Both the position numbers and the translations under genes were made by a program. From contig NZ_BANT01000014.1 in the NCBI RefSeq assembly GCF_000333015.1, forward strand, positions 1 to 64,000: 64,000 nt of DNA, read 5' to 3'. This document shows positions 1 to 64,000 of this stretch, one piece after another (the stretch's first letter is position 1; every line of letters starts with the position of its first letter). Source of the stretch: Gordonia hirsuta DSM 44140 = NBRC 16056 (GTDB lineage: Bacteria; Actinomycetota; Actinomycetes; Mycobacteriales; Mycobacteriaceae). The notes below the pieces were generated by a model. The model did no database searches, was not told the origin of the DNA, and saw only the letters and a program-made list of their open reading frames with translations.

Positions 1-31
1 GTGCCCGCCACCGGTTGACGGTGGCGGGCAC
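1..31. terminator. perfect 12-bp hairpin, probable terminator
   Basis: Arms at 1-12 and 20-31 are exact reverse complements around a 7-base loop. It lies 32 bases beyond the stop codon of the Clp N-domain gene and so is placed to end that transcript. It could equally serve a gene left of the window. A T-tract cannot be judged because the window ends. Confidence 0.75.
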
Positions 32-62
32 TCGAGGTTTGCGGTCTTCGTCGATCGCCGGA

Positions 63-935
63 TCAGGCGGTGGCCGGTGCCTCGGGCAAGGCTGCCAGCA
101 CCGCGTTCCGCAGGGCATCGGCGGTGGTCGCCGATTCGATCAGTGCGGTCGAGGCCGGGTCACCCACGTCGAGGATCCCCAGTAGCAGGTACTCGGGCCG
201 GATCGACTGGTCACCGCGTTCGCGGGCGAGTTCCATCGCCGCACGCACGGCTTCGCGGGTCGACGACCCCATCCGGGCACGGGCACCCCGGCCGCGCGGT
301 CCGCGCCGGCCGCGACCGCCCTCCCAGGGGCCGCCACCGTCCGGACCGGCACCGTCCGGACCGGCACCCGGCCCCCCGGGGCCGAAGCCTTCCGGACCGA
401 AGCCTTCGGGACCGAAGCCACCGCGTCCGCGGCCACGACCGCGGCCGTGACCCCGTCGGCGCCGGTGCCGCTGACCGTGGTCGCCGTCGTGCTCCGGACC
501 GCAGACCGGCTCATGATCGCGGTGATGCCCCCGCCCCCGCCCCCGTCCGCGGCCCCGACCACGCTCGGGCCGTTCGCCCCAGTCGTCGGCCAGGTCCTCA
601 GCGAAGTGGTCGTTGACGGCTGAGCGCACCCTGTCCAGGTCGATACCGATGGCGGCCAGTGCCGCGCGGTCGGCCTCGTACCGGTCGGCGGCGGTGGCCT
701 CGTCGGCATCGTCGACGCTGTCGCCGTGTTCGGCGTGGAAGGCCCGCACACTCTCCCGTGCCCCTTCCAAGGTCAGGCCCTGCTCACCAAACAACGCGAA
801 CAGCGGACTGCGCGCATTACCGAGTATGCCGAGGATCAGGTGGTCGTTGCCCAAACCCCGATGTCCGAGGTCGTCAGCTTCCTGCGTCGCGAACATCATC
901 ACGACGCGGTCGTCTGCATTGAAACGGTCAAACAT
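63..935 (-). CDS. duplicated Clp N-domain protein with Arg/Gly-rich linker (ClpC2-like)
   Basis: 290-residue protein with two Clp repeat (ClpC N-domain) halves, residues about 1-112 and 222-285, and no AAA+ module, so it cannot be an unfoldase. They are joined by a linker (about 121-218) very rich in Arg, Gly and His, with GRGRGR runs and GFGPE repeats. ATG at 935 is chosen for its upstream GAAAGGA ribosome site and because the domain starts there (MFDRF). It overlaps the stop of the upstream HTH gene by 8 bp (ATGTTTGA), so translation is probably coupled. Known: mycobacterial ClpC2 carries an N-terminal HTH plus ClpC-type N-domains and can bind ClpC1 N-domain ligands (from memory). Inferred: adaptor, decoy or stress sensor for ClpC1. 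The linker is unusual. Confidence 0.85.
   Translation of the reverse strand: MFDRFNADDRVVMMFATQEADDLGHRGLGNDHLILGILGNARSPLFALFGEQGLTLEGARESVRAFHAEHGDSVDDADEATAADRYEADRAALAAIGIDLDRVRSAVNDHFAEDLADDWGERPERGRGRGRGRGRGHHRDHEPVCGPEHDGDHGQRHRRRRGHGRGRGRGRGGFGPEGFGPEGFGPGGPGAGPDGAGPDGGGPWEGGRGRRGPRGRGARARMGSSTREAVRAAMELARERGDQSIRPEYLLLGILDVGDPASTALIESATTADALRNAVLAALPEAPATA
344..428. repeat. 15-bp tandem repeats coding the linker
   Basis: Two copies of a 15-bp unit (ACCGTCCGGACCGGC-like) are followed by three copies of GAAGCCTTCCGGACC-like units at 384-398, 399-413 and 414-428, the last diverged. They encode the GPD and GFGPE repeats of the linker. Being in frame, they allow length variation without loss of the second Clp repeat. 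Confidence 0.75.
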
Positions 936-1260
936 GATTGCCGTCCTTTCCGGCCTCGTCGGCCGAATCGGTTCCGCGTGCCGCCGCACCCTTGTCTGGG
1001 CGGGCGCCCTCGCGGAACGAGTGCTTCTGATGCACGGCCTGCCGGCTGACCTGAAGGACCTCGGCGATCGCCTGCCAGCTCCACCCGTGGGAGCGGGCGT
1101 TGGCGACCTGAACGTCCTCCAGACGGTCGGCAAGAGTCCTCAATGCCCGAATCGCGGCCAGCCCCACTCCGGGGTCGCTGCTGGCGGCGGCTCCTGCGAC
1201 CTGATCGCCACCGGAAGCTCCGTCGTTCGGATCGATTGTCGGTTTCCCTTCGTCGTGCAT
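928..1260 (-). CDS. HTH regulator, partner of Clp N-domain protein
   Basis: 110-residue protein. Residues about 34-82 hold a helical segment followed by a helix-turn-helix (W-S-W-Q-A-I-A-E-V-L-Q-V-S-R-Q-A-V, about 60-76). This resembles the N-terminal DNA-binding segment of mycobacterial ClpC2 (pattern S-W-x-x-I-G-x-x-x-G-V-T-K-Q-A-A, from memory). The tail is charged and probably disordered. The gene starts at ATG 1260, six bases after a TAACCT -10 element, so the message is probably leaderless. Two 18-bp palindromes cover its -35 and -10, making autorepression the simplest hypothesis. Its end overlaps the start of the Clp N-domain gene by 8 bp. Confidence 0.8.
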   Translation of the reverse strand: MHDEGKPTIDPNDGASGGDQVAGAAASSDPGVGLAAIRALRTLADRLEDVQVANARSHGWSWQAIAEVLQVSRQAVHQKHSFREGARPDKGAAARGTDSADEAGKDGNHV

Positions 1261-1262
1261 GA

Positions 1263-1308
1263 TGTCAGGTTATCTTGACACTTACCGTGTTGTCAACATT
1301 TATTGACA
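1263..1308. promoter_or_regulatory. tandem 18-bp palindromic operators over the HTH promoter
   Basis: Two inverted repeats share one architecture: TGTCAG-N6-TTGACA at 1263-1280 and TGTCAA-N6-TTGACA at 1291-1308, with centres 28 bp apart. On the minus strand the inner arm of the second forms a consensus -35 (TTGACA, 1296-1291). An 18-base spacer leads to TAACCT (1272-1267), inside the first palindrome. A dimer on each site would block both promoter elements. The sites may also affect the rightward gene starting at 1401. Confidence 0.75.
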
Positions 1309-1400
1309 CTACGCGGTGGTGTGCGCTCCGAAGCGGGTCGTCTGGAAGAATCCCCTTCGCCCCATCCCTTCTCGCCCGTTCCACAGCCGGAGTCGTATCG

Positions 1401-2399
1401 ATGCGCTTCAACCCCCCGCCGAACTGGCCACCCGTGCCGCCGGGCTGGACGCCACCCTCGGGATGGAAGCCCGACCCCGCGTGGGGACCGCCGCCGCACG
1501 GCTGGCCGCTCTGGCTGCCCGAAACGCCCGCATCGCAGTCGGGTCCGACCGACCACGCAGCGGCTGGCGAGAAGAAGACCGGCACCGCGCCGCACCCCCA
1601 CCCGGATCCGGCAACGCCGGCGAAGAAGCCCAAGCGAGTCGGCCGCTGGGGGAAGGCCACTCGGAAGGCCGTCGAGAACCCCCTGTGGACCACCCTCGGC
1701 GCCCTCGTGGGCATCGTCGGCCTGGTGGTCTCGGTGATCCAGATCTACCAGGCGATGCAGACGCCGCCGGTCGACCTCGAGGTCGCCTCCATCACCCTCG
1801 ACGGCGAGCAGACGATCCCGGCCCACCTCCTCGGCGGCCGGACTGCCGGGAACGGTTCGGTCGGAGCGACACCGATCGATCTGACCCTGCAGAACAAGGG
1901 GGGCGAACCGTCGCTCATCACCCGGATCGACGCGACCGTTGTCTTCTTCGAACAGCTGCGGGACTGCACGGCCGCCCCGGCGACCCCCGCACGCGCCGCC
2001 GGCCAGTACCAGCTGAAGATCCCGATGACGGACACCGCACCGTCGTCCAAAACCTTCTCGAACGAGATCCGCTTCGAGGTGAAACCCGATGCGGCCGACC
2101 GCATGGTCCTGACCATCGGACCGGAACAGCAACCCGCCTTCGCCATCCAGCCGATGGTGATGTCGGTGAAACTGGCTCTGATCCACGACCACAACCAGAC
2201 CAAGGAGATCGGCACCGTCTCCCTGGTCACGACCGTCGCCGCCACCAACGCCCAGATCGGCGGAACCCCGGCGACCGCGGCCGGCCGCCAGTGCGCCAAG
2301 GAGAACCTGGAGCAGCTAGACACCATGTTCGCGATCCAGGCCACCCGCTCCCGGGTGCTCGACGAGTTACGCTCGGCCTACCAGGCCGCAGCAGGCTGA
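1401..2399 (+). CDS. Pro/Trp-rich single-pass membrane protein, paralogue 1
   Basis: 332 residues. The first about 45 residues repeat P-P-x-W and G-W-x-P-x motifs (start MRFNPPPNWPP), a Pro/Trp-rich cytoplasmic tail common in actinobacterial membrane proteins. A Lys/Arg-rich stretch, one membrane helix (around GALVGIVGLVVSVIQIY) and an exported domain of about 200 residues follow. Two cysteines (LRDC and GRQC) could form a disulfide. ATG 1401 is chosen because the next gene begins with the same peptide; a CGGAG ribosome site lies 8 bases upstream. Function unknown. The outer domain looks beta-rich, but no family is recognised. Confidence 0.8.
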   Translation: MRFNPPPNWPPVPPGWTPPSGWKPDPAWGPPPHGWPLWLPETPASQSGPTDHAAAGEKKTGTAPHPHPDPATPAKKPKRVGRWGKATRKAVENPLWTTLGALVGIVGLVVSVIQIYQAMQTPPVDLEVASITLDGEQTIPAHLLGGRTAGNGSVGATPIDLTLQNKGGEPSLITRIDATVVFFEQLRDCTAAPATPARAAGQYQLKIPMTDTAPSSKTFSNEIRFEVKPDAADRMVLTIGPEQQPAFAIQPMVMSVKLALIHDHNQTKEIGTVSLVTTVAATNAQIGGTPATAAGRQCAKENLEQLDTMFAIQATRSRVLDELRSAYQAAAG

Positions 2400-2428
2400 C
2401 CCCGAACCGACCGAAGCCAGGACGAACG

Positions 2429-3400
2429 ATGCGTTTCAACCCGCCGCCCAACTGGCCACCGCCCCCGGAACCGGGATGGCAGCCACCACCCGGCTGGCGA
2501 CCCGATCCCCGCTGGGGTCCCCCGCCGACCGGCTGGCCACTGTGGATGCACGACGTTCCCGCACCCCAGCAAACACCGGCCTCGCCGCAGCCACCTCATG
2601 TACCCCGGCCGGAAGCGCGAGCACGACTCACCGGTGCACTCACAAGCCGCGCGTGGATCTCCGTCGCCGCCGTGGTGAGCGCGCTGTCCCTGGTCGTGGC
2701 CAGCTGGGTCTACTTCGGGGGCGGACCGGGCACGACGAACGGCGGTCTCGAAGTCGCCGCCGTTTCTATGGACTCGGTCGTCGAAATTCCTGCGACGACC
2801 CGCAGCACTGCCACACGCGGGGAAAACGCACCGATCAGCACTCCGCAGAAGACCGTGCCGGTGGACATCACCCTGAAGAACACCTGCTCGATGCCCATCA
2901 TCGTCAAAGAGATCCGCGGGGAGGTGTTGCACTTCGCGGAGCTTCCCGATTGCGGACGCTTCGGTGGCGGCCCCGCGGTACTCTCCGCCTCGTTCGGTCT
3001 CGTCATCCCCACGACTTTCCGGGACGACGCAAGAAAGCCGACCACCACGCAGATCGCCATGCCCGCCGACTTCGTCGTCGAACCGGGGTCCGTAGGCCGG
3101 ATGGAAGTGACCTTCGGCCCAGAGACTCAGAACTCTTCGTTCGTCAAACCGAACATCATGGCTGTGAAGATCAGCCTCGTCCCCGATGTCGGCGAGCCGT
3201 TGCTGATCGGTACCGCCGGCGGGGTCAGCCAGGTCCAAGATGTCGTGCACATGGCCGAGCACGAGTCCTACTTCGCCCGCCCCCAACCGGCGGACTGCAA
3301 CCGGGCGAATCTTCGCGAGGTACTCAAAGTCACCCGGTCGTCCGATGTCCGATCCCCCTATCTGACCCAGATGGAGAAGATCTACGCCAAATACGCCTGA
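2429..3400 (+). CDS. Pro/Trp-rich single-pass membrane protein, paralogue 2
   Basis: 323 residues, tandem paralogue of the preceding gene, 29 bases downstream with an AGGACG ribosome site. It shares the N-terminal Pro/Trp block (MRFNPPPNWPPPPEPGW), a single membrane helix (around SVAAVVSALSLVVASWVYF) and the outer-domain landmarks L-E-V-A-x-x-S/T-x-D, V-D-I-T-L-K-N and the late Cys (ADCN against GRQC). It has one extra Cys (KNTC). The paralogues have diverged strongly outside the N-terminus. Both are probably transcribed together. No known family is recognised; a role at the cell surface is inferred from topology only. Confidence 0.8.
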   Translation: MRFNPPPNWPPPPEPGWQPPPGWRPDPRWGPPPTGWPLWMHDVPAPQQTPASPQPPHVPRPEARARLTGALTSRAWISVAAVVSALSLVVASWVYFGGGPGTTNGGLEVAAVSMDSVVEIPATTRSTATRGENAPISTPQKTVPVDITLKNTCSMPIIVKEIRGEVLHFAELPDCGRFGGGPAVLSASFGLVIPTTFRDDARKPTTTQIAMPADFVVEPGSVGRMEVTFGPETQNSSFVKPNIMAVKISLVPDVGEPLLIGTAGGVSQVQDVVHMAEHESYFARPQPADCNRANLREVLKVTRSSDVRSPYLTQMEKIYAKYA

Positions 3401-3495
3401 ACCACTGCACGCGCATGATCCTCATCGAGGCGCGGCGTGCGGCAGGTGGCGTTCGCGTCGCGACGTCGGCATCGTGGCGCGGCGATCGTCCGCGG

Positions 3496-6039
3496 CTACT
3501 CCGACAGGATGGACTCGGTGATGTTCATCCGCGACGCCCGCACCGCCGGCACCAGCGCACCGAACAGACACAGCGCGGCCGCGGCCACCACATATCCGGT
3601 CGACGACCACAGCGGCCGGTAGAGGATGTCGATCGACGTCGTCTCGGTGAGGATCTTGTCGGCCAGATAGTGCAGCCCGCTGCCCATCACGATGCCGACC
3701 ACCGCACCGACGATCGCCACCGACCCGGCCTCAGCGAGCACCATCCGGACGACGAACCGCCGCGAGGCGCCCATCGCCCGCAGTACCCCGAGTTCGCGTC
3801 GGCGCTCGAGCACCGACAGCAGCAACGTATTGAGCAACGCGATCGCGGCGGCGGCAGCCACGATCCACTGGATCGCAACGGTGAAGGCGCCCGCCTGCTC
3901 GACGGTGCTCTGCGTCGCCTGCAGCGCCGCGTTGCCGGTGTAGACGTAGACCGGGCGGTTGCCCGCGCCCGGGTACTCTGCAGCGATCTCGGCCAGGTCG
4001 TGCTGGACCTGAGCCAGATCGGCTCCGGGCGCGGTGAAGATCTGCAGGTAGGTCTGCCCCGGCCGCTTGAACCACTCCGCCATCAGGTCCGCCGAGATCG
4101 CGCCGGTCCCCGAATCGATGGTCACGTAGTTCACCGTGTCGCGCACCACGAGCTCGTGATAGCCGGTCGGCGTGGCCAGTCGCAGGGTGTCGCCGGTTCG
4201 CACACCCAGCGTCCGCGCCAGAACCCGCGACAACAGGATCCCGTCTCCGTCGAGCGTCTGGGCCGCCGCCTCCGGGGTCGCCTTCTTCAGGAACGGTGCC
4301 GCCGCGCCCGGTTCCAGACCCTGCAGCATCGCTCGCGCATCACCGATGTTGACAGCGGCCCACTGGCCCCCGGCGATCCGCTCGACACCGGGAACCTCGG
4401 CCGCGCGTTCGGCGATCTCGGGGTTCAGCACCGGCCCGACAGGAATATCGTCTTCGGCGCGGGCGGAGACGTAGATGTCCGGGTCGCTGAGCCCGTCGAG
4501 AGAGTTGGCGATCGAGTCGACCATATTGCTCAACGCTCCGGAGGTGCCGATGCCGACGGCGATGGCCACCCCGACGGTCATCACCGTGGCCCAGACCCGG
4601 CGCGGAGCGCGGTCGCTGTTGATCGCGGCCAGCCGGCCCGGACCACCGAACCGCCGGGACACCACGACCACCGCGCGCACCAGCGCCACCGTGATGCCGA
4701 AACACACCAGGATCGCGCCGATCGAGTAGACGGCCCCCGCCAGCAACGCCGGGCGGCCCTCGACGGTGCCGACCATGACGACCGCGCCGATCACCAGCGC
4801 CACACCCGCGATGCCGGTCAGCCACAGCAGCATCCGCTGCGGCGGCTGTGCGTCGGAGGCCTCCCCCGGCACCATGGCCTCGACGGGTGCCACCGCGAAG
4901 ACCGACCGTGCCGCCAAAGCCGTCGCCGCCACACAGGCCAGTACGCACGCGATCACCGCCAGCGGAGCGGCATAGCCGGGTAGATGGTAGGAGACCTCCA
5001 GGGCGGTCGAGCCGACGGTGGACGGCAGTCGTCCCACCGCCCAGCGGCCGGCGACGATCCCCACCGGAACGCCGATCAGACCACCGACGAGACCGAAGAT
5101 CGTGGCTTCGGCGAGCAGATCGGTCACCAGGTGCCGGCGCCGGGCACCCAGCGCCCGGATCATCGCCAGCGACTGGCGGCGCGAGGCGACCGCCATGTTC
5201 ATCGTGTTGAACACCAGGAACGCGGCGATCACCAACGAGACCATCGAGACCAGGAGCGTCGAGTCGCGGGTCACCGCGCTGGCCACCTCGGATTGGCGCA
5301 CGCGGAAATCCGGGTCCACGACGCTCGCCCGGCCGTCGACCACTTGATCGACCTGCCGGCGCAGTTCGGCGTCGGAGACCTGCCCGTTGGGCACGATCAT
5401 GATCGAATCGACGGCGCGGCCGTCGGGCCCGTCCAGCCCGGCCAGTTCTTGCGCCAGCGTCAGATACGCGAAGATGAACCGTCCCCCGTTGAGGACGTCG
5501 GTGGCCGGGTCGTCGATCACCTCGAGCACCTGGACCTGGCGGCCGGCCACGTCGACGGTCTGCCCCTTGGTCAATCCGGTGCCCGCTCCGGCGAAGATGC
5601 CGTCGCGCAGCCGCTCCATATCGATCGGCTGATCGGCGCCGGCCGCCGCCGACCGCAGTTGCGGCGACAACGCCCCGACACGTGCATCCGAGCCCAGCAG
5701 GGTGGTCTGCGTCCCGTCGAGCAGGACCACGCCGCGCACCAGCGGCACGACCGCCTTGGCGCCGGTGACGTCGCTGCGGAGCTGGCCGATCAGGTCTGCC
5801 TCGACCCCGGTGTCGGCGATCGCGGCCACTTCCAAGGTGGCGTCGCCGGAGATGGCGGCATTGAATTTGCGGACCGTCTCAGTCATCGAGCCGTACGCAC
5901 CCAGGACCGCGATCAGCAGCCCGGAGGCGACGATCACCACGATCAGCGAGGTGATCACGCGCAGGCGATGGCTCGCCAGTTCACGCAGGTTCAGGATCCG
6001 TACGCGGGTCAGACCCGCGCCGAGGGCACCCAGATTCAC
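3496..6039 (-). CDS. FtsX-type ABC transporter permease (MacB/LolC-like)
   Basis: About 847 residues with two FtsX repeats. There is an N-terminal membrane helix, a large outer domain, a first membrane cluster ending in ARSVFAVAPVEAM, a central helix bundle, a second outer domain, and a C-terminal FtsX cluster (LNTLLLSVLERRRELGVLRAMGASRR). R-A-M-G-A-S-R-R and the equivalent R-A-L-G-A-R-R-R are coupling-helix signatures of this family. I prefer GTG 6039, preceded by GAAGGCGG and 10 bases after the ATPase stop. ATG 6075 would overlap the ATPase gene by 26 bp and lacks a good ribosome site. It forms an exporter with the adjacent ATPase; substrate unknown (lipid, lipoprotein or peptide are family precedents). 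Confidence 0.9.
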   Translation of the reverse strand: MNLGALGAGLTRVRILNLRELASHRLRVITSLIVVIVASGLLIAVLGAYGSMTETVRKFNAAISGDATLEVAAIADTGVEADLIGQLRSDVTGAKAVVPLVRGVVLLDGTQTTLLGSDARVGALSPQLRSAAAGADQPIDMERLRDGIFAGAGTGLTKGQTVDVAGRQVQVLEVIDDPATDVLNGGRFIFAYLTLAQELAGLDGPDGRAVDSIMIVPNGQVSDAELRRQVDQVVDGRASVVDPDFRVRQSEVASAVTRDSTLLVSMVSLVIAAFLVFNTMNMAVASRRQSLAMIRALGARRRHLVTDLLAEATIFGLVGGLIGVPVGIVAGRWAVGRLPSTVGSTALEVSYHLPGYAAPLAVIACVLACVAATALAARSVFAVAPVEAMVPGEASDAQPPQRMLLWLTGIAGVALVIGAVVMVGTVEGRPALLAGAVYSIGAILVCFGITVALVRAVVVVSRRFGGPGRLAAINSDRAPRRVWATVMTVGVAIAVGIGTSGALSNMVDSIANSLDGLSDPDIYVSARAEDDIPVGPVLNPEIAERAAEVPGVERIAGGQWAAVNIGDARAMLQGLEPGAAAPFLKKATPEAAAQTLDGDGILLSRVLARTLGVRTGDTLRLATPTGYHELVVRDTVNYVTIDSGTGAISADLMAEWFKRPGQTYLQIFTAPGADLAQVQHDLAEIAAEYPGAGNRPVYVYTGNAALQATQSTVEQAGAFTVAIQWIVAAAAAIALLNTLLLSVLERRRELGVLRAMGASRRFVVRMVLAEAGSVAIVGAVVGIVMGSGLHYLADKILTETTSIDILYRPLWSSTGYVVAAAALCLFGALVPAVRASRMNITESILSE

Positions 6040-6049
6040 CGGCCCGCCT

Positions 6050-6913
6050 TCACTGCGCCCGATGGCGGCCGCCATCGCCGACCCGCGGTATCGGCCCGGT
6101 CATCCAGAGCGCTCCGGGCACCGGGCGAGCGGAGGGCCGGCCCGGGATGGGCGGGGGTCCGGGGATCTCCGGCCGCGACGGCGGTGCCTGTCCTGCGGTC
6201 GGCGCCTGCGGTTCTCGGCCGGCCGCAGCGACGTTGCCCGGGTCGTGAATCTTGCCGTCTCGCACCGTGATCACCCGGTCGCTGAAATCGGCGGCGTCAT
6301 CGGCGTGGGTCACCATCAGCACCAGCCGGTCGGGTTCGTCGTGGGCCACCTCGGCCAGCAGCGCCAGCACGTCGGCGCCGGTCTTGGAGTCCAGGTTGCC
6401 GGTGGGTTCATCGGCCAGCAGGATCTTCGGATCCATGATCAGGCTGCGGGCGATCGCCACCCGCTGCATCTGCCCGCCGGACAGTTCGGAGGGCCGGTGG
6501 TCGATCCGGTTGCCCAGCCCGACCCGCTCCATCAGCTCCACCGCGCGCGGTTTGGCCGAGCCCAGCGACTTGGAGTCCAGCAGCATCGGCAGTGCGACGT
6601 TCTCCCACGCCGACAGCGTCGGCACCAGGTTGAAGAACTGGAAGATGAAACCGACCCGGTGGCGCCGGAACGAGGAGGCCGCATCGTCGTCGAGAGTGCC
6701 CAGATCGACACCGTCGACGGTGATCGTGCCGGACGTCGGAGTGTCCAGGGCGCCCAGGATGTGCAGCAGCGTCGATTTACCGGCGCCGGAGGGACCGATC
6801 ACCGAGACGAACTGCCCGCCGTCGAGCGTCAGACTGGCGCCGTCGAGGGCGCGGACGCGTTCCTCTCCCATCCGGTATTCGCGGACCAGATCCCGGGCCT
6901 CCACCAGCGCCAT
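6050..6913 (-). CDS. ABC transporter ATP-binding protein (LolD/MacB type)
   Basis: 287 residues. Walker A GPSGAGKST is near residue 40, followed by the Q-loop (FQFFNLVPTLSAWENV), signature LSGGQMQR, Walker B ILLADEPTGNLDS and H-loop VTHADD. The E-P-T-G-N-L-D-S wording and short length mark the MacB/LolD/FtsE class that drives FtsX-type permeases, as its neighbour is. The last about 50 residues are Pro-rich and probably disordered, unlike the compact E. coli LolD. It follows the DUF4229 gene by 6 bp and precedes the permease, so all three likely form one transcript. Confidence 0.93.
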   Translation of the reverse strand: MALVEARDLVREYRMGEERVRALDGASLTLDGGQFVSVIGPSGAGKSTLLHILGALDTPTSGTITVDGVDLGTLDDDAASSFRRHRVGFIFQFFNLVPTLSAWENVALPMLLDSKSLGSAKPRAVELMERVGLGNRIDHRPSELSGGQMQRVAIARSLIMDPKILLADEPTGNLDSKTGADVLALLAEVAHDEPDRLVLMVTHADDAADFSDRVITVRDGKIHDPGNVAAAGREPQAPTAGQAPPSRPEIPGPPPIPGRPSARPVPGALWMTGPIPRVGDGGRHRAQ

Positions 6914-6919
6914 GTCCGG

Positions 6920-7240
6920 CTACTCCTGATCGCCGCGAAGCCGAGCGTGCAGATCCTCGCGGCGGGCGGCGCGGTCGGCGTCGAGCAGGGAGATCTGCTC
7001 GTTGACCTTCAGTCGCACCGACTTGAACAGGAACATACCGATCGGCAGGGCGATGACCACACCGAACAGTGCGGCCGCCAGCAGCGGGACGGTCACCCCG
7101 AACAGGTAACCGATTCCCATGATGAGAGCCGCCACCACCACCACCAGCCCCATGCGTACGAGGGTGTACAGCGCCACCCAGCCGGTGAGGGAGGCTGCGG
7201 TGGCCTTCTTCTCTGCTGATCCGCCCAGGTCATCAGTCAT
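6920..7240 (-). CDS. DUF4229 membrane protein
   Basis: 106 residues with two or three hydrophobic segments (LYTLVRMGLVVVVAALIMGIGY and VTVPLLAAALFGVVIALPIGMF) and a charged C-terminal helix (VNEQISLLDADRAARREDLHARL). This is the layout of the actinobacterial DUF4229 family. TAGGCT lies six bases upstream of ATG 7240, so the operon probably starts as a leaderless mRNA here. Function unknown; its place ahead of the ABC exporter suggests an accessory role. Confidence 0.85.
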   Translation of the reverse strand: MTDDLGGSAEKKATAASLTGWVALYTLVRMGLVVVVAALIMGIGYLFGVTVPLLAAALFGVVIALPIGMFLFKSVRLKVNEQISLLDADRAARREDLHARLRGDQE

Positions 7241-7353
7241 GGGGACAGCCTACGTCCTCGCCGAAAACCGCCGACACCGTACCGGGGCATCTCCGGGGCC
7301 CCTTCACCCCCGCCGGAACCGGACGAGACCGGCATTACCGACTCTTTACCGTT

Positions 7354-7385
7354 ACCTGACCATTCGAGCACCTGACGGTTCGGGG
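7354..7385. promoter_or_regulatory. adjacent 16-bp direct repeats upstream of bldC
   Basis: ACCTGACCATTCGAGC (7354-7369) is followed without a gap by ACCTGACGGTTCGGGG (7370-7385), 12 of 16 identical, ending 50 bases before the bldC start. BldC proteins are known to bind direct repeats head-to-tail, so an autoregulatory site is possible. No binding evidence exists in the sequence itself. Confidence 0.45.
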
Positions 7386-7435
7386 TGTATGGATGGAATC
7401 GTCCGATCCGGGACGACGCACCGAGTGGAGGAAGC

Positions 7436-7642
7436 ATGACAACGACCCCCGAGGCCGCAACCATCACCCCGAGCATGGCTCGCCAGCACAATCTGACGCC
7501 GGGCCAGGTCGCCGAGATGTTCAACGTGAATCCGAAGACCGTCGCACGCTGGGCCAGTACCGGCGTCCTACCGTCGATCCGGACCCCCGGTGGACACCGC
7601 CGGTTCCGCGAAGCCGACGTGGTGGCGCTGCTCAACCGCTGA
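7436..7642 (+). CDS. bldC: BldC-like MerR-type winged-helix regulator
   Basis: 68 residues, the same length as Streptomyces BldC. It has the characteristic wing-helix signature L-T-P-G-Q-V-A-E-M-F-x-V-x-P-K-T-V-A-R-W and T-P-G-G-H-R-R-F-R-E-A-D-V. ATG 7436 follows a strong GGAGG ribosome site. The family binds DNA direct repeats as cooperative multimers and controls development in Streptomyces. Its job in unicellular relatives is not established. It is transcribed alone or with the small membrane gene 111 bases downstream. Direct repeats upstream may be its own site. Confidence 0.9.
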   Translation: MTTTPEAATITPSMARQHNLTPGQVAEMFNVNPKTVARWASTGVLPSIRTPGGHRRFREADVVALLNR

Positions 7643-7753
7643 CCGGTGTCCGGCGGATGATCGGTGGCCGGCGACCGACCCGTCGCACGACGGTGCTCGG
7701 CGGACGGCACCGAACCCGGCGGTGCCGCCGAGTGCGCCGGGTACCGTGGAGCC

Positions 7754-7906
7754 ATGGCCTACCTGTACTTGCTGATCATCCTCGTCGCGGTTGGATTCGT
7801 GGTGTGGAAGATCTCGCAGGCCCCGAAGAACCCGCCCGCACCCACCTCCCGGCGAGATGCGCCGCGCGGACCCGATGACGACCCGGAGTTCCTGCGCCGC
7901 CTCTGA
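7754..7906 (+). CDS. small single-pass membrane protein
   Basis: 50 residues: an N-terminal membrane helix (YLYLLIILVAVGFVVWKI), then a Pro-rich basic stretch and an acidic tail ending DPEFLRRL. TACCGT lies six bases before ATG 7754, the spacing of leaderless genes here. The GGAGCC between them could also serve as a weak ribosome site. A strong terminator hairpin follows 24 bases after the stop, which supports a real short transcript. Function unknown. Confidence 0.7.
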   Translation: MAYLYLLIILVAVGFVVWKISQAPKNPPAPTSRRDAPRGPDDDPEFLRRL

Positions 7907-7930
7907 CGCCCACCGGCCCGAGCGCACAAC

Positions 7931-7969
7931 GGAGAGGGCGCCCCGATCACTGATCAGGGCGCCCTCTCC
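7931..7969. terminator. bidirectional 13-bp terminator hairpin
   Basis: Arms GGAGAGGGCGCCC (7931-7943) and GGGCGCCCTCTCC (7957-7969) are perfectly complementary around a 13-base loop that is itself nearly self-complementary (GATCA-C-TGATC). It sits between convergent genes ending at 7906 and 7988 and can serve both. Confidence 0.85.
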
Positions 7970-7987
7970 GTCGTCTTCGGCGGCGGT

Positions 7988-8836
7988 CTACGTGCTGTAA
8001 TCGTAGAAGCCGCGGCCGGTCTTGCGGCCCAGATAACCGGCGTCGACCATGCGGCGCAGCAGCACCGGCGGCGCATAGTGCGGTTCACCGAATTCGGCGA
8101 ACAGCGATTCGGCCACCGCCAGGCACACGTCCAGACCGACGGTGTCGCACAACCGCAGCGGGCCCATCGGATGGGCACAGCCGTGGACCATGCCCGCATC
8201 GATGTCTTCGGCCGAGGCGAAACCGCTCTCGTACATCCGGATCGCACTGGTCAGATACGGGATCAGCAGGGCATTGACGATGAAGCCGGCCTGATCCTTC
8301 GATTCGATGGTGACCTTGCCGAGCTGGTCGGTGGCGAAAGCGGCCACCTTCGCGACCACCTCGGGATCCACCTTGAGGGTGGTGACGATCTCGACCAGGG
8401 CCATCACCGGCACCGGATTGAAGAAGTGCATGCCCAGCACACGCTCGGGATGCTTGGTCGCGTTGGCCAGCCGGATCACCGGGATCGACGAGGTGTTGGT
8501 GGCCAGGATCGCATCCGGGCGGACGATCTCATCGAGTCTGGTGAAGTACTCGAGCTTGAGCGATTCGATCTCGGGCATCGCCTCGATCACCAGGTCGCTG
8601 TCGGCGAAGGTGTCCAGGTCGGTGGTGACGGTGATCCGCTCCAGGGTGGCCGCCGAATCGGCTGCGCTGAGCTTGCCCGACTTGACCGCGCGGGCCAGGC
8701 TCTTGGCGATGCGCTCGCGGGCGGCGTCGACGGCCTCGGCACGTTCGAGCACCCGGACGACCGAGCCCGCGCGGGCGATCACCTCGGCGATACCGGCACC
8801 CATGGTGCCGCCGCCGATCACTCCGACATTCTTCAC
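7988..8836 (-). CDS. fadB2: 3-hydroxybutyryl-CoA dehydrogenase
   Basis: 282 residues. The NAD-binding G-G-G-T-M-G-A-G-I motif at residues about 8-16 and the catalytic-region motif H-F-F-N-P-V-P-V-M identify the 3-hydroxyacyl-CoA dehydrogenase family; the single-domain length matches the butyryl-CoA type. It oxidises 3-hydroxyacyl-CoA to 3-oxoacyl-CoA in the cytoplasm. Start is GTG 8836 with AAGGAG a few bases upstream. It lies 47 bases after ccsB on the same strand. It may share that transcript, but there is no functional link to cytochrome assembly. Confidence 0.93.
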   Translation of the reverse strand: MKNVGVIGGGTMGAGIAEVIARAGSVVRVLERAEAVDAARERIAKSLARAVKSGKLSAADSAATLERITVTTDLDTFADSDLVIEAMPEIESLKLEYFTRLDEIVRPDAILATNTSSIPVIRLANATKHPERVLGMHFFNPVPVMALVEIVTTLKVDPEVVAKVAAFATDQLGKVTIESKDQAGFIVNALLIPYLTSAIRMYESGFASAEDIDAGMVHGCAHPMGPLRLCDTVGLDVCLAVAESLFAEFGEPHYAPPVLLRRMVDAGYLGRKTGRGFYDYST

Positions 8837-8883
8837 ACTTACTCCTTAGGGTCCTTGCAGGTGAGGATCGCTGGGTGGCCGGC

Positions 8884-9891
8884 TCACAGTCCCGCGTACG
8901 AGTGCAGGCCGGATACCACCAGGTTGATGGCGAACAGGTTGAACAGCAGGGTCACGAACCCGGCGACGTTGATCCACGCCGCGGCGGTCCGCCAGCCGAC
9001 GGTCGCCCGCGCATGCAGGTAGGCGGCGTAGACGACCCAGGAGATGAAGCTGACGGTCTCCTTGGGGTCCCAGCCCCAGTACCGGCCCCACGAGGATTCC
9101 GCCCAGATGGCGCCGAAGACGATGCCCAGGCCCAGCAGCGGGAAACCGACGACGACGCATTTGTAGGCCACGCGGTCGAGCGATTCGCTCGACGGAAGCA
9201 TGGAACTCTTCTCCGGCCAGCGCTGCTTGATCAGGAACAGGACGCTCAGGACGCCGGACACCAGCAGAATGCCCGAGGAGATCGAGATCACCGAGACGTG
9301 AATGGCCAGCCAGTACGACTTGAGCGCCGGCACCACCGGGGCGGCCTGCGTGTACAAGGCGGTGCCGCCGATGTACATCATCAGCACCACCGGCAGCAGC
9401 ACGAAGCTCATCATGGGCCGGTAGGAGGTCTTCCGCAGAGCCACCAGCCCGCCGGCCACACAGGCTGCCGAGGTCAGCGAGATGAACTCGTACATGTTGC
9501 CCCACGGCATACGATCGGTCGCGTATCCGCGCAGCACGATCGAAGCGATATGAGCGGCCAACCCGAGGAAGACCACCGGGTAGACCGCGGCACTGAGCCG
9601 AGCCGAACGGGGGCGACGGCGCACCGGCGGGCCGCTGATCTTGCCCGGGGTCCGCGCATCCAGGGCGGGTGCGGGATCGGCTTCCGGCGTGGACGAGGCC
9701 CCGGCGGCCACCAGTTCGCGGGCCTGCTCCTGTGCGGCCGCGCCGACCACCGTCTTGGCCTTGACCTGCATGGCCAGCGCCACCAGGAACAGCGCCATCG
9801 CCACGGCGTACAGGATCACCGCGGCGGTGTAGAACTCATCCGACAGCCTGCCCAGGGTCTCGTTGACGTAGGCGCCCATATCCGTGTTCAC
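8884..9891 (-). CDS. ccsB: cytochrome c biogenesis protein CcsB (CcsA family)
   Basis: 335 residues and about eight membrane helices. The haem-handling Trp-rich motif W-G-R-Y-W-G-W-D-P-K-E-T lies near residue 265, with conserved histidines in HIASIVLRGY, AIHVSVI and YLHARATVGW. It works with ResB to move haem across the membrane and ligate it to apocytochrome c (system II). A cytosolic loop (residues about 50-95) is Ala/Pro-rich. GTG 9891 has an AGAGGAC ribosome site. It is the last member of the hemL-to-ccsB run, 36 bases after resB. Confidence 0.95.
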   Translation of the reverse strand: MNTDMGAYVNETLGRLSDEFYTAAVILYAVAMALFLVALAMQVKAKTVVGAAAQEQARELVAAGASSTPEADPAPALDARTPGKISGPPVRRRPRSARLSAAVYPVVFLGLAAHIASIVLRGYATDRMPWGNMYEFISLTSAACVAGGLVALRKTSYRPMMSFVLLPVVLMMYIGGTALYTQAAPVVPALKSYWLAIHVSVISISSGILLVSGVLSVLFLIKQRWPEKSSMLPSSESLDRVAYKCVVVGFPLLGLGIVFGAIWAESSWGRYWGWDPKETVSFISWVVYAAYLHARATVGWRTAAAWINVAGFVTLLFNLFAINLVVSGLHSYAGL

Positions 9892-9927
9892 GTGTTCGGT
9901 CCTCTAGTTCTCTCGCGTGTGCGGGCT

Positions 9928-11559
9928 CTACAGCCTGCCCGGCTTCAAGCGGCCCCCGTCGACCAGCAGCGCGCGCGCCTGATCGTCGAAGCCTTCTCCC
10001 CAGCCGGCCTGATCGGTACGAGCCAAGCCAGCCACTTCTACTACAGTACGTCGCTGACCGCCGCCGGCGTCAACGTCGCCGGTCGACGCCGGAGTCAACC
10101 GGATCCAGATCCTGCGGCGGCGCACCAGCAGCGACACCAGCAGACCCAGCAGCATGATGATCGACGAGATCAGCACGCCGTTCTGCGCCGGATCGTGGGA
10201 GACCTGCATGGACACCCACCGCTTGTACCCGTCGAAGGAGATCACCGTGCCGTCGGGCAGGGTGGTGCTCTGCCCCAGGTCCAGATTCACCGAGGCCTTG
10301 CGCACCAACCGGCCCTGTTCGATCAGGTCGCGGTCGAGGGTGTAGACGCTCTGGGCCCGGCCGGTGTCCAGTCCGGTGTCGCCGACGTAGACCCGCACCG
10401 CCACGGCGGGTTTGTCGACGATCGCCGACTGAGACAGCAGCAGGGTGCCGTGGTACGTCGGATCAGGGGCGAACAGTCCGTCGATGGCGACCTGGTGTTT
10501 GCGTCGTTCGTCTTCGTCCGGGTACATGCGGGCCGGGGTGTCGAAGCGCATCGCTCCGTCCGAGAGCATGGTGTTGGTGTCCTGCGGCAGATACGGCGCG
10601 GTCTGGGTGCGCTTCTCCCCGTTGGGGAAGGTCACCGTGAAGGTCGGGGCGAAACCGTTGCCGAGCACATAGACGCGGTCTCCGGCCACCCGCAGCGGAT
10701 GGTTCACCTTGATGGTGTCGTGTTCCCACTCGTTCTCCGGCGCGCTGACGTCGGTGGTGTAGAAGACCTGCGAGGTGTACATGTCCGGCTGCCCGTTCGG
10801 CAGGAACGTGGCCTCGAAATCGTCGACCTTGATACAGAACGGGCTCAGGTCGGTGCCGTCGACCATCGCCCCGGAGCGGAACGAATCGTAGACGGCGGTC
10901 GAGGTGTTGCACAGGACCTGATCGTCGTCGGCGACGAGGGTGCGGGTGCCCTCGTAGCCGAAGAGTTTGCCGATGGCGATGGTCACCAGCAATGCCACCA
11001 GCGCCAGGTGGAACACCAGATTGCCGAATTCGCGCAGGTAGCCCTTCTCGGCCGAGACCTCCACGACACCGGCGTCGGTGGTGCGCGTGGTGCGACGCCA
11101 GCCGCGCAGGTTCGCGCTGACGCGCTGGGCCAGCTCCTCGGGAGTGCCGTCGACGGTCTCGGTGATGTGCCGGGGCAGCCGTTTGAGGTTGCGGGGAGCG
11201 CGCACCGGCTGGGTGCGCAGCGCCTGCACGTACTCCCAGACGCGCGGGGTGATGCAGCCGACCAGTGAGATGAACAGCAGCAGGTAGATCGCGGTGAACC
11301 AGCCCGAGGAGAAGACGTTGAACAGACCGACCCGGTCCATCCAGATGCCCAGCTCGCCGCGGTCGGCGATGTAGTCGGCGGTCTTGCCCTCGTTGAGATC
11401 ACGCTGCGGCAGCAGGGCACCGGGGATCGCCGCGATCGCCAGCAGGAACAGCAGCGCCAGCGCGGTGCGCATGGACGTGAGTTCACGCCAGAACTTCCGT
11501 GCCGGCCCCACCACCCAGCGGTTCAGCGGCGACGGGCCGGACGACTTGGAACCGGTCAT
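9928..11559 (-). CDS. resB: cytochrome c biogenesis protein ResB
   Basis: 543 residues. Three N-terminal membrane helices (around MRTALALLFLLAIAAIPGALL, SGWFTAIYLLLFISLVGCI and LVFHLALVALLVTIAIG) precede a large outer domain and a final helix (GVLISSIIMLLGLLVSLLV). This is the ResB/Ccs1 layout; it pairs with CcsB as the system II haem lyase. ATG 11559 overlaps the ccdA stop as ATGA. The C-terminal tail (about 60 residues) is cytoplasmic and basic. Confidence 0.95.
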   Translation of the reverse strand: MTGSKSSGPSPLNRWVVGPARKFWRELTSMRTALALLFLLAIAAIPGALLPQRDLNEGKTADYIADRGELGIWMDRVGLFNVFSSGWFTAIYLLLFISLVGCITPRVWEYVQALRTQPVRAPRNLKRLPRHITETVDGTPEELAQRVSANLRGWRRTTRTTDAGVVEVSAEKGYLREFGNLVFHLALVALLVTIAIGKLFGYEGTRTLVADDDQVLCNTSTAVYDSFRSGAMVDGTDLSPFCIKVDDFEATFLPNGQPDMYTSQVFYTTDVSAPENEWEHDTIKVNHPLRVAGDRVYVLGNGFAPTFTVTFPNGEKRTQTAPYLPQDTNTMLSDGAMRFDTPARMYPDEDERRKHQVAIDGLFAPDPTYHGTLLLSQSAIVDKPAVAVRVYVGDTGLDTGRAQSVYTLDRDLIEQGRLVRKASVNLDLGQSTTLPDGTVISFDGYKRWVSMQVSHDPAQNGVLISSIIMLLGLLVSLLVRRRRIWIRLTPASTGDVDAGGGQRRTVVEVAGLARTDQAGWGEGFDDQARALLVDGGRLKPGRL

Positions 11560-12359
11560 ACGGGCAACTCCACATCCGAGATCAGATGAATCCGCAACCA
11601 ATCGACGAGGTCGTTCCACCAGCCGAACAGCAGTGCCATACCGACGGCGATCATCAGGACACCACCGATCACCTGGATGGTGCGGGCATTACGTCGCAGG
11701 AAACCCAGGCTGCGCACGGCCCACGCCGAAGACAGCGCGAGCAGCAGGAACGGCAGACCCAGGCCGATGCAGTAGGCGACCACCAGCACCACTCCGCGCA
11801 CCGCGGTCATGCCCTCGGTGTTGGTGGCCACCACCAGCACCGCGCCCAGGGTCGCGCTGCTGCACGGGATCCAGCCGACCGCGAACACTGCGCCCAGCAG
11901 CGGGGCACCGACCCAGTTGGAGACGCGCAGCGGTGACATCCGGTAGTCGCGGACCGAGATGGTCCCCAGGAAGATCAGGCCCATCAGGATCGTCACCACG
12001 CCGCCGATGCGCTGGAGCAGTTCCATGCGCGACTGGTCGTAGAAGACCGAGGTGGCCCCGAAGACGGCCGCGGTGGCCAGGACATAGACGACGGTGAAGC
12101 CGAGGACGAACAGGAAGGCCGCACCCAGCACCCGCATCCGGCCCTTCTTCGGCGGCTCATCGGGGCTGACCGCGGGCGCTTCGGCGCCGACCAGACCGGC
12201 CAGGTAGCTCAGGTAGCCGGGCACCAGCGGCACCACGCACGGGGACGCGAACGAGATCAGGCCGACCAGCAGGCACACCCCGACGCCGAGCAGCAGCGGC
12301 CCGGACGAGACGGTGTTGGCGAAGGTCTCGGCGACACTCGCCATCGGCATGACGGTCAT
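11556..12359 (-). CDS. ccdA: cytochrome c biogenesis thiol transporter CcdA
   Basis: 267 residues, six helices. The signature S-F-A-S-P-C-V-V-P-L-V-P-G-Y (Cys near 40) and the second-half W-I-P-C-S-S-A-T-L-G provide the two redox cysteines that pass electrons from cytosolic thioredoxin to outer-face thioredoxins such as the ResA-like protein encoded just upstream. It overlaps both neighbours by ATGA (12356-12359 and 11556-11559). Confidence 0.95.
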   Translation of the reverse strand: MTVMPMASVAETFANTVSSGPLLLGVGVCLLVGLISFASPCVVPLVPGYLSYLAGLVGAEAPAVSPDEPPKKGRMRVLGAAFLFVLGFTVVYVLATAAVFGATSVFYDQSRMELLQRIGGVVTILMGLIFLGTISVRDYRMSPLRVSNWVGAPLLGAVFAVGWIPCSSATLGAVLVVATNTEGMTAVRGVVLVVAYCIGLGLPFLLLALSSAWAVRSLGFLRRNARTIQVIGGVLMIAVGMALLFGWWNDLVDWLRIHLISDVELPV

Positions 12360-12970
12360 TGCGGTGAATCACCCTCCGCGACCACCTGCAGGACCTGCTC
12401 GCGCAGTTCCTTCTCCCCGATGGCCTTGAGGTAGACCACCGCCGGCCGCAGCTGCCGGTCCAGGATCACCGTGGTCGGCACCGCACCGACCGGCACGCCC
12501 AGCGCCTTGAGATTGCGGCCGCCGTAGTCGTAGATGGACGGATACGTCAGACCGCGGTCGGTGGCGAAATCGCTTGCCGCACTGCGGTTATCCCGGAAGT
12601 TGATGCCGACGAAGGCCACCCCGCGGTCTTTGGTCTGCTGATAGACCGCCTCCAGTTCGGTGGCTTCCTTGCGGCACGGCGGGCACCAGGAGGCCCAGAC
12701 GTTGACCACCACGACCTGCCCCTTGTACGAGTTCAGGTCGACGGTGCCGTCACCGTCGAGTCGCTCCCCCGATACCGGGCCGATCGGCTTGCGCTCGTCG
12801 ACCGGATAGTGGATCACCGTCTGCCCGCCGGGTGCGACGATCACATTGCCCTGGCCCCGCACCACCGCGTCGTCGCCGGTGGCGCAACCGGTGAGCAGCA
12901 ACACCCCGATCAGTGCCAGAGCACCGGTGAGTGCCGCCGGCCGCGGAAAACGCGATCGCACCGCTGTCAC
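12356..12970 (-). CDS. resA: ResA/TlpA-like thioredoxin lipoprotein
   Basis: 204 residues. Signal peptide ends in a lipobox (V-L-L-L-T-G-C). The thioredoxin fold carries the redox motif W-A-S-W-C-P-P-C and a cis-Pro region (VGAVPTT). It keeps the apocytochrome c C-x-x-C-H motif reduced outside the membrane, with electrons from CcdA. GTG 12970 overlaps the phosphatase stop as GTGA. A start a few codons later is possible but breaks the overlap pattern seen throughout the operon. Confidence 0.92.
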   Translation of the reverse strand: MTAVRSRFPRPAALTGALALIGVLLLTGCATGDDAVVRGQGNVIVAPGGQTVIHYPVDERKPIGPVSGERLDGDGTVDLNSYKGQVVVVNVWASWCPPCRKEATELEAVYQQTKDRGVAFVGINFRDNRSAASDFATDRGLTYPSIYDYGGRNLKALGVPVGAVPTTVILDRQLRPAVVYLKAIGEKELREQVLQVVAEGDSPQ

Positions 12971-13596
12971 GCCCCGGTGATCCGCGGGTCGGAGGCGCCG
13001 GCCGGTTCGGAGTAGACGATGTCGACCAGTTCGTCGCCCTCGTAGATCAAGCTGGTCAGCGAGGCCAGCGAGCACTGGCGGACACGGGGGTCATGCCACA
13101 GGCGACGACCCTCCAGGAAGCGCCGCAGCGTGTAGACCGGCAACTGGTGGCTCACGCACACGACTTCGTGGCCGGCCCCCTCCTTGCGCGCCTTGGTCGC
13201 CGCCGACAGCATCCGGTGCGCGATGTGCAGATAGGGCTCTCCCCACGACGGGGTGAACGGATCCCGCAGTTTGGTCCAGTGCCGAGGTTTGCCCAGCGCA
13301 CCGTCGCCGACGGCCACCTTCAGGCCCTCGAACTGGTTGTCGGCCTCGATCAGATCGTCGTTGGTGATGATCTCCAGACCGTGCGAGGCGGCGATGGGGG
13401 CCGCGGTCTCCTGGGCCCGCTGCAGCGGGGAGGCGAAGACCGCGGCGATGTGGTGGTCGGCCAGGACATCAGCGACGGCCTGTGCCTGTGCCCGGCCGTT
13501 GTCGGCGAGGCGGAACCCGGGCAGCCGCCCGTAGAGGATGCCGTCGGGGTTGTACACCTCGCCGTGGCGCATCATGTGGACGATCGTCTTGGTCAT
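12967..13596 (-). CDS. histidine phosphatase (phosphoglycerate mutase-like)
   Basis: 209 residues. The phosphatase signature is M-M-R-H-G-E near residues 8-13 with catalytic His. The second Arg region is A-S-P-L-Q-R-A-Q-E-T and the acid/base E is in I-E-A-D-N-Q-F-E-G. It belongs to the broad cofactor-independent acid phosphatase branch rather than true glycolytic mutase; the bona fide gpmA lies at 36.3 kb. ATG 13596 is four bases after the hemL stop. The substrate is unknown. Conservation of this gene between hemL and the cytochrome c genes in mycobacteria (from memory Rv0525) suggests a linked role. Confidence 0.9.
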   Translation of the reverse strand: MTKTIVHMMRHGEVYNPDGILYGRLPGFRLADNGRAQAQAVADVLADHHIAAVFASPLQRAQETAAPIAASHGLEIITNDDLIEADNQFEGLKVAVGDGALGKPRHWTKLRDPFTPSWGEPYLHIAHRMLSAATKARKEGAGHEVVCVSHQLPVYTLRRFLEGRRLWHDPRVRQCSLASLTSLIYEGDELVDIVYSEPAGASDPRITGA

Positions 13597-13600
13597 GGGT

Positions 13601-14929
13601 CTAGTCCTCCCCGGGGGCGAGCGCGGTGGCGGCCGCGACGGCGGCGACCGGCAGGGCAGCGGCGATACGTTCGAAGTCGTCGTCGTCCAGTGCCGTGGAC
13701 ACGAACCACGCCTCGAAGGCGCTCGGCGGGGCGTAGACCCCGGCGTCGAGCAGGGCGTGGAAGAAGGGGGCGAAACGCCAGGTCTGAGTGGCCTTGACCG
13801 CGGCGTAGTCCAGGATCGGGGCAGCCGGATCGGCGTCTTCGTCGAGGAAGAACGCACTGAACAGGTTCCCGGCGGCCTGCACCCGGTGTGGCACCCCGGC
13901 CCCGGTCAGCGCCTGGGTCAGCAACTGCTGCAGGCGCGCCGCGTTGGCGTCGAGGGTGGCGTAGACCGCGGGGGTCGCCAACTCCAGCGTCGCCAGTCCG
14001 GCAGCTACCGCGACGGGATTACCCGACAGCGTGCCGGCCTGGTAGACCGGCCCGACCGGCGCCAGATGGTCCATGATGTCGGCGCGGCCGCCGAAGGCCG
14101 CGGCGGGCAGACCGCCGCTCATCACCTTGCCGAAGGTGTACAGGTCGCCGGCGACCCCGTCGATCCCGTAGTAACCCGAGGCACTGACCCGGAAGCCGGT
14201 CATCACCTCGTCCATGATCAGCAGAGCCCCGTGCTGGGCGGTCAGCTCACGCAGGCCGGCGTTGAAACCGGGTGCCGGTGCGACCGCACCCATATTGCCG
14301 GCGGCCGCCTCGGTGATCACTGCGGCGATGTCGTCGTGCTGGGAAAAGGCGGCGGCGACCGCGTCCAGATCGTTGTAGGGCAGCACCAGGGTGTCGTGGG
14401 CGGCGGCACCGGTCACGCCCGGCGAGGTGGGCAGGCCCAGCGTCGCAACACCGGAACCGGCGTCGGCCAGCAATGCGTCGACGTGGCCGTGGTAGCAGCC
14501 GGCGAATTTGATGATCTTGCTGCGGCCGGTGAATCCCCGGGCCAGTCGCACCGCCGACATGGTGGCCTCGGTGCCGGAGTTGACCAGCCGGACCCGCTGC
14601 ACCGGTTCCATCCGGGCCTCGATCGCCTCGGCGAGCGCGATCTCCGCCTCGGTGGGCGCGCCGAAACTCAAGCCGTGGACGGCGGCCTCCCGGACCGCGT
14701 CGACCACCGCGGGATGGGCGTGGCCCAGAATCATCGGACCCCAGGAGCACACCAGGTCGACGTACTGGTTTCCGTCGACATCGGTGAGGGTCGAACCCTT
14801 CGCCTCTTTGATGAAACGCGGGGTGCCGCCGACTGCAGAGAAAGCCCGGACCGGCGAGTTCACGCCACCGGGGATCGATCTGCGTGCGCGCTCGTAGAGT
14901 TCCGCGGAAACAGCGGGAGGACGGACCAT
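13601..14929 (-). CDS. hemL: glutamate-1-semialdehyde 2,1-aminomutase
   Basis: 442 residues. Class III aminotransferase with M-D-E-V-M-T-G-F-R, the PLP lysine in [17 protein letters not shown], and N-terminal [11 protein letters not shown]. It isomerises glutamate-1-semialdehyde to 5-aminolevulinate, the second committed step of the C5 tetrapyrrole route begun by HemA at 22.0-23.3 kb. ATG 14929 fits the family start. It heads the run hemL-phosphatase-resA-ccdA-resB-ccsB, coupling haem supply to cytochrome c maturation. Confidence 0.96.
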
Positions 14930-15046
14930 GTCCACCAGTGTTCCAAATCCGAGCGCTGCCGCCCAATCGCGATGCCGCGAAAGCCCGCCGGTCGGCGGCG
15001 GCGCGTGGTAGATCACACCTGCGTGCCGGTCCGGACCGACCGCTGT

Positions 15047-15892
15047 TCAACGATCGATGACCGCTTGCACCGCATCTGCCATCGCCCGCTGGCCGCGGGC
15101 GTTCGGATGCAGCGCTCCCGGGCCGGCTCCGGTCGGCTCGATCCAGCGCTGCTGGCTGCCGGCGCAGACATCGTGGCCGGCCGACACCTGTGCCAGATCC
15201 ACGTACCGTGCCCCCGCCGAGCCGGCAGCGGCACGGACTGCGCCGTTGAGTCTGCGCTGCAATCCGCGCAGGAAGGGCACGTCACCGGCGGCGATGGACA
15301 CCTGGTCGAAACAGCCCGTCGTGGCCGGCAGGATCCACGGATAGCCGGTGATGACGATCCGCGCCCGAGGTGCCCGTTCGGCGATCTGTGCCAAGCCGCG
15401 CACGAGCGCCGGGCGGGTCTGATGATCGATCCGGTCGAACAGCTCGCTGCGCAGCGCCGCCGCGCAGGGTGCGCCGTCGGGGTCGGTCGGGCCCAGCCGC
15501 CGGCATTCCCCGGTGGCCAGTGCGAAGACATCGGCATCGTTGCCGCCCAGGGTCAGGGTCACCACCGCCACCTGATCGTCGAGGGCGTCCAGTTGCGGGG
15601 CGACGCCGAAATACTGCTCGTCCGTCAGATTCCCGGTACGGGCGCCGGCGCAGGAGACGTCGGTCAGATCCCAGCGATAGTGCCGGGCCACCAGCTGCCC
15701 GTAGTTGTCCTGGCCGCGCATACACAGGAACGGCGAGTCCGGCACCACCGGAGACAGCCCCATCCCGGAGGCGTAGCTGTCGCCCAGGTGCACATGCCGG
15801 TGCGGCGGCGCCTGGGTGTGCGTGCACCCGCTGTTCACCAGGGCCAGCAGCAGCGCGATCAGCGCCGCAGCGGCAGCCCGTCTCCGCGTCAC
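15047..15892 (-). CDS. secreted SGNH/GDSL esterase lipoprotein
   Basis: 281 residues. Signal peptide with lipobox (A-L-V-N-S-G-C) at about residue 23. The block I motif H-L-G-D-S-Y-A-S-G-M-G holds the nucleophile Ser, block III is T-L-G-G-N-D-A-D, and the catalytic His sits in G-A-L-H-P-N-A-R-G-Q. The family hydrolyses lipid or acyl esters; here it would act on the outer face of the membrane. The start overlaps the previous gene as ATGA, placing it last in the hemB transcript. Confidence 0.9.
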   Translation of the reverse strand: MTRRRAAAAALIALLLALVNSGCTHTQAPPHRHVHLGDSYASGMGLSPVVPDSPFLCMRGQDNYGQLVARHYRWDLTDVSCAGARTGNLTDEQYFGVAPQLDALDDQVAVVTLTLGGNDADVFALATGECRRLGPTDPDGAPCAAALRSELFDRIDHQTRPALVRGLAQIAERAPRARIVITGYPWILPATTGCFDQVSIAAGDVPFLRGLQRRLNGAVRAAAGSAGARYVDLAQVSAGHDVCAGSQQRWIEPTGAGPGALHPNARGQRAMADAVQAVIDR

Positions 15893-16521
15893 CGCCGCTT
15901 GGGGGTCCCCGGCTCGCCGGTCAGGCCCATTTTGACGGCCAAGTGCGCATCGGTCAGTTCGCTGCGGAACCGGTCCACGTCCCGGGCCCAGGCCTGGGCG
16001 AGTCTGCCGTTGGTGAATCGCACGCCCACCCCTTTGCGGCGGCGCGGGACCGCGGGCAACTCACCCAGCGCCCGGGCACTCTCCCACTTCTGATGTTCGT
16101 GCGTGCGGTTCTCCGGGTAGATCTCGGCGATGTCGGCCAGCTCGACCGTTTCGGCGCCCTGCCGCAGCGAGGTCTCGGTAAGCACCACCGAGACATGCCG
16201 CCGGGCAGCGGCGAACTGCAGCATGCCGAAGCCCACCAGGATCACGGCGAAGATCGTCAGGATCTCCCAGTGGATGCGTCCCTGCCCGACGATCTCCAGG
16301 ATCAGGACGGCCACGATCATCAGTGGACCGATCCAGATCACCGCGGTACTGCCGCCGGGCTCGTCGAACAGCACCCGGCCCGCGGCGGTCTCCTCGGTGG
16401 TCTCCTGAGCAGGGGCCGCCGCCTGGCCGGCACTGTCTTGCGCTCCGGACTCCGCCGCAGGCCCGTCCGCCGCTTCGGTCGGCGCGGGATCGTTGGCGTC
16501 GGGATCGGGCCGCCGGCTCAT
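15889..16521 (-). CDS. membrane protein with acidic N-terminus, unknown
   Basis: 210 residues. The acidic Ala/Pro-rich N-terminus (about 60 residues) is followed by two close membrane helices (AVIWIGPLMIVAVLILEIVG and ILTIFAVILVGFGMLQFAA). A soluble basic domain follows, with alternating strands resembling a PH-like fold (SVVLTETSLRQGAETVELADIAEI). No established family is recognised. It overlaps genes on both sides by ATGA (16518-16521 and 15889-15892), so expression is tightly coupled to the neighbouring membrane proteins and the SGNH esterase. Confidence 0.8.
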   Translation of the reverse strand: MSRRPDPDANDPAPTEAADGPAAESGAQDSAGQAAAPAQETTEETAAGRVLFDEPGGSTAVIWIGPLMIVAVLILEIVGQGRIHWEILTIFAVILVGFGMLQFAAARRHVSVVLTETSLRQGAETVELADIAEIYPENRTHEHQKWESARALGELPAVPRRRKGVGVRFTNGRLAQAWARDVDRFRSELTDAHLAVKMGLTGEPGTPKRR

Positions 16522-16979
16522 CGACCGTCTCCGGCCGGGCTCAGCGATTCGCCCGCGGGGTCGGAGTCTTTGCCGGTGAACCAGTCGTCCGCCGACGGCC
16601 GGTAGGCCAGGATCGTGCCGATCAGCCCGATCACCGCGGCCACCAGCACCACCGCCAGCGGGCCGGACTGGAAACCGATGGTCAGCACCAGGATCATCAC
16701 CGTCACCACGATGGTCAGCGCGGCCATGATGCCCCGCGCCTGGGGCCCCCGGCACGCTTTACGGATCAGCGAGATGTAGGTCAGACCCACCGCAAGGATC
16801 AGCACCGCCACCGCCAAGACACCCAGAGGCCACCCTGCGTCCAAGGCACTGGTCACGATCGAGATCACGCCCAGGGCGGCCAGCAGCACACCGGAGGTCA
16901 GCCAGAGCCGGAAGGCCCAGCGGACCAGTGGGGGCCGGGTCGCGAGATCGGGGCTGAACCCCCACGGCGGTTTGGTCAT
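16518..16979 (-). CDS. four-helix membrane protein, unknown
   Basis: 153 residues with four hydrophobic segments (around LWLTSGVLLAALGVISIV, LGVLAVAVLILAVGLTYI, AALTIVVTVMILVLTIGF and AVVLVAAVIGLIGTILAY). The ends are short and charged and there are no catalytic motifs. It overlaps both neighbours by ATGA. From memory a comparable small membrane gene follows hemB in mycobacteria. Function unknown. Confidence 0.8.
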   Translation of the reverse strand: MTKPPWGFSPDLATRPPLVRWAFRLWLTSGVLLAALGVISIVTSALDAGWPLGVLAVAVLILAVGLTYISLIRKACRGPQARGIMAALTIVVTVMILVLTIGFQSGPLAVVLVAAVIGLIGTILAYRPSADDWFTGKDSDPAGESLSPAGDGR

Positions 16980-17566
16980 CGGTTCCTCCCCTGACGGGTA
17001 CCGGCAGACCGCGAGCGGAATGCGGCCACCTGTTCGACGAATTTTCGGGTATCCGGATGCATCGCGGCCAGTGACGCGCCGAGTGCAGCCACACCGCCGA
17101 TGATCCGCGCCACCATCGCCCAGGCGGGCAGCGTTTCGGTCTCGCCGCCGTCGCCGAAGACCACGGCGATGACGTCGAACACCATCATCACCGTCAGCAG
17201 GGCGGTGATCCAGCCGAGCAGGAACCGGGCCCAGCCCTTACCGCGCAGCAACAGTGCCAGCAGACCGGCCACCAGCGCCACCAGCACCACCGCCGAGACG
17301 GCGATACCGGCGATCGTCACCATCCGGGCGACCACATCCGGGTCGCCTAGGCTCGTGCCCTTCTCCGACTGGTCCTTGACCATCGTCAGGGCCTGTTTGT
17401 GTGCCGAAGAGTACGATCCCGGCATCGCGATCACCCAGCAGAGCACCGCGAACACCGTCAGCTGGATCAGGATCAGCACGCTCTCCGGCCGGCTCGGCTT
17501 GTCCCCCGGTTCGGCGGATGGCGGCAGCGCGGCCGGTGCCCTCGGCGGCAACGACGGGACAGTCAT
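16976..17566 (-). CDS. membrane protein downstream of hemB, unknown
   Basis: 196 residues. Pro-rich N-terminus, membrane helices around LILIQLTVFAVLCWVIAMPG, IAGIAVSAVVLVALVAGLLALL, LLGWITALLTVMMVFDVIAVVFG and AMVARIIGGVAALGASLAAM, then a basic tail. ATG 17566 is preceded at six bases by TAGGGT, with a GGAG between. An internal promoter giving a leaderless transcript, or translation through that short site after hemB, are both possible. Function unknown. Confidence 0.8.
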   Translation of the reverse strand: MTVPSLPPRAPAALPPSAEPGDKPSRPESVLILIQLTVFAVLCWVIAMPGSYSSAHKQALTMVKDQSEKGTSLGDPDVVARMVTIAGIAVSAVVLVALVAGLLALLLRGKGWARFLLGWITALLTVMMVFDVIAVVFGDGGETETLPAWAMVARIIGGVAALGASLAAMHPDTRKFVEQVAAFRSRSAGTRQGRNR

Positions 17567-17598
17567 GGCTCCACCCTAGTCAGCCCGGCGGCCACCGC

Positions 17599-18597
17599 TC
17601 AGCCCGCCGGGTCCACGCGACGCAGCCGGGCGGCGATCTCGACGGCCGCATAGGTCAGCACGATGGAGGCTCCGGCCCGCACGATCGACAGCACCGCCTC
17701 GTCCAGGGCGGCGTCCCGGTCGATCCAGCCGCGTTCGGCCGCCGCGCAGATCATCGAGTACTCACCGCTGATCTGGTAGGCCGCCACCGGGCGGTCGGCC
17801 AGATCGGCCACCTCCCGCACGATGTCCAGATAGCTCATCGCCGGTTTGACCATCACCATGTCGGCACCCTCGTCGAGGTCGGCCAGCAATTCGCGGACCG
17901 CTTCGGTGCGGTTGGCCGGATCCTGCTGGTAGGTACGACGATCCCCCTCCAGCGAGGAGCCGACGGCCTCGCGGAACGGCCCGTAGAAGGCCGAAGCGTA
18001 TTTGGCGGTGTACGCCAGGATCGCCACCTCGGGGAAACCGGCTTCGTCCAGGGCCGCCCGGATGGCGGCGACCTGACCGTCCATCATTCCGCTGGGCGAG
18101 ACCACGTGCGCGCCGGCACGGGCCTGGGCCACCGCCAGTTCGCGATATCGCGCCAGCGTGGCGTCGTTGTCGACGCGTCCAGCCGCGTCGACGACTCCGC
18201 AGTGGCCGTGATCGGTGAACTCGTCCAGGCAGGTATCGGCCATCAGCACGGTCGAATCACCTAGATCCTCGCGCAGCATCGTCAACGCCCGGTTGAGGAT
18301 GCCATCGGGGCGGGCACCGCAGGTGCCGTCGGCGTCCTTGTCCTCGGGGCGGGGCACACCGAACAGCATCAGCCCGCCGACACCGGAGGCGACGGCCTCG
18401 GCGGCGGCGAGCCGGAGCGAATCCAGGGTGTGATTGACCACCCCGGGCATCGAGGTGATGGGCCGCGGGACGTCGATGCCGTCGGCGACGAACATCGGGA
18501 GCACCAGTTGCGCCGGATCCAGGCGGGTCTGCGCCACCAGGCGGCGCATCGCAGCGCTGGTGCGCAGGCGGCGAGGGCGGTTCACGGGATGATCCAT
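17599..18597 (-). CDS. hemB: delta-aminolevulinic acid dehydratase (porphobilinogen synthase)
   Basis: 332 residues. Schiff-base lysines lie in the A-Y-T-A-K-Y-A-S-A-F-Y-G-P and M-V-M-V-K-P-A segments. The metal site reads D-T-C-L-D-E-F-T-D-H-G-H-C-G: two of the three cysteines of the zinc enzymes remain and the middle one is Asp. It condenses two 5-aminolevulinate molecules to porphobilinogen. ATG 18597 is preceded at six bases by TACCAT, so it is probably leaderless. It is divergent from the membrane gene at 18661. Four genes of unknown role follow on the same strand. Confidence 0.96.
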   Translation of the reverse strand: MDHPVNRPRRLRTSAAMRRLVAQTRLDPAQLVLPMFVADGIDVPRPITSMPGVVNHTLDSLRLAAAEAVASGVGGLMLFGVPRPEDKDADGTCGARPDGILNRALTMLREDLGDSTVLMADTCLDEFTDHGHCGVVDAAGRVDNDATLARYRELAVAQARAGAHVVSPSGMMDGQVAAIRAALDEAGFPEVAILAYTAKYASAFYGPFREAVGSSLEGDRRTYQQDPANRTEAVRELLADLDEGADMVMVKPAMSYLDIVREVADLADRPVAAYQISGEYSMICAAAERGWIDRDAALDEAVLSIVRAGASIVLTYAAVEIAARLRRVDPAG

Positions 18598-18660
18598 GCC
18601 CCGATGGTACGGGCGCCGCGGACCGGACCGGCTTTTCGCCGGTCGGTAGAGTCGGCGGGC

Positions 18661-19236
18661 ATGACCGAACTCGAGGAACCGGGCGAGACCGCCGCACACC
18701 CGCCCCGCTGGTGGCGTATCGCCACGATCGCCACGTCGACGATCACGGTCGCGCTGTGCGCGGTGCTCCTGGCCGCCGACGCCGAGTGGTTCGGCTTCGG
18801 CGCCTGGCTACTGACTTTCTGGCTGTTTCCGGTCGCCGGACTCGCCTGGCTGGTGCTGACGATCCTCGGCGCGGTGCGCTACCGAACCTGGCGGTTGTCG
18901 CTGATCGCGCCGGTTGCGGTGATCCTCAGTGCCGCACTGTTCTGGTATTCGGTTCCCGCGCGGGCAGGTTTCGCCGCCTCCCGGCCGGCGTTGGAAAGCC
19001 ATGCCCGCGAGTGCACCGCAACCGGGGGTTCCTGGCATCGCCTGATCCGCGCCGAACAGGTCGAACGTCTGCCGAACGGCATCTGCCTGTTCTATTCACC
19101 GGCGAGCTTCATCGACCGGGTCGGCTGGGCCTACGTGCCCCCCGCGGCCGCCCCACCGGAGTCCGACTACCGGGACGGCCGGTATTCCTACCGGCACATC
19201 AGCGGGGACTGGTACCGCTTCACCTGGAACTTCTAG
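18661..19236 (+). CDS. membrane protein with exported C-terminal domain, unknown
   Basis: 191 residues. Three helices (IATIATSTITVALCAVLLAA, WLLTFWLFPVAGLAWLVLTILG and LIAPVAVILSAALFWYSV) are followed by an outer domain with two cysteines (AREC and NGIC) and a Tyr/Trp-rich end (YSYRHISGDWYRFTWNF). ATG 18661 follows TAGAGT by eight bases, consistent with a leaderless mRNA divergent from hemB. No family recognised. It lies between hemB and hemD on the opposite strand to the hem genes. Confidence 0.8.
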   Translation: MTELEEPGETAAHPPRWWRIATIATSTITVALCAVLLAADAEWFGFGAWLLTFWLFPVAGLAWLVLTILGAVRYRTWRLSLIAPVAVILSAALFWYSVPARAGFAASRPALESHARECTATGGSWHRLIRAEQVERLPNGICLFYSPASFIDRVGWAYVPPAAAPPESDYRDGRYSYRHISGDWYRFTWNF

Positions 19237-19258
19237 CCGGCGGCGGGCCACCTGCCGT

Positions 19259-20878
19259 TCAGGATCGGGCGCGGCGCGGCTTCTTCCGCGGCGGCGGCAG
19301 CGCCCCCTCGGCACGCAGCGTGGCCGCGTGTTCGGCGAGCGCGTCGACCAGCGCCGTGATGGACGCATCCTCCGGTCGCACATCGACCCGCAGTCCGAAT
19401 TCCAGCGCCGTCTCGGCGGTCTTGGGGCCGATGCACGCCACGATCGTGCGGGCATGCGGCTTACCGGCGATGCCGACCAGGTTCCGGACCGTGGAACTGG
19501 AGGTGAAGCAGACGGCGTCGAAGCCACCGGTCTTGATCATCTCGCGGGTCTCGGCCGGCGGCGGTGCGGCGCGCACCGTGCGGTAGGCGGTCACGTCGTC
19601 GATCTCCCAGCCGCGTTCCCGCAGCCCCTCGGAGATGGTCTCGGTGGCGATGTCGGCACGCGGAAGCAGAATCCGGTCGACCGGATCGAAGACCTCGTCG
19701 TAGGGCGGGAACTCCTCGAGCAGACCCAGAGAGGACTGCTCGCCGCTGGGGACCAGCTCCGGTTCCACACCGAAGGCCCGCACGCGAGCGGCGGTGCCCT
19801 CCCCGACGCAGGCGATCTTCACGCCCGAGAAGGCGCGGGCGTCAAGACCGAATTCGGCGAACTTCTCCCACACCGCCCGCACCGCGTTGGTCGAGGTGAA
19901 GACGATCCACTGGTAGCGGCCGTCGACCAGGCCCTTGACGGCGCGCTCCATCTGCGCCGGACTGCGCGGCGGCTCCACGGCGATGGTGGGCACTTCGCTG
20001 GGGATGGCGCCGTGACCGACCAGTCGCTCGCTCATTTCCGGAGCCTGATCACGGGTGCGCGGCACCAGGACGGTCCAGCCGTACAGGGCGCGCGATTCCC
20101 ACCAGGAGAACTTGGTGCGCTGGCCGACCAGCTTGCCGACGGTGACGATCAGCGAACCGACCAGCCCCAGGCTCTGCTCGGCCAGCGTGGCCAGGGTGGC
20201 TTCCACCGTGCGCTGCTGGCAGGTGGTGCCGTTGACGGTGATCGCGACCGGGGTCTGCGGGGCCAGTCCGTGTTCGGTCAGCGCACTGGCGATCTCACCC
20301 AGATGGCTGTCGGTGGCGTGCAGCACCAGCGGTCCGGGGGCGGCGGCCAGTGCCGCCCAGTCGACGTCGCCGCGGACGTCGGCGACGGTGTGGCCCGAGC
20401 CCAGCGGCAGACCGGCGAACCCGGGCACGACGGCCGCATGCGGCAGACCCGGCAGCACCTCGAAACCGACGGTGGTGCGGGCGACGGCGGTGATCTCGGC
20501 GAGCACCGCGTCGGTGGTCATCGGATCCCCGGCAACCACGCGCACCACATCGGTGCCGGTACGCGCCGTGGCGACCAGTGTCTTGGCGACCTGCGCCGGA
20601 TCACCCAGTGCCGGACGCACCACCTGCTCCGCGGGGTCCTCGGGATCCTCGGCCGGTGCGGGTTCGGCGTTCCTGCGCCCGTTCTGCGGCGCCGGCACCG
20701 GCGGCAGGTGCGCCGAGCCGACCAGATCCACGATCGGTGCGGGCACATCGGGGTCGACAAAGGCCACCTGTGCGTTGACCAGGACCTCCAGGGCGCGGAC
20801 GGTCAGCAGATCCGGGTTACCTGGACCCGACCCGACGAACAGAATCCGGCCGGGATTAGCCTTCTTGGTACGGCTCAT
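19259..20878 (-). CDS. hemD: bifunctional uroporphyrinogen methyltransferase-like / uroporphyrinogen-III synthase
   Basis: 539 residues. The N-terminal half (about 10-250) is a tetrapyrrole methylase fold (F-V-G-S-G-P-G-N-P-D-L-L-T-V-R-A, then V-V-R-V-V-A-G-D-P). The C-terminal half (about 265-525) is HemD, which cyclises hydroxymethylbilane to uroporphyrinogen III. This fusion is typical of Mycobacteriales. An acidic insertion (around residues 68-90) interrupts the methylase half and several expected residues are altered, so methylase activity is uncertain. It follows hemC by 71 bases. The C-terminus is basic (PPPRKKPRRARS). Confidence 0.92.
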   Translation of the reverse strand: MSRTKKANPGRILFVGSGPGNPDLLTVRALEVLVNAQVAFVDPDVPAPIVDLVGSAHLPPVPAPQNGRRNAEPAPAEDPEDPAEQVVRPALGDPAQVAKTLVATARTGTDVVRVVAGDPMTTDAVLAEITAVARTTVGFEVLPGLPHAAVVPGFAGLPLGSGHTVADVRGDVDWAALAAAPGPLVLHATDSHLGEIASALTEHGLAPQTPVAITVNGTTCQQRTVEATLATLAEQSLGLVGSLIVTVGKLVGQRTKFSWWESRALYGWTVLVPRTRDQAPEMSERLVGHGAIPSEVPTIAVEPPRSPAQMERAVKGLVDGRYQWIVFTSTNAVRAVWEKFAEFGLDARAFSGVKIACVGEGTAARVRAFGVEPELVPSGEQSSLGLLEEFPPYDEVFDPVDRILLPRADIATETISEGLRERGWEIDDVTAYRTVRAAPPPAETREMIKTGGFDAVCFTSSSTVRNLVGIAGKPHARTIVACIGPKTAETALEFGLRVDVRPEDASITALVDALAEHAATLRAEGALPPPRKKPRRARS

Positions 20879-20949
20879 GGGTTCGCACTCTCCTGCCCCG
20901 CGGACGGGGCTCAGTTCGTTCTGTGCGGGAGCCGTCAGGTTCAGGCGCG

Positions 20950-21894
20950 CTACGCACCTGATGGATTGACGAGTGCCGCGGCACCGAGCTCCAGCAGTTC
21001 GGCGGCGAGATTCCTACCGAGCTCGACGGCCCGATCGACCGGGCCCACCGCCGAAGCGCGGATCACCTCGGATCCGTCCTCGGCCGCCGCCGCCGCACGC
21101 AGCGACAGTTCGGCGAAGATGCGCCCGTCCTCGTCGATCGACTCGACCACCTCGGCGATCGCACCGAGCGGCGCGGTGCACCCGGCCTCCAGGGTCGCGA
21201 GCACCGCACGTTCGGCGTCAACCGCCGCGCGGGTGGACGGGTCGTCCAACTCGGCGAGGATTCTCACCAGTTCGGCATCGTCGGCACGGCATTCGACGGC
21301 GAGGGCTCCCTGCGCCGGCGCGGGCAGCATGACCACCGGGTCAAGTGCCTCGGTAACCGCGTCGGTACGACCGATGCGAACCAGGCCGGCTCGGGCGACC
21401 ACCACCGCGTCCAGTTCCCCGTTCGCGACTTTGCCCAACCGAGAGTCAAGGTTGCCTCGTAGGGGGCGAATTTCCAAACCGAGACCCAGTGCTCTAAGCT
21501 GCGCAGCCCGCCGGGGCGAAGACGTGCCGACCGTCGAGCCCGGCGGCAGCTCGCCGAGGACCAGCCCATCCCGGCTGACCAGCGCATCTCGTGGGTCGAC
21601 CCGGGTGGGAACGGCGGCCATCGCCAGGTCCGGTTCCGGTGCCGTCGGCAGATCCTTATAGGAGTGGATCGCGACGTCACATTCGTCCCGGCGCAGAGCC
21701 TGCCGGATCGCGGTGGTGAAGACCCCGACGCCGATCTGAGCGACCGGGGCGGTGGAGGTGTCGCCGTCGGTGGTGATGATCACCAACTCGGCCGGATGGC
21801 CGGCAGCCCGCAGACGGTCGGCGATACCGCCGGCCTGCGTGGTCGCCAGCAGCGAACCGCGGGTGCCGATACGGATGGGGGCAGCGTCGGACAC
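20950..21894 (-). CDS. hemC: hydroxymethylbilane synthase (porphobilinogen deaminase)
   Basis: 314 residues. [14 protein letters not shown] at the N-terminus, substrate Arg/Lys segment [12 protein letters not shown], and the dipyrromethane-cofactor cysteine in [10 protein letters not shown] near residue 240. It polymerises four porphobilinogens. The start is GTG 21894 with GAAAGGAA just upstream. It is separated from hemA by a tandem repeat array (21913-22024), which lies in the hemA-hemC intergenic leader. Confidence 0.96.
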
Positions 21895-21912
21895 TGCGTT
21901 CCTTTCTCAGGG

Positions 21913-22024
21913 GTTCAGTGGAATCGAAGTTCAGCGGAATCGAAGTTCAGCGGAATCGAAGTTCAGCGATATTGACGTTCAGCGATATTGTCGTTCAGCG
22001 GGACCGCGGTTCAGCGGGGCTCCC
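21913..22024. repeat. seven tandem 16-bp units between hemA and hemC
   Basis: Units begin at 21913, 21929, 21945, 21961, 21977, 21993 and 22009. The first eight bases are nearly invariant (GTTCAGCG on the plus strand; GTTCAGTG in the first). The second half changes by group: GAATCGAA three times, ATATTGAC/ATATTGTC, then two GC-rich versions. The unit nearest hemA contains the hemA stop codon (22011-22013). The unit length is not a multiple of three, and the array is non-coding for the hem operon strand. Confidence 0.92.
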
Positions 22025-23348
22025 CCAGACCGGAATCGGGGGCCACCACCTGCTCGGCGGTCCCCGGCTTGAGCTCGAAGAGCTCGCGCAGGGCCGCAGC
22101 GTAATGGTCGCCGTTGCCGGTGGAAGCAAGCTGTTTGACCCGCACGGTCGGGGCATGCAGCAGTTTGTCGGCCACGCGGCGGATCGTCTTGGCGACCTCC
22201 TCGCGCTGGGCCGCATCCAGATCCGGCAGCCGGCCCTGCAGCCGCAGCACCTCGGCTTCGACCACATCGGCGGCGCGCTGGCGCAGCGCGGCGACCGTCG
22301 GGGTCACCGCAGCCTGCCGCTGGGCGGCCAGGTAGCCGGCCAGTTCGGCGGCGACGATGCTGCGCGCGGCGGCCGCCTCGTCGTCGGCAGCCACCGTGCC
22401 GCTGTCGCCGCGCAGACTCTCGATGTCGATCACCTCGACGCCGGGCAGTCGGCCGGCGGCCGGGTCGACGTTGCGGGGCAGACCCAGGTCGCAGATCATC
22501 AGCGGCACCATCGAGGCACGCCGCACCAGCGCCTGATGCACATCGCCGACCTGCAGGATCGGGGTCACCGAACCGGTCGCGGTCACCACGATGTCGGCGT
22601 CGGCCATCACCTCGGCGACGTCGCCGATGCCCGCCCCGCGGGCGGCGATGCCGTACCGTTCGGCCACCCCGGCGGCCAGTTCCCCGGCGCGCTCGGCGGT
22701 GCGGTTGACCACGATCATCTCGGTGATGCCCTCGCGGGCCAGTTCGGCGGTGGCCAGCGAGCCCATCGCCCCGGCGCCGATCACCACGGCCCGGCGCATC
22801 GGGGGACGCCCGGCGCCGCGGATGTTGCGGGCGCGCTGCAGCGCGACCGAGACCACGGAGGCCCCGGCCCGGTCGATACCGGTCTCACTGTGCACGCGTT
22901 TACCCACGCGCAGCGCCTTCTGCGCCAACTCGTGCAGGGTGCTGCCGGCAGCTCTGGTCGAGTCGGCGGAGGTGTAGGCCGACCGGATCTGGCCAAGGAT
23001 CTGCTGTTCGCCGACCACCATCGAATCCAGTCCGGCGGCGACGGTGAACAGATGCTCCACCGCGGCTTCGGAGTAGTGGACGTAGGCGTGATCGGTCATC
23101 TCACCGAAGTTCATGCCCGAGTGCTCGCCGAGAACCTCGCCGACGGCCTCCAGCGCCGGGTGGAAGGCCTCGACCACCGCATAGAACTCGATGCGGTTGC
23201 AGGTGGAGACCAGCATCGCCTCGTTGATCACGTGCGACTGCATCAGGGTGTCGACCAGTTTGGGTCGGTCGTATTCGGAGACGGCGAGACGTTCGAGCAC
23301 CGGGACAGGAGCGCTCCGATGGGAGACCCCGAACAACAAAAGACTCAC
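22011..23348 (-). CDS. hemA: glutamyl-tRNA reductase
   Basis: 445 residues. The catalytic Cys50 lies in [10 protein letters not shown]. His-containing [13 protein letters not shown], the NADPH domain ([11 protein letters not shown]) and the C-terminal dimerisation helix complete the family pattern. It reduces Glu-tRNA to glutamate-1-semialdehyde, entry point of haem synthesis. The start is GTG 23348 with GAGGAAAC upstream; a TAATCT -10 lies at 23396-23401, giving a leader of about 40 bases. It heads hemA-hemC-hemD. The last C-terminal residues abut the tandem repeat array. Confidence 0.96.
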
Positions 23349-23395
23349 GCTGACACCGTTTCCTCAGTCGCACGCGCCTGGCGCATGTACTCCAC

Positions 23396-23401
23396 AGATT
23401 A
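23396..23401 (-). promoter_or_regulatory. probable -10 element of the hemACD operon
   Basis: TAATCT on the minus strand, about 48 bases upstream of the hemA GTG, is the best TANNNT match in the 108-base gap after the glutaredoxin-like gene. No clear -35 is seen, which is usual for mycobacterial-type promoters. Confidence 0.45.
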
Positions 23402-23456
23402 GTTCACAGCACCTGAGCGCGCCCAGCACCCCGGCAGCTCCGGCCGTCATCGACGG

Positions 23457-23732
23457 TCAGCGGCGGGCATGCAGATCGGCCCGCAGCCGGTCCTCGTCGA
23501 CCTCCCAATAGCCGTGTTCGGCACCGTCGAGCAGGATCACCGGCACCCGGTCTCCGTACTCGGCACGCGGCTGCGGATCACCGTCGCCGGCCAGCTGATC
23601 AACGTCGTGCACCTGCAGGGTCAGCCCGTAGTCGGCCAGGATCGCCTCGAGGGCGGTCTGTGCGGTGGCACACGAGGGGCAGCCGGCCCGCGTCATCAGG
23701 GTCACCACCGGAGTCTTCTGCGTCGCGCTCAC
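23457..23732 (-). CDS. glutaredoxin-like thiol protein
   Basis: 91 residues with an N-terminal redox motif T-R-A-G-C-P-S-C, a following helix, and the cis-Pro strand R-V-P-V-I-L-L-D. This is the DUF836/glutaredoxin-like family placed upstream of hemA in mycobacteria. It probably reduces disulfides or mixed thiols in the cytoplasm; the partner is unknown. GTG 23732 lies seven bases after TAGGGT, so translation is probably leaderless. Confidence 0.88.
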   Translation of the reverse strand: MSATQKTPVVTLMTRAGCPSCATAQTALEAILADYGLTLQVHDVDQLAGDGDPQPRAEYGDRVPVILLDGAEHGYWEVDEDRLRADLHARR

Positions 23733-23882
23733 GTTGCCCACCCTATTCCGGTGCGTCGGAACGGCGCCCGGCCGGTCGCACCGACCCCCTCGCACCCGCC
23801 CGGCCGGACACCGCTGCGGCTGCGATCGTGAGTCGGCCTCAGCACGGCTAGGCTGGACCCAACCGACAGCAAGGAGACGCTC

Positions 23883-25067
23883 GTGACCCGTAACGCTCCC
23901 GATCCCGACGATGAGTTCGCTGTGAACGACGCCGCGGACCTGGCGGGAAGCGATCTGGACGAGCAGGAACCGGACGATCACGGTCCGGCCGGCCACGACG
24001 AGATCGACGTGGTGGACGACGAGGAGTCACTGGCCGAGGACATCGCCGACGATGAGGCGGCCGCACTGACCGACGATGAGGCGGCCGCGCTGGCCGAAGC
24101 CGAGGAGAGCCGCCGGGTCGCCGCCTGGCTGGCCGAGCGGGCCGGCCGCTTCCGGCAGAGCGCCAGCGAGCTGCGCCAGGTACTGGCCGGCGAAGCCGCC
24201 GCCACCAAGGCGATCGAGTCGCTGCGCGCCCGCATCACCCCCGGTACCGACGACGACGGCCAGGTGACCCCCGACCTGACGGCCGCCGCCTTCTTCGATG
24301 TCGACAACACGCTGGTCCACGGCGCCTCGATCGTGCTCTTCGCCCGGGGACTGGCCGCCCGCAAATACTTCTCGTACAACGACATCGCCCGGTTCGCCTG
24401 GCAGCAGGCGAAGTTCCGGCTCACCGGCCGGGAGAACATGGACGATGTCGCCCAGGGGCGGGATCAGGCACTGAGCTTCATCGCCGGCCGCCGCACCGAC
24501 GAACTCGTCCAGCTCGGTGAGGAGATCTACGAGGAGTACATCGCCGACCGGATCTGGCCGGGGACCCGCGCCCTGGCGCAGCGTCACCTGGCCGCCGGTC
24601 AGCAGGTCTGGCTGGTCACCGCCACCCCGGTGGAGCTGGCGCAGACCATCGCCGAGAAGCTGGGCTTGACCGGCGCGCTGGGCACGGTCGCCGAAAGCGA
24701 GGACGGCGTGTTCACCGGCCGGCTGGTCGGCGACATCCTGCACGGGCCGGGTAAGGCCCACGCGGTGCGCTCCCTGGCGGTGCGCGAGGGCCTGAACCTC
24801 AAACGCTGCACCGCGTACTCCGACTCCTACAACGATGTGCCGATGCTGTCGCTGGTGGGCACCGCCGTGGCGATCAACCCGGATTCGGATCTGCGCGAGG
24901 TCGCCAAGATGCGCGGCTGGGAGTCGTACGACTTCCGGACCGCACGCAAGGCCGCCAAATACGGTGTGGGGACGGCGATGGTGCTGGGCGCGGCCACCGG
25001 TGCCGCCTTCGCGACGGGGCGGCTGCTGCGGCATCGTCACGCACAGAAGAGCGCCGCGCAGGCGTGA
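23883..25067 (+). CDS. HAD-IB family hydrolase (SerB1-like)
   Basis: 394 residues. A strongly acidic, Ala-rich N-terminus (about 1-80) precedes a HAD domain. Motif I is [11 protein letters not shown] (nucleophile near residue 138), motif II is V-T-A-T-P, and motif IV is [11 protein letters not shown]. The C-terminus has a small-residue hydrophobic segment ([19 protein letters not shown]) that may touch the membrane. The family includes phosphoserine phosphatase and lysophosphatidic acid phosphatases. Position beside an acyltransferase makes a lipid substrate plausible but unproven. GTG 23883 has an AAGGAG ribosome site. Confidence 0.9.
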
Positions 25068-25119
25068 GGCAGGCCGGGTCGGTGCACGCCCACGATCCGG
25101 GCCGGGGCGCGGCGCCGGC

Positions 25120-26193
25120 TCAGCCCAGGTAGACGCTGCCGCGGCGGCTGAGCATCCGGAACAGGGTCTGCTGGATCTCTTCGCGCACGTGGTCGGTCAG
25201 ATCGAAGACGACCATCGGATCGTCGGCGGCGGCCAGCTCGTACTCGGAGGTGTCGATCGGCCGGCCGAAGTGGATGTGCCACTTGGACGGCAGCGGGATC
25301 ATGCCGAACGGTCCCAGCCAGGGGAACAACGGTGTCACCGGGAAGTACGGCAACCCCAGCGCACGAGCCAGCGGCTTGAGGTCGGCGATCATCGGGTAGA
25401 TCTCCTCGGAGCCGACGATCGAGACCGGGATGATCGGGGCCCGCGTACGGATCGCGGTGGTGACGAAGCCTCCGCGACCGAAGCGCTGCAGCTTGTAGCG
25501 GTCCTTGTACATCTTTCCGATGCCTTTGAACCCTTCCGGCCACACCGCGGTCAGTTCCCCCTGGCGCAGCAGCGCTTCGGCGTCGTCGTTGCAGGCCAGG
25601 GTCGCACCGATCCGGCGCGCCACATCGCCGATGACGGGCATCTCGAAGGCCATATCGGCGGCCAGGGGCCGCAGGTACCGCTGGTGCGGGTGGTTGTCGC
25701 GGACGGCGACCGAACAGATCAGCGCATCGATCGGGACGGCGCCGGCATGGTTGGCCACCAGCAGCGCGGCGCCCTCTGCCGGCAGGTTCTCCACACCGCT
25801 GACTTCGACCCGGAACCATTTGGAGTACAGCTGGCGGATGGCCGGGAACCACACCGTCTCGGTGAAGTGCGGATCGAAGCCGAAGTCGTCGACCGTGTAA
25901 TCACCGGTCATCCGTTCGCGGATGAAGCCGGAGGTGGCCATCAGCGAGTCGGCGATCGCGGTCCGGATCCCGCCGAGGCTGAACAGCGGTGAGTGGCGGA
26001 CCGGCCCCACCGGGGTCGCCGGCTCGTCGGGCATGACGATCTCGTTGTTGATCGGCAGGATCTCGGCGCCGCGCAGCCCGAAGGCCTCATCGTGGCCGTC
26101 CCGGCTGCGGGCACGGACCTCACGCGGATCGGAGGTGTACAGCGAGATCACCTTCGCGGTGCGCGCGTCGGTCCGGCGCTCGTCGGGAGTCAT
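25120..26193 (-). CDS. PlsC/DGAT-like acyltransferase
   Basis: 357 residues. The acyltransferase motif is V-A-N-H-A-G-A-V-P-I-D-A-L, the N-H-x-G-x-x-P-x-D form of a mycobacterial-type subfamily rather than the standard H-x4-D. It is followed by V-W-P-E-G-F-K-G-I-G-K and R-A-P-I-I-P-V-S-I-V-G. It would transfer an acyl chain to a glycerolipid or related acceptor at the membrane face. ATG 26193 has a strong AGGAGG site. From memory it corresponds to Rv0502, between a SerB1-like HAD protein and an NAD-epimerase, as here. Confidence 0.9.
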   Translation of the reverse strand: MTPDERRTDARTAKVISLYTSDPREVRARSRDGHDEAFGLRGAEILPINNEIVMPDEPATPVGPVRHSPLFSLGGIRTAIADSLMATSGFIRERMTGDYTVDDFGFDPHFTETVWFPAIRQLYSKWFRVEVSGVENLPAEGAALLVANHAGAVPIDALICSVAVRDNHPHQRYLRPLAADMAFEMPVIGDVARRIGATLACNDDAEALLRQGELTAVWPEGFKGIGKMYKDRYKLQRFGRGGFVTTAIRTRAPIIPVSIVGSEEIYPMIADLKPLARALGLPYFPVTPLFPWLGPFGMIPLPSKWHIHFGRPIDTSEYELAAADDPMVVFDLTDHVREEIQQTLFRMLSRRGSVYLG

Positions 26194-26309
26194 GACTGTT
26201 CTACCTCCTGTTCTCATCCGTGCCGGCGGGTCGTGAACTGCCGGTTCGTGGTCGCGCTCCGCGGTCTGCCCGATGGCACCCGGGATGACGATTCATCGTA
26301 CGTCGGGCG

Positions 26310-27365
26310 CTACTGCAGTGCAGTGGCGGCCGACACCACCCGGCGTTCCATGGACTGCCAGGCCTGCGCGCTGATCACCGGCTCGGTGGGGCCGCGCGCG
26401 ATGAAATCGTCGAGCGTCTCCAGGGTGGTGTACTTCGGCTCGAATCCGAGCTCGCTGCGCATGCGCGTGGTGTCCAGGACCCGACCGAAGGCCAGGAACC
26501 CCTCCTGGTCGGAACGGATCGAGGGAACCCGCCCCTCCTTGAGCACACCGGCCAGCGGGGCCAGCAGCGTCGCCGGCACCGGCAGCTGCAGATGTCCGGC
26601 GCGGTGCACCGCCTGGGCCAGCGTCACCACTCCGTCGCCGGCCAGGTTGAAGGTGCCGCGCACCGGATGCAGGGTGGCCCACTCCAGCGCCCCGAGGGCA
26701 TCCTCTTCGTGCAGGAACTGCAGCCGAGCCGCCCGCCCGAAGACCACCGGCACCAGCGGCATGGACAGATACGAACTCATCCGCGTCGCGATCCGCGGAC
26801 CCAGGATCGCCTGCGGCCGCAGAATGGTGACGTCGATATCGGGCCGGCGCCGGGCCAGGCCGCGCGCGTAGCCTTCCACATCGAGCATGTCGCGGCCGTA
26901 TCCGCGCCGGGGTTCGCGCCGCGCCGGGGTGCCTTCGGTGAAGTAGGCCGGGTCGGCAGAGCTGGCGCCGTAGATCATCGCCGTCGAACGCAGGATCAGC
27001 CGCTTGACGCTGGGGGTGCGCTGACAGGCCGCACTGACCTGCATGGAGCCGACCACGTTGAGTTCTTTGATGGCCGCCGAATGGGCGGCCGCATCCATCA
27101 ACGACGGTGCCGCGTGGACCACCGTGTCGACGTCATAACTGGTCAGCGCCTTGGCGATCGCCGGCCGCCGGATGTCCAGACGCAGGAACTCCGCCCGACC
27201 CATCCGGCGCAGCAGGGTCTTGTTCGGCACCCGGGAATCGACCGCGACGACCCGCTCGATCTCGGGGTTCTCGGCCAGCCGGGCCACCAGGTAGCCGCCC
27301 AGGAAGGTGGCCGCTCCGGTGACGAGCACCGAACGCGGCGCGCTCAGCGCGGGAGTCTGCGACAT
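26310..27365 (-). CDS. NAD-dependent epimerase/dehydratase (extended SDR)
   Basis: 351 residues. Rossmann motif V-T-G-A-A-T-F-L-G-G-Y at residues 15-25, D-S-R after strand 2, and the substrate region L-R-P-Q-A-I-L-G-P-R. Where extended SDRs carry Y-x-x-x-K, this protein has a G-Y-G-R-D-M segment with no lysine, so catalysis may differ or be lost. TAATCT lies six bases before ATG 27365, and a terminator hairpin just upstream isolates it from the bS22 gene. It corresponds in position to mycobacterial galE2 (Rv0501, from memory). Substrate unknown. Confidence 0.88.
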   Translation of the reverse strand: MSQTPALSAPRSVLVTGAATFLGGYLVARLAENPEIERVVAVDSRVPNKTLLRRMGRAEFLRLDIRRPAIAKALTSYDVDTVVHAAPSLMDAAAHSAAIKELNVVGSMQVSAACQRTPSVKRLILRSTAMIYGASSADPAYFTEGTPARREPRRGYGRDMLDVEGYARGLARRRPDIDVTILRPQAILGPRIATRMSSYLSMPLVPVVFGRAARLQFLHEEDALGALEWATLHPVRGTFNLAGDGVVTLAQAVHRAGHLQLPVPATLLAPLAGVLKEGRVPSIRSDQEGFLAFGRVLDTTRMRSELGFEPKYTTLETLDDFIARGPTEPVISAQAWQSMERRVVSAATALQ

Positions 27366-27387
27366 GACATCAGATTAGCCAAAGCAC

Positions 27388-27414
27388 CGAACCCGCCCCA
27401 AGGGGGCGGGTTCG
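27388..27414 (-). terminator. 12-bp terminator hairpin after the bS22 gene
   Basis: CGAACCCGCCCC (27388-27399) pairs perfectly with GGGGCGGGTTCG (27403-27414) across a three-base loop. On the minus strand it is followed by a short T-rich stretch (TGCTTTGG). It ends the bS22 message ahead of the epimerase promoter. Confidence 0.8.
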
Positions 27415-27442
27415 GAAATCGTGGCATGAGTCGACGAACGAC

Positions 27443-27544
27443 TCACTTACCGAGTTTGCGACGCTGCACCCGGGTGCGACGAAGCAGCTTACGGTGCTTC
27501 TTCTTCGACATGCGCTTGCGGCGCTTCTTGACGACTGAACCCAT
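27443..27544 (-). CDS. small ribosomal protein bS22 (AURKAIP1/COX24-domain peptide)
   Basis: 33 residues, almost entirely basic: [18 protein letters not shown], then [14 protein letters not shown]. This matches the actinobacterial peptide seen in mycobacterial small subunits. ATG 27544 has a GAGGAGA site. A GC-rich leader of about 95 bases separates it from a TAGAAT promoter element. A 7-bp hairpin (27427-27445) overlaps the stop codon, and a strong terminator lies downstream. Confidence 0.95.
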
Positions 27545-27645
27545 GGGGCTCTCCTCACGCTCGTGCTGATCGGTACGTCGGCCGCCTCCGCCGGGGACGG
27601 GGCGGCAACCTCGTCCCGCTCAGCGCGACCGGGACCCGTGCTGCC

Positions 27646-27651
27646 ATTCTA
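27646..27651 (-). promoter_or_regulatory. probable bS22 promoter -10 element
   Basis: TAGAAT on the minus strand, 102 bases upstream of the bS22 ATG, is a near-consensus -10. The transcribed leader (about 27,545-27,640) is GC-rich and can fold (GCCGCC and GGCGGC segments), so control of translation through leader structure is possible. Confidence 0.5.
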
Positions 27652-27748
27652 ACGACGTTCCCGGCGCGAGACGAAATCGGGTGGTGAAGCACAGTCGTGC
27701 TCGGCGGTCACCGCCCCGACGGCGCCTGCGCGCCCGCGGGAGGACGTC

Positions 27749-27994
27749 CTAGCCGGCGTCGAAGTACGAGGTCTCCAGGTAGTCGTGCACAGCCTTGGCG
27801 TGCACACGGAACGAACGACCGACGCGCACCGCCGGCAGTTCACCGTTGTGCACCAGGCGGTACACGGTCATCTTCGAAACGCGCATCAGTGCGGCGACCT
27901 CGGCGACGGTGAGGAACTGCGTGGCCGAGTTGGCGTTTCCGCCGCGCGCCTCAGCGAGCTCGTTCCGGTCTCCAGGCTTTTCTGCAGCAGCCAT
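27749..27994 (-). CDS. BldC/excisionase-type HTH DNA-binding protein
   Basis: 81 residues. The winged-helix motif F-L-T-V-A-E-V-A-A-L-M-R-V-S-K-M-T-V-Y-R is followed by G-E-L-P-A-V-R-V-G-R-S-F-R-V-H. It is nearly identical to the mycobacterial protein between proC and bS22 (Rv0500A, from memory). ATG 27994 is chosen because homologues have a similarly short variable N-terminus; GGAGG lies 11 bases upstream, a long spacing. Probable transcription factor, targets unknown. It is the second BldC-class protein in the window. Confidence 0.9.
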   Translation of the reverse strand: MAAAEKPGDRNELAEARGGNANSATQFLTVAEVAALMRVSKMTVYRLVHNGELPAVRVGRSFRVHAKAVHDYLETSYFDAG

Positions 27995-28055
27995 GAACTC
28001 AAATACCTCCGGTGCACGCATCGCGGCCACCGGCTTCCCCTCCGGCGGACATAGA

Positions 28056-28079
28056 CACGTACGTGCTACTTGGAGCTTA
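28056..28079 (-). promoter_or_regulatory. promoter with CACGTACGTG palindrome upstream of the HTH gene
   Basis: A TAAGCT -10 (28079-28074 on the minus strand) is followed, at about the expected transcription start, by the perfect 10-bp palindrome CACGTACGTG (28056-28065). The leader to ATG 27994 is about 70 bases. The palindrome may be an operator. Confidence 0.4.
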
Positions 28080-28177
28080 ACGTGGCGGATGTGAAAAATG
28101 CGACGTGAGTGGCTAAATCCGACTGCTTACGGACGCCGCCGCCGCACACTCGCAGTCTATCCCCGCAGGTCAGCCGA

Positions 28178-29056
28178 TTACCGCGGTTCGTCGGAACGTT
28201 CGGGCACCAAGGCACCGCCCGGCCGTGAACCCTCAACGTCGACTCGACGTGCGGCCTGCCTGCCGGCGTCGGCCGCCGCCCGTGCGGCCTCATTGGTCGC
28301 GTGCCGGATCCCGTAGCGCTCGAATTCGGCCAGCGCGGCGGCGGTGGTGCCGGCCGGTGAGGTGACCGCGGCCCGCAGGTCCACCGGCGAGACCCCCGAA
28401 TCGGCCAGCAGTTGACCCGCACCCTTGAGGGTCTGCGAGGCCAGCTCCAGCGCCTGCACCCGGGTCAGCCCCAGTCCGACGCCGGCGTCGGTGAGCGCCT
28501 CGACGAGCAGGAAGAAGTACGCCGGCCCGGACCCCGAGATCGCGGTGACCGCATCCATCTGAGTCTCGGGGACCACCATCACCCGGCCGACGCTCTCCAT
28601 CAGCCGCACGGTGAGGTCGATCTGCTCGGTGTCGGCGTAGCGTCCGGCACTGACCGCGCTCATCGCTTCGTTGACCAGCATCGGGGTGTTGGGCATGACC
28701 CGGACCACCGGGGCCCCGGCCGGCAGCAGCGCCTCGTAACGCTGCGTCGGGATCCCGGCCACCAGCGAGACGGTGATCCGCTCGGTCTCCCCGTGATCCT
28801 CGGCTCTCGCCAGTTCCCGCAGCACCGTCTCGACGGCATCGGGCTTGACCGCCAGGAACACCACCTGCGCGCTCTCGGCCGCGTCGCGGACGTCCTGGGT
28901 GACGCGCACGCCGTAGTCGCCGGCCAGCTCGGCCGCCCGCTCGGTGAGGGCCTCGACCACCACCAGGTCCTTGATCGGTTTTCCCGACCGGATCAGTCCG
29001 GCCAGCAGGGCCTCGCCGATCTTGCCGCCGCCGATGATCGCGATCCGTTCGGTCAT
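28178..29056 (-). CDS. proC: pyrroline-5-carboxylate reductase
   Basis: 292 residues. N-terminal dinucleotide motif I-I-G-G-G-K-I-G-E-A-L-L. The family signature near the C-terminus runs through S-G-S-G-P-A-Y and the P-x2-L-R-x2-V-T-S-P-A-G-T-T region. It performs the last step of proline synthesis in the cytoplasm. ATG 29056 has AGGAAAC upstream. The last about 20 residues are Arg/Pro-rich and extend beyond the usual family end. Confidence 0.95.
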   Translation of the reverse strand: MTERIAIIGGGKIGEALLAGLIRSGKPIKDLVVVEALTERAAELAGDYGVRVTQDVRDAAESAQVVFLAVKPDAVETVLRELARAEDHGETERITVSLVAGIPTQRYEALLPAGAPVVRVMPNTPMLVNEAMSAVSAGRYADTEQIDLTVRLMESVGRVMVVPETQMDAVTAISGSGPAYFFLLVEALTDAGVGLGLTRVQALELASQTLKGAGQLLADSGVSPVDLRAAVTSPAGTTAAALAEFERYGIRHATNEAARAAADAGRQAARRVDVEGSRPGGALVPERSDEPR

Positions 29057-29154
29057 GATCGTGTTTCCTCTTCTGTGAAAGCTGGTCTGGACGTGACGTG
29101 CCCGGGGCCGCCGGCCTCCGGCCGCGGACACACCGAGGCCGGGAGGGTGCCAGC

Positions 29155-30036
29155 CTACTGCGGCGGGCGCGCCGGGATCAGCGCCAACTGCCGCGACTGG
29201 GCGATGAGGGCACCGGACTCGTCGACGACGGTGTGGTCCTCGGCGAACATCCCCTGCCCCACCTCGGTACTGGTCGCGGCGAACCGCAGCCAGTCCCCCG
29301 GCGGCGGGATGCGCCGCAGATACGTGGTCAGCTGCACCGTCGGCGCCCACCCGAACAGGCCCAGGTTCATCACCACCGGCGGCGACAGGTCGCACACCAG
29401 CACCGGAAAGTCCTGGGCCATGTGGGCCGGTTCGGCCAGCGGGTCACGCGGGCGGGTCCAGCCGCGCACCGCCGGTTCCCCGGTGTCGCCGGTGAGCACC
29501 GGAAACCAGGCCGGGTCCAGGGACAGATCCAGCGCCGCGCCCAGGTTCATCACCTCGCCGAGCGGGGAACCGTCGATCGACATCGCCGTCTGGTCCGGGG
29601 TGGCGGGCAGACCGTCGAAGTCGACGAGGCGACGGTGATGCGGCTCTCCACTGTCGGGGCGCCCGAGAGTGACGGTGGAGGAGACCATCACCCGATCGTG
29701 CTGGGTCACCTCCACCCGGGCCAGGCTGACCGTCCGGCCGCGTTTGACGATGCGCACCGCCAACTCGACGTCGGCCGGATCCGGTGCGGCCAGATAGTCG
29801 CTGGCGATGGCGATCGCGGTGACATCGGCCAGCGCCGCCGGATCGGCGTCGGCCGGGGCCAGAGCCGTCAGGGCGTCGCGGGCGGCCGCGGCGACCATCA
29901 TCTGGACGCTGCCGCCGTGCACCTTGGGGCCGATGGTGAAGATCGGCGAGATGGTGCCGTGATAGACGATGGCGCTGCCGTCGGCGGCCCGGTCGGCCAC
30001 CTGAAAGGCGAGCAGCTCAGCGAGTGCGGTCGACAT
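29155..30036 (-). CDS. thioesterase family protein (double hotdog)
   Basis: 293 residues. Two halves suggest paired hotdog folds: the N-terminal part with V-H-G-G-S-V-Q-M-M-V-A-A-A-A (hotdog helix) and the C-terminal part with D-W-L-R-F-A-A-T-S-T-E and F-A-E-D-H-T-V-V-D-E-S-G-A-L-I-A-Q-S-R-Q. The latter is the TesB-like ending. It probably hydrolyses acyl-CoA; the chain is unknown. The start overlaps the sugar isomerase gene by 20 bp, so the two are coupled. In mycobacteria the same neighbours occur (Rv0498-Rv0499, from memory). Confidence 0.87.
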   Translation of the reverse strand: MSTALAELLAFQVADRAADGSAIVYHGTISPIFTIGPKVHGGSVQMMVAAAARDALTALAPADADPAALADVTAIAIASDYLAAPDPADVELAVRIVKRGRTVSLARVEVTQHDRVMVSSTVTLGRPDSGEPHHRRLVDFDGLPATPDQTAMSIDGSPLGEVMNLGAALDLSLDPAWFPVLTGDTGEPAVRGWTRPRDPLAEPAHMAQDFPVLVCDLSPPVVMNLGLFGWAPTVQLTTYLRRIPPPGDWLRFAATSTEVGQGMFAEDHTVVDESGALIAQSRQLALIPARPPQ

Positions 30037-30964
30037 CTCTCTCCTGGTCGTGATCGCCCGGCGGATGCGCCCGGCCGGGGTCGGGCTGGTCGGTGGGGTG
30101 CGGGGCCGCGGGTGCACCGTCGCGCGTGAGGTGCGCCCGGGCGAACTCCAGCGAGCGGGTGAGCATCGCGGTGCGTTCGGCCTTACTCTTGGCCGCACCG
30201 GTGTGCACCTCCAGCACCACCGCCCCGGAGAAGTCACTGTCGGCCAGCCGGCGGCAGACCTCGACGCACGGCTGGCTGCCGTCGCCGGGGATCAGGTGCT
30301 CGTCGGTGGCCGCGCCGGTGCCGTCGGTCAGGTGCAGATGCTGCAGGCCCGCACCCATGCGGTCGGCCATGGCAAGGGCATCGGCACCAGCGGTCGCCGC
30401 ATGCGACAGATCCAGGGTGTAACTGTCGTATCCGTTGTCGGTCGGGTCGATCGACTTACCGAAGGCCGAGGCGCTCAGGCCCGGAGCCCCGCCGCGCTCG
30501 GCCATCCGCTGCGCCGAACGCTGGCCGGCACCGAACATTCGGTCGGCCCGCATCGGGAACATGTTCTCGACCGCGACCTTCACATCACTGTCGGCTTCGA
30601 GCCGCCGGACCAGCCGATCGAACCCGCGGACGTATTCACGCTGCCAGCGAAACGGCGGATGCACCACGACGGTGTCGGCACCCAGGTCCTCGGCCGCCTG
30701 CACCGACCGCACCAGCTTGGCCGACGGATCACGCCCCCACACCCGCTGGCTGATGAGCAGGCACGGGGCATGCACCGACAGCACCGGCACCTGATACTTC
30801 TGGGACAGATGGGCCACGTGGGCGATGTCCTGGCTGACCGGGTCCGACCACACCATCAGTTCGATGCCGTCGTAGCCGATCTCGGCGGCATAGGCGAAGG
30901 CCGCCTCGGTGTTCTGCGGATAGACCGACGCCGTGGACAGGCCGATCGGAATCTCGGGACGCAA
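30017..30964 (-). CDS. sugar phosphate isomerase/epimerase-like TIM barrel protein
   Basis: 315 residues. Xylose isomerase-like (AP endonuclease 2) barrel with probable metal ligands in D-G-I-E-L-M-V-W, V-V-V-H-P-P-F, V-A-V-E-N-M-F, L-D-L-S-H, H-L-H-L-T-D and V-V-L-E-V-H. It starts at TTG 30964, preceded by GGAG at about 4 bases; no ATG or GTG fits the conserved beginning (R-P-E-I-P-I-G-L-S-T-A-S). The C-terminal about 40 residues are Pro/Asp/His-rich and disordered, overlapping the next gene. Substrate unknown. Confidence 0.88.
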   Translation of the reverse strand: MRPEIPIGLSTASVYPQNTEAAFAYAAEIGYDGIELMVWSDPVSQDIAHVAHLSQKYQVPVLSVHAPCLLISQRVWGRDPSAKLVRSVQAAEDLGADTVVVHPPFRWQREYVRGFDRLVRRLEADSDVKVAVENMFPMRADRMFGAGQRSAQRMAERGGAPGLSASAFGKSIDPTDNGYDSYTLDLSHAATAGADALAMADRMGAGLQHLHLTDGTGAATDEHLIPGDGSQPCVEVCRRLADSDFSGAVVLEVHTGAAKSKAERTAMLTRSLEFARAHLTRDGAPAAPHPTDQPDPGRAHPPGDHDQERDVDRTR

Positions 30965-30980
30965 TGTTCTCCAGCGCTCG

Positions 30981-31000
30981 ATCAGATCAGGTCAGACCAG
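30981..31000. repeat. four 5-bp repeats at a stop codon
   Basis: ATCAG-ATCAG-GTCAG-ACCAG spans the stop codon of the acidic membrane protein gene (30992-30994). Short and imperfect; listed because several other stop codons in the window lie within tandem repeats. Confidence 0.5.
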
Positions 31001-31915
31001 GAGGACCAGGGGGCCGATGGTGACCAGCAGACCCACCGCCAATGCCAGCAGCGTGGTGGCCAGATCCCGCTTGCGCAGCACATAGGAGAAGGTCACGATC
31101 GCGAAGATCACCAACACCGCCAGGATCAGGGCCAGGTACACGTACTGCTTCCACAGCACGGTGAAACCCCAGAACAGTCCGGCGCCGATCGCCAGGCCCA
31201 GCACCACTTCTCCGGCCAGACCCAGCCAGCCCCACAGCGGAGAGCGGACCTTCCCGGCCGGTTCGGTCTCGGGGACGGCGGCGTCGGCGGCGTCCTGAGC
31301 CGCGGTCAGTTCACCGGTGCTGGCCAGATGATCGCCGACCGCGGGTTCGGTCTGATCGAGCGCATCCACGGCCGCGGCGGTGTCCTCGTCGAGGGCGACG
31401 AACGCCGTCGGTTCCTGCGTGTACGCCGCATCGCCGGTGAACACGGTCGCCGACGGCAACGATGAATCGGCGGAGACGACGGTGACCTCCGGCAGCGGCT
31501 GTTCCCCGGTCGGGAGGTCCACTCCGATCAGATCGTCGGGGTCCACGGCCCGCAGACCCCCGGTGCCCGGCGCGGTGGCCTCGGTCTCGTCGTCGTCGGT
31601 GACCACCGGGATGATCCCGGTGACCACGTTGGCCGACTCGGTCTTGCGCGGTGTCGACGGGCTGTAGTCGGGCATACCGGAGGCCCCGATGATCCGGGCC
31701 GGCGACGGTTCCGGAGCCGGCGGTGTGTAGCCGGGCATACCGGACGCGGTCGGTCCGGAGGCGGTGGTCGGCGAGGCCGAATCCTTCCCGCCCCGACGCC
31801 GCGACGGGCGGCGCACGGCGGCGGCCTCGTCCCGCGGGAAGGCCTCGTCCTCGGGCACCGTCCGGGCGATGAGGTCCTCTACGGTGATCGGACGCGACTC
31901 CGGATCCTTAGCCAT
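30992..31915 (-). CDS. acidic membrane protein, Rv0497-like
   Basis: About 307 residues. A long acidic, Pro/Thr-rich cytoplasmic region begins with the conserved S-R-P-I-T-V-E-D-L-I-A-R-T. It carries two repeats of S-G-M-P-x-Y-x-P. Three membrane helices near the C-terminus (GLAGEVVLGLAIGAGLFWGF, YLALILAVLVIFAIVTFSYVL and TTLLALAVGLLVTIGPLVLL) follow. ATG 31915 is preferred because the conserved segment begins soon after; ATG 31930 is possible. It sits between ppx and the sugar isomerase, as in mycobacteria. Function unknown. Confidence 0.82.
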   Translation of the reverse strand: MAKDPESRPITVEDLIARTVPEDEAFPRDEAAAVRRPSRRRGGKDSASPTTASGPTASGMPGYTPPAPEPSPARIIGASGMPDYSPSTPRKTESANVVTGIIPVVTDDDETEATAPGTGGLRAVDPDDLIGVDLPTGEQPLPEVTVVSADSSLPSATVFTGDAAYTQEPTAFVALDEDTAAAVDALDQTEPAVGDHLASTGELTAAQDAADAAVPETEPAGKVRSPLWGWLGLAGEVVLGLAIGAGLFWGFTVLWKQYVYLALILAVLVIFAIVTFSYVLRKRDLATTLLALAVGLLVTIGPLVLLV

Positions 31916-31978
31916 CGACGGCGACTCCATCCTGCTGATCGGCGCGCGAAGGGTGCCACGCGCGGTATCGGCCCGATT

Positions 31979-32929
31979 CTACGGCTCGATCGTCATGGGT
32001 CCGGCAGGCTCGCTGTCGAGCCGCCGCAGAATCACTCCCTCGCGAAGCGCCCACGGACATATCTCGAGTCTAGCCACACCCAGCGCCCGCATCGTCGCCT
32101 CGGCGACCAGGGCGCCGGCCACGATCTGCGGGGCCCGGTCGACGCTGACACCCTCCAGTTGGGCCCGGTCGGCGGTGGTCATCCGGGAGATGAAGGCGAT
32201 CAGCTGCCGGATACCGTCCTGGGTGATGCTGCGCTGCACGTGCGGTCCGGCGCTGGAGGGGGCCGCACCGGTCAGCCGGGCCAGCGACCGGAAGGTCTTG
32301 GACGAGCCGACCGCCAGATTCGGTTTGCCCGCACTCTTCAGCTGTTTGGCCGGGCCCTTGAGCTCCGCATCGAGCCAGTCCCGCAACACCGCCACCCGGC
32401 GGTGACTGGGCGGATCGTCGGTGATCCATTCGCGGGTCAGCCGCCCGGCCCCCAGCGGCAGTGAGATCGCGATATCGGGTTCCTCGTCGACACCGTTGGA
32501 CATCTCCAGCGAGCCGCCGCCGATGTCCAGGGCCAGGATCCGGCCCGCCTGCCAGCCGTACCAGCGGCGCACCGCCAGACAGGTCAGCCGGGCCTCGTCG
32601 ACACCGCTGAGCACCACCGGATCCAGACCGGAGGTCTGCCGCACCCGCTCGAGCACCTCGTCGGAGTTGGTGGCATCGCGCACCGCCGAGGTCGCGAAGG
32701 CGATGATCTCCCCGCACCCGGAGGACTGGGCGATCTTGGTGAAGTCGGCGACGGTGGAGACCAGCGTGTCGGCCCCGTCCCGGGTCATCTTGCCGTCGTC
32801 GTCGATCTGCTCTGCCAGGCGCAGCACCGCCTTGGTCGAGCTCATCGCCGTGGGGGCACCGCCGGCCTTCGCATCCACGACCAGCATGTGCACCGTATTA
32901 CTGCCCACATCGAGCACTCCGAGTCTCAC
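31979..32929 (-). CDS. ppx: Ppx/GppA-family phosphatase
   Basis: 316 residues. Actin-like ATPase fold: phosphate 1 motif [11 protein letters not shown], phosphate 2 motif [12 protein letters not shown], and the conserved [11 protein letters not shown]. It is the short, two-domain form that hydrolyses polyphosphate or guanosine pentaphosphate. GTG 32929 lies seven bases after TAATTT, so probably leaderless. It is divergent, with only 63 bases between starts, from the Cys-rich protein at 32,993. Proximity to regX3-senX3 suits a phosphate theme. Confidence 0.92.
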
Positions 32930-32992
32930 CGCTACGAAATTACTGTGCGCGAGGCGGCCACGCGACCCCGGAGAGGACTACGGTGGGTCGCT

Positions 32993-33835
32993 GTGGCCCA
33001 CGATCGTTCCGGCGCAGCACCCGCCCCAGAGGTTCCACTCGACTTTCCGCGCGAGTGGTACGAGTTCTTCGACCCCGACGACCCCGAGCATCTGATCAGC
33101 GTCGACCTGACCTGGTTGCTGTCGCACTGGACATGCGTGTTCGGCACACCGGCCTGCCGCGGCATCGTCGCCGGACGTCCCGACGACGGCTGCTGCACCC
33201 ACGGCGCGTACCTGACCGACGACGACGATCGGGCCCGGCTGGACGCCGGGGTGGCGATGCTGACCCCGCAGGACTGGCAGTTCCATCCGGCGGGTTCGGG
33301 CGCCGACCCCCTGGGGCCGGACGGCTACCTGGAGGAAAGCGACGTCGACGACGAGCCCGCCCTGAAGACGCGTGTACACGAGGGAGCCTGCATCTTCGCC
33401 AACCGTCCCGGCTTCCCGGCCGGACAGGGCTGCGCCCTGCACGCGGTGGCGCTGCGCCGCGGTATCGAGCCGCTGACGGTGAAACCGGACGTCTGCTGGC
33501 AGTTGCCGGTGCGCCGGGAACAGGAGTGGGTCACCCGCCCCGACGGCACCGAGATCCTCAAGACCACCATTACCGAATACGACCGGCGCGGCTGGGGCGA
33601 AGGCGGCCACGACCTGAAGTGGTACTGCTCGGGCTCCCCCGACGCGCACGTCGGGGCCACCGAGGTCTACCAGTCGTACGCTCCCGAACTCACCGAATTG
33701 CTGGGCGCGGCCGCGTACGAGGAACTGGCGCAGGTCTGCCGCAGCCGGGCCCGGCTGGGCATCGTCGCGGTGCACCCGGCCACCGCGGCGGCCACGGCAC
33801 GCCGGAGCACCGACATCAAGTACGAGCAGCTGTGA
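32993..33835 (+). CDS. conserved Cys-rich protein, Rv0495c-like
   Basis: 280 residues. A cysteine cluster [11 protein letters not shown] and G-C-C-T-H-G-A-Y (about residues 43-65) and later cysteines (EGAC, GCALH, DVCW, YCSG, VCRS) suggest a metal or redox centre, reminiscent of the YkgJ-type Cys pattern. Many Asp/Glu/Trp residues are present and there is no signal peptide. GTG 32993 is the first usable start in frame after the -10 TACGGT (eight bases upstream). It is conserved next to ppx in mycobacteria. Biochemical function is not established here. Confidence 0.82.
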
Positions 33836-33845
33836 GGCCGGAGAG

Positions 33846-33881
33846 CTCCACTCAGGGCGCGAACTCCACTCAGGGCTCGAA
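33846..33881. repeat. 18-bp direct repeat across the regX3 stop
   Basis: CTCCACTCAGGGCGCGAA (33846-33863) is followed directly by CTCCACTCAGGGCTCGAA (33864-33881), 17 of 18 identical. The second copy contains the last codons (F-E-P) and stop of regX3. The first copy lies just beyond the gene and repeats a stop in frame, six codons on. Confidence 0.9.
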
Positions 33882-34559
33882 CTTGTAGCCCAGCCCGCGC
33901 AGCGTGATCAGATGCCGCGGCTGGCTCGGATCGGGTTCGATCTTCGAGCGCAGCCGTTTGACGTGCACATCGAGGGTCTTGGTGTCGCCGACGTAGTCCG
34001 CACCCCACACCCGGTCGATGAGCTGACCGCGGGTCAGCACCCGGCCGGCGTTGCGCAGCAGGTACTCGAGCAGATCGAACTCCTTGAGCGGGAGCGTGAT
34101 CTCCTTGCCGGAGACGGTGACGGTGTGCCGCTGCACGTCCATGCGCACCGGTCCCACCTCCACCACGCCGGTATCGACCTCGTCGTCCTTGCCGGCCGGC
34201 GCCCCCCGGCGCAGCACCGCGCGGATGCGGGCGATCAGTTCGCGGGCCGAATACGGTTTGGTGATGTAGTCGTCGGCGCCGAGTTCCAGACCGACCACCT
34301 TGTCGATCTCGCTGTCGCGGGCGGTCACCATGATCACCGGCGTCGACGATTTGGCCCGGATCGCCTTGCAGATCTCGGTGCCGGACATCCCCGGCAGCAT
34401 CACGTCCAGCAGCACGATGTCGGGTTTGATCCGCTCGAAGGCGGGTACGGCCTCGGAGCCGTCGTTGATGATGCTGGCCTCGAAGCCCTCCTTGCGGAGC
34501 AGGAATGCCAGCGGGTCGGCGAGGGATTCCTCGTCTTCAACGATCAGTACATGCGTCAC
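33870..34559 (-). CDS. regX3: response regulator RegX3 (OmpR/PhoB type)
   Basis: 229 residues. Receiver domain with acidic pair E-D-E, phospho-acceptor Asp52 (L-L-D-V-M-L-P-G), Thr/Lys signature (T-A-R-D ... T-K-P-Y-S), then a winged-helix DNA-binding domain (residues about 130-227; L-P-L-K-E-F-D-L-L-E-Y-L, T-L-D-V-H-V-K-R-L-R-S-K-I). In mycobacteria it controls the phosphate-limitation response. GTG start overlaps the senX3 stop as GTGA (34556-34559), so the pair is translationally coupled. Confidence 0.95.
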   Translation of the reverse strand: MTHVLIVEDEESLADPLAFLLRKEGFEASIINDGSEAVPAFERIKPDIVLLDVMLPGMSGTEICKAIRAKSSTPVIMVTARDSEIDKVVGLELGADDYITKPYSARELIARIRAVLRRGAPAGKDDEVDTGVVEVGPVRMDVQRHTVTVSGKEITLPLKEFDLLEYLLRNAGRVLTRGQLIDRVWGADYVGDTKTLDVHVKRLRSKIEPDPSQPRHLITLRGLGYKFEP

Positions 34560-35764
34560 AGCGCGTCTTCCTCTGAGTCAGCGGAGGTGGATATCGGGAT
34601 GTACAGGGTGAATGTGGATCCGGTGCCCGGCTTGCTCCACAATCCGATGTGGCCGCCGTGGCTGGCGGCCACATGCTTGACGATCGCCAGGCCCAGTCCG
34701 GTGCCGCCGGTAGCGCGCGACCGGGCCTTGTCGACGCGGAAGAAGCGCTCGAAGACGCGCTGCTGATCGGAGGCGGCGATCCCGATCCCGCGGTCGGTCA
34801 CGGCCACGGCCACCATCGTGCCCTCGTCCATGTGCACGAGCTTGCGGCTGACCGAGACCACTTCGCCGGGCTGGGAATGGTTCACCGCGTTGACGATCAG
34901 GTTGTTCAGTGCGGTCAGCAGCAGGGTGCGATCGCCGGGGACGGTGAACCCGGTGGGCTCATCGCAGACCAGCTCGATCTGCGCGACCTCGGCCGAGACC
35001 GCCGCCGACCCGAGCGCATCCTCGACGAGTTCGTCGACGTCGATCGGACTGAACTGATCGATCCGTCCCTCCTGCAGGCGGGACAGCCCGATCAGCTCGT
35101 TGATCAGGGTGCTCATCCGGGTGGCCTCGTGCAGGACGCGATGCCCGAAGTGGTCGACGGCCTGCGGATCGTCCCGGGATTCGAGCATGGCCTCGGTCAT
35201 CAGGCTGATCGCCCCGAGCGGGGTCTTCAGTTCGTGCGAGACGTTGGCCGCGAAGTCGCGGCGGGTGGCCTCCACACGCAGGTTGGTCGAATCGTCGTCG
35301 CCGTAGACCAGGGCGTACCGGGAGGTGCCGTGTTCGGCCAGGCGCACCACGCAGCGCACATTCTCGATGGTGCGCGGCATGGTCCGGCCGGTGGAGACGA
35401 AGCCCATCGCCGAGATCGGCGGAACGTAGTCGAAATGCCGGTCGACGCCGGTGGCGAAGACCTCGCTGACCACCTCGGCGACCGGGTCGGCCAGGCCGTC
35501 GCGCAGCAGCCCTAGGTCCACCGCGCGCTGGTTGAACAGCACGATGTTGTGGTCGACGTCGACCACGGCCGTCCCGGATTCGGAGTGGGCGACCAGCAGA
35601 TTCAGCAATCCGCCGCGGCTGACCGAGCCGTCGCTGTTGTAGGTGACCGCTTCTTCGCCGACGAAGGCCGGACCGGCGATGCCGTCGTGCGTCTCGCCGG
35701 CCCGCAGCGGCGCGGCGGCGACACGACCCGGATCCGTCTCCGGGGACTGGAAAGAATCGGACAC
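34556..35764 (-). CDS. senX3: SenX3-like histidine kinase without membrane helices
   Basis: 402 residues. A PAS-like region (about 50-155, S-G-T-A-V-V-D-V-D-H-N-I-V-L-F-N), HisKA with phospho-His177 in V-S-H-E-L-K-T-P, and HATPase boxes (N-L-I-V-N-A-V-N-H, D-R-G-I-G-I, G-G-T-G-L-G-L-A-I-V). Canonical SenX3 has two N-terminal membrane helices; the roughly 50 residues before the PAS region here are polar, with no hydrophobic stretch. GTG 35764 follows TAGACT by seven bases; TTG 35788 is the alternative and adds no helix. Only 115 bases separate it from the GNAT gene, leaving no room for a lost segment. Confidence 0.9.
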   Translation of the reverse strand: MSDSFQSPETDPGRVAAAPLRAGETHDGIAGPAFVGEEAVTYNSDGSVSRGGLLNLLVAHSESGTAVVDVDHNIVLFNQRAVDLGLLRDGLADPVAEVVSEVFATGVDRHFDYVPPISAMGFVSTGRTMPRTIENVRCVVRLAEHGTSRYALVYGDDDSTNLRVEATRRDFAANVSHELKTPLGAISLMTEAMLESRDDPQAVDHFGHRVLHEATRMSTLINELIGLSRLQEGRIDQFSPIDVDELVEDALGSAAVSAEVAQIELVCDEPTGFTVPGDRTLLLTALNNLIVNAVNHSQPGEVVSVSRKLVHMDEGTMVAVAVTDRGIGIAASDQQRVFERFFRVDKARSRATGGTGLGLAIVKHVAASHGGHIGLWSKPGTGSTFTLYIPISTSADSEEDAL

Positions 35765-35879
35765 AACCGGCAGTCTACGGTCAGTCAACGCCCGGGGGCG
35801 ACTCCACCGGTACCGGTTGGCGCAGCGTTCACGCAGGATTCGTGTGCATGAAGGCCAGGTGAACGCCGTGGCGCGGGTT

Positions 35880-36203
35880 CTACGAGGAGGAGACCACCAG
35901 ATCGGCGTACTCGGGATGCTTCTCCAGGTAGCTGGTCACATACGAGCACACCGGGATCACCTTATTCCCGTCGGCGCGGATCTGGTCCAGGACCTGGCGC
36001 ACCAGCTGGCCGGCGTAACCGCGACCGCCGAAGCGGTCGAAGATCACCGTGTGCGTCAGCGCCAGACGATCACCGTCGGCGTAGCCCGAGTCGCTGGTGT
36101 AGTCGATGAAGCCGACCTCGACCGGGCTCCCGTCTTCTTCGACCTCGGCGCGGAAGCGCTCGCGATCGACCAGGTGAGTTACCGTGATTGCGCCGTCAGT
36201 CAT
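35880..36203 (-). CDS. GNAT-fold N-acetyltransferase (YjdJ-like)
   Basis: 107 residues. The minimal acetyltransferase domain has acetyl-CoA motif R-G-Y-A-G-Q-L-V-R-Q-V-L, strand Y-T-S-D-S-G-Y-A-D-G-D-R-L-A-L-T-H-T, and end V-I-P-V-C-S-Y-V-T-S-Y-L-E-K-H-P-E-Y. This is the small single-domain family thought to bind CoA through a cysteine in the C-S-Y motif. ATG 36203 lies six bases after TACATT. It is placed between gpmA and senX3; no functional link is evident. Confidence 0.88.
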   Translation of the reverse strand: MTDGAITVTHLVDRERFRAEVEEDGSPVEVGFIDYTSDSGYADGDRLALTHTVIFDRFGGRGYAGQLVRQVLDQIRADGNKVIPVCSYVTSYLEKHPEYADLVVSSS

Positions 36204-36306
36204 GACTCTAATGTAGCCGAGCCGGCGACCGCTCGCAGGAGCGTTTCGCGTCGTCCCCGCGGACAGTGCTGGGACGACGCGAGACAGCCACGTATTCGGC
36301 TGGGCG

Positions 36307-37071
36307 CTACTTGTTTCCCTGGGCCGCGACGGCGGCGGCACCGGCAGCAGCGGCCTCGGGATCGAGGTAGCGACCGCTGGGTGCCAGCGGATCCTTACTC
36401 GGCGAAACCGACCGCAGATCCTCGTCGACCTCGTACACCAGCGGGTTGCCGGTGGGGATGTTCAGCTGGGCGATGTCGGCGTCGGAGATGTCGTCGAGGT
36501 GCTTGACCAGTGCCCGCAGCGAGTTGCCGTGCGCGGCGACCAGCACCGTCTTGCCGGCGCGCAGATCGGCGCCGATGCTCTCCTGGAAGTACGGCATCAG
36601 GCGCTTGACCACATCGAGCAGGCATTCGGTCAGCGGGACCTCGACGTCGGCGTACCGCGGGTCTCCGACCTGGCTGTACTCGCCGTCAGGATCGATGGCC
36701 GGCGGCGGGGTGTCGTAGCTGCGCCGCCACAGCATGAACTGTTCGTCGCCGTACTTGTCCTTGGTCTCGGCCTTGTTCAGCCCCTGCAGGGCGCCGTAGT
36801 GACGCTCGTTGAGGCGCCAGTCGCGGACCACCGGGATCCACAGCCGGTCGGCGCTCTCCAGCGCCAGGTTCGCGGTGATGATCGCGCGCTTGAGCAGCGA
36901 GGTGTACAGGACGTCGGGCAGCAGCGAGTTCTCGGCCAGCAGCAGGCCGGCGCGCTTGCCTTCTGCCACACCCTTGTCGGTCAGGTTCACGTCCTGCCAG
37001 CCGGTGAACTGGTTGGAGGCGTTCCACTCGGACTCACCGTGACGCATCAGAATCAGCTTGCCGTTGCTCAT
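36307..37071 (-). CDS. gpmA: 2,3-bisphosphoglycerate-dependent phosphoglycerate mutase
   Basis: 254 residues. [10 protein letters not shown] with the phospho-His, [22 protein letters not shown], and H-G-N-S-L-R-A. This is the true glycolytic mutase interconverting 3- and 2-phosphoglycerate. The C-terminus has an Ala-rich extension ([16 protein letters not shown]). ATG 37071 has GGGAGAC upstream and a TACCGT -10 at 37103-37108. It is adjacent to senX3-regX3 as in mycobacteria, with a GNAT gene inserted. Confidence 0.96.
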
Positions 37072-37131
37072 GCGTTCAGTCTCCCATACCGCTCTCACCG
37101 GCACGGTAACGACGCACGACCGCCGACAGCG

Positions 37132-37593
37132 TCACATTTCGCCGCGCTGCGCCGGGGCCCGGCGGGGTCCCGGACATGCCGACGGCCCGGTCGTCGCACA
37201 CACCATCTGCCAGAGCGTGAGGATGAACCCGACGAACACCAGGGGGATCGCGAACAGCAGTGCACCCCACACCGTCGGCCAGTGCGACACCCCGACGGCG
37301 GCGACCGCACCCAGCGTGACGACGACGAGCCACGACATCCAGGTCCGCATGACCTTCGCCGCAATCACCGGCGGTCCGACCAGCGCGAGCCCGATCGCGA
37401 TGAGAGGCCACCACCCGACCGCGTAGTAGAGCGGGCTCTCACAGGTGGCATCCGCCGGGGCGCCGTTGAGCGAGAGTTCTCCCATCTTGGCGCACCCCAT
37501 CGACGCCGACGCGGCAGTGCTGCGCGCATTCAGTACCGCGAACGCGAGCGCGATGAGCGCCAGCGCGATCCAGGCGAGCCGGATTCCCCGCAT
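37132..37593 (-). CDS. four-helix membrane protein, unknown
   Basis: 153 residues. N-terminal helix (LAWIALALIALAFAVLNA), an outer loop with two cysteines (MGCAKMG and ATCESP), and three more helices. The C-terminal tail is short and Cys/Pro-rich. TAGGCT lies seven bases before ATG 37593, so leaderless expression is likely. No family recognised. Confidence 0.75.
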   Translation of the reverse strand: MRGIRLAWIALALIALAFAVLNARSTAASASMGCAKMGELSLNGAPADATCESPLYYAVGWWPLIAIGLALVGPPVIAAKVMRTWMSWLVVVTLGAVAAVGVSHWPTVWGALLFAIPLVFVGFILTLWQMVCATTGPSACPGPRRAPAQRGEM

Positions 37594-37620
37594 GCCGCCG
37601 AGCCTACGCGGCCCCTCGAT

Positions 37621-37669
37621 GCCGAAAGGGCGGCCACGGGGAACGTACCCTCGGTGGCCGCCCTTCGGC
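37621..37669. terminator. 16-bp terminator hairpin after the acyl-CoA ligase
   Basis: Arms 37621-37637 and 37654-37669 pair over 16 bp with a single bulged A, around a 16-base loop. It lies 14 bases past the ligase stop codon (37683) and just before the -10 of the next minus-strand gene. Confidence 0.8.
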
Positions 37670-37682
37670 AGCGCGTGTCAAT

Positions 37683-39287
37683 CTACTTGCGCAGATCCTT
37701 CCGCAGGATCTTGCCCGACGCGGACTTCGGCACGGCGTCGATGAACTCGACCTGGCGCACCTTCTTGTACGGGGCGACCCGCTCGGCGGTGAACTCCATG
37801 ACCTCGTCGGCGGTGAGCTCGGCGCCCTCGGCCACCACGACGAAGGCCTTGGGCACCTCCTCGCCGTCCTCATCGTGGGCGCCGACCACGGCGACGTCGG
37901 CGATCTTCGGGTTGGTCAGCAGCAGCGCCTCCAGCTCGGCCGGCGGCACCTGGTAGCCCTTGTACTTGATGAGCTCCTTGAGCCGGTCGACGATCGTGAC
38001 ACAGCCGGTCGCGTCGACGGTGGCCATATCGCCGGTGCGCAGCCAGCCCCCCTCGACGATGGTCTCGGCCGTGGCGGCATCGTTGTTCAGGTAGCCCACC
38101 ATCACGTTGGGGCCCTTGACCCACAGTTCACCGGGCTCCGAGACACCCTCGGCCGGGATCTCGACATCGGCCCCGGTCCCCGGATCGACGATGCGGTTCT
38201 CGGTGTTGGGCACCGCCCAGCCCACCGAGGCCAGCGGTGCCCGGACGCCGCGGGTCTTCTCGCCGCCGTCGAACGGGATCAGGTGGCTGACCGGCGAGAG
38301 CTCGCTCATGCCGAAGCCCTGCAGCATGGTCAGCCCCAGACGCTTGGCCACCGCATTGCCCAGCTCCTCGTCCAACGGCGCGGCACCCGAGACCATGGTG
38401 TGGATCGACGACAGATCGAACTTGTCGACGATCGGATGCTTGGCCAGGGCGACGGCGACCGGCGGGGCGATGAACGCATAGGTGATCTTGTGGGTCTGCA
38501 CCGACTCGAGGAACTCGACCATGTCGAAGCGCGGCATCACCACCAGCGAGGCGCGGGCCTTCAGGGCCGCGTTGAGCAGCACCGTCATCCCGTAGATGTG
38601 GAAGAACGGCAGCACCGCCAGGACCACGTCGTCGGACACCATGCCGTTGATCGGCTCGATCTGGGCGACGTTGGCCACCAGGTTGCGGTGGCTGAGCATG
38701 ACGCCCTTGGGGTTGCCCGTGGTGCCCGAGCTGTAGGGCAGCACCGCGATGTGGGTGGCCGGGTCGAACTCGACCTCCGGCGCGGGCAGACCGGCGCCGA
38801 GCAGATCGGCGGCGTTGGGGTGACCGGAAGCGGCCTGGCCCTCACCGTCGAGGATGATGATGTTCTCGTCGGCGATACCGACCTCGCGCGCGGCCTCCAG
38901 AGCCTGCGGCGCCATCATCGAGATGGTCACGAGCATCTTCGCCTTGGCGTCCACCAGCTGCTTGCGGATCTCGTTCGCGGTGAACAGCGCGTTCAGCGTG
39001 GTCGCGGTGGCGCCGGCCCGCAGGATGCCGTGGAAGACGGTGGCGAAGGCCGGGATGTTCGGTGAGAGCACGGCGACCACGTCGCCGACGCCGATACCGC
39101 GGGCGGCCAGGGCCCCGGCGGCCGCATCGATCGAGCCGATCAGCTGGCGGTAGGTGGTGGTGGCACCGTTGCGGGAATCGATCAGCGCGGTGCGATCCAG
39201 GTCGCCGTCGGCGATCGAACCGAACAGGAAGTCGTAGACGCTGACGTCGGGGATCTCGACGTCGTCGTACGGATTGCGGAAGCTCAT
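37683..39287 (-). CDS. acyl-CoA synthetase (4-coumarate-CoA ligase/FadD type)
   Basis: 534 residues. Adenylate-forming enzyme: P-loop-like Y-S-S-G-T-T-G-N-P-K-G-V, A5 motif M-L-Q-G-F-G-M-S-E-L-S-P, A7/A8 motifs L-R-T-G-D-M-A and L-K-E-L-I-K-Y-K-G-Y-Q-V, and the catalytic Lys in K-S-A-S-G-K-I-L-R-K. It activates an aromatic or fatty acid to its CoA thioester; the substrate cannot be read from sequence. ATG 39287 with AAGGA at five bases is preferred over ATG 39293, which would lie on that site. TACGAT (39319-39324) is a likely -10. It is inserted between gpmA and mshA compared with M. tuberculosis. Confidence 0.92.
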   Translation of the reverse strand: MSFRNPYDDVEIPDVSVYDFLFGSIADGDLDRTALIDSRNGATTTYRQLIGSIDAAAGALAARGIGVGDVVAVLSPNIPAFATVFHGILRAGATATTLNALFTANEIRKQLVDAKAKMLVTISMMAPQALEAAREVGIADENIIILDGEGQAASGHPNAADLLGAGLPAPEVEFDPATHIAVLPYSSGTTGNPKGVMLSHRNLVANVAQIEPINGMVSDDVVLAVLPFFHIYGMTVLLNAALKARASLVVMPRFDMVEFLESVQTHKITYAFIAPPVAVALAKHPIVDKFDLSSIHTMVSGAAPLDEELGNAVAKRLGLTMLQGFGMSELSPVSHLIPFDGGEKTRGVRAPLASVGWAVPNTENRIVDPGTGADVEIPAEGVSEPGELWVKGPNVMVGYLNNDAATAETIVEGGWLRTGDMATVDATGCVTIVDRLKELIKYKGYQVPPAELEALLLTNPKIADVAVVGAHDEDGEEVPKAFVVVAEGAELTADEVMEFTAERVAPYKKVRQVEFIDAVPKSASGKILRKDLRK

Positions 39288-39337
39288 GAACATCCTTCGT
39301 CGGGGAGTGTGCCGGGCAATCGTACCAACACCCGACG

Positions 39338-39946
39338 TCACGATTCGGGGCTGTTCTCCAGCTGTCCGCCACCGGGGGTGACCTCGTCGATCGCGGTCGG
39401 CGCCGCATCGGGAAGCGGTCCGATGTCGGGGAGTTTCTCCGGATCGATCAGATGCGCGAAGGCCTCCAGATTCTTCATCGACTCCCCGCGGGCACTGCGC
39501 CAGGCCCACTCGCGGTGGATCGAGGTGAGGAAGCCGAGTTCGAGCAGCTTGTTGAAGTCGCCGTCGGCCGCTTCGAGGACCTGGCCGAGCACCCGGTCCA
39601 CTTCACCGGTGGTCAGCGCCTCGGTCGAGATCCGGCCGACCAGGTAGACGTCGCCGACGTTGTCCAGGGTGTAGGCGACCCCGTACAGCCGGCGGTTGCG
39701 CACCAGCAGGTACCGGTAGAAGGCCGTGTGGTTCTCATCGGCCCGGCGACAGACGAAGGCCTCCACCCGCACCCCGTGCATACCGGCGGTCAGCAGCACG
39801 GTGGTCTTGAGCTTGCGGACCCCGGGCAGTTCGACGACGACGTGCTCGGCGCGTTCGGCACCCGAGGCTTTGCGCACGTAGTCGATCCCCGAGGCGGCAA
39901 GCGCCTCCTCCAGGGTTGCCAGATTCGTTGCGGTGGGGTCGGTCAT
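39338..39946 (-). CDS. YbjN-domain protein
   Basis: 202 residues. A tertiary-complex-chaperone-like YbjN fold is indicated by alternating strands ([13 protein letters not shown], then [14 protein letters not shown]) and the helix [15 protein letters not shown]. From memory it corresponds to Rv0487, which follows mshA. The start overlaps the mshA stop as ATGA (39943-39946), so the pair is coupled. The role is unknown; coupling suggests a link to mycothiol synthesis. Confidence 0.85.
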
Positions 39947-41259
39947 CCTGCCATCCTCGGTCGGGTTCGGAGCCAGTTGCGGGCGCGGCGCCCCAGCGGC
40001 GCCCGGCGGGTCGGGCCGGGCGGGAAGTCACCCATGGCCGCATCGTAGGAGGCCAGGAGAGCGTCGGTGGTGTGTTCCCAGGAGAACTCCCGGGCATGGG
40101 CCACGGCGGCGGCGCCGTAGCGGTCCAGCCGCACCGGATCGGCCAGCAGGTCGGCGAGCTCGCCGGTCCAGAGGTCGACGTCGTGGCCGGCCACCAACCG
40201 GCCGCTCACCCCGTCGACCACGGCCACCCCCAGCCCGCCCACATCGGCGGCGATCACCGGCACCCCGCAGGCCTGCGCCTCGATCGCGACCAGCCCGAAG
40301 CTTTCGGAGAAGCTCGGTACGGCCACCAGATTCGAGGCCCGGTAGACCTGCACCAGATCGGCCGGCGGCTGCGGCGGCCGGAAGTCGACGCGGTCGCCGA
40401 CGCCGAGCCGGGCCGCCAGATCCACCAGCGCGGTCGGCCGGGCCAGGCCACTGCCCGAGGGGCCGCCGACGATCAGCAGTCGCAGCCGGCCGGTGGGGTC
40501 GGCGCGGATCAGCGGCGCCATCGCCGCCAGCAGGACGTCGGGCGCCTTCAACGGCTGGATCCGTCCGACGAAGGTGACGTACACCGCCTGGTCCACCAGC
40601 CCCAGGGCCGCGCGGGCCGCCGCACGCGGGCCCGGCGTGTAGCAGTCCAGATCCACCCCGGGGGCGACGATGTCGATCTTGTCCGGATCGGCGTCGTAGA
40701 AGTCGACCAGCTCGTCGGCTTCGGTGCGGGTGTTGGCGATCAGCCGGTCGGCTTCGGCCACCACCTGCTGTTCGCCGATCACCCGCCCCATCGGTTCGGC
40801 GGTGTCCCCGCCGGCCAGCGAAGCGTTCTTGACCGCGGCCAGCGTGTGCGCGGTGTGCACCAGCGGCACCCGCCAGCGGTCCCGCGCCAGCCAGCCGACC
40901 TGGCCGGACAGCCAGTAGTGGGAGTGGATCAGGTCGTAGTACCCGGGGGCCTGTGCCGCTTCGGCGCGCAGCACGTTGGCACTGAAGGCGCACAGCTGGC
41001 CGGGCAGGTCCCGCTTGTCCAGGCCGTCGAAGGGACCGGCTTCGACGTGACGCACCAGCACCCCGGGGGCGGCCGGCACGATCGGGCTGTCCGACGAGGA
41101 CGTCGCCCGGGTGAAGATCTCCACCTCGATGCCGCGCTGGGCCAGTCGCCGTGCGGTCTGCCAGACGTAGACGTTCATCCCGCCGGCATCTCCGGTGCCC
41201 GGCTGAGAGAGCGGCGAGGTGTGCACCGAGATCAGCGCGAGCCGCCGTAGACCGGTCAT
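39943..41259 (-). CDS. mshA: D-inositol-3-phosphate glycosyltransferase
   Basis: 438 residues. GT4 enzyme of mycothiol synthesis: N-terminal [19 protein letters not shown], inner motif [14 protein letters not shown]-sugar segment [12 protein letters not shown], and the E-x7-E motif ([10 protein letters not shown]). It transfers GlcNAc from UDP-GlcNAc to inositol-3-phosphate. TACCCT lies seven bases before ATG 41259. It is divergent from the zinc transporter operon with 84 bases between starts. Confidence 0.96.
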
Positions 41260-41297
41260 GCCCCTAAGGGTAGTGCGCCGTTCGCCCGGTCCCGCCG

Positions 41298-41323
41298 TAG
41301 TCTGTCGATAACGATTGTCATTA
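41298..41323 (+). promoter_or_regulatory. -10 element and Zur-like box of the zinc transporter
   Basis: TAGTCT (41298-41303) is a candidate -10. GATAACGATTGTCATTA (41307-41323) is an imperfect inverted repeat (10 of 14 bases symmetric around the centre) resembling the A/T-rich Zur boxes of mycobacteria. It covers the expected transcription start, the right place for zinc-dependent repression. MntR or another metalloregulator is an alternative. Confidence 0.65.
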
Positions 41324-41343
41324 GCAGGAAGGCCGGTCCACCC

Positions 41344-42312
41344 ATGCGCACCCCGTCCACTCGCCGCCGCGGCAACACGCTGCGCCGGCTGGCCGTGACC
41401 GCCCTGATCGCCGCCACCGGCATCGCCGCCGTCGCCTGCTCCTCCTCCGAGGAGTCCGGTCCGCCGCTCAACGAGCATCCCGTCGTCGTGGCCTCCACCG
41501 ATGTGTGGGGTTCGGTGGCCGCCGCCGTCGGCGGCGAACACGCCGAGGTGACCTCGCTGTTCAACTCTCCCGGCGCCGATCCGCACGAATTCGAGCCGTC
41601 CATGGCCGACACCGCCAAGATCGAGGACGCCGACGTGCTGGTGTTCAACGGCGGCCACTACGACGCCTACGTCGAGACCGCGGCGCAGAGCTCCCGCGCA
41701 CTGAAGATCGATGCCGTCTCGCTGCTGCCCGGCGGCGACGCCACGCACGACCACGACGGTCACGAGGGCCACGATCACGGCTCCGGCGCCAACGAGCACG
41801 TCTTCTACGATCTGGCACTGGTCGGGCAGGTCGCCGATAAGACCGCCGAAGCCCTCGGCCGGGTCGCACCGATGCACGCGCAGTACTACCGTGACAACGC
41901 CGCCGAGTTCAACACGGGGATCGCGGGTCTGCGCGAGCGGCTGGCCACGATCAAGAAGGCCCACGACGGCACAGAAGTCGGCTCCACCGAACCGCTGTCG
42001 ACGTATCTGCTGACCGAAGCCGGCCTGGTCGACATCGCCCCGCAGGCCTTCGCCGCCGCAGTGGAGAACGGTCAGTCCCCCTCGGCCGCCGACGTCGCCA
42101 AGTTCACCGACCTGATCGAGAAGCACAAGATCGAGGCGCTGATCTACAACACGCAGGCGGTGGACCCGGCGACGCTGACGGTGCTGCAGATCGCCCGCCG
42201 CAACAGCGTGCCGGTGGTCGAGCTGACCGAGACGCTGCCCCGCGGCGTCACCAGCTATCTGGACTGGCAGTCCGGCCAGATCGGTCAACTCGAGCGGGCG
42301 TTGGCCGCATGA
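41344..42312 (+). CDS. metal-binding lipoprotein of ABC transporter (ZnuA-like)
   Basis: 322 residues. Signal peptide with lipobox (G-I-A-A-V-A-C). Cluster A-1 metal-binding fold: early H-E-F-E-P-S region, His-rich loop [11 protein letters not shown] (about 139-149), further His in A-N-E-H-V-F-Y-D, and the Asp/Glu ending E-L-T-E-T-L-P-R-G. The His-rich loop and Zur-like box favour zinc over manganese. First gene of a three-gene operon joined by ATGA overlaps. Confidence 0.9.
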
Positions 42313-43127
42313 GTGCTCGCCCCGTCGTCAGCTTCAGCGGCGCCACCCTGGCCATCGGCGACCGGGTCCTGTGGCGCGATCTGGATCTGGACGTGCGGCC
42401 CGGCGAATTCGTCGCCGTGCTGGGCCCGAACGGATCGGGTAAGACGACGCTACTGCGCACCATCCTGGGACAGCTGCCGCTGACCGGCGGCAGCCTGCAG
42501 GTGGACGGGCGCCTGGGTTACGTCCCGCAGCAGCACGCCGGCGACTCCGATGCGATGGCCCTGCGTGGGCGTGATCTGGTGGGCTTCGGCGTCGACGGCA
42601 CCTCCTGGGGGATCGGGCTGCGCGGGTGGCGCACCCGGGCGGCCCGGGTCGATGACGCCGTCGCCCAGGTCGGTGCGCAGAGTTTCGTCGACAAGCCGAT
42701 CGGCCTGCTCTCCGGCGGCGAACAGCAGCGGCTGCGGGTGGCCCAGGCCCTGACCAACGATCCCGATGTGCTGCTGTGCGATGAGCCGCTGTCGAGTCTG
42801 GACCTGCGGAACCAGCGCACCGTCGTCGATCTGCTCGACGCCCGCCGGCGGGCCGCCGGGACCGCGATCCTGTTCGTCACCCACGAGATCAATCCGGTGC
42901 TGCCTTTCGTCGACCGGGTCCTGTATCTGGTCGACGGCCACTTCCGGGTCGGCACCGTCGATGAGGTGATGAACTCGGCCACCCTGTCGGAGCTGTACGG
43001 CAGCCGGATCGATGTGGCCGAGGTCGGCGGGCGGCTGGTGGTGATCGGCGGCGACGGCGAGCACCACAACTGCCAGGAGCATCCCTACCTGGTCGACGGC
43101 GATCCGACCCAGGTGATCGCCCGATGA
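42309..43127 (+). CDS. metal ABC transporter ATP-binding protein (ZnuC-like)
   Basis: 272 residues. Walker [10 protein letters not shown] near residue 40, Q-loop Y-V-P-Q-Q-H, signature L-S-G-G-E-Q-Q-R, Walker [12 protein letters not shown], and H-loop V-T-H-E-I-N. The C-terminus carries G-E-H-H-N-C-Q-E-H, a possible metal-sensing Cys/His tail. ATGA overlaps on both sides (42309-42312 and 43124-43127). Confidence 0.92.
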
Positions 43128-43978
43128 CCACGAGCGTGCTGGCCGCCGGCATGGGTGATTTCTGGAACTTCTCGCAGACCGGCGACCTGCTCTCGCGGAC
43201 CTTTGTGCAGCAGTCGCTGCTGGCGCTGGCGCTGCTGGGCCTGATCGGCGGGCTGCTCGGGCCGATGATCGTGGCCCGGCAGATGAGCTTCGCCGTGCAC
43301 GGGGCGGCCGAGTTGAGTTTCACCGGCGCGGCGGCGGCGCTGCTGCTGGGTTTCAGCGTGAACCTGGGCGGTGTGATCGGCGCGGTCGTGGCCGCCGCCG
43401 TCTTCGGCTGGCTGGGTAACCGCGCCCGCGAACGCGATTCGGTGATCGGCGTGGTGATGGCCTTCGGCCTGGGTCTGGGTGTGCTGTTCCTGCACCTGTA
43501 CGGACGCGCCGGCACCGGCTTCGCCCTGTTGACCGGGCAGGTGGTGAGCGTGGGCCGGTCCGGTCTGCTGGCGGTGACGGTCACCTCGGTGGTGGTGATC
43601 GTGGTCCTGGCGCTGATCTACCGGCCGCTGCTGTTCGCCAGCCTGGACCCACGGGTGGCCTCGGCCGCCGGGGTGCCGATGCGGGCACTCTCGGTGGTCT
43701 TCGCGATCCTGGTCGGACTGGCCGCGGCCCAGGGCGTGCAGATCATCGGTGCACTGCTGGTGATGTCGCTGTTGATCACACCGGCCGCGGCGGCGGCACG
43801 GCTGACCGCCTCGCCGCTGCGGCAGGTGGTGCTGGCGGTGCTCTTCGCCGAGATCTCCGCCGTCGGCGGTCTGATCCTGTCGCTGGCGCCGGAACTGCCG
43901 GTGTCGGTGCTGGTCACCACGATCTCGTTCGCGATCTACCTCCTGGCCCGCCTGTTCGGGATGCGGGCCCGCGAATAG
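43124..43978 (+). CDS. metal ABC transporter permease (ABC-3 family, ZnuB-like)
   Basis: 284 residues and about eight helices. The typical ABC-3 segments M-S-F-A-V-H-G-A-A-E-L-S-F-T-G, G-V-P-M-R-A-L-S-V-V-F-A-I-L-V-G-L and I-I-G-A-L-L-V-M-S-L-L-I-T-P-A-A-A-A are present. It completes a zinc-type importer with the two preceding genes. Confidence 0.92.
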   Translation: MTTSVLAAGMGDFWNFSQTGDLLSRTFVQQSLLALALLGLIGGLLGPMIVARQMSFAVHGAAELSFTGAAAALLLGFSVNLGGVIGAVVAAAVFGWLGNRARERDSVIGVVMAFGLGLGVLFLHLYGRAGTGFALLTGQVVSVGRSGLLAVTVTSVVVIVVLALIYRPLLFASLDPRVASAAGVPMRALSVVFAILVGLAAAQGVQIIGALLVMSLLITPAAAAARLTASPLRQVVLAVLFAEISAVGGLILSLAPELPVSVLVTTISFAIYLLARLFGMRARE

Positions 43979-44016
43979 CGTCCTGCCCCGCGGTCTCCCA
44001 CTCCCACTCCCACAGC

Positions 44017-44580
44017 TCAGTTCTCCTCATCGAATCCCGGGTTGCACCGGCTGGCGACCATCTCGTTGGGGCTCACCACCGGCCGCGCCGGTTCCAGATT
44101 CCAGCTCGGCTTCTCCGGGTCCACCAGCCGGGCGAAGGTCCAGTGGCAGTCGAACTGCGCACGCATGCCGGGGGTGTCACCGTCGGGTGCCAGCGCCAGC
44201 ACCTCGCGCCAGGCGCTCTCGGCCACCGTGTCGCCGGACACCTCGCGACCGGCCCGCGTCGGGTAGATCTGCAGACTCGGTCCCACTTCCGTCTGCGCCC
44301 AGGCCACGCGCTCGATGTACGGCGGCGGCAGGCTCGGGGGCATCGGGCGGCGGCTGACCGGGCTGCTGGCGGCTGGCAAGGAAACGACGGGTAGCGCAGA
44401 CTCGGACGATGACACCGTCGTCTGCCGCTCGGCCTGCTGATCGGGCGCCGGCGCCTCCTCGGAACCGCAGCCGGTCAGCGCGGCCACCAGCACCGCGGCG
44501 ACGACCACCGGGACTCCCTCCCCTGTTGCCGGCGCCCGCCGCAGCCCGGCACGCGGCCGCCCGCTTCGCAACCGTCTCAC
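44017..44580 (-). CDS. DUF2599 lipoprotein
   Basis: 187 residues. An Arg-rich N-terminus leads into a hydrophobic segment with lipobox (V-A-A-L-T-G-C, about residue 38), a Ser/Pro linker, then a C-terminal domain (about 100-187) with A-W-R-E-V-L-A-L, M-R-A-Q-F-D-C-H-W and K-P-S-W-N-L-E-P-A-R-P ending A-S-R-C-N-P-G-F. This is the DUF2599 pattern with two conserved cysteines. GTG 44580 overlaps the carboxylesterase stop as GTGA. Secreted, function unknown. Confidence 0.82.
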   Translation of the reverse strand: MRRLRSGRPRAGLRRAPATGEGVPVVVAAVLVAALTGCGSEEAPAPDQQAERQTTVSSSESALPVVSLPAASSPVSRRPMPPSLPPPYIERVAWAQTEVGPSLQIYPTRAGREVSGDTVAESAWREVLALAPDGDTPGMRAQFDCHWTFARLVDPEKPSWNLEPARPVVSPNEMVASRCNPGFDEEN

Positions 44581-46133
44581 TCGCGCCGCAGCTCCAGGTG
44601 CACCCGCTCCCAGGCGGCGCGGCGGGCGCCGTCGGGGTCGTCGACCACGCGCGCCGGATCGTCGATCAGCAGCACCCGCCGGTCGTCGATCGAGTAGGGC
44701 GGCCACTGTTCCGACGGCACTCCGGTCCGGGCGAACCACGTCCACAGCGACTGCATGGTGGCGGTGATGCGCTTGGTGGAGCCCCAGCTGCCTAGCGCCG
44801 CCAGCCCCACGCCGATCGGATGCCGGTAGATCCCGAAGATCGCCAGCAGTTCAGTGGCGTGTGTGGCACCGATGCCACTGAGTTTGAGGGCGCGCACCGA
44901 GTAGTCGTACCGGTACACGTAGGTCGGTGAGTGCTTGGCATGGTGCTCGGCGAACAGGCTCGTCGGGATCCAGAAGACGGCGTCGGCCGACAGCCGGACC
45001 TCGTCCCGAGTACCCGGATAGAGGCGGGCCAGCTCTTCACGCACCTCGGGGTCGTGCACACCGACCAGGAATTGTGCCGGTTCGGGCAGGATGCTCCAGA
45101 ATCGGGCGAACAGCTCACCCTCGTCCAGGTTGCTGCCGGCGATCAGCGGCACCCGATGGGTGCGCCCGCCGATCGCCGCGGCCACCGGGGACTGGGGCAG
45201 GTACTCGCCATCGACCACCGGGGCGAAGGGCATCGGATCGGACAGCTGCGCCTGCCGGGTGAAGGCGAGGACGCGGTTACCCGCACCCAGCAGCTCGAAC
45301 GGGTCGGCGCCGTCGATTATGCGCGCGACCTGATCGGGGGTGTGGAAGGGCTCGGTACGTTCAGGGCCGACGCGCCGGCGCGGGTCCACCACCTGGCGGA
45401 CGAATTCGTCGGCGATCAACTCCGAACTCTCCCGGTGAACCACCAGGTCCGCCGCCGGACTCTGGGCGATGGCCCGGGAGAACAGGCCCTGCGCGGACGG
45501 TGTGGACAGCAGCGTCAGCACGGCCGCACCGCCGGCGCTCTCGCCGAAGACCGTCACCCGGTCCGGATCGCCGCCGAAGGATGCGATGTTGCGCTGCACC
45601 CATTCCAGTGCGGCGACCATGTCCCGCAGACCGCAGTTGACGTCGAACGGCCGCTCCGGCGTCGAATAGTCGCTCAGATCCAGGAAGCCCAGCGGACCGA
45701 CCCGGTAGTTGACGGTCACCACGATCACATCGCGGGCGCGCGCCAGGAAGGCGCCGTCGTAGATCGGTGTGGCACTGCCGCCCAGGATGTAGGCGCCGCC
45801 GTAGTTGAAGACCATCACCGGGCGGCCGGCGGCGGCGACGGTATCCGGTGCGAAGACGTTGAGTGTCAGGCAGTCCTCACTGCGCGGCTGGAAGGTGCCG
45901 TCGCCGCGTGCGGTGAACATCTTGTCCTGGATCGGCGACGGACCGTAGTCGTGGCAGGCAAGGGTGTCGGTCCACGGCTGCACCGGCTGCGGCGCCCGCA
46001 GTCGCAGCGGACCCACCGGCGGGGCCGCATAGGGGATTCCGCGCCAGGAGATCGTGCCGCGGCGGCTGCGGCGCCCCCGCTGTCCCTCGACCGGCCCTTC
46101 GGCGGTCGCCACGTGGGTGTCCATCAAAGCCAT
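44577..46133 (-). CDS. carboxylesterase family protein (type B)
   Basis: 518 residues. Alpha/beta hydrolase with oxyanion-hole N-Y-G-G-A-Y (110-115), nucleophile Ser199 in F-G-E-S-A-G-G, acid residue region A-G-S-N-L-D-E-G-E, and a late catalytic His in the G-A-T-H-A-T-E segment. The N-terminus shows no signal peptide. TACTGT lies eight bases before ATG 46133, suggesting a leaderless start; ATG 46124 is the alternative. Hydrolyses carboxyl esters; natural substrate unknown. Coupled to the DUF2599 lipoprotein gene. Confidence 0.9.
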   Translation of the reverse strand: MALMDTHVATAEGPVEGQRGRRSRRGTISWRGIPYAAPPVGPLRLRAPQPVQPWTDTLACHDYGPSPIQDKMFTARGDGTFQPRSEDCLTLNVFAPDTVAAAGRPVMVFNYGGAYILGGSATPIYDGAFLARARDVIVVTVNYRVGPLGFLDLSDYSTPERPFDVNCGLRDMVAALEWVQRNIASFGGDPDRVTVFGESAGGAAVLTLLSTPSAQGLFSRAIAQSPAADLVVHRESSELIADEFVRQVVDPRRRVGPERTEPFHTPDQVARIIDGADPFELLGAGNRVLAFTRQAQLSDPMPFAPVVDGEYLPQSPVAAAIGGRTHRVPLIAGSNLDEGELFARFWSILPEPAQFLVGVHDPEVREELARLYPGTRDEVRLSADAVFWIPTSLFAEHHAKHSPTYVYRYDYSVRALKLSGIGATHATELLAIFGIYRHPIGVGLAALGSWGSTKRITATMQSLWTWFARTGVPSEQWPPYSIDDRRVLLIDDPARVVDDPDGARRAAWERVHLELRRE

Positions 46134-46247
46134 GGCACCCAACAGTAGTGCGAGCCCACCCGGCGGGGACACCGGCCGCACAGTGAGCGGCCCGAACCCC
46201 GGCCCTGCGACCGAATCGGGACCGCCGTACTGCCCTACCATGAGAGG

Positions 46248-47000
46248 GTGTCTTCTACCGCCCGCTCAGCCGCCGTCGACCTGAACGCCGACCTGGGCGA
46301 GGGCATGGGCGACGACGCCGCCATGGTGCAGCTGGTCTCCAGCGCCAACGTGGCCTGCGGTTTCCATGCCGGGACCCCGGCCCTGCTGCGCCGCACCTGT
46401 GAGCAGGCGGTCGCCGCCCAGGTGCGGATCGGCGCTCAGGTGTCCTATCCGGATCGGGACGGTTTCGGCCGCCGGTTCATGGAGATCGAGACCGACGATC
46501 TGATCGCCGACGTCCTCTTCCAGATCGGTGCGCTGACGGCGATCGCCCGCTCGGTCGGCGGGACGGTGGACTACGTGAAGCCGCACGGTGCGCTGTACAA
46601 CGCGATCGTCTCTCATCACGAGCAAGCCGGCGCAGTGGTGACCGCCGTCGGCGAGTCCGGTCTGGCGTTGATGGGGCTGCCCGGTGCGGTGGCGCTGGAC
46701 TTGGCGCGCGCCCAGGGGATCCCGGTGCTCACCGAGGCTTTCGCCGATCGCGCCTACACCCCCGAAGGCACGCTGGTGCCGCGCAGCCGGGAAGGCGCGG
46801 TCCTGACCGACTCGGCGACGGTCGCCGGCCGGGTGGTGGACCTGGTGGTCTCCGGCGAGCTGACCGCGATCGACGGCTCGACGATCGCGGTGCAGGCCGA
46901 CTCGATCTGTCTGCACGGGGACACCCCCGGCGCCGTCGACCATGCCCGCGCGGTCCGAACTGCGCTGGCCGCTGCCGGCATCCGCGTCCAGCACCGATGA
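46248..47000 (+). CDS. pxpA: 5-oxoprolinase subunit A (LamB/YcsF family)
   Basis: 250 residues. N-terminal signature V-D-L-N-A-D-L-G-E-G-M-G, then S-S-A-N-V-A-C-G-F-H-A-G, V-K-P-H-G-A-L-Y-N and a final S-I-C-L-H-G-D-T-P-G-A. With PxpB and PxpC it cleaves 5-oxoproline; those partners are not in the window. GTG 46248 lies six bases after TACCAT, a leaderless arrangement. Its stop lies in the first copy of a 17-bp triplication that also sets the rarD start. Confidence 0.93.
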   Translation: MSSTARSAAVDLNADLGEGMGDDAAMVQLVSSANVACGFHAGTPALLRRTCEQAVAAQVRIGAQVSYPDRDGFGRRFMEIETDDLIADVLFQIGALTAIARSVGGTVDYVKPHGALYNAIVSHHEQAGAVVTAVGESGLALMGLPGAVALDLARAQGIPVLTEAFADRAYTPEGTLVPRSREGAVLTDSATVAGRVVDLVVSGELTAIDGSTIAVQADSICLHGDTPGAVDHARAVRTALAAAGIRVQHR

Positions 47001-47040
47001 CCACCCAGCACCGATGACCACCCAGCACCGATGACCACCG
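46990..47040. repeat. three tandem 17-bp copies at the pxpA-rarD junction
   Basis: AGCACCGATGACCACCC occurs at 46990-47006 and 47007-47023, and again with one change at 47024-47040. Each copy contains ATGA. The first holds the pxpA stop (46998-47000) and the third the rarD ATG (47031). Since 17 is not divisible by three, only the third ATG is in the rarD frame. Confidence 0.93.
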
Positions 47041-47981
47041 GGCCGGGCGATTCCGCCCGTGGCCTGGCCGCAGCCTTCGGCGCCTACGGGATCTGGGGGC
47101 TGTTCCCGATCTACTTCGCCGCGCTGGTGCCGGCCGGTCCGTGGGAGATCCTGGCCAATCGCATCGTGTGGACGGCGCTGTTGTGCCTGATTCTGCTGGC
47201 GGTGCTGCGGGACTGGTCGTGGCTGCCGCCGCTGGTGCGCCGGCGCCGTCTGCTCATCGGCGTCACCGCCGCCGCCCTGCTGATCGCCGTCAACTGGGTC
47301 GTGTACGTGGCGGCGGTGACCTCGGGGCACACCAGCGACGCGGCCTTGGGCTATTTCCTGAATCCGCTGGCCACCGTGGCCCTGGGGGTGCTGGTGTTAC
47401 GCGAATCGCTGCGCCCGCTGCAGTGGCTGGCCGTGGCGATCGGTGTGGTCGCCGGGGTCTACCTTGCGGTGGCCGGTGGTGCGTTCCCGCTGACCGCGCT
47501 GGTGCTGGCGATCTCGTTCGCGCTCTACGGTCTGGTGAAGAAGAAGGTGGGTGCGACGCTGCCTGCGCTGCACAGCCTGACCCTGGAGACCCTGATCCTG
47601 TTGCCGGTCGCCGTGGCCATCACCCTGGTGATCGCCTCGGCTGGGGGTCTGGTCTTCGGTACGCAGGGTCCGGTGCACACCGGTCTGCTGGTGTTCAGCG
47701 GTGTGGCCACCGCGGTGCCCCTGCTGCTGTTCGCCGCGTCGGCCCGGCGTATCCCGTTGACCACCGTCGGACTGATCCAGTTCATCACCCCGGTGATCCA
47801 GCTGGTCTGTGCGGTAACCGTGCTGGGCGAACACGTCTCGACCGCCCGCTGGATCGGGTTCGCCATCGTGTGGCTGGCACTGGCGGTACTGACGCTCGAT
47901 GCTCTGCTGAACGGCCGCCGCCGCTCCTGGGCGCTCAAAGCCCAGGGCATCGGCGGTTCCCGGCAGGCGCCAGAGTCCTGA
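47031..47981 (+). CDS. rarD: RarD/EamA-family transporter
   Basis: 316 residues, about ten membrane helices. RarD-type start G-L-A-A-A-F-G-A-Y-G-I-W-G-L-F-P-I-Y-F. Conserved W-V-Y-V-A-A-V-T-S-G-H-T-S-D-A-A-L-G-Y-F and later P-L-L-L-F-A-A-S-A-R-R-I-P-L. Members of the drug/metabolite transporter superfamily; the substrate is not predictable. It starts at the last ATG of the 17-bp triplication, 30 bases after pxpA. Confidence 0.92.
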   Translation: MTTGPGDSARGLAAAFGAYGIWGLFPIYFAALVPAGPWEILANRIVWTALLCLILLAVLRDWSWLPPLVRRRRLLIGVTAAALLIAVNWVVYVAAVTSGHTSDAALGYFLNPLATVALGVLVLRESLRPLQWLAVAIGVVAGVYLAVAGGAFPLTALVLAISFALYGLVKKKVGATLPALHSLTLETLILLPVAVAITLVIASAGGLVFGTQGPVHTGLLVFSGVATAVPLLLFAASARRIPLTTVGLIQFITPVIQLVCAVTVLGEHVSTARWIGFAIVWLALAVLTLDALLNGRRRSWALKAQGIGGSRQAPES

Positions 47982-48018
47982 GACACCCCTCCGGACGGCC
48001 CCGCTGCCCCGCGAACGG

Positions 48019-48756
48019 TCAGCCGAACTGACCCGGCGGCGGGCCGAGAAGGATCGGCTGACCGGTGTGCCGTTCGATCGCCGCGGCCAGTTCGCCCGGT
48101 GACATCTCCGGCAGTTCGGCGAGCACGATCACGGTGCGCGCACGCGGTGCGGGCCTGCCCGGCCTGCCGAAGACCGTCCAGGTGCGCGTGGCCGGCCCGG
48201 CGACCCACAGCCAGTTCTTGTTCTCCTGGAACGACAACTCGTCGACCCGTTCGATGTGATCGGTGTAGGCGAAGATCCGGTAGTCGATCCGCTGTTCGAT
48301 ACGTCCGGCGGACATCCGCCAGCGGATACTCGCCAGCATCAGGACCAGGAACGCCCCCGTCCCCAGCCAGAACACCGCGACGATGACCAGCGGGGCGACC
48401 CCGGCTGGCGCGAGGGTGACGATGAGGGTGGCCACCAGCCACGCCGCGCCCACCGGCCCCATACCGAACGCCGCACGGCCCGGCTGTTGCGGGACCATCG
48501 TGAGATCGTCGGCGGTCTCGTCGAGCGTCGGCCGCAGTCCCGCCGGAACCAACCCCGTCAGCTGTAGTCCGACGCCTGCCACGAAACCGAACATCACCGC
48601 GGCCAGCGCCGCGAACATCGGCCGCATCCAGCGATCGGCCGGGTCGTCCCCGGGAATCACCGCACCGGCGACGAAGAACGCGCCGAATGCGGCGAACAAG
48701 AGCAGGCCCATCACCTGCCGCCGCCGCTGTCGGCGGGCCACCTCATTCCACCGCAT
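48019..48756 (-). CDS. four-helix membrane protein, unknown
   Basis: 245 residues. A basic N-terminus (MRWNEVARRQRRRQ), two helix pairs (GLLLFAAFGAFFVAGAVI, MFAALAAVMFGFVAGVGL, AAWLVATLIVTLAPAGV and VIVAVFWLGTGAFLVLML), then a cytoplasmic domain with Y-R-I-F-A-Y-T-D-H-I-E-R-V-D-E-L, possibly PH-like. ATG 48756 lacks a clear ribosome site; 20 bases separate it from rlmB. No family recognised. Confidence 0.78.
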   Translation of the reverse strand: MRWNEVARRQRRRQVMGLLLFAAFGAFFVAGAVIPGDDPADRWMRPMFAALAAVMFGFVAGVGLQLTGLVPAGLRPTLDETADDLTMVPQQPGRAAFGMGPVGAAWLVATLIVTLAPAGVAPLVIVAVFWLGTGAFLVLMLASIRWRMSAGRIEQRIDYRIFAYTDHIERVDELSFQENKNWLWVAGPATRTWTVFGRPGRPAPRARTVIVLAELPEMSPGELAAAIERHTGQPILLGPPPGQFG

Positions 48757-48776
48757 GCGGGGCACCTGGGGTGGCG

Positions 48777-49742
48777 TCAGCGTCCGGCGACGCGGCGCTG
48801 CCGGGCGAACTCGGCCAGCACCACTCCGGCGGCAACCGAGGCGTTCAGGCTCTCCACGTCTCCGGCCATCGGGATCGACAGGATGGAGTCGCAGGTCTCC
48901 CGGACCAGCCGGGACAGCCCCTTGCCTTCGGAGCCGACCACGATCACCGTCGGGCCGGTACCGTCGTAGTCGTCCAGGGTCACATCCCCGTCGGCGTCCA
49001 GGCCGACGATCTGGACTCCGGCTTTGGCCCAGTCGACCAGGGTGCGGGTCAGGTTCGGCGCCTGCGCGACGGGCAGGCGGGCCGCCGCCCCGGCACTGGT
49101 GCGCCAGGCCACGGCGGTCACGCTGGCGCTGCGCCGCTGCGGGATCAGCACACCCTGTCCGCCGAAGGCGGCGACACTGCGGATCACGGCCCCCAGGTTG
49201 CGCGGATCGGTGATGTTGTCCAACGCCACCAGCAGTGCCGGCTGCCCGGAGTCGAGGGCGTCGGCGAGCAGATCGTCGGGGTGGGCGTAGCTGTATTCGG
49301 GTACCTGCAGCGCCAGCCCCTGGTGCAGCCCGTTGACGGTGATCCGGTCCAGTTCGGGCTTGCTCGCCTCCAGGATCGAGATACCCATATCGCCGGCTAT
49401 GGCCACGGCCTCCCGGACGCGGTCGTCGGCGTCGATCGTGCTCATCACATAGAGCGCCGTGGCCGGGATCTCGGCTCGCAGGCATTCGACGACCGGATTG
49501 CGGCCCACCACGTATTCGGGGCCGTCGTCCCGGCGACGCTGTGCCTGCCGGGCCGCTGCAGCCCGCGACTTGGCCGCCGCTTTGGCCTTCTTATGCGCCG
49601 GGTGATAGGTGCGGTCGACGGCCTTGGGGGTGGCGCCCCGGCCTTCCAGCCCGCGGCGTCGCTGTCCGCCGGAACCGACCACCTGCCCCTTCTTGGAGCC
49701 TTCTTTGCGGATGGCGCCCTTGCGCTTGGAGTTGCCGGCCAT
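48777..49742 (-). CDS. rlmB: 23S rRNA (guanosine-2'-O-)-methyltransferase RlmB (SpoU/TrmH family)
   Basis: 321 residues. A Lys/Arg/Ala-rich N-terminal extension (about 70 residues) precedes an RNA-binding substrate domain and the knotted SPOUT fold: motif [15 protein letters not shown], motif [13 protein letters not shown], motif [18 protein letters not shown]. Two bases separate its ATG (49742) from the cysS stop. Confidence 0.94.
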
Positions 49743-49744
49743 CT

Positions 49745-51181
49745 CTAGTCCTTCTGTTGCAGCGCCCATTGGACGCCGTCGGGGGTATCAGTCACTTCCA
49801 CACCGGCGGCGGCGAGCCGGTCGCGCACCTGGTCGGCCACCGTCCAGTCCTTGGCCGCGCGGGCGTCGGCGCGACGCTGCAATTCGGCCCCGACCAGCAC
49901 GTCCAGGGCGGTGTGGGCCGCGTCATCGGCGGCGCCGGCGTCGTTCCAGTGCGGATCCAGCGGATCGGTGCCCAGCACGGCGGTCATCGCACGCACCTGG
50001 GCGGCGATCCGGGCGGCGCTGGCATCGTCTCCGTGCGCCAGGGCGGTGTTGCCCTCGCGCACCGCGTTGTGGACCGCGGCCAGTGCGGCCGGGACGCCCA
50101 GATCATCGTCGAGCGCCGCGGCGAAGTCGGCGGTGACCCCGCCCACCGGCACCGGACCGGTCCGGTCGGCGACGCGGTGGACGAACGATTCGATCCGCCG
50201 ATAGCCGGTGGCCGCCTCGGTCAGGGCTTCATCGGAGTATTCGAGCATCGAACGGTAGTGGGCGCTGCCCAGGTAGTAGCGCAACTCCACCGGGCGCACC
50301 TTCTTGAGCATCTCGGGGATGGCGACGACGTTGCCGAGCGATTTACTCATCTTCTCGCCGCTCATCGTCACCCAGCCGTTGTGCAGCCAGTACTGGGCGA
50401 AGCCGTCGCCGGCGCCGTGGCTCTGGGCGATCTCGTTCTCGTGATGCGGGAACACCAGATCCATGCCGCCGCAATGGATGTCGAATTCGGGCCCGAGCAG
50501 CGAGGTGGCCATCGCCGAGCACTCCAGGTGCCAGCCCGGCCGGCCCGGACCCCACGGGGTCGGCCAGGACGGTTCGCCGGGCTTGGAAGCCTTCCACAGG
50601 GTGAAGTCGCGCGGATCGCGTTTGCCGGTGCCGGCGCTCTCCCCCTGGTGGACGTCGTCGAGTTTGTGCCCGGACAAGCTGCCGTACTCGGGCAGGCTGC
50701 GCACATCGAAGTAGACGTTGCCCTCGGCGGCGTAGGCGTGGCCGCGTTCGATCAGCCGTTGCATGTACTCGATCATCTGCGTGATGAAACCGGTGGCCCG
50801 CGGTTCGGCCGAGGGCGGCAGCACGCCGAGTGCGTCGTAGGCGGCGGTGAACTCGCGTTCGTGGGTGGCCGCCCACTCCCACCAGGGACGGCCGTGTTCG
50901 GCGGCCTTGGTCAGGATCTTGTCGTCGATATCGGTGACGTTGCGGATGAACAGCACGTCCAGTCCGGCCCCGGCGCCGACGGGACCGTCGGGCCCGTCGA
51001 CGGGGCCGTCGTAGGCGAGCCAGCGCCGCAGCACATCGAAGGCGATGCCGCTGCGCACGTGGCCGATGTGCGGGACACCCTGCACGGTCGCACCGCAGAG
51101 GTACACCGAGGCGGTGCCGGGGATCAGCGGAGCGAAGTCGCGGACCTCGCGGGTCGCGGTGTCGTACAGACGGAGAGTCAC
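49745..51181 (-). CDS. cysS: cysteinyl-tRNA synthetase
   Basis: 478 residues. Class I synthetase with [10 protein letters not shown] (HIGH, near residue 38), G-E-K-M-S-K-S-L-G (KMSKS), zinc ligands including the Cys in Y-L-C-G and [12 protein letters not shown], and a C-terminal anticodon domain. That length excludes the shorter mycothiol enzyme MshC. GTG 51181 lies eight bases after TAGGAT, so an internal leaderless promoter is likely downstream of ispF. Confidence 0.95.
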
Positions 51182-51192
51182 GACCTGCGATC

Positions 51193-51672
51193 CTACTTCA
51201 GCGCGGAGTTCTGCGCGGCGACCAGCGCTGTAGCGATCGCCGCGATGCCTTCACCGCGACCGGTGAGCCCGAGGCCGTCGGTCGTGGTGGCCGACACCGA
51301 GACCGGCGCGCCGAGCAGCCCGGAGAGCAGTTCTTCGGCTTCCCGGCGCCGCGGGCCGATCTTGGGCCGGTTGCCGATCACCTGGACCGCGCCGCTGACC
51401 GGAACCCACTGGTTCTCTGCCAGCAGCTGTGCCACGTGGGCGAGCATCTGCGCGCCGGTGACGCCCTTCCACTCGGGCCGGTCCACGCCGAAGACCGAAC
51501 CCAGATCGCCCAGTCCGGCCGCCGAGAGCAGCGCATCGCAGAGCGCATGGGTGCCGACGTCACCGTCGGAGTGGCCCGAGCAGCCGTCTTCGCCGGCGAA
51601 CAACAGTCCGAGCATCCAGCACTCGCGGCCGGGCTCGATCACGTGGACGTCGGTGGCGATGCCGCTTCTCAC
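51193..51672 (-). CDS. ispF: 2-C-methyl-D-erythritol 2,4-cyclodiphosphate synthase
   Basis: 159 residues. Metal ligands D8 and H10 (A-T-D-V-H) and the conserved [16 protein letters not shown]. The end [16 protein letters not shown] is typical. It acts two steps after IspD in the non-mevalonate isoprenoid route. GTG start overlaps the ispD stop as GTGA (51669-51672). Confidence 0.96.
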
Positions 51673-52391
51673 GAGGGTTCCTTCCGGGGGTCGGCGCTCG
51701 TCCGGTGGTAACTAGGGTGTTCGGGCCCGCACAGGAATCGGGCCAGCTGCAGATCGAACGGCGTGGTGATCTTGAAGGCCAGGTGCTCGCCGGGAACCAC
51801 CTGCACCGGGACACCCAGTGCCTCCACCAGGCCGGCGTCGTCGGTGGCATCGGCACCCTCGGCGTGGGCTCGGCGCAGCAGCTCGGCCGTGAACCCCTGC
51901 GGGGTCTGCACTGCGCGCAGTGCCGCGCGATCGGGGGTGTCGACGACGCATTCGGCGTCGTCGACGCGTTTGAGGGTGTCGGCCACGGGCAGACCCGGGA
52001 CTACAGCCACCGCTCCGGCCTCGAGCGCCTGGACCACCCGGACGAACAGCTGCGGCGGGGTCAATGCGCGCGCGGCGTCGTGCACCAGCACCCGGTCGGC
52101 GGGCCCGGCGGCGGCCAGACCGGCGCGCACCGAATCGGAGCGCTCCCGGCCACCGGCCACCACGGTCACCGCAGGCAACTGCCGGCGCACCGGGTCGACC
52201 AGGTCTTCGGGCACGATGACGACGACGTCGTCGATCACACCGCTGGCCTGGGCGGCGCTCACACTGCGTGCAAGCAGTGAGCGCCCGTCCAGTTCGACGA
52301 AGGCTTTGGGAGCCCCCGCACCCAGCCGCTGTCCCATCCCGGCAGCCGGGATCAGCGCGACGGTGCGGCGGGGCGCCGGCTGTCCGGTCAG
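51669..52391 (-). CDS. ispD: 2-C-methyl-D-erythritol 4-phosphate cytidylyltransferase, apparent CTG start
   Basis: 240 residues if translated from CTG 52391. The CTP-binding signature [16 protein letters not shown] is complete only if translation begins upstream of ATG 52337, which would remove I-P-A-A-G. Reading the frame upstream shows no ATG, GTG or TTG before an in-frame TGA inside carD. The CTG at 52391 overlaps the carD stop as CTGA, exactly like the ATGA and GTGA junctions elsewhere here. Later motifs ([23 protein letters not shown]) are intact. It makes CDP-methylerythritol. Confidence 0.88.
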
Positions 52392-52876
52392 GACGCTGCG
52401 GCCAGGATCTCGTCGAGGATCAGTTCGGCGCGAGCCTCGTCGGTGTCCTGAGCCAGCGACAGCTCATCGACCAGCACGCGACGGGCACGGGTCAGCATGC
52501 GCTTCTCCCCCGCGGACAGGCCGCGGTCCTGCTCCCGGCGCCACAGGTCGCGGACGATCTCAGAGACCTTGATGATGTCACCGGAGATCAGCTTCTCCTG
52601 GTTGGCCTTGAAACGACGGGCCCAGTTGGTCGGCTCCTCCGCATGCGGCGTGCGCAGCACCTCGAACACCTCGTCGAGCCCCTCGGCGCCGACCACATCA
52701 CGAACGCCGACGTATTCCAGCTTGCTGGAGGGGATCTGCACGGTCATGTCCCCGTCCGCCACCTTCAGGACCAGGTACTCGACCTCTTCACCCTTGATGG
52801 TCCGTACGACGATGTCATCGACCCGAGCGGCACCGTGGTGCGGATAGACAACGGTGTCACCAACTTTGAAATTCAA
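52388..52876 (-). CDS. carD: RNA polymerase-binding transcription factor CarD
   Basis: 162 residues, the length of mycobacterial CarD. N-terminal RNA-polymerase interaction domain ([15 protein letters not shown]) and C-terminal helical DNA-binding domain containing the wedge Trp in [13 protein letters not shown] and ending [10 protein letters not shown]. It stabilises open promoter complexes at rRNA and many other promoters. The start is TTG 52876, with no in-frame ATG/GTG nearby; AAAGGGG lies nine bases upstream. First gene of carD-ispD-ispF-(cysS-rlmB). Confidence 0.96.
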
Positions 52877-52903
52877 TGCTCCATGCCCCTTTCGAGTGAG
52901 CCC

Positions 52904-52909
52904 AGTCTA
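52904..52909 (-). promoter_or_regulatory. carD operon -10 element
   Basis: TAGACT on the minus strand gives a leader of about 20 bases carrying AAAGGGG before the TTG start. The remaining gap up to 53,163 holds the divergent lpqE promoter and otherwise shows no gene. Confidence 0.6.
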
Positions 52910-53092
52910 CCACGCACCCCCCGACAGAGATATCGACGGTGCAGGTCAGGGCACTGACGGCGGTGCAGCGGCGCCATCGGACACGGACCGGAAAAGTGGC
53001 GGTCACCACTGTCGATCGATCGGCCGGGGGTCCGGCGGAGAAAGGAATTTCGGCGAATCTGCCCACCCCGTCTGACTTTTGCCCCAGCCGCC

Positions 53093-53109
53093 CACTACGC
53101 TGCGTAGTG
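53093..53109. promoter_or_regulatory. 17-bp palindrome over the lpqE -10 element
   Basis: CACTACGC-T-GCGTAGTG is perfectly symmetric. It includes TACGCT (53096-53101), the likely -10 for lpqE, whose GTG start lies at 53164 after a leader of about 55 bases. Placement over the promoter suggests a repressor site, or a hairpin at the transcript 5' end. Confidence 0.55.
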
Positions 53110-53163
53110 AAGCGTCACGCGGCACCACGCGAGACGTGTGAGACAACCCTTCGGAGGATTCAG

Positions 53164-53877
53164 GTGTCAGCCTTCACTCGGACCAGCCGCCGTATCGCCC
53201 AAGGCGCCGTGATCAGTGCGCTCGGCGTCGCGGTCGCGATGGGCACCACAGCATGCAGCTCGGGCAAGATCTCCCAGACCAACAACATGGAAGCGGCGAT
53301 CAACGGCGCCAACGGCACCCTGGTGCTCGACAACGTCGATCACGCCGGAGCGCAGACGCTCAACGTCGGCAGCATCGGTGTCCGGAACCTGCACATCATC
53401 TACCCGACCGGCAAGGCCGCCGACATCTACGGCAACGGCGGCCCCTTCCAGATCGGGTTCAGCATCGTCAACGACAGCAATGTCCGCAAGGTGCGCCTGA
53501 CCGGGATCACCCCGGTCAAGGGCAAGGTCGAGTTCTTGACCACCGCCTCCGACGGCACCGTGACCCGCGCGGCCGGCCCGGGTAACGCCGGTCTGATCGC
53601 CCCCAACGGCGCTCTGGTGGCGGGCTTCCCGTCCAATGTGGAGCCCGAGGTCGCAGCCAAGGACGGCATCAAGCGCCTCGATGTGGAGCTGACCGGCGCC
53701 GGTGACACGGTCGCCGCCGGCCTGAACACTCCGCTGACGCTGACCTTTGAGATCGTCGACCTGCTCGGCAACTCGCTGGGCAACCAGTCGATCACCGTGC
53801 AGACGCCGGTCGATGCCAGCGCGATCAACGAGCGCGGCGATGTGGTGCGCGATATCCAGAGCGAGTCCGGTAACTGA
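53164..53877 (+). CDS. lpqE: LpqE-like secreted lipoprotein
   Basis: 237 residues. Signal peptide and lipobox (M-G-T-T-A-C, about residue 30), then a beta-sandwich-like domain (I-G-V-R-N-L-H-I-I-Y-P, I-G-F-S-I-V-N-D-S-N-V-R-K-V-R-L, L-T-L-T-F-E-I-V-D-L-L-G). GTG 53164 has a GGAGGA site. It occupies the lpqE position between carD and radA in mycobacteria. The fold suggests a copper-chaperone-like sandwich, but the usual His/Met copper ligands are not seen. Function unknown. Confidence 0.82.
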   Translation: MSAFTRTSRRIAQGAVISALGVAVAMGTTACSSGKISQTNNMEAAINGANGTLVLDNVDHAGAQTLNVGSIGVRNLHIIYPTGKAADIYGNGGPFQIGFSIVNDSNVRKVRLTGITPVKGKVEFLTTASDGTVTRAAGPGNAGLIAPNGALVAGFPSNVEPEVAAKDGIKRLDVELTGAGDTVAAGLNTPLTLTFEIVDLLGNSLGNQSITVQTPVDASAINERGDVVRDIQSESGN

Positions 53878-53897
53878 TTCGTCTCTGACAGGCAGCC

Positions 53898-53937
53898 CGC
53901 CAGGCCCTCGATCATCCCGGTGATCGAGGGCCTGGCG
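53898..53937 (+). terminator. 17-bp perfect terminator hairpin after lpqE
   Basis: Arms 53898-53914 and 53921-53937 pair without mismatch around a six-base loop, 21 bases after the lpqE stop. It separates lpqE from the leaderless radA promoter. Confidence 0.88.
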
Positions 53938-54004
53938 CATCCGGACCACGCGAGGGGTGCGCGGCCGCCGGCCGGTTGTCACCGGCCGCCACTACAGTGG
54001 GTCC

Positions 54005-55387
54005 GTGGCAAAAGCGAAGCCGGTCTTCCGGTGCGGGTTGTGCGGGCACCAGGTTCCCAAATGGGTCGGACGCTGCCCCGACTGCGGCGAGTGGGGCTCG
54101 ATCGAAGAGGGTGCGCCCGCGGTGGCCGCCGGCGCCGGCCCGGCGTCGGTGGCCCCGCGCAGTCCGGCCGTTCCGATCACGCAGATCGATGCGAACGCGG
54201 CCGGGGCCACACCGACCGGAATCGCCGAATTCGACCGGGTGCTCGGTCGCGGCGTGGTGCCCGGTTCGGTGATTCTGCTGGCCGGGGAACCCGGGGTCGG
54301 CAAATCGACCCTGCTGCTGGAGACCGTCAAACACTGGGCCCGGGCCGGGCGGACCGCCCTGTACGTGACCGGCGAGGAATCGGCCGGGCAGGTACGACTG
54401 CGCGCCGAACGCACCGATGCCGTCCACGAGAACGTCTACCTGGCCGCCGAGACCGATCTGGCCACGATCCTGGGTCACGTCGAACAGGTACGCCCGACGC
54501 TGCTGATCGTCGACTCGGTGCAGACGGTCGTGGCCACCGGCACCGACGGCGTCTCCGGCGGTGTCACCCAGATCCGTGCAGTCACCACCGCCCTGGTCTC
54601 ACTGGCCAAGAGCAGCGGAGTCGCGGTGGTGCTGGTCGGTCACGTCACCAAGGACGGGAACGTCGCTGGACCGCGTTCGCTGGAACATCTGGTCGACGTG
54701 GTCCTGGCCTTCGAAGGCGACCGACACACCTCACTGCGGCTGATCCGCGGCATCAAGAACCGCTTCGGGCCCTCGGACGAGGTCGGCTGTTTCGAACAGC
54801 GCAGCGACGGTATCCACGAGGTCGCCGATCCGTCGGGAATCTTCGTGCATCAGCGCGAGGGACCGGTGCCCGGCAGCGTGAACCTGGTGGCCATGGACGG
54901 CCGGCGCGCGCTGGTCGGCGAGATTCAGGCGCTGACGCACCAGACCGAGGCGAATATGCCGCGCCGGGCCGTCTCCGGTCTGGATCTGGCACGGGTGTCG
55001 ATGATGCTGGCGGTGGCCGGGAAGAATGGCTTCTTCAAATCGTTCAACCAGGAGGTCTACGTCTCGACGGTCGGCGGGATGAAGGTCACCGAACCGGCTG
55101 CCGACTTGGCGATCTTCCTGGCCCTGCTGTCCTCGCACCGGAACGCTCCGGTCGTTCCGGGCACCATCGCCATCGGCGAGGTCGGCCTGACCGGCGAGGT
55201 GCGCCGGGTGTCCTCGACGGCCCGGCGGGTGGCCGAAGCCAAACGGCTCGGCTTCACCCATGTGCTGATTCCGTCCGGGACCGACGAGCAGATGCCCGGC
55301 GGCATCCGGGTCACGCAGGTCGCCGACCTGTCGGAGGCCTCCCGGGCGGCGACCATGCACGTGGCCGCCGACCCCGCACCCTTCTGA
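54005..55387 (+). CDS. radA: DNA repair protein RadA
   Basis: 460 residues. Zinc finger C10-x2-C13...C24-x2-C27, Walker A G-E-P-G-V-G-K-S-T (94-102), Walker B L-L-I-V-D-S-V-Q, RadA-specific K-N-R-F-G (251-255), and a C-terminal Lon protease-like domain. A RecA-related helicase that extends recombination intermediates. GTG 54005 lies six bases after TACAGT, so a leaderless mRNA; the Cys cluster confirms this start. DisA, a known RadA partner in Bacillus, is encoded nearby at 56.1 kb. Confidence 0.96.
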   Translation: MAKAKPVFRCGLCGHQVPKWVGRCPDCGEWGSIEEGAPAVAAGAGPASVAPRSPAVPITQIDANAAGATPTGIAEFDRVLGRGVVPGSVILLAGEPGVGKSTLLLETVKHWARAGRTALYVTGEESAGQVRLRAERTDAVHENVYLAAETDLATILGHVEQVRPTLLIVDSVQTVVATGTDGVSGGVTQIRAVTTALVSLAKSSGVAVVLVGHVTKDGNVAGPRSLEHLVDVVLAFEGDRHTSLRLIRGIKNRFGPSDEVGCFEQRSDGIHEVADPSGIFVHQREGPVPGSVNLVAMDGRRALVGEIQALTHQTEANMPRRAVSGLDLARVSMMLAVAGKNGFFKSFNQEVYVSTVGGMKVTEPAADLAIFLALLSSHRNAPVVPGTIAIGEVGLTGEVRRVSSTARRVAEAKRLGFTHVLIPSGTDEQMPGGIRVTQVADLSEASRAATMHVAADPAPF

Positions 55388-55408
55388 CTCCGGGGCGCGG
55401 CGGGCACC

Positions 55409-55942
55409 TCAGCCCTGCGGCGCCTTCACCGCGCCTTCCTTGTAGCCCTCGAAATGCTTGCGCAGGTTGATTTCGACAAAGATCCCGTACGCCGCGGCCA
55501 CCGGGGCCTCGAAGCCGTCGAGGTAGGCCTGGGACCGCACGTAGACCTTGCGGCCGCTCTTGCCCAGGACCTCGGCGGTGAAGCGCAGGGTGGAGCCGAG
55601 TGGGATCGGCTTGGCGTAGTCGATCTCCAGGTTCACCGTCACTACCGGTACGCCGATCAGGATCGACGCATTGCCCATCACCTCGTCGAACGCGGCCGAG
55701 AGGATGCCGCCGTGGATCACGCCGGGACCGCCTTGCATCCAGTCCACGACCGGCATGGTCGCGGTGACGCAGAAGTCCTCGCCCGCCGTGACATTCAGCC
55801 GCAGACCCACCGGGGCGTCGAGTCCGCACCCGAAACACATCGAATGATGCACCCGCATGGGCTCGCCGGGACCGGGCACCTTGGGGTGCCTGGTCATCGG
55901 TTCGAGATTCGCGGGCAGCTCGAGTTCATGCTTCACGCCCAT
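55409..55942 (-). CDS. PaaI-type hotdog thioesterase
   Basis: 177 residues. Single hotdog fold with G-V-I-H-G-G-I-L-S-A-A-F-D-E-V-M-G (catalytic helix, Asp/Glu) preceded by H-H-S-M-C-F-G-C-G-L-D-A-P-V-G-L, the C-x-x-C-G entry typical of this actinobacterial group. It hydrolyses acyl-CoA thioesters; substrate unknown. ATG 55942 is the first start before the conserved region. It lies on the opposite strand between radA and disA. Confidence 0.9.
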   Translation of the reverse strand: MGVKHELELPANLEPMTRHPKVPGPGEPMRVHHSMCFGCGLDAPVGLRLNVTAGEDFCVTATMPVVDWMQGGPGVIHGGILSAAFDEVMGNASILIGVPVVTVNLEIDYAKPIPLGSTLRFTAEVLGKSGRKVYVRSQAYLDGFEAPVAAAYGIFVEINLRKHFEGYKEGAVKAPQG

Positions 55943-56119
55943 TGACGCTAAGCCAGACCCGAAATCACCGCTACGTCGGCCCCGGCCGGGTCCGATCGGC
56001 CCTTCGCTGCGCGGCCGTGCGGCGGCTCGATCAGCTCCAGGTCGATTCCGATGCCCACCCCCGGTTACGCTGAGCCCGAGCCCGAGCCGGCGTTTGTGAC
56101 GAATCAAGGGGATCCCGAT

Positions 56120-57208
56120 ATGCCGATGAGCATCAGCCCACCCTCCGAGCAGATCCGTTCGACGCTGCGCCGCGTCGCACCCGGAACCGGGCTGCGCGAC
56201 GGCCTCGAGCGGATCCTGCGCGGCGGCACCGGCGCATTGATCGTCCTGGGCTACGGCGAGGACACCGAACGGATCTGCGACGGCGGTTTCCATCTGGACG
56301 TCGAGTTCGCCCCGACCAGGCTGCGGGAACTGGCGAAGATGGACGGGGCCGTGGTGCTCTCCGACGACGGCACCCGCATCCTGCGAGCCAATGTGCAGCT
56401 GGTGCCCGATCCGACGATCCCGACCGCCGAATCCGGGACCCGCCACCGCGCTGCCGAACGCACCGCCGTTCAGACCGGGGTGCCGGTGATCTCGGTGAGT
56501 GCCTCGATGTCGATCGTGAGCCTCTATGTCGCCGGCCACCGGCGCGTGGTGGAGAACCCGGACGCACTGCTGTCGCGCGCGAACGTCGCCCTGGCCACCC
56601 TGGAGCGGTACAAGGCCCGCCTCGACGAGGTCAGCGCCCAGCTCTCCCGCGCCGAGATCGAAGACTATGTGCTGCTGCGCGATGCGTGCAGCGCCGCCCA
56701 GCGGATGGAGATGGTCCGCCGGGTGGGCGCCGAGATCGAGGAGTACGTACTCGAGCTCGGCGTCTACGGCCGCCAGGTCGCACTGCAGCTCGAGGAGCTG
56801 ATCAGCGACAACGACATGATGCGCGAGTTACTGGTGCGCGACTACCATTCGGCCCCCGAACCGGCCAGCACCGAACAGGTGCGCCAGATCCTCGATGCGC
56901 TGGAGAACCTGTCGAGCGCGGACCTGCTGGATCTGACCCTGGTAGCCGGCGCCTTCGGCTATCCCACCACCATCGAGGCGCAGGATCTGCCGATGACCCC
57001 GCGCGGGTATCGGTTGCTGGCCCGGATCTCCCGGCTGCAGTTCGGGCACATCGACCGGCTGGTCCGCGAGTTCGGTTCACTGCAGTCGCTGCTGGCGTGC
57101 AGCGCCGCCGACCTGCAGGCGGTCGAGGGTATCGGCAGCATCTGGGCCCGACACATCCGCGAGGGCCTGTCCCGGCTGGCCGAAGCCAGCCTGGAACGGT
57201 TCGATTGA
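56120..57208 (+). CDS. disA: DNA integrity scanning diadenylate cyclase DisA
   Basis: 362 residues. DAC domain with D-G-A (75-77) and G-T-R-H-R-A-A-E-R (106-114), a central helical spine, and a C-terminal helix-hairpin-helix DNA-binding domain ([18 protein letters not shown]). It makes cyclic di-AMP and reports DNA lesions. ATG 56120 has AAGGGG at eight bases; earlier in-frame starts lack support. An imperfect 20-bp repeat spans its stop. Confidence 0.96.
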
Positions 57209-57239
57209 CGCGGCCCGAATTCGCCTGACGCGGGGCCGC
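57200..57239. repeat. imperfect 20-bp repeat across the disA stop
   Basis: TTCGATTGACGCGG (57200-57213) recurs as TTCGCCTGACGCGG (57220-57233), 12 of 14 identical with period 20. The first copy contains the disA stop TGA (57206-57208) and the second a further TGA out of frame. Confidence 0.6.
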
Positions 57240-57243
57240 GGCT

Positions 57244-57963
57244 CTACTGCTCGGCCGGGGCGACCACGTTGAAGGTGATCGGTGCGGACTCCTTGGCCCC
57301 GACCTTGGCCACGGCCTGGTAGGCGCCGACCGGGATCGCCACCCGCGGCTTATCGCAGCCCGGGTTGCTGGTGGTGCCGGACCAGGTGATGTTGTCGTTC
57401 ACCTGCTGACCGGGCGCCAGGACCTGGTTGTTCACCGTCTTGTCCGGCGCGCAGTCCTGCGCGGTCCACAGGGTGCGGGTGCCGTCCAGGGACCGCACGA
57501 CGACGTTCTGCGAGGCCTTGCCCACATCACGTGCGCACGGTGCCAGGCCGCCGTTGGTGACCACGATGGTGAACACCGGCTGATCACCCTTGGTATAGGT
57601 CGGCTTGTCGGTGTAGAGCACCACCGACAACGCCTGATCGGAGCATTGCGCCGCCTCGGCGCCTTCCGCCGGCGGGGTCTGCACTCCGCTTTCGGAGGCC
57701 GGCGGAGCGGGCGGGTTGCTCGCGGCCGGCGGCTGGCCGCTCTCGACCGGTTTGTCCGGCGCGGGTTCACCGGCTCCGGTCTCGGGTTCGGATCCGGTGC
57801 TCTGGGTCGCCGCGGCGTTGGTGCTCTCGGGGTCCTCCCCACTGGAACCGGCCCAGATCACCAGGGCGATGACCAGGGCGATCGCGATCACCGCCGCAGC
57901 AACGGCGAGCAGCCGCCGCTTCCAGTACACCTCGGTAGGCAGCGGTCCCTGTGGTTCGATCAC
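57244..57963 (-). CDS. secreted/membrane-anchored protein, Rv3587c-like
   Basis: 239 residues. A short cytoplasmic start (VIEPQGPLPTEVYWKRR), one membrane helix (LLAVAAAVIAIALVIALVIW), a long Pro/Ala/Glu-rich linker, and an outer domain with V-F-T-I-V-V-T-N-G-G-L-A-P-C and four Cys (QCSD, PCARD, DCAP, GCDK), likely immunoglobulin-like. GTG 57963 lies seven bases after TACCGT, so a leaderless start; a start at 57999 is the alternative. Located between disA and the carbonic anhydrase as in mycobacteria. Function unknown. Confidence 0.83.
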   Translation of the reverse strand: MIEPQGPLPTEVYWKRRLLAVAAAVIAIALVIALVIWAGSSGEDPESTNAAATQSTGSEPETGAGEPAPDKPVESGQPPAASNPPAPPASESGVQTPPAEGAEAAQCSDQALSVVLYTDKPTYTKGDQPVFTIVVTNGGLAPCARDVGKASQNVVVRSLDGTRTLWTAQDCAPDKTVNNQVLAPGQQVNDNITWSGTTSNPGCDKPRVAIPVGAYQAVAKVGAKESAPITFNVVAPAEQ

Positions 57964-58111
57964 ATCTGCCACGGTATCGTCGCGGGCCGAAGCCGCCACC
58001 CACCTGCGGCGGCGTGTCGCTCAGATGAGGGACGGCGCACACCGGGCCCCGCCTGGGCTGGGTCCGGCATCCGTTTTCCGGGCAGGGCGCCGCCGGTGTG
58101 CCGGTCGCCGG

Positions 58112-58780
58112 CTAGTCGGTGGGCGCCGGCGCAGCGGCCTCGGGCACCGGCGTCGGCGGCCAGTCCACGCCGATGTCGCCGATCACACCGGAGAGCGTGG
58201 CCGCACCGTCGTTGAGGTGATAGTTCAGGCCGATCACCGCGAGCCGGCCGTCGGCGACGCGATCGGCGATGATCCGGCTCCGCTCGGTCAGCAGTTTGCC
58301 GGTCTCGACCACGTGCCGGGCCTCGAATTCGTCGGGCCGGACCAGGCCCTCGCCCCGGCCGGCGATCACACTGGGCATGACCCGTTCGACGATGCTGCGG
58401 ACATATCCCGGCGGCAGCTCGAGCTCGTCGAGGGCGCGCATGGTCGCCGAGATCGCGCCGCAGCTGTCGTGGCCGAGGACGACGATCAGCGGAACGTCGA
58501 GGATTTCGACGGCGAACTCGATGGATCCGAGCACCGAGGAGTCGATCACGTGTCCAGCGGTACGGACGACGAACATGTCGCCCAGGCCCTGATCGAAGAT
58601 GACCTCGGCAGCCACCCGCGAGTCACCGCAGCCGAAGAGCACCACGTGTGGGGTCTGGCCCTCGATCAGCTTGGCCCGATCGGCGATACCCTGGCTGGGA
58701 TGTATCGATTCGTCTCGAACAAAGCGTTCGTTGCCGTCTTTGATGACCTGCCATGCAGCTGCCGGAGTGAGATCCTTCAT
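58112..58780 (-). CDS. can: beta-carbonic anhydrase
   Basis: 222 residues. Zinc ligands Cys51, His103 and Cys106 with the Asp53-Arg55 dyad (G-C-G-D-S-R and L-G-H-D-S-C-G-A). Interconverts CO2 and bicarbonate in the cytoplasm. ATG 58780 fits homologues (K-D-L-T-P-A-A-A-W). Its start codon shares two bases with that of mutY on the other strand (CATG, 58778-58781), so its promoter must lie within the mutY coding sequence. The C-terminus is Pro/Ala-rich. Confidence 0.95.
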   Translation of the reverse strand: MKDLTPAAAWQVIKDGNERFVRDESIHPSQGIADRAKLIEGQTPHVVLFGCGDSRVAAEVIFDQGLGDMFVVRTAGHVIDSSVLGSIEFAVEILDVPLIVVLGHDSCGAISATMRALDELELPPGYVRSIVERVMPSVIAGRGEGLVRPDEFEARHVVETGKLLTERSRIIADRVADGRLAVIGLNYHLNDGAATLSGVIGDIGVDWPPTPVPEAAAPAPTD

Positions 58781-59741
58781 GACTTCTACTGATACACCCT
58801 CCGGACTGGAAAAGAATCGACTGGGTCGCATAAATAACGAAATCCTCGCCTGGTTCGCCACGGCACGGCGGCCGCTCCCCTGGCGCGAATCCGGCATCTC
58901 GGGCTGGCAGATCCTGGTCAGCGAGATCATGCTGCAGCAGACGCCGGTGGCCCGGGTGACCGGTCCGTGGACGGACTGGGTGCGGCGCTGGCCGGTGCCG
59001 TCGGCGCTGGCCGCCGAGCCGGCCGGGGAGGTGGTGCGGGCCTGGGGCAAGCTGGGCTATCCGCGACGGGCGCTGCGGTTGCATGAATGCGCGAAAACCC
59101 TTGCCGCAGAACACGATGACCAAGTTCCCGCCGATGTGGAAACCCTGCTCGGCCTTCCCGGAATCGGCGACTACACCGCTCGCGCGGTCGCCTGCTTCGC
59201 CTACGGGCAGGCGGTCCCGGTGGTCGACACGAATGTGCGCCGGGTGATCGCTCGCCTCGTGCACGGCCGCGAACCGGGAAACCCCGCCAAGGCCGATCTG
59301 ACCGACGCCCAGGCCCTGGCGCCGCGCACCGGCGACGGCGCCCTCGCACCGCGGGCCCCGGAGTTCTCGGCGGCACTGATGGAACTGGGCGCGCTGGTCT
59401 GCACCGCACGCAACCCCGACTGCGCGGCATGCCCCGTCTCCGGCGACTGCCGCTGGCTGGTCCGTGGCCGTCCCGCCTACGACGGACCGCCCCGCCGCGC
59501 CCAGAAGTACGAGGGCACCGACCGGCAGGCGCGCGGGCGGCTCCTGGATGTGCTGCGCGAGTCGACCGGCCCGGTGTCCCGGGCCGCCCTGGACATCGCC
59601 TGGACCCGGGACAGCGGCCAGCGCAGTCGTGCCCTGGACTCTTTGCTCACCGACGGGCTGATCGAAGTGACCGACGACGGACTGTTCTGCCTCGCCGGCG
59701 AGTCCGGCACCCCCGTGCCCGGCACCCCCGTCTCCGGCTAG
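58779..59741 (+). CDS. mutY: A/G-specific adenine glycosylase MutY
   Basis: 320 residues. Helix-hairpin-helix glycosylase with L-V-S-E-I-M-L-Q-Q-T-P-V-A-R-V (catalytic Glu), L-P-G-I-G-D-Y-T-A-R-A-V-A, catalytic Asp in V-V-D-T-N-V-R-R-V, and the [4Fe-4S] cluster C-x6-C-x2-C-x5-C (C-T-A-R-N-P-D-C-A-A-C-P-V-S-G-D-C). Removes adenine opposite 8-oxoguanine. It lacks a full NUDT1-like C-terminal domain. No later ATG/GTG precedes the conserved fold, supporting ATG 58779. Confidence 0.95.
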   Translation: MTSTDTPSGLEKNRLGRINNEILAWFATARRPLPWRESGISGWQILVSEIMLQQTPVARVTGPWTDWVRRWPVPSALAAEPAGEVVRAWGKLGYPRRALRLHECAKTLAAEHDDQVPADVETLLGLPGIGDYTARAVACFAYGQAVPVVDTNVRRVIARLVHGREPGNPAKADLTDAQALAPRTGDGALAPRAPEFSAALMELGALVCTARNPDCAACPVSGDCRWLVRGRPAYDGPPRRAQKYEGTDRQARGRLLDVLRESTGPVSRAALDIAWTRDSGQRSRALDSLLTDGLIEVTDDGLFCLAGESGTPVPGTPVSG

Positions 59742-59759
59742 TCGATGTCCGGCTAGTCG
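59706..59759. repeat. 15-bp period repeats across the mutY stop
   Basis: Two GGCACCCCCGT copies with period 15 encode the end G-T-P-V-P-G-T-P-V-S-G. They are followed by TCCGGCTAGTCG at 59733-59744 and again at 59748-59759. The mutY stop TAG (59739-59741) lies in the first of the latter pair. Confidence 0.8.
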
Positions 59760-59765
59760 GCCGGT

Positions 59766-61958
59766 TCAGGCCGCGCCGGTGCAGGAGAGCATCCAGGCCA
59801 GCTCGAAGGCGGCCTCCTCCCACTGGCGATAGCGGCCGGAGGGGCCGCCGTGGCCGCTGTTCATCTCCGTCTTCAGCAGCACCGGCTTGCCCGAGGTGGT
59901 CGAATCCTGAAGGGCCGCCGCCCATTTCGCCGCCTCGGTGAACAGCACGCGGGTGTCGTGGAAGGAGTTCAGAATCAGCATCGCCGGATACGGCAGCGGC
60001 CGGACGTTCTCGTACGGGGAGTAGCTGCGGATGTAAGCGTACGCTTGCGCGTCGTCGAGCGGGTTGCCCCACTCGTCCCATTCGATCACCGTCAGCGGCA
60101 GACTCGGATCCAGGATCGAGGTGAGCGGATCGACGAAGGGGACCGCGGCCAGGATGCCGCCGAAGAGTTCGGGAGCCAGATTGGCCACCGCACCCATGAG
60201 CAGGCCGCCGGCCGAGCCGCCGTCGGCCACCAGCTGGGACGGCGTCGTGATCCCGGCGTCGACCAGATGCCGGGCCACGGCCACGAAATCGGTGAAGGTG
60301 TTCTTCTTGGCCAGCAACCGGCCGTCTTCGTACCAGCGCCGGCCCAGCTCACCGCCCCCGCGAACATGCGCGGTGGCCACCGCCATACCGCGGTCGAGCA
60401 GCGATAGCGCGGGGATCGAGAAGGCCGGATCGGAGCTGATCTCGTAGGCCCCGTAACCGTTGAGCACCAGCGGGATCGGCCCGTTTCCGACGGTATCGCC
60501 GCGCCGGACCACCGAGACCGGAATCCGGGTGCCGTCGTCGGCGGTGGCCCATTCCCGGGTGGCGATGTAGTCGGCCGGATCGAAATCGCCCAGGACCGCC
60601 GCCCGCTTGAGCAGGGTGCGCTGGCCGGTGCGCACATCGAGGTCGATGACCTCGGCCGGTTCGATGAAACTCGAGTAGCCGATCCGCAGGTGCGGTGCCG
60701 CCCACTCCGGGTTGGCTCCCAGACCGACCGAGCACAGTTCCTGATCGAAGGTGACCGGAGCGAAGTCTGCGAGCAGCGGCGGCTCGGTGCGGCCGCGCAG
60801 ATCGGCGATGGCGATCTGCGGCAGCGCCTGCGACCGATAGGACAGCACCAGAAAGTCAGCGAAGCAGTCGACATCCTCGATCCGGTGGGTCGACCGGTGC
60901 GGCACGATCGTGCGGCGCGCCGACGGCTCCTGCACCGGCATCACGTCCACGGCGAAATCGACCGCCGGACCCCCGTCTGTGCCGACACCGTCTGTGCCGA
61001 CACCGCCGGCAGGAACACCGCCGGTCGGGCCGTTGTGCACGAGTACGAAGTAGTCGCGACCGCCGAACACCGCGTGTTCGGCGGTGTATTCGACCTCGTC
61101 GATGCGCCCGGCGATCGAGGTCAGCGGCCCCGTCGGATCCGACATCGGCAGGTAGAGGTTCTCGGTGGTGACCTTGGAGCCGCTCGAGACGAACAGATAC
61201 TCGTTGCTCTGCGAGGCACCCACGCCGACCCAGAACGCCTCATCGGGTTCGTAGTAGATGCGGGTGTCGTCGCCGGAATCACCGACATCGTGGCGCCAGA
61301 CGGTGTCCGGGCGCCAGGCCTCATCGACGGTCAGATAGAACAGGTGCCGCGCATCCTTGGACCAAGTGGCTCCCCCGGCGGTGTTCTCGACCACATCAGG
61401 CAGCAGTTCCCCGGTCTCGAGGTCTTTGATGCGCAGGGTGTACCGCTCGTCGCCGACGGTGTCGACCGAGTACGCCAGCCAGCGGCCGTCATGGCTGACC
61501 GAGAAGGCACCGAGCGCGAAGAAGTCGTGCCCTTCGGCTTCGGCGTTGCTGTCCAGCAGCACCTGTTCGCCGGGGATCGGCCGGTCCGGGGTGATCTCCG
61601 GCGGCAGCCAGTCGTCGTCTCCGGAGATCGGCAGGCGGCACCGGATCCCGTAGGAGAGCCCCTCCTGGGTGCGCAGGTAGTACCAGTAGCGGCCCGACCG
61701 CACCGGCACGGACATGTCGGTCTCGCGGGTGCGGCCTTTGATCTCGGCGAAGATGTCGGCACGCAACTGCTCCAGCGGCGCCGTCTGCTCCTCGACGTAG
61801 GCGTTCTGGGCCTCCAGGTAGGCGGTCACCTCCGGGTCTTCCCGGTCACGCATCCATTCGTACGGATCGACGAAGACGTCGCCGTGGAACTCCCGGGTGG
61901 AGGGAACCTTCTTCGCCGTGGGCGGGACCAGCGGTTCAGGCAGCAGCGGTTCAGGCAT
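59766..61958 (-). CDS. ptrB: prolyl oligopeptidase family serine protease (oligopeptidase B-like)
   Basis: 730 residues. N-terminal beta-propeller (D-P-Y-E-W-M-R-D near residue 32) and C-terminal alpha/beta hydrolase with nucleophile [10 protein letters not shown], then the Asp/His region (L-N-S-F-H-D-T-R-V and S-G-H-G-G-P-S-G). Cleaves small peptides in the cytoplasm, typically after basic residues. A Gly-rich insertion in the propeller (about 310-335) contains a duplicated G-V-G-T-D unit encoded by a 15-bp repeat at 60,973-61,002. The start overlaps purC by eight bases. Confidence 0.93.
60973..61002. repeat. 15-bp direct repeat within ptrB
   Basis: CCGTCTGTGCCGACA occurs twice back to back (60973-60987 and 60988-61002), encoding the repeated Gly-Val-Gly-Thr-Asp unit of the propeller insertion. 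Confidence 0.85.
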
Positions 61959-61959
61959 C
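61930..61959. repeat. 15-bp direct repeat at the purC-ptrB overlap
   Basis: AGCGGTTCAGGCAGC (61930-61944) and AGCGGTTCAGGCATC (61945-61959) differ at one base. The second contains both the purC stop and the ptrB start. The repeat gives ptrB its [10 protein letters not shown] beginning. Confidence 0.85.
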
Positions 61960-62862
61960 GGCGGCGTCCGGCCAGTCGGCGAATTCGCGCCCGGAGATGC
62001 GTTCGTAGGCCTCGATGTACCGCGCCCGGGTCTGGGCGACCACCTCGTCGGGCAGCGGCGGTGGAGCCTGGTCGCCGTGGCGGTCCCAGCCGGACTCGGC
62101 CGAGGTGAGCCAGTTGCGCACGATCTGCTTGTCGAAGCTGGGCTGCACCTGCCCGGGGCGCCAGGTGGCGGCCTCCCAGTAGCGGGAGGAGTCCGGAGTC
62201 AGGACCTCGTCGGCCAGCACCAGGGAACCGTCCGGGGCCTGACCGAATTCGAATTTGGTGTCGGCCAGGATGATGCCGCGGTCCAGCGCCAGGTCGGCGG
62301 CCCGCCCGTAGATGTCCAGGGTCAGGTCGCGCAGGGTGCGGGCCAGCTCGTCGCCGACGTCCCGGGCCACCTGTTCGAAGCTGACGTTCTCATCGTGTTC
62401 GCCGACCGCCGCCTTGGTGGCAGGGGTGAAGATCGGCTCCGGGAGCCGGTCGGACTCGGTCAGTCCGGCCGGCAGCACGACCCCGCAGACCGCTCCGGTC
62501 TCGCGGTAGTCACTCAGTCCCGAACCGGTCAGATAGCCGCGGGCCACGCATTCGACCTGCACCATCGGCAGCTTGTGCACCACCATCGCGCGGCCGACCA
62601 GATCGGCCGGAATCCGCGGATCGGTCGGGCCGCCGGCCAGATGATTCGGGACGGTCAGCTCGTCGAACCAGAAGAAGCTCGCCGCGGTCAGGATCCGGCC
62701 CTTGTCGGGGATCGGGGTGTCCAGGACGAAGTCGTACGCCGAGATCCGGTCGGAGGTGACCAGCAGCAGCGTCTCATCGTCGATCTGGTAGATGTCGCGA
62801 ACCTTGCCGGACGCGATGTGCCGATAGTCGGCGAGGGTGGGGCGTTCGGGCCGGGTGTCCAT
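61951..62862 (-). CDS. purC: phosphoribosylaminoimidazole-succinocarboxamide synthase
   Basis: 303 residues, the longer actinobacterial/yeast-like form. ATP-grasp-type signature [36 protein letters not shown], and L-A-D-T-K-F-E-F-G. Adds aspartate to CAIR in purine synthesis. ATG 62862 has an AGAGGAC site. Follows purB by 29 bases, forming purB-purC-ptrB. Confidence 0.96.
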
Positions 62863-62891
62863 CAGCTGAGTCCTCTGGTGCGGATAACGGG

Positions 62892-64000
62892 TTACAGGAT
62901 CGGGGCCGGGCGGTAGGCGGCCGCGTCGGGTTCGCCCTCGAGCCAGGCGGCCGCCGCGGCGATCACCTGGGCGACCTGAGCGTCGGCGGCACCGGCGAAG
63001 GCGGACTTGTCGGCGATCAGCGCTTCGAGTCCGTCCCGGTCCAGCGGAATCCGCTCGTCGGCGGCCAGCCGGTCCAGCAGATCGGGGTCGCGGCCCTCTT
63101 CGCGCATGGCCAGTGCCACCGCCACGGCGTTCTCCTTGATGGCCTCATGCGCCGTTTCGCGGCCCACACCGGCGCGCACCGCCGCCATCAGCACCTTGGT
63201 GGTGGCCAGGAACGGCAGGTAGCGATCGAGCTCGTTGGCGATCACCGCGGGGTAGGCGCCGAACTCGTCAAGCACGGTCAAGAAGGTCTCCAGCAGGCCG
63301 TCGAGGGCGAAGAAGGCGTCGGGCAGCGCCACGCGGCGGACCACCGAGCAGAAGACGTCGCCCTCGTTCCACTGGGCGCCGGCCAGTTCCCCGGTCATCG
63401 AGGCGTACCCGCGCAGGATCACCGCCAGCCCGTTGACCCGCTCGCAGCTGCGGGTGTTCATCTTGTGCGGCATGGCCGAACTGCCGACCTGTCCCGGCTG
63501 GAAGCCTTCGGTGACCAGTTCGTGGCCTGCCATCAACCGGATGGTGGTGGCCAACGACGACGGTGCGGCGGCCAGCTGCACCAGTGCCGAGACCACGTCG
63601 TAGTCCAGCGACCGCGGATACACCTGCCCGACCGAGGTCAGTGCGTTGGCGAACCCCAGGTGCCGGGCCACCGCCGTCTCCAGGGCATCGAGTTTGGCCG
63701 GATCGCCGTCGAGCAGATCGAGCATGTCCTGGCTGGTGCCCATCGGCCCCTTGATGCCGCGCAGCGGATACCGCGCGATCAGTTCGTCGAGGCGGACCAG
63801 GGCGACCATCAGTTCGTCGGCCGCCGAGGCGAAACGCTTACCCAGGGTGGTGGCCTGGGCGGCGACGTTGTGGCTGCGGCCGGCCATCACGGTCGAGGAG
63901 TACTGTGCGGCACGCTCGGTGATCCGGGCCAGCAGCGCGATGCAGTGGCTGCGCACGTACTGCAGCGAGCTGAGGATCTGCAGCTGCTCGACGTTCTCGG
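62892..64000 (-). CDS. purB: adenylosuccinate lyase (5' end beyond window)
   Basis: The coding frame stays open to the window edge ([14 protein letters not shown] precedes R-S-H-C-I-A-L-L), so the N-terminus is missing; at least 369 residues are present. The fumarase/aspartase signature is [16 protein letters not shown]. It acts twice in purine synthesis, releasing fumarate from SAICAR and adenylosuccinate. Upstream partner of purC. Confidence 0.95.

Follow-up and report, generated by a model that had tools for sequence, protein, structure and literature searches.

A conserved gene pair for a helix-turn-helix protein and a Clp N-domain protein in Gordonia hirsuta and other actinomycetes, a candidate self-repressed operon related to ClpC2

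The stretch of DNA analyzed here (the window) covers positions 1 to 64,000 of a contig from the 3.49-Mb genome of Gordonia hirsuta. Near its beginning lie two reverse-strand genes, one for a small helix-turn-helix (HTH) protein and one for a partner with two Clp N-terminal (Clp_N) repeats, as well as two palindromes that may serve as operators (Table 1). A preliminary description had reported the two genes as an overlapping pair in different frames, and we confirmed this arrangement along with both protein lengths. The palindromes, the Gly/Arg-rich linker, and the hairpin listed in Table 1 had no place in that description. The Clp_N gene starts at an inner ATG within a longer, mechanically called open reading frame (63–1133), and a Shine-Dalgarno-like sequence, AAAGGA, is found inside the HTH gene upstream of the overlap. 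A hairpin stands behind the Clp_N stop codon; since base 1 is the edge of the contig, a T-run following it would lie beyond view.

Table 1. Features of the gene pair in the window, with the parts of the Clp_N partner protein given in residues.
Feature	Position	Strand	Remarks
HTH gene, autorepressor candidate	928–1260	−	ATG start; 110 aa
Clp_N partner gene	63–935	−	ATG start; 290 aa; two Clp_N repeats
HTH/Clp_N gene overlap, ATGTTTGA	928–935	−	8 bp; different frames
Distal operator (putative), TGTCAATAAATGTTGACA	1291–1308	−	18-bp palindrome; right half TTGACA (1291–1296) is the predicted −35 box
Proximal operator (putative), TGTCAAGATAACCTGACA	1263–1280	−	18-bp palindrome; centre TAACCT (1267–1272) is the predicted −10-like box (TAnnnT)
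Perfect hairpin behind the Clp_N stop codon	1–31		12-bp stem, 7-nt loop; possible terminator
Clp_N repeat 1	aa about 1–70		290-aa protein
Connector with IGIDL motif	aa about 89–112		290-aa protein
Gly/Arg-rich linker	aa about 122–218		97 residues; 290-aa protein
Clp_N repeat 2	aa about 223–285		290-aa protein

The HTH protein fell below all Pfam cut-offs, its best match being HTH_23 (E 2e-4; 21.6 bits, cut-off 24.6 bits). An AlphaFold2 model placed helices at residues 13–25, 30–57, 62–69, and 73–85, with a pLDDT of about 88–95 over residues 21–80 and of about 54–65 after residue 80. When the HTH family was compared with the N-termini of ClpC2 by hhalign, the two matched at 96.7% over 45 columns with 36% identity, and a negative control, the HTH family against a Clp_N alignment, scored 0.2%. 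Both carry the pattern S-W-x-x-I-x5-V-x-x-Q-A, and D45 and R56 of the HTH protein align with D46 and R57 of ClpC2, which form the salt bridge of the ClpC2 dimer (Taylor et al., 2023; PMC10030653). For ClpC2 residue numbers we used a mycobacterial ClpC2 (L258), whose D46 and R57 coincide with these two. In the HTH family, R56 was invariant in 64 sequences, and among the proteins inspected position 45 was either Asp or Glu. Searches of the PDB with a smaller HTH profile returned the antitoxin RelI (9sdc, E 8e-5) and, more weakly, the ClpC2 N-terminus (8ADA, E 0.08), while the HTH model, when searched by Foldseek and VIA, gave generic HTH matches only, with no ClpC2 entry among them. The profile comparison, the common pattern, and the aligned dimer residues uphold the earlier remark that this HTH is of the ClpC2 type; the HTH protein is homologous to the ClpC2 N-terminus.

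Both repeats of the partner exceeded the Pfam cut-off for Clp_N (PF02861; 20.7 bits) in a search of the genome, with 22.5 bits at 744–884 and 38.4 bits at 87–239, and hmmscan of the 290-residue protein recovered Clp_N in two stretches (E 3e-16). AlphaFold2 predicted two confident Clp_N halves with a ClpC-type N-domain fold, a helical connector, and a linker of low confidence. Of the 97 linker residues, 36 are Gly and 22 are Arg. Foldseek matched the model to ClpC1 N-domains (best 6cn8, E 2.4e-5, target TM 0.77). Judged by its predicted fold, the partner would resemble the N-domain of ClpC1, to which substrates and adaptors of ClpC1 dock and cyclic-peptide antibiotics bind. It shares both ClpC-type repeats with that domain and mostly keeps the pocket phenylalanines, F2 being retained in 70 of 75 partners and the F80-equivalent in 64 of 75. 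It differs in having no ATPase, in an inserted connector of roughly 40 residues, in a long Gly/Arg-rich linker in Gordonia and Williamsia, and, in the G. hirsuta protein, in the loss of the F80-equivalent, which is Met there. Partner length was 236–326 aa in 20 Gordonia and Williamsia proteins, and the 54 partners from other genera had a median length of 187 aa. An IGIDL-type motif occurred in 72 of 75 partners, in 0 of 12 ClpC2 proteins, and not in the one ClpC1 examined, and the invariant residues of the partner family fall in the connector; if any contact replaces the covalent link of ClpC2, the connector is its most promising candidate. PDB entry 8b9o was considered as a possible ClpC3 structure and set aside, since its title reads C-terminal domain of M. 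smegmatis ClpC2. Mycobacterium kyorinense encodes a stand-alone 235-residue protein in which a ClpC1-type N-domain is followed by a C-terminal part of no known type (L260; G153:C161:55500–58500).

The pair is not peculiar to G. hirsuta. In a search of 151 genomes of the family with the HTH protein, 103 had a match at E <= 0.001 (26 of 31 genera) and 92 had a strong match, the threshold for this and for counting a pair being at least 60 bits. At all 92 strong loci the next frame is a same-strand Clp_N frame separate from that of the HTH protein, a regularity that exceeds chance; two of them have a truncated or broken Clp_N while the HTH is kept (L129 in G024 and L103 in G082). A profile of the Clp_N partner gave 90 matches of at least 144 bits in the same 151 genomes, all of them in HTH-bearing genomes. 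Nearly the whole model was covered by 86 of these, and the remaining four (G074, G094, G012, and G038) spanned model positions 1–112 to 1–122 of 194, that is, the first repeat and the connector. Below these came partial matches, first one of 101 bits in G066 and next ClpC1 with 88 bits; in G066 a partial HTH match lies close to the partial Clp_N match, and this genome was left out of the pair counts. A search with the Pfam Clp_N family gave mainly ClpC1 among the matches listed, and these were excluded from the counts.

A scan of named genomes yielded at least 565 confirmed relatives. The best 80 of these, which lean toward close relatives of the G. hirsuta pair, had the two-gene form in every case and the fused form in none, with the Clp_N gene following the HTH gene in 80 of 80. 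They came from Gordonia, Williamsia, Nocardia, Rhodococcus, Mycobacterium, Tomitella, Pseudonocardia, Kitasatospora, Actinomadura, Blastococcus, Flexivirga, and others. Of 296 genomes drawn from across the class, 201 had an HTH-profile match at E <= 0.001, spread over 77 of 114 genera; the weaker matches in this unsorted count probably include ClpC2 and RelI-like proteins. By all these searches, the pair is a conserved two-gene operon in its own right, and a widespread one. We found no description of it in the literature searched, which covered few subscription papers. Five loci (L130, L131, L133, L135, and L142) carry a second, distant HTH with a weak Clp_N match and without a tandem operator.

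The sequence ahead of the pair is conserved as well. In G. hirsuta, two tandem 18-bp palindromes of the pattern TGTCAA-N6-TTGACA lie over what we take, by comparison with consensus sequences, to be the −35 and −10 boxes of the promoter; 18 nt separate the boxes, and the HTH start codon follows 2 nt behind the proximal palindrome. The core pattern TGTCA-N8-TGACA was found twice in the 64-kb window against 0.03 expected (1 of 100 shuffles reached 2), and these two places were its only occurrences in the whole genome, where a backward-read control pattern had one place, matched once per strand. For the family analysis we took 110 loci, the 92 strong HTH matches and 18 of the weaker ones. Allowing at most one mismatch, the N8 palindrome was present at 95 of them against 0.5 expected in shuffles, namely at 91 of the 92 pair loci and 4 of the 18 weaker loci. 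N8 spacing also held for 154 of 156 palindromes at the best 80 of the at least 565 named loci. Palindromes were in tandem at 90 of the 92 family pair loci and at 73 of the same 80 named loci, and the last one ended 1–3 nt before the HTH start at 92 of 92 and 75 of 80, respectively.

Where 72 tandem-operator loci were compared, a TAnnnT −10 box occupied the centre of the proximal site in 64, the spacer between the −35 and −10 boxes was 17–18 nt in 71, and the −10 box lay 5–7 nt from the start codon. Given this short distance, the transcript of the pair is probably leaderless. The operators would sit where a bound repressor blocks RNA polymerase. Among 31 Gordonia genomes, 30 had the tandem operator, and the other operator-like matches (53) stayed close to the strand-matches of the backward control (45), which lends no support to a wider regulon and points to a dedicated autorepressor. 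No operator was found within the 1.5-kb flanks of the scanned ClpC1 and ClpB loci (L001–L004 and L039–L067).

For ClpC2, self-repression that is lifted by cyclomarin has been described, together with a sponge action (PMC10030653). With this precedent, we think it reasonably likely that the pair is a leaderless, self-repressed operon that couples an HTH autorepressor to a decoy, and probable sensor, of the ClpC1 N-domain type. An HTH dimer would occupy the two tandem operators, cover the −35 and −10 boxes of the promoter from which it is itself expressed, and shut off both genes, a step that has strong sequence support, with repression itself read from the anatomy of the promoter. The second gene would supply a free-standing double Clp_N protein that acts as the output and, if ClpC2 is a guide, probably as the sensor. 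When a Clp_N-binding ligand appears, the Clp_N partner might lose its hold on the HTH protein or help to release it, the operon would be induced, and more decoy would be made. We propose that ligands of ClpC1-type N-domains are what relieves repression, so that the feedback that ClpC2 exerts as a single protein would here be shared between two. The preliminary description had named antibiotics and arginine-phosphorylated proteins as things that the pair might sense.

Induction might also run through proteolysis, the HTH autorepressor being a substrate of ClpC1-ClpP and the Clp_N protein merely a regulated decoy that never touches it. The HTH gene, the operators, and the decoy would then look the same, and the tail of the HTH protein after residue 80 is indeed modeled with low confidence. 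Cyclomarin is moreover described as potentiating ClpC1 (PMC10746685), so faster loss of the HTH protein could induce the decoy. However, no conserved degron-like tail was visible by eye in the listed HTH proteins, and in ClpC2 a ligand on the Clp_N part directly changes DNA binding (PMC10030653). We therefore regard this route as unlikely, and direct release of the HTH protein by its Clp_N partner as the preferred one.

The preliminary description had taken the pair for a split ClpC2, the unfused ortholog of the mycobacterial gene. Much of the resemblance it drew upon stands. As in ClpC2 (the Rv2667 family), a homologous HTH/dimer domain is followed by two Clp_N repeats and no ATPase; tandem palindromic operators with the half-site GTCAA cover the −35 and −10 boxes, with the start codon directly behind; and self-repression of the pair appears likely from this layout. 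The Clp_N domains are likewise on a separate chain beside a DNA-binding partner, as had been suggested, and fused ClpC2 was not found in the G. hirsuta genome with either a ClpC2 query or the genome Clp_N search. Even so, fused ClpC2 is a different gene from the pair, with which it coexists in 69 of the 92 pair-bearing genomes; G008, a Gordonia, is one of these. A Gordonia ClpC2 (L263) served as the query here, with rows of at least 145 bits counted and G140 a partial match; fused ClpC2 was present in 88 of the 151 family genomes, of which 69 had both forms, whereas 23 genomes (G. hirsuta among them) had the pair only, 19 had ClpC2 only, and 40 had neither.

Phylogeny and operator spacing draw the same line. 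In a midpoint-rooted tree of 53 chosen rows (20 pair, 12 ClpC2, 16 ClpC1, and 5 ClpB), the Clp_N proteins of the pair formed one group (96/90) apart from ClpC2 (100/100) and the weakly supported ClpC1 (87/42), the order among the three groups being unresolved and long branches flagged. The published ClpC2 operator is CGTCAAC-n5-GTTGACG (19 bp), placed 1–2 nt before the open reading frame (PMC10030653). Of 30 ClpC2 loci, 27 were scored, and their palindromes had N9 spacing in 41 of 43 cases, N10 in two, and N8 in none; six of the 27 had no exact palindrome, and these together with the three loci not scored all read as 19 bp by eye, the half-site being altered to GTTGTC in six of the nine. The pair and ClpC2 therefore share half-site and promoter layout and differ by one base pair of spacing. 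Together with the connector motif that none of the 12 ClpC2 proteins has, the coexistence, the separate tree groups, and the 18-bp as against 19-bp operators led us to reject the split-ClpC2 reading, which we consider quite improbable and which co-occurrence largely refutes. From these comparisons, the pair is a cousin of ClpC2 and not a broken-up version of it. Six genomes of one genus (g9) have a changed half-site, GTTGTC for GTTGAC, in both ClpC2 operators at unchanged 19-bp spacing (L273, L275, L276, L279, L280, and L282); all six are without the pair.

As a more tentative reading, to which we give somewhat less than an even chance, actinomycetes may hold two insulated copies of one sensory circuit built on the ClpC1 docking domain, namely the fused ClpC2 and the two-protein form. 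In the latter, a free Clp_N sensor would work on a separate HTH dimer, probably through the invariant IGIDL connector; the two copies would use the same half-site, avoid cross-talk through a single base pair of operator spacing, and read DNA with the HTH in both cases. This one-base difference lends itself to a clean test of insulation between related repressors.

This reading bears on which domain of ClpC2 contacts DNA. Taylor et al. placed DNA binding in the Clp_N part, at R185 and R189, and the N-terminal crystal covers residues 4–72 (PMC10030653). The recognition helix, SKQAAQKRF, corresponds to residues 73–81 on the L258 numbering and would thus be missing from that crystal. R185 and R189, the C-terminal-domain arginines proposed to bind DNA, were kept in 12 of 12 ClpC2 proteins, whereas no more than 23 of the 75 pair proteins retained both, and G. 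hirsuta has Glu/Glu. Because these arginines are mostly lost in the pair while the operator is conserved, we infer that the HTH, and not the Clp_N part, reads GTCAA in the pair and in ClpC2 alike. The EMSA result for R185A/R189A, by which the Clp_N part contributes in ClpC2 (PMC10030653), is left unexplained by this. The half-site of the pair adjoins a gene for an HTH protein without any Clp_N domain, which calls the published ClpC2 assignment into question; on the pair model, ClpC2 is predicted to read DNA with its HTH as well, not with the Clp_N domain as published.

A relationship to toxin–antitoxin systems was also weighed, in which a RelI-related HTH protein would neutralize a Clp_N protein that is harmful when free. 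RelI (Rv2664; PDB 9sdc) has a related HTH region, which the HTH profile matched better than it did the ClpC2 structure 8ADA, and it is a reported relative of ClpC2 (PMC13284704). A small operon with a DNA-binding first gene would fit such a scheme, as would the two genomes that keep the HTH with a broken Clp_N and the finding that none of the 90 strong Clp_N matches is without an HTH. The second gene, however, is a homolog of the ClpC1 N-domain; we know of no toxin relation for such homologs. The pair differs from RelS-RelI in that the gene next to the HTH gene encodes a Clp_N protein, and not the RelS toxin, at each of the best 80 of the at least 565 named loci, and in having its operators and promoter directly before the HTH start, and part of the loci have a recurring neighborhood. 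Harm by the Clp_N protein thus seems to us a slim possibility, a shade slimmer than a split ClpC2. The relatives of RelI named in the available portion of PMC13284704 are ClpC2, DUF3887, and DUF2812, with the HTH/Clp_N pair not among them. In G008, the 18-bp site CGTCAACCATGGTTGACG precedes the assigned start of a RelI-like HTH gene without Clp_N (L147; G008:C1:1652719–1652874, reverse strand) by about 30 nt, so RelI-type proteins may read the same half-site as the HTH protein of the pair.

The suggestion that a programmed frameshift joins the two proteins into a ClpC2-like fusion, for which the 8-bp overlap and a Clp_N frame open upstream of its own ATG in G. hirsuta would speak, is highly improbable and was rejected as a conserved feature, since the relative phase of the two frames varies (160 distinct loci fall 67/51/42 into the three phases, with gaps of −23 to +131 nt and one broken locus at −142) and the Clp_N start has its own Shine-Dalgarno-like 4-mer in 141 of the 160 loci (a count without chance control).

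The self-repressed operon we favor would matter for drug response. ClpC1 is a target of several peptide antibiotics, and the guard feedback described so far is that of ClpC2, plus ClpC3 in M. smegmatis. The study that reported ClpC3 is said to be that of Hoi et al. from 2023. ClpC3 is reported to be a small Clp protein that binds cyclomarin and ecumicin and is induced when ClpC1 is targeted (PMC10864484, PMC10914731, PMC10746685). It may itself be the Clp_N half of a pair like this one, in which case its ligand binding and induction would directly support sensing. A widespread two-protein guard, if true, would add another and so far unmapped route to tolerance of ClpC1-targeting compounds, and it would naturally separate the sensor from the DNA reader.

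Around the pair, further operon genes were not supported, the commonest neighbor family lying on the opposite strand behind the pair in 31 of the best 80 of the at least 565 named loci; its members are presumably menA-like by the look of the sequence. In the window, a permease with an ABC ATPase is encoded at 3496–6913 on the reverse strand, and we take the permease to be FtsX-like on similar grounds. A related permease was found upstream of the pair in 16 of the same 80 loci, all in Gordonia or Williamsia. Two tandem proline-rich proteins on the forward strand (1401–2399 and 2429–3400), which share the start MRFNPPPNWPP..., diverge from the operon.
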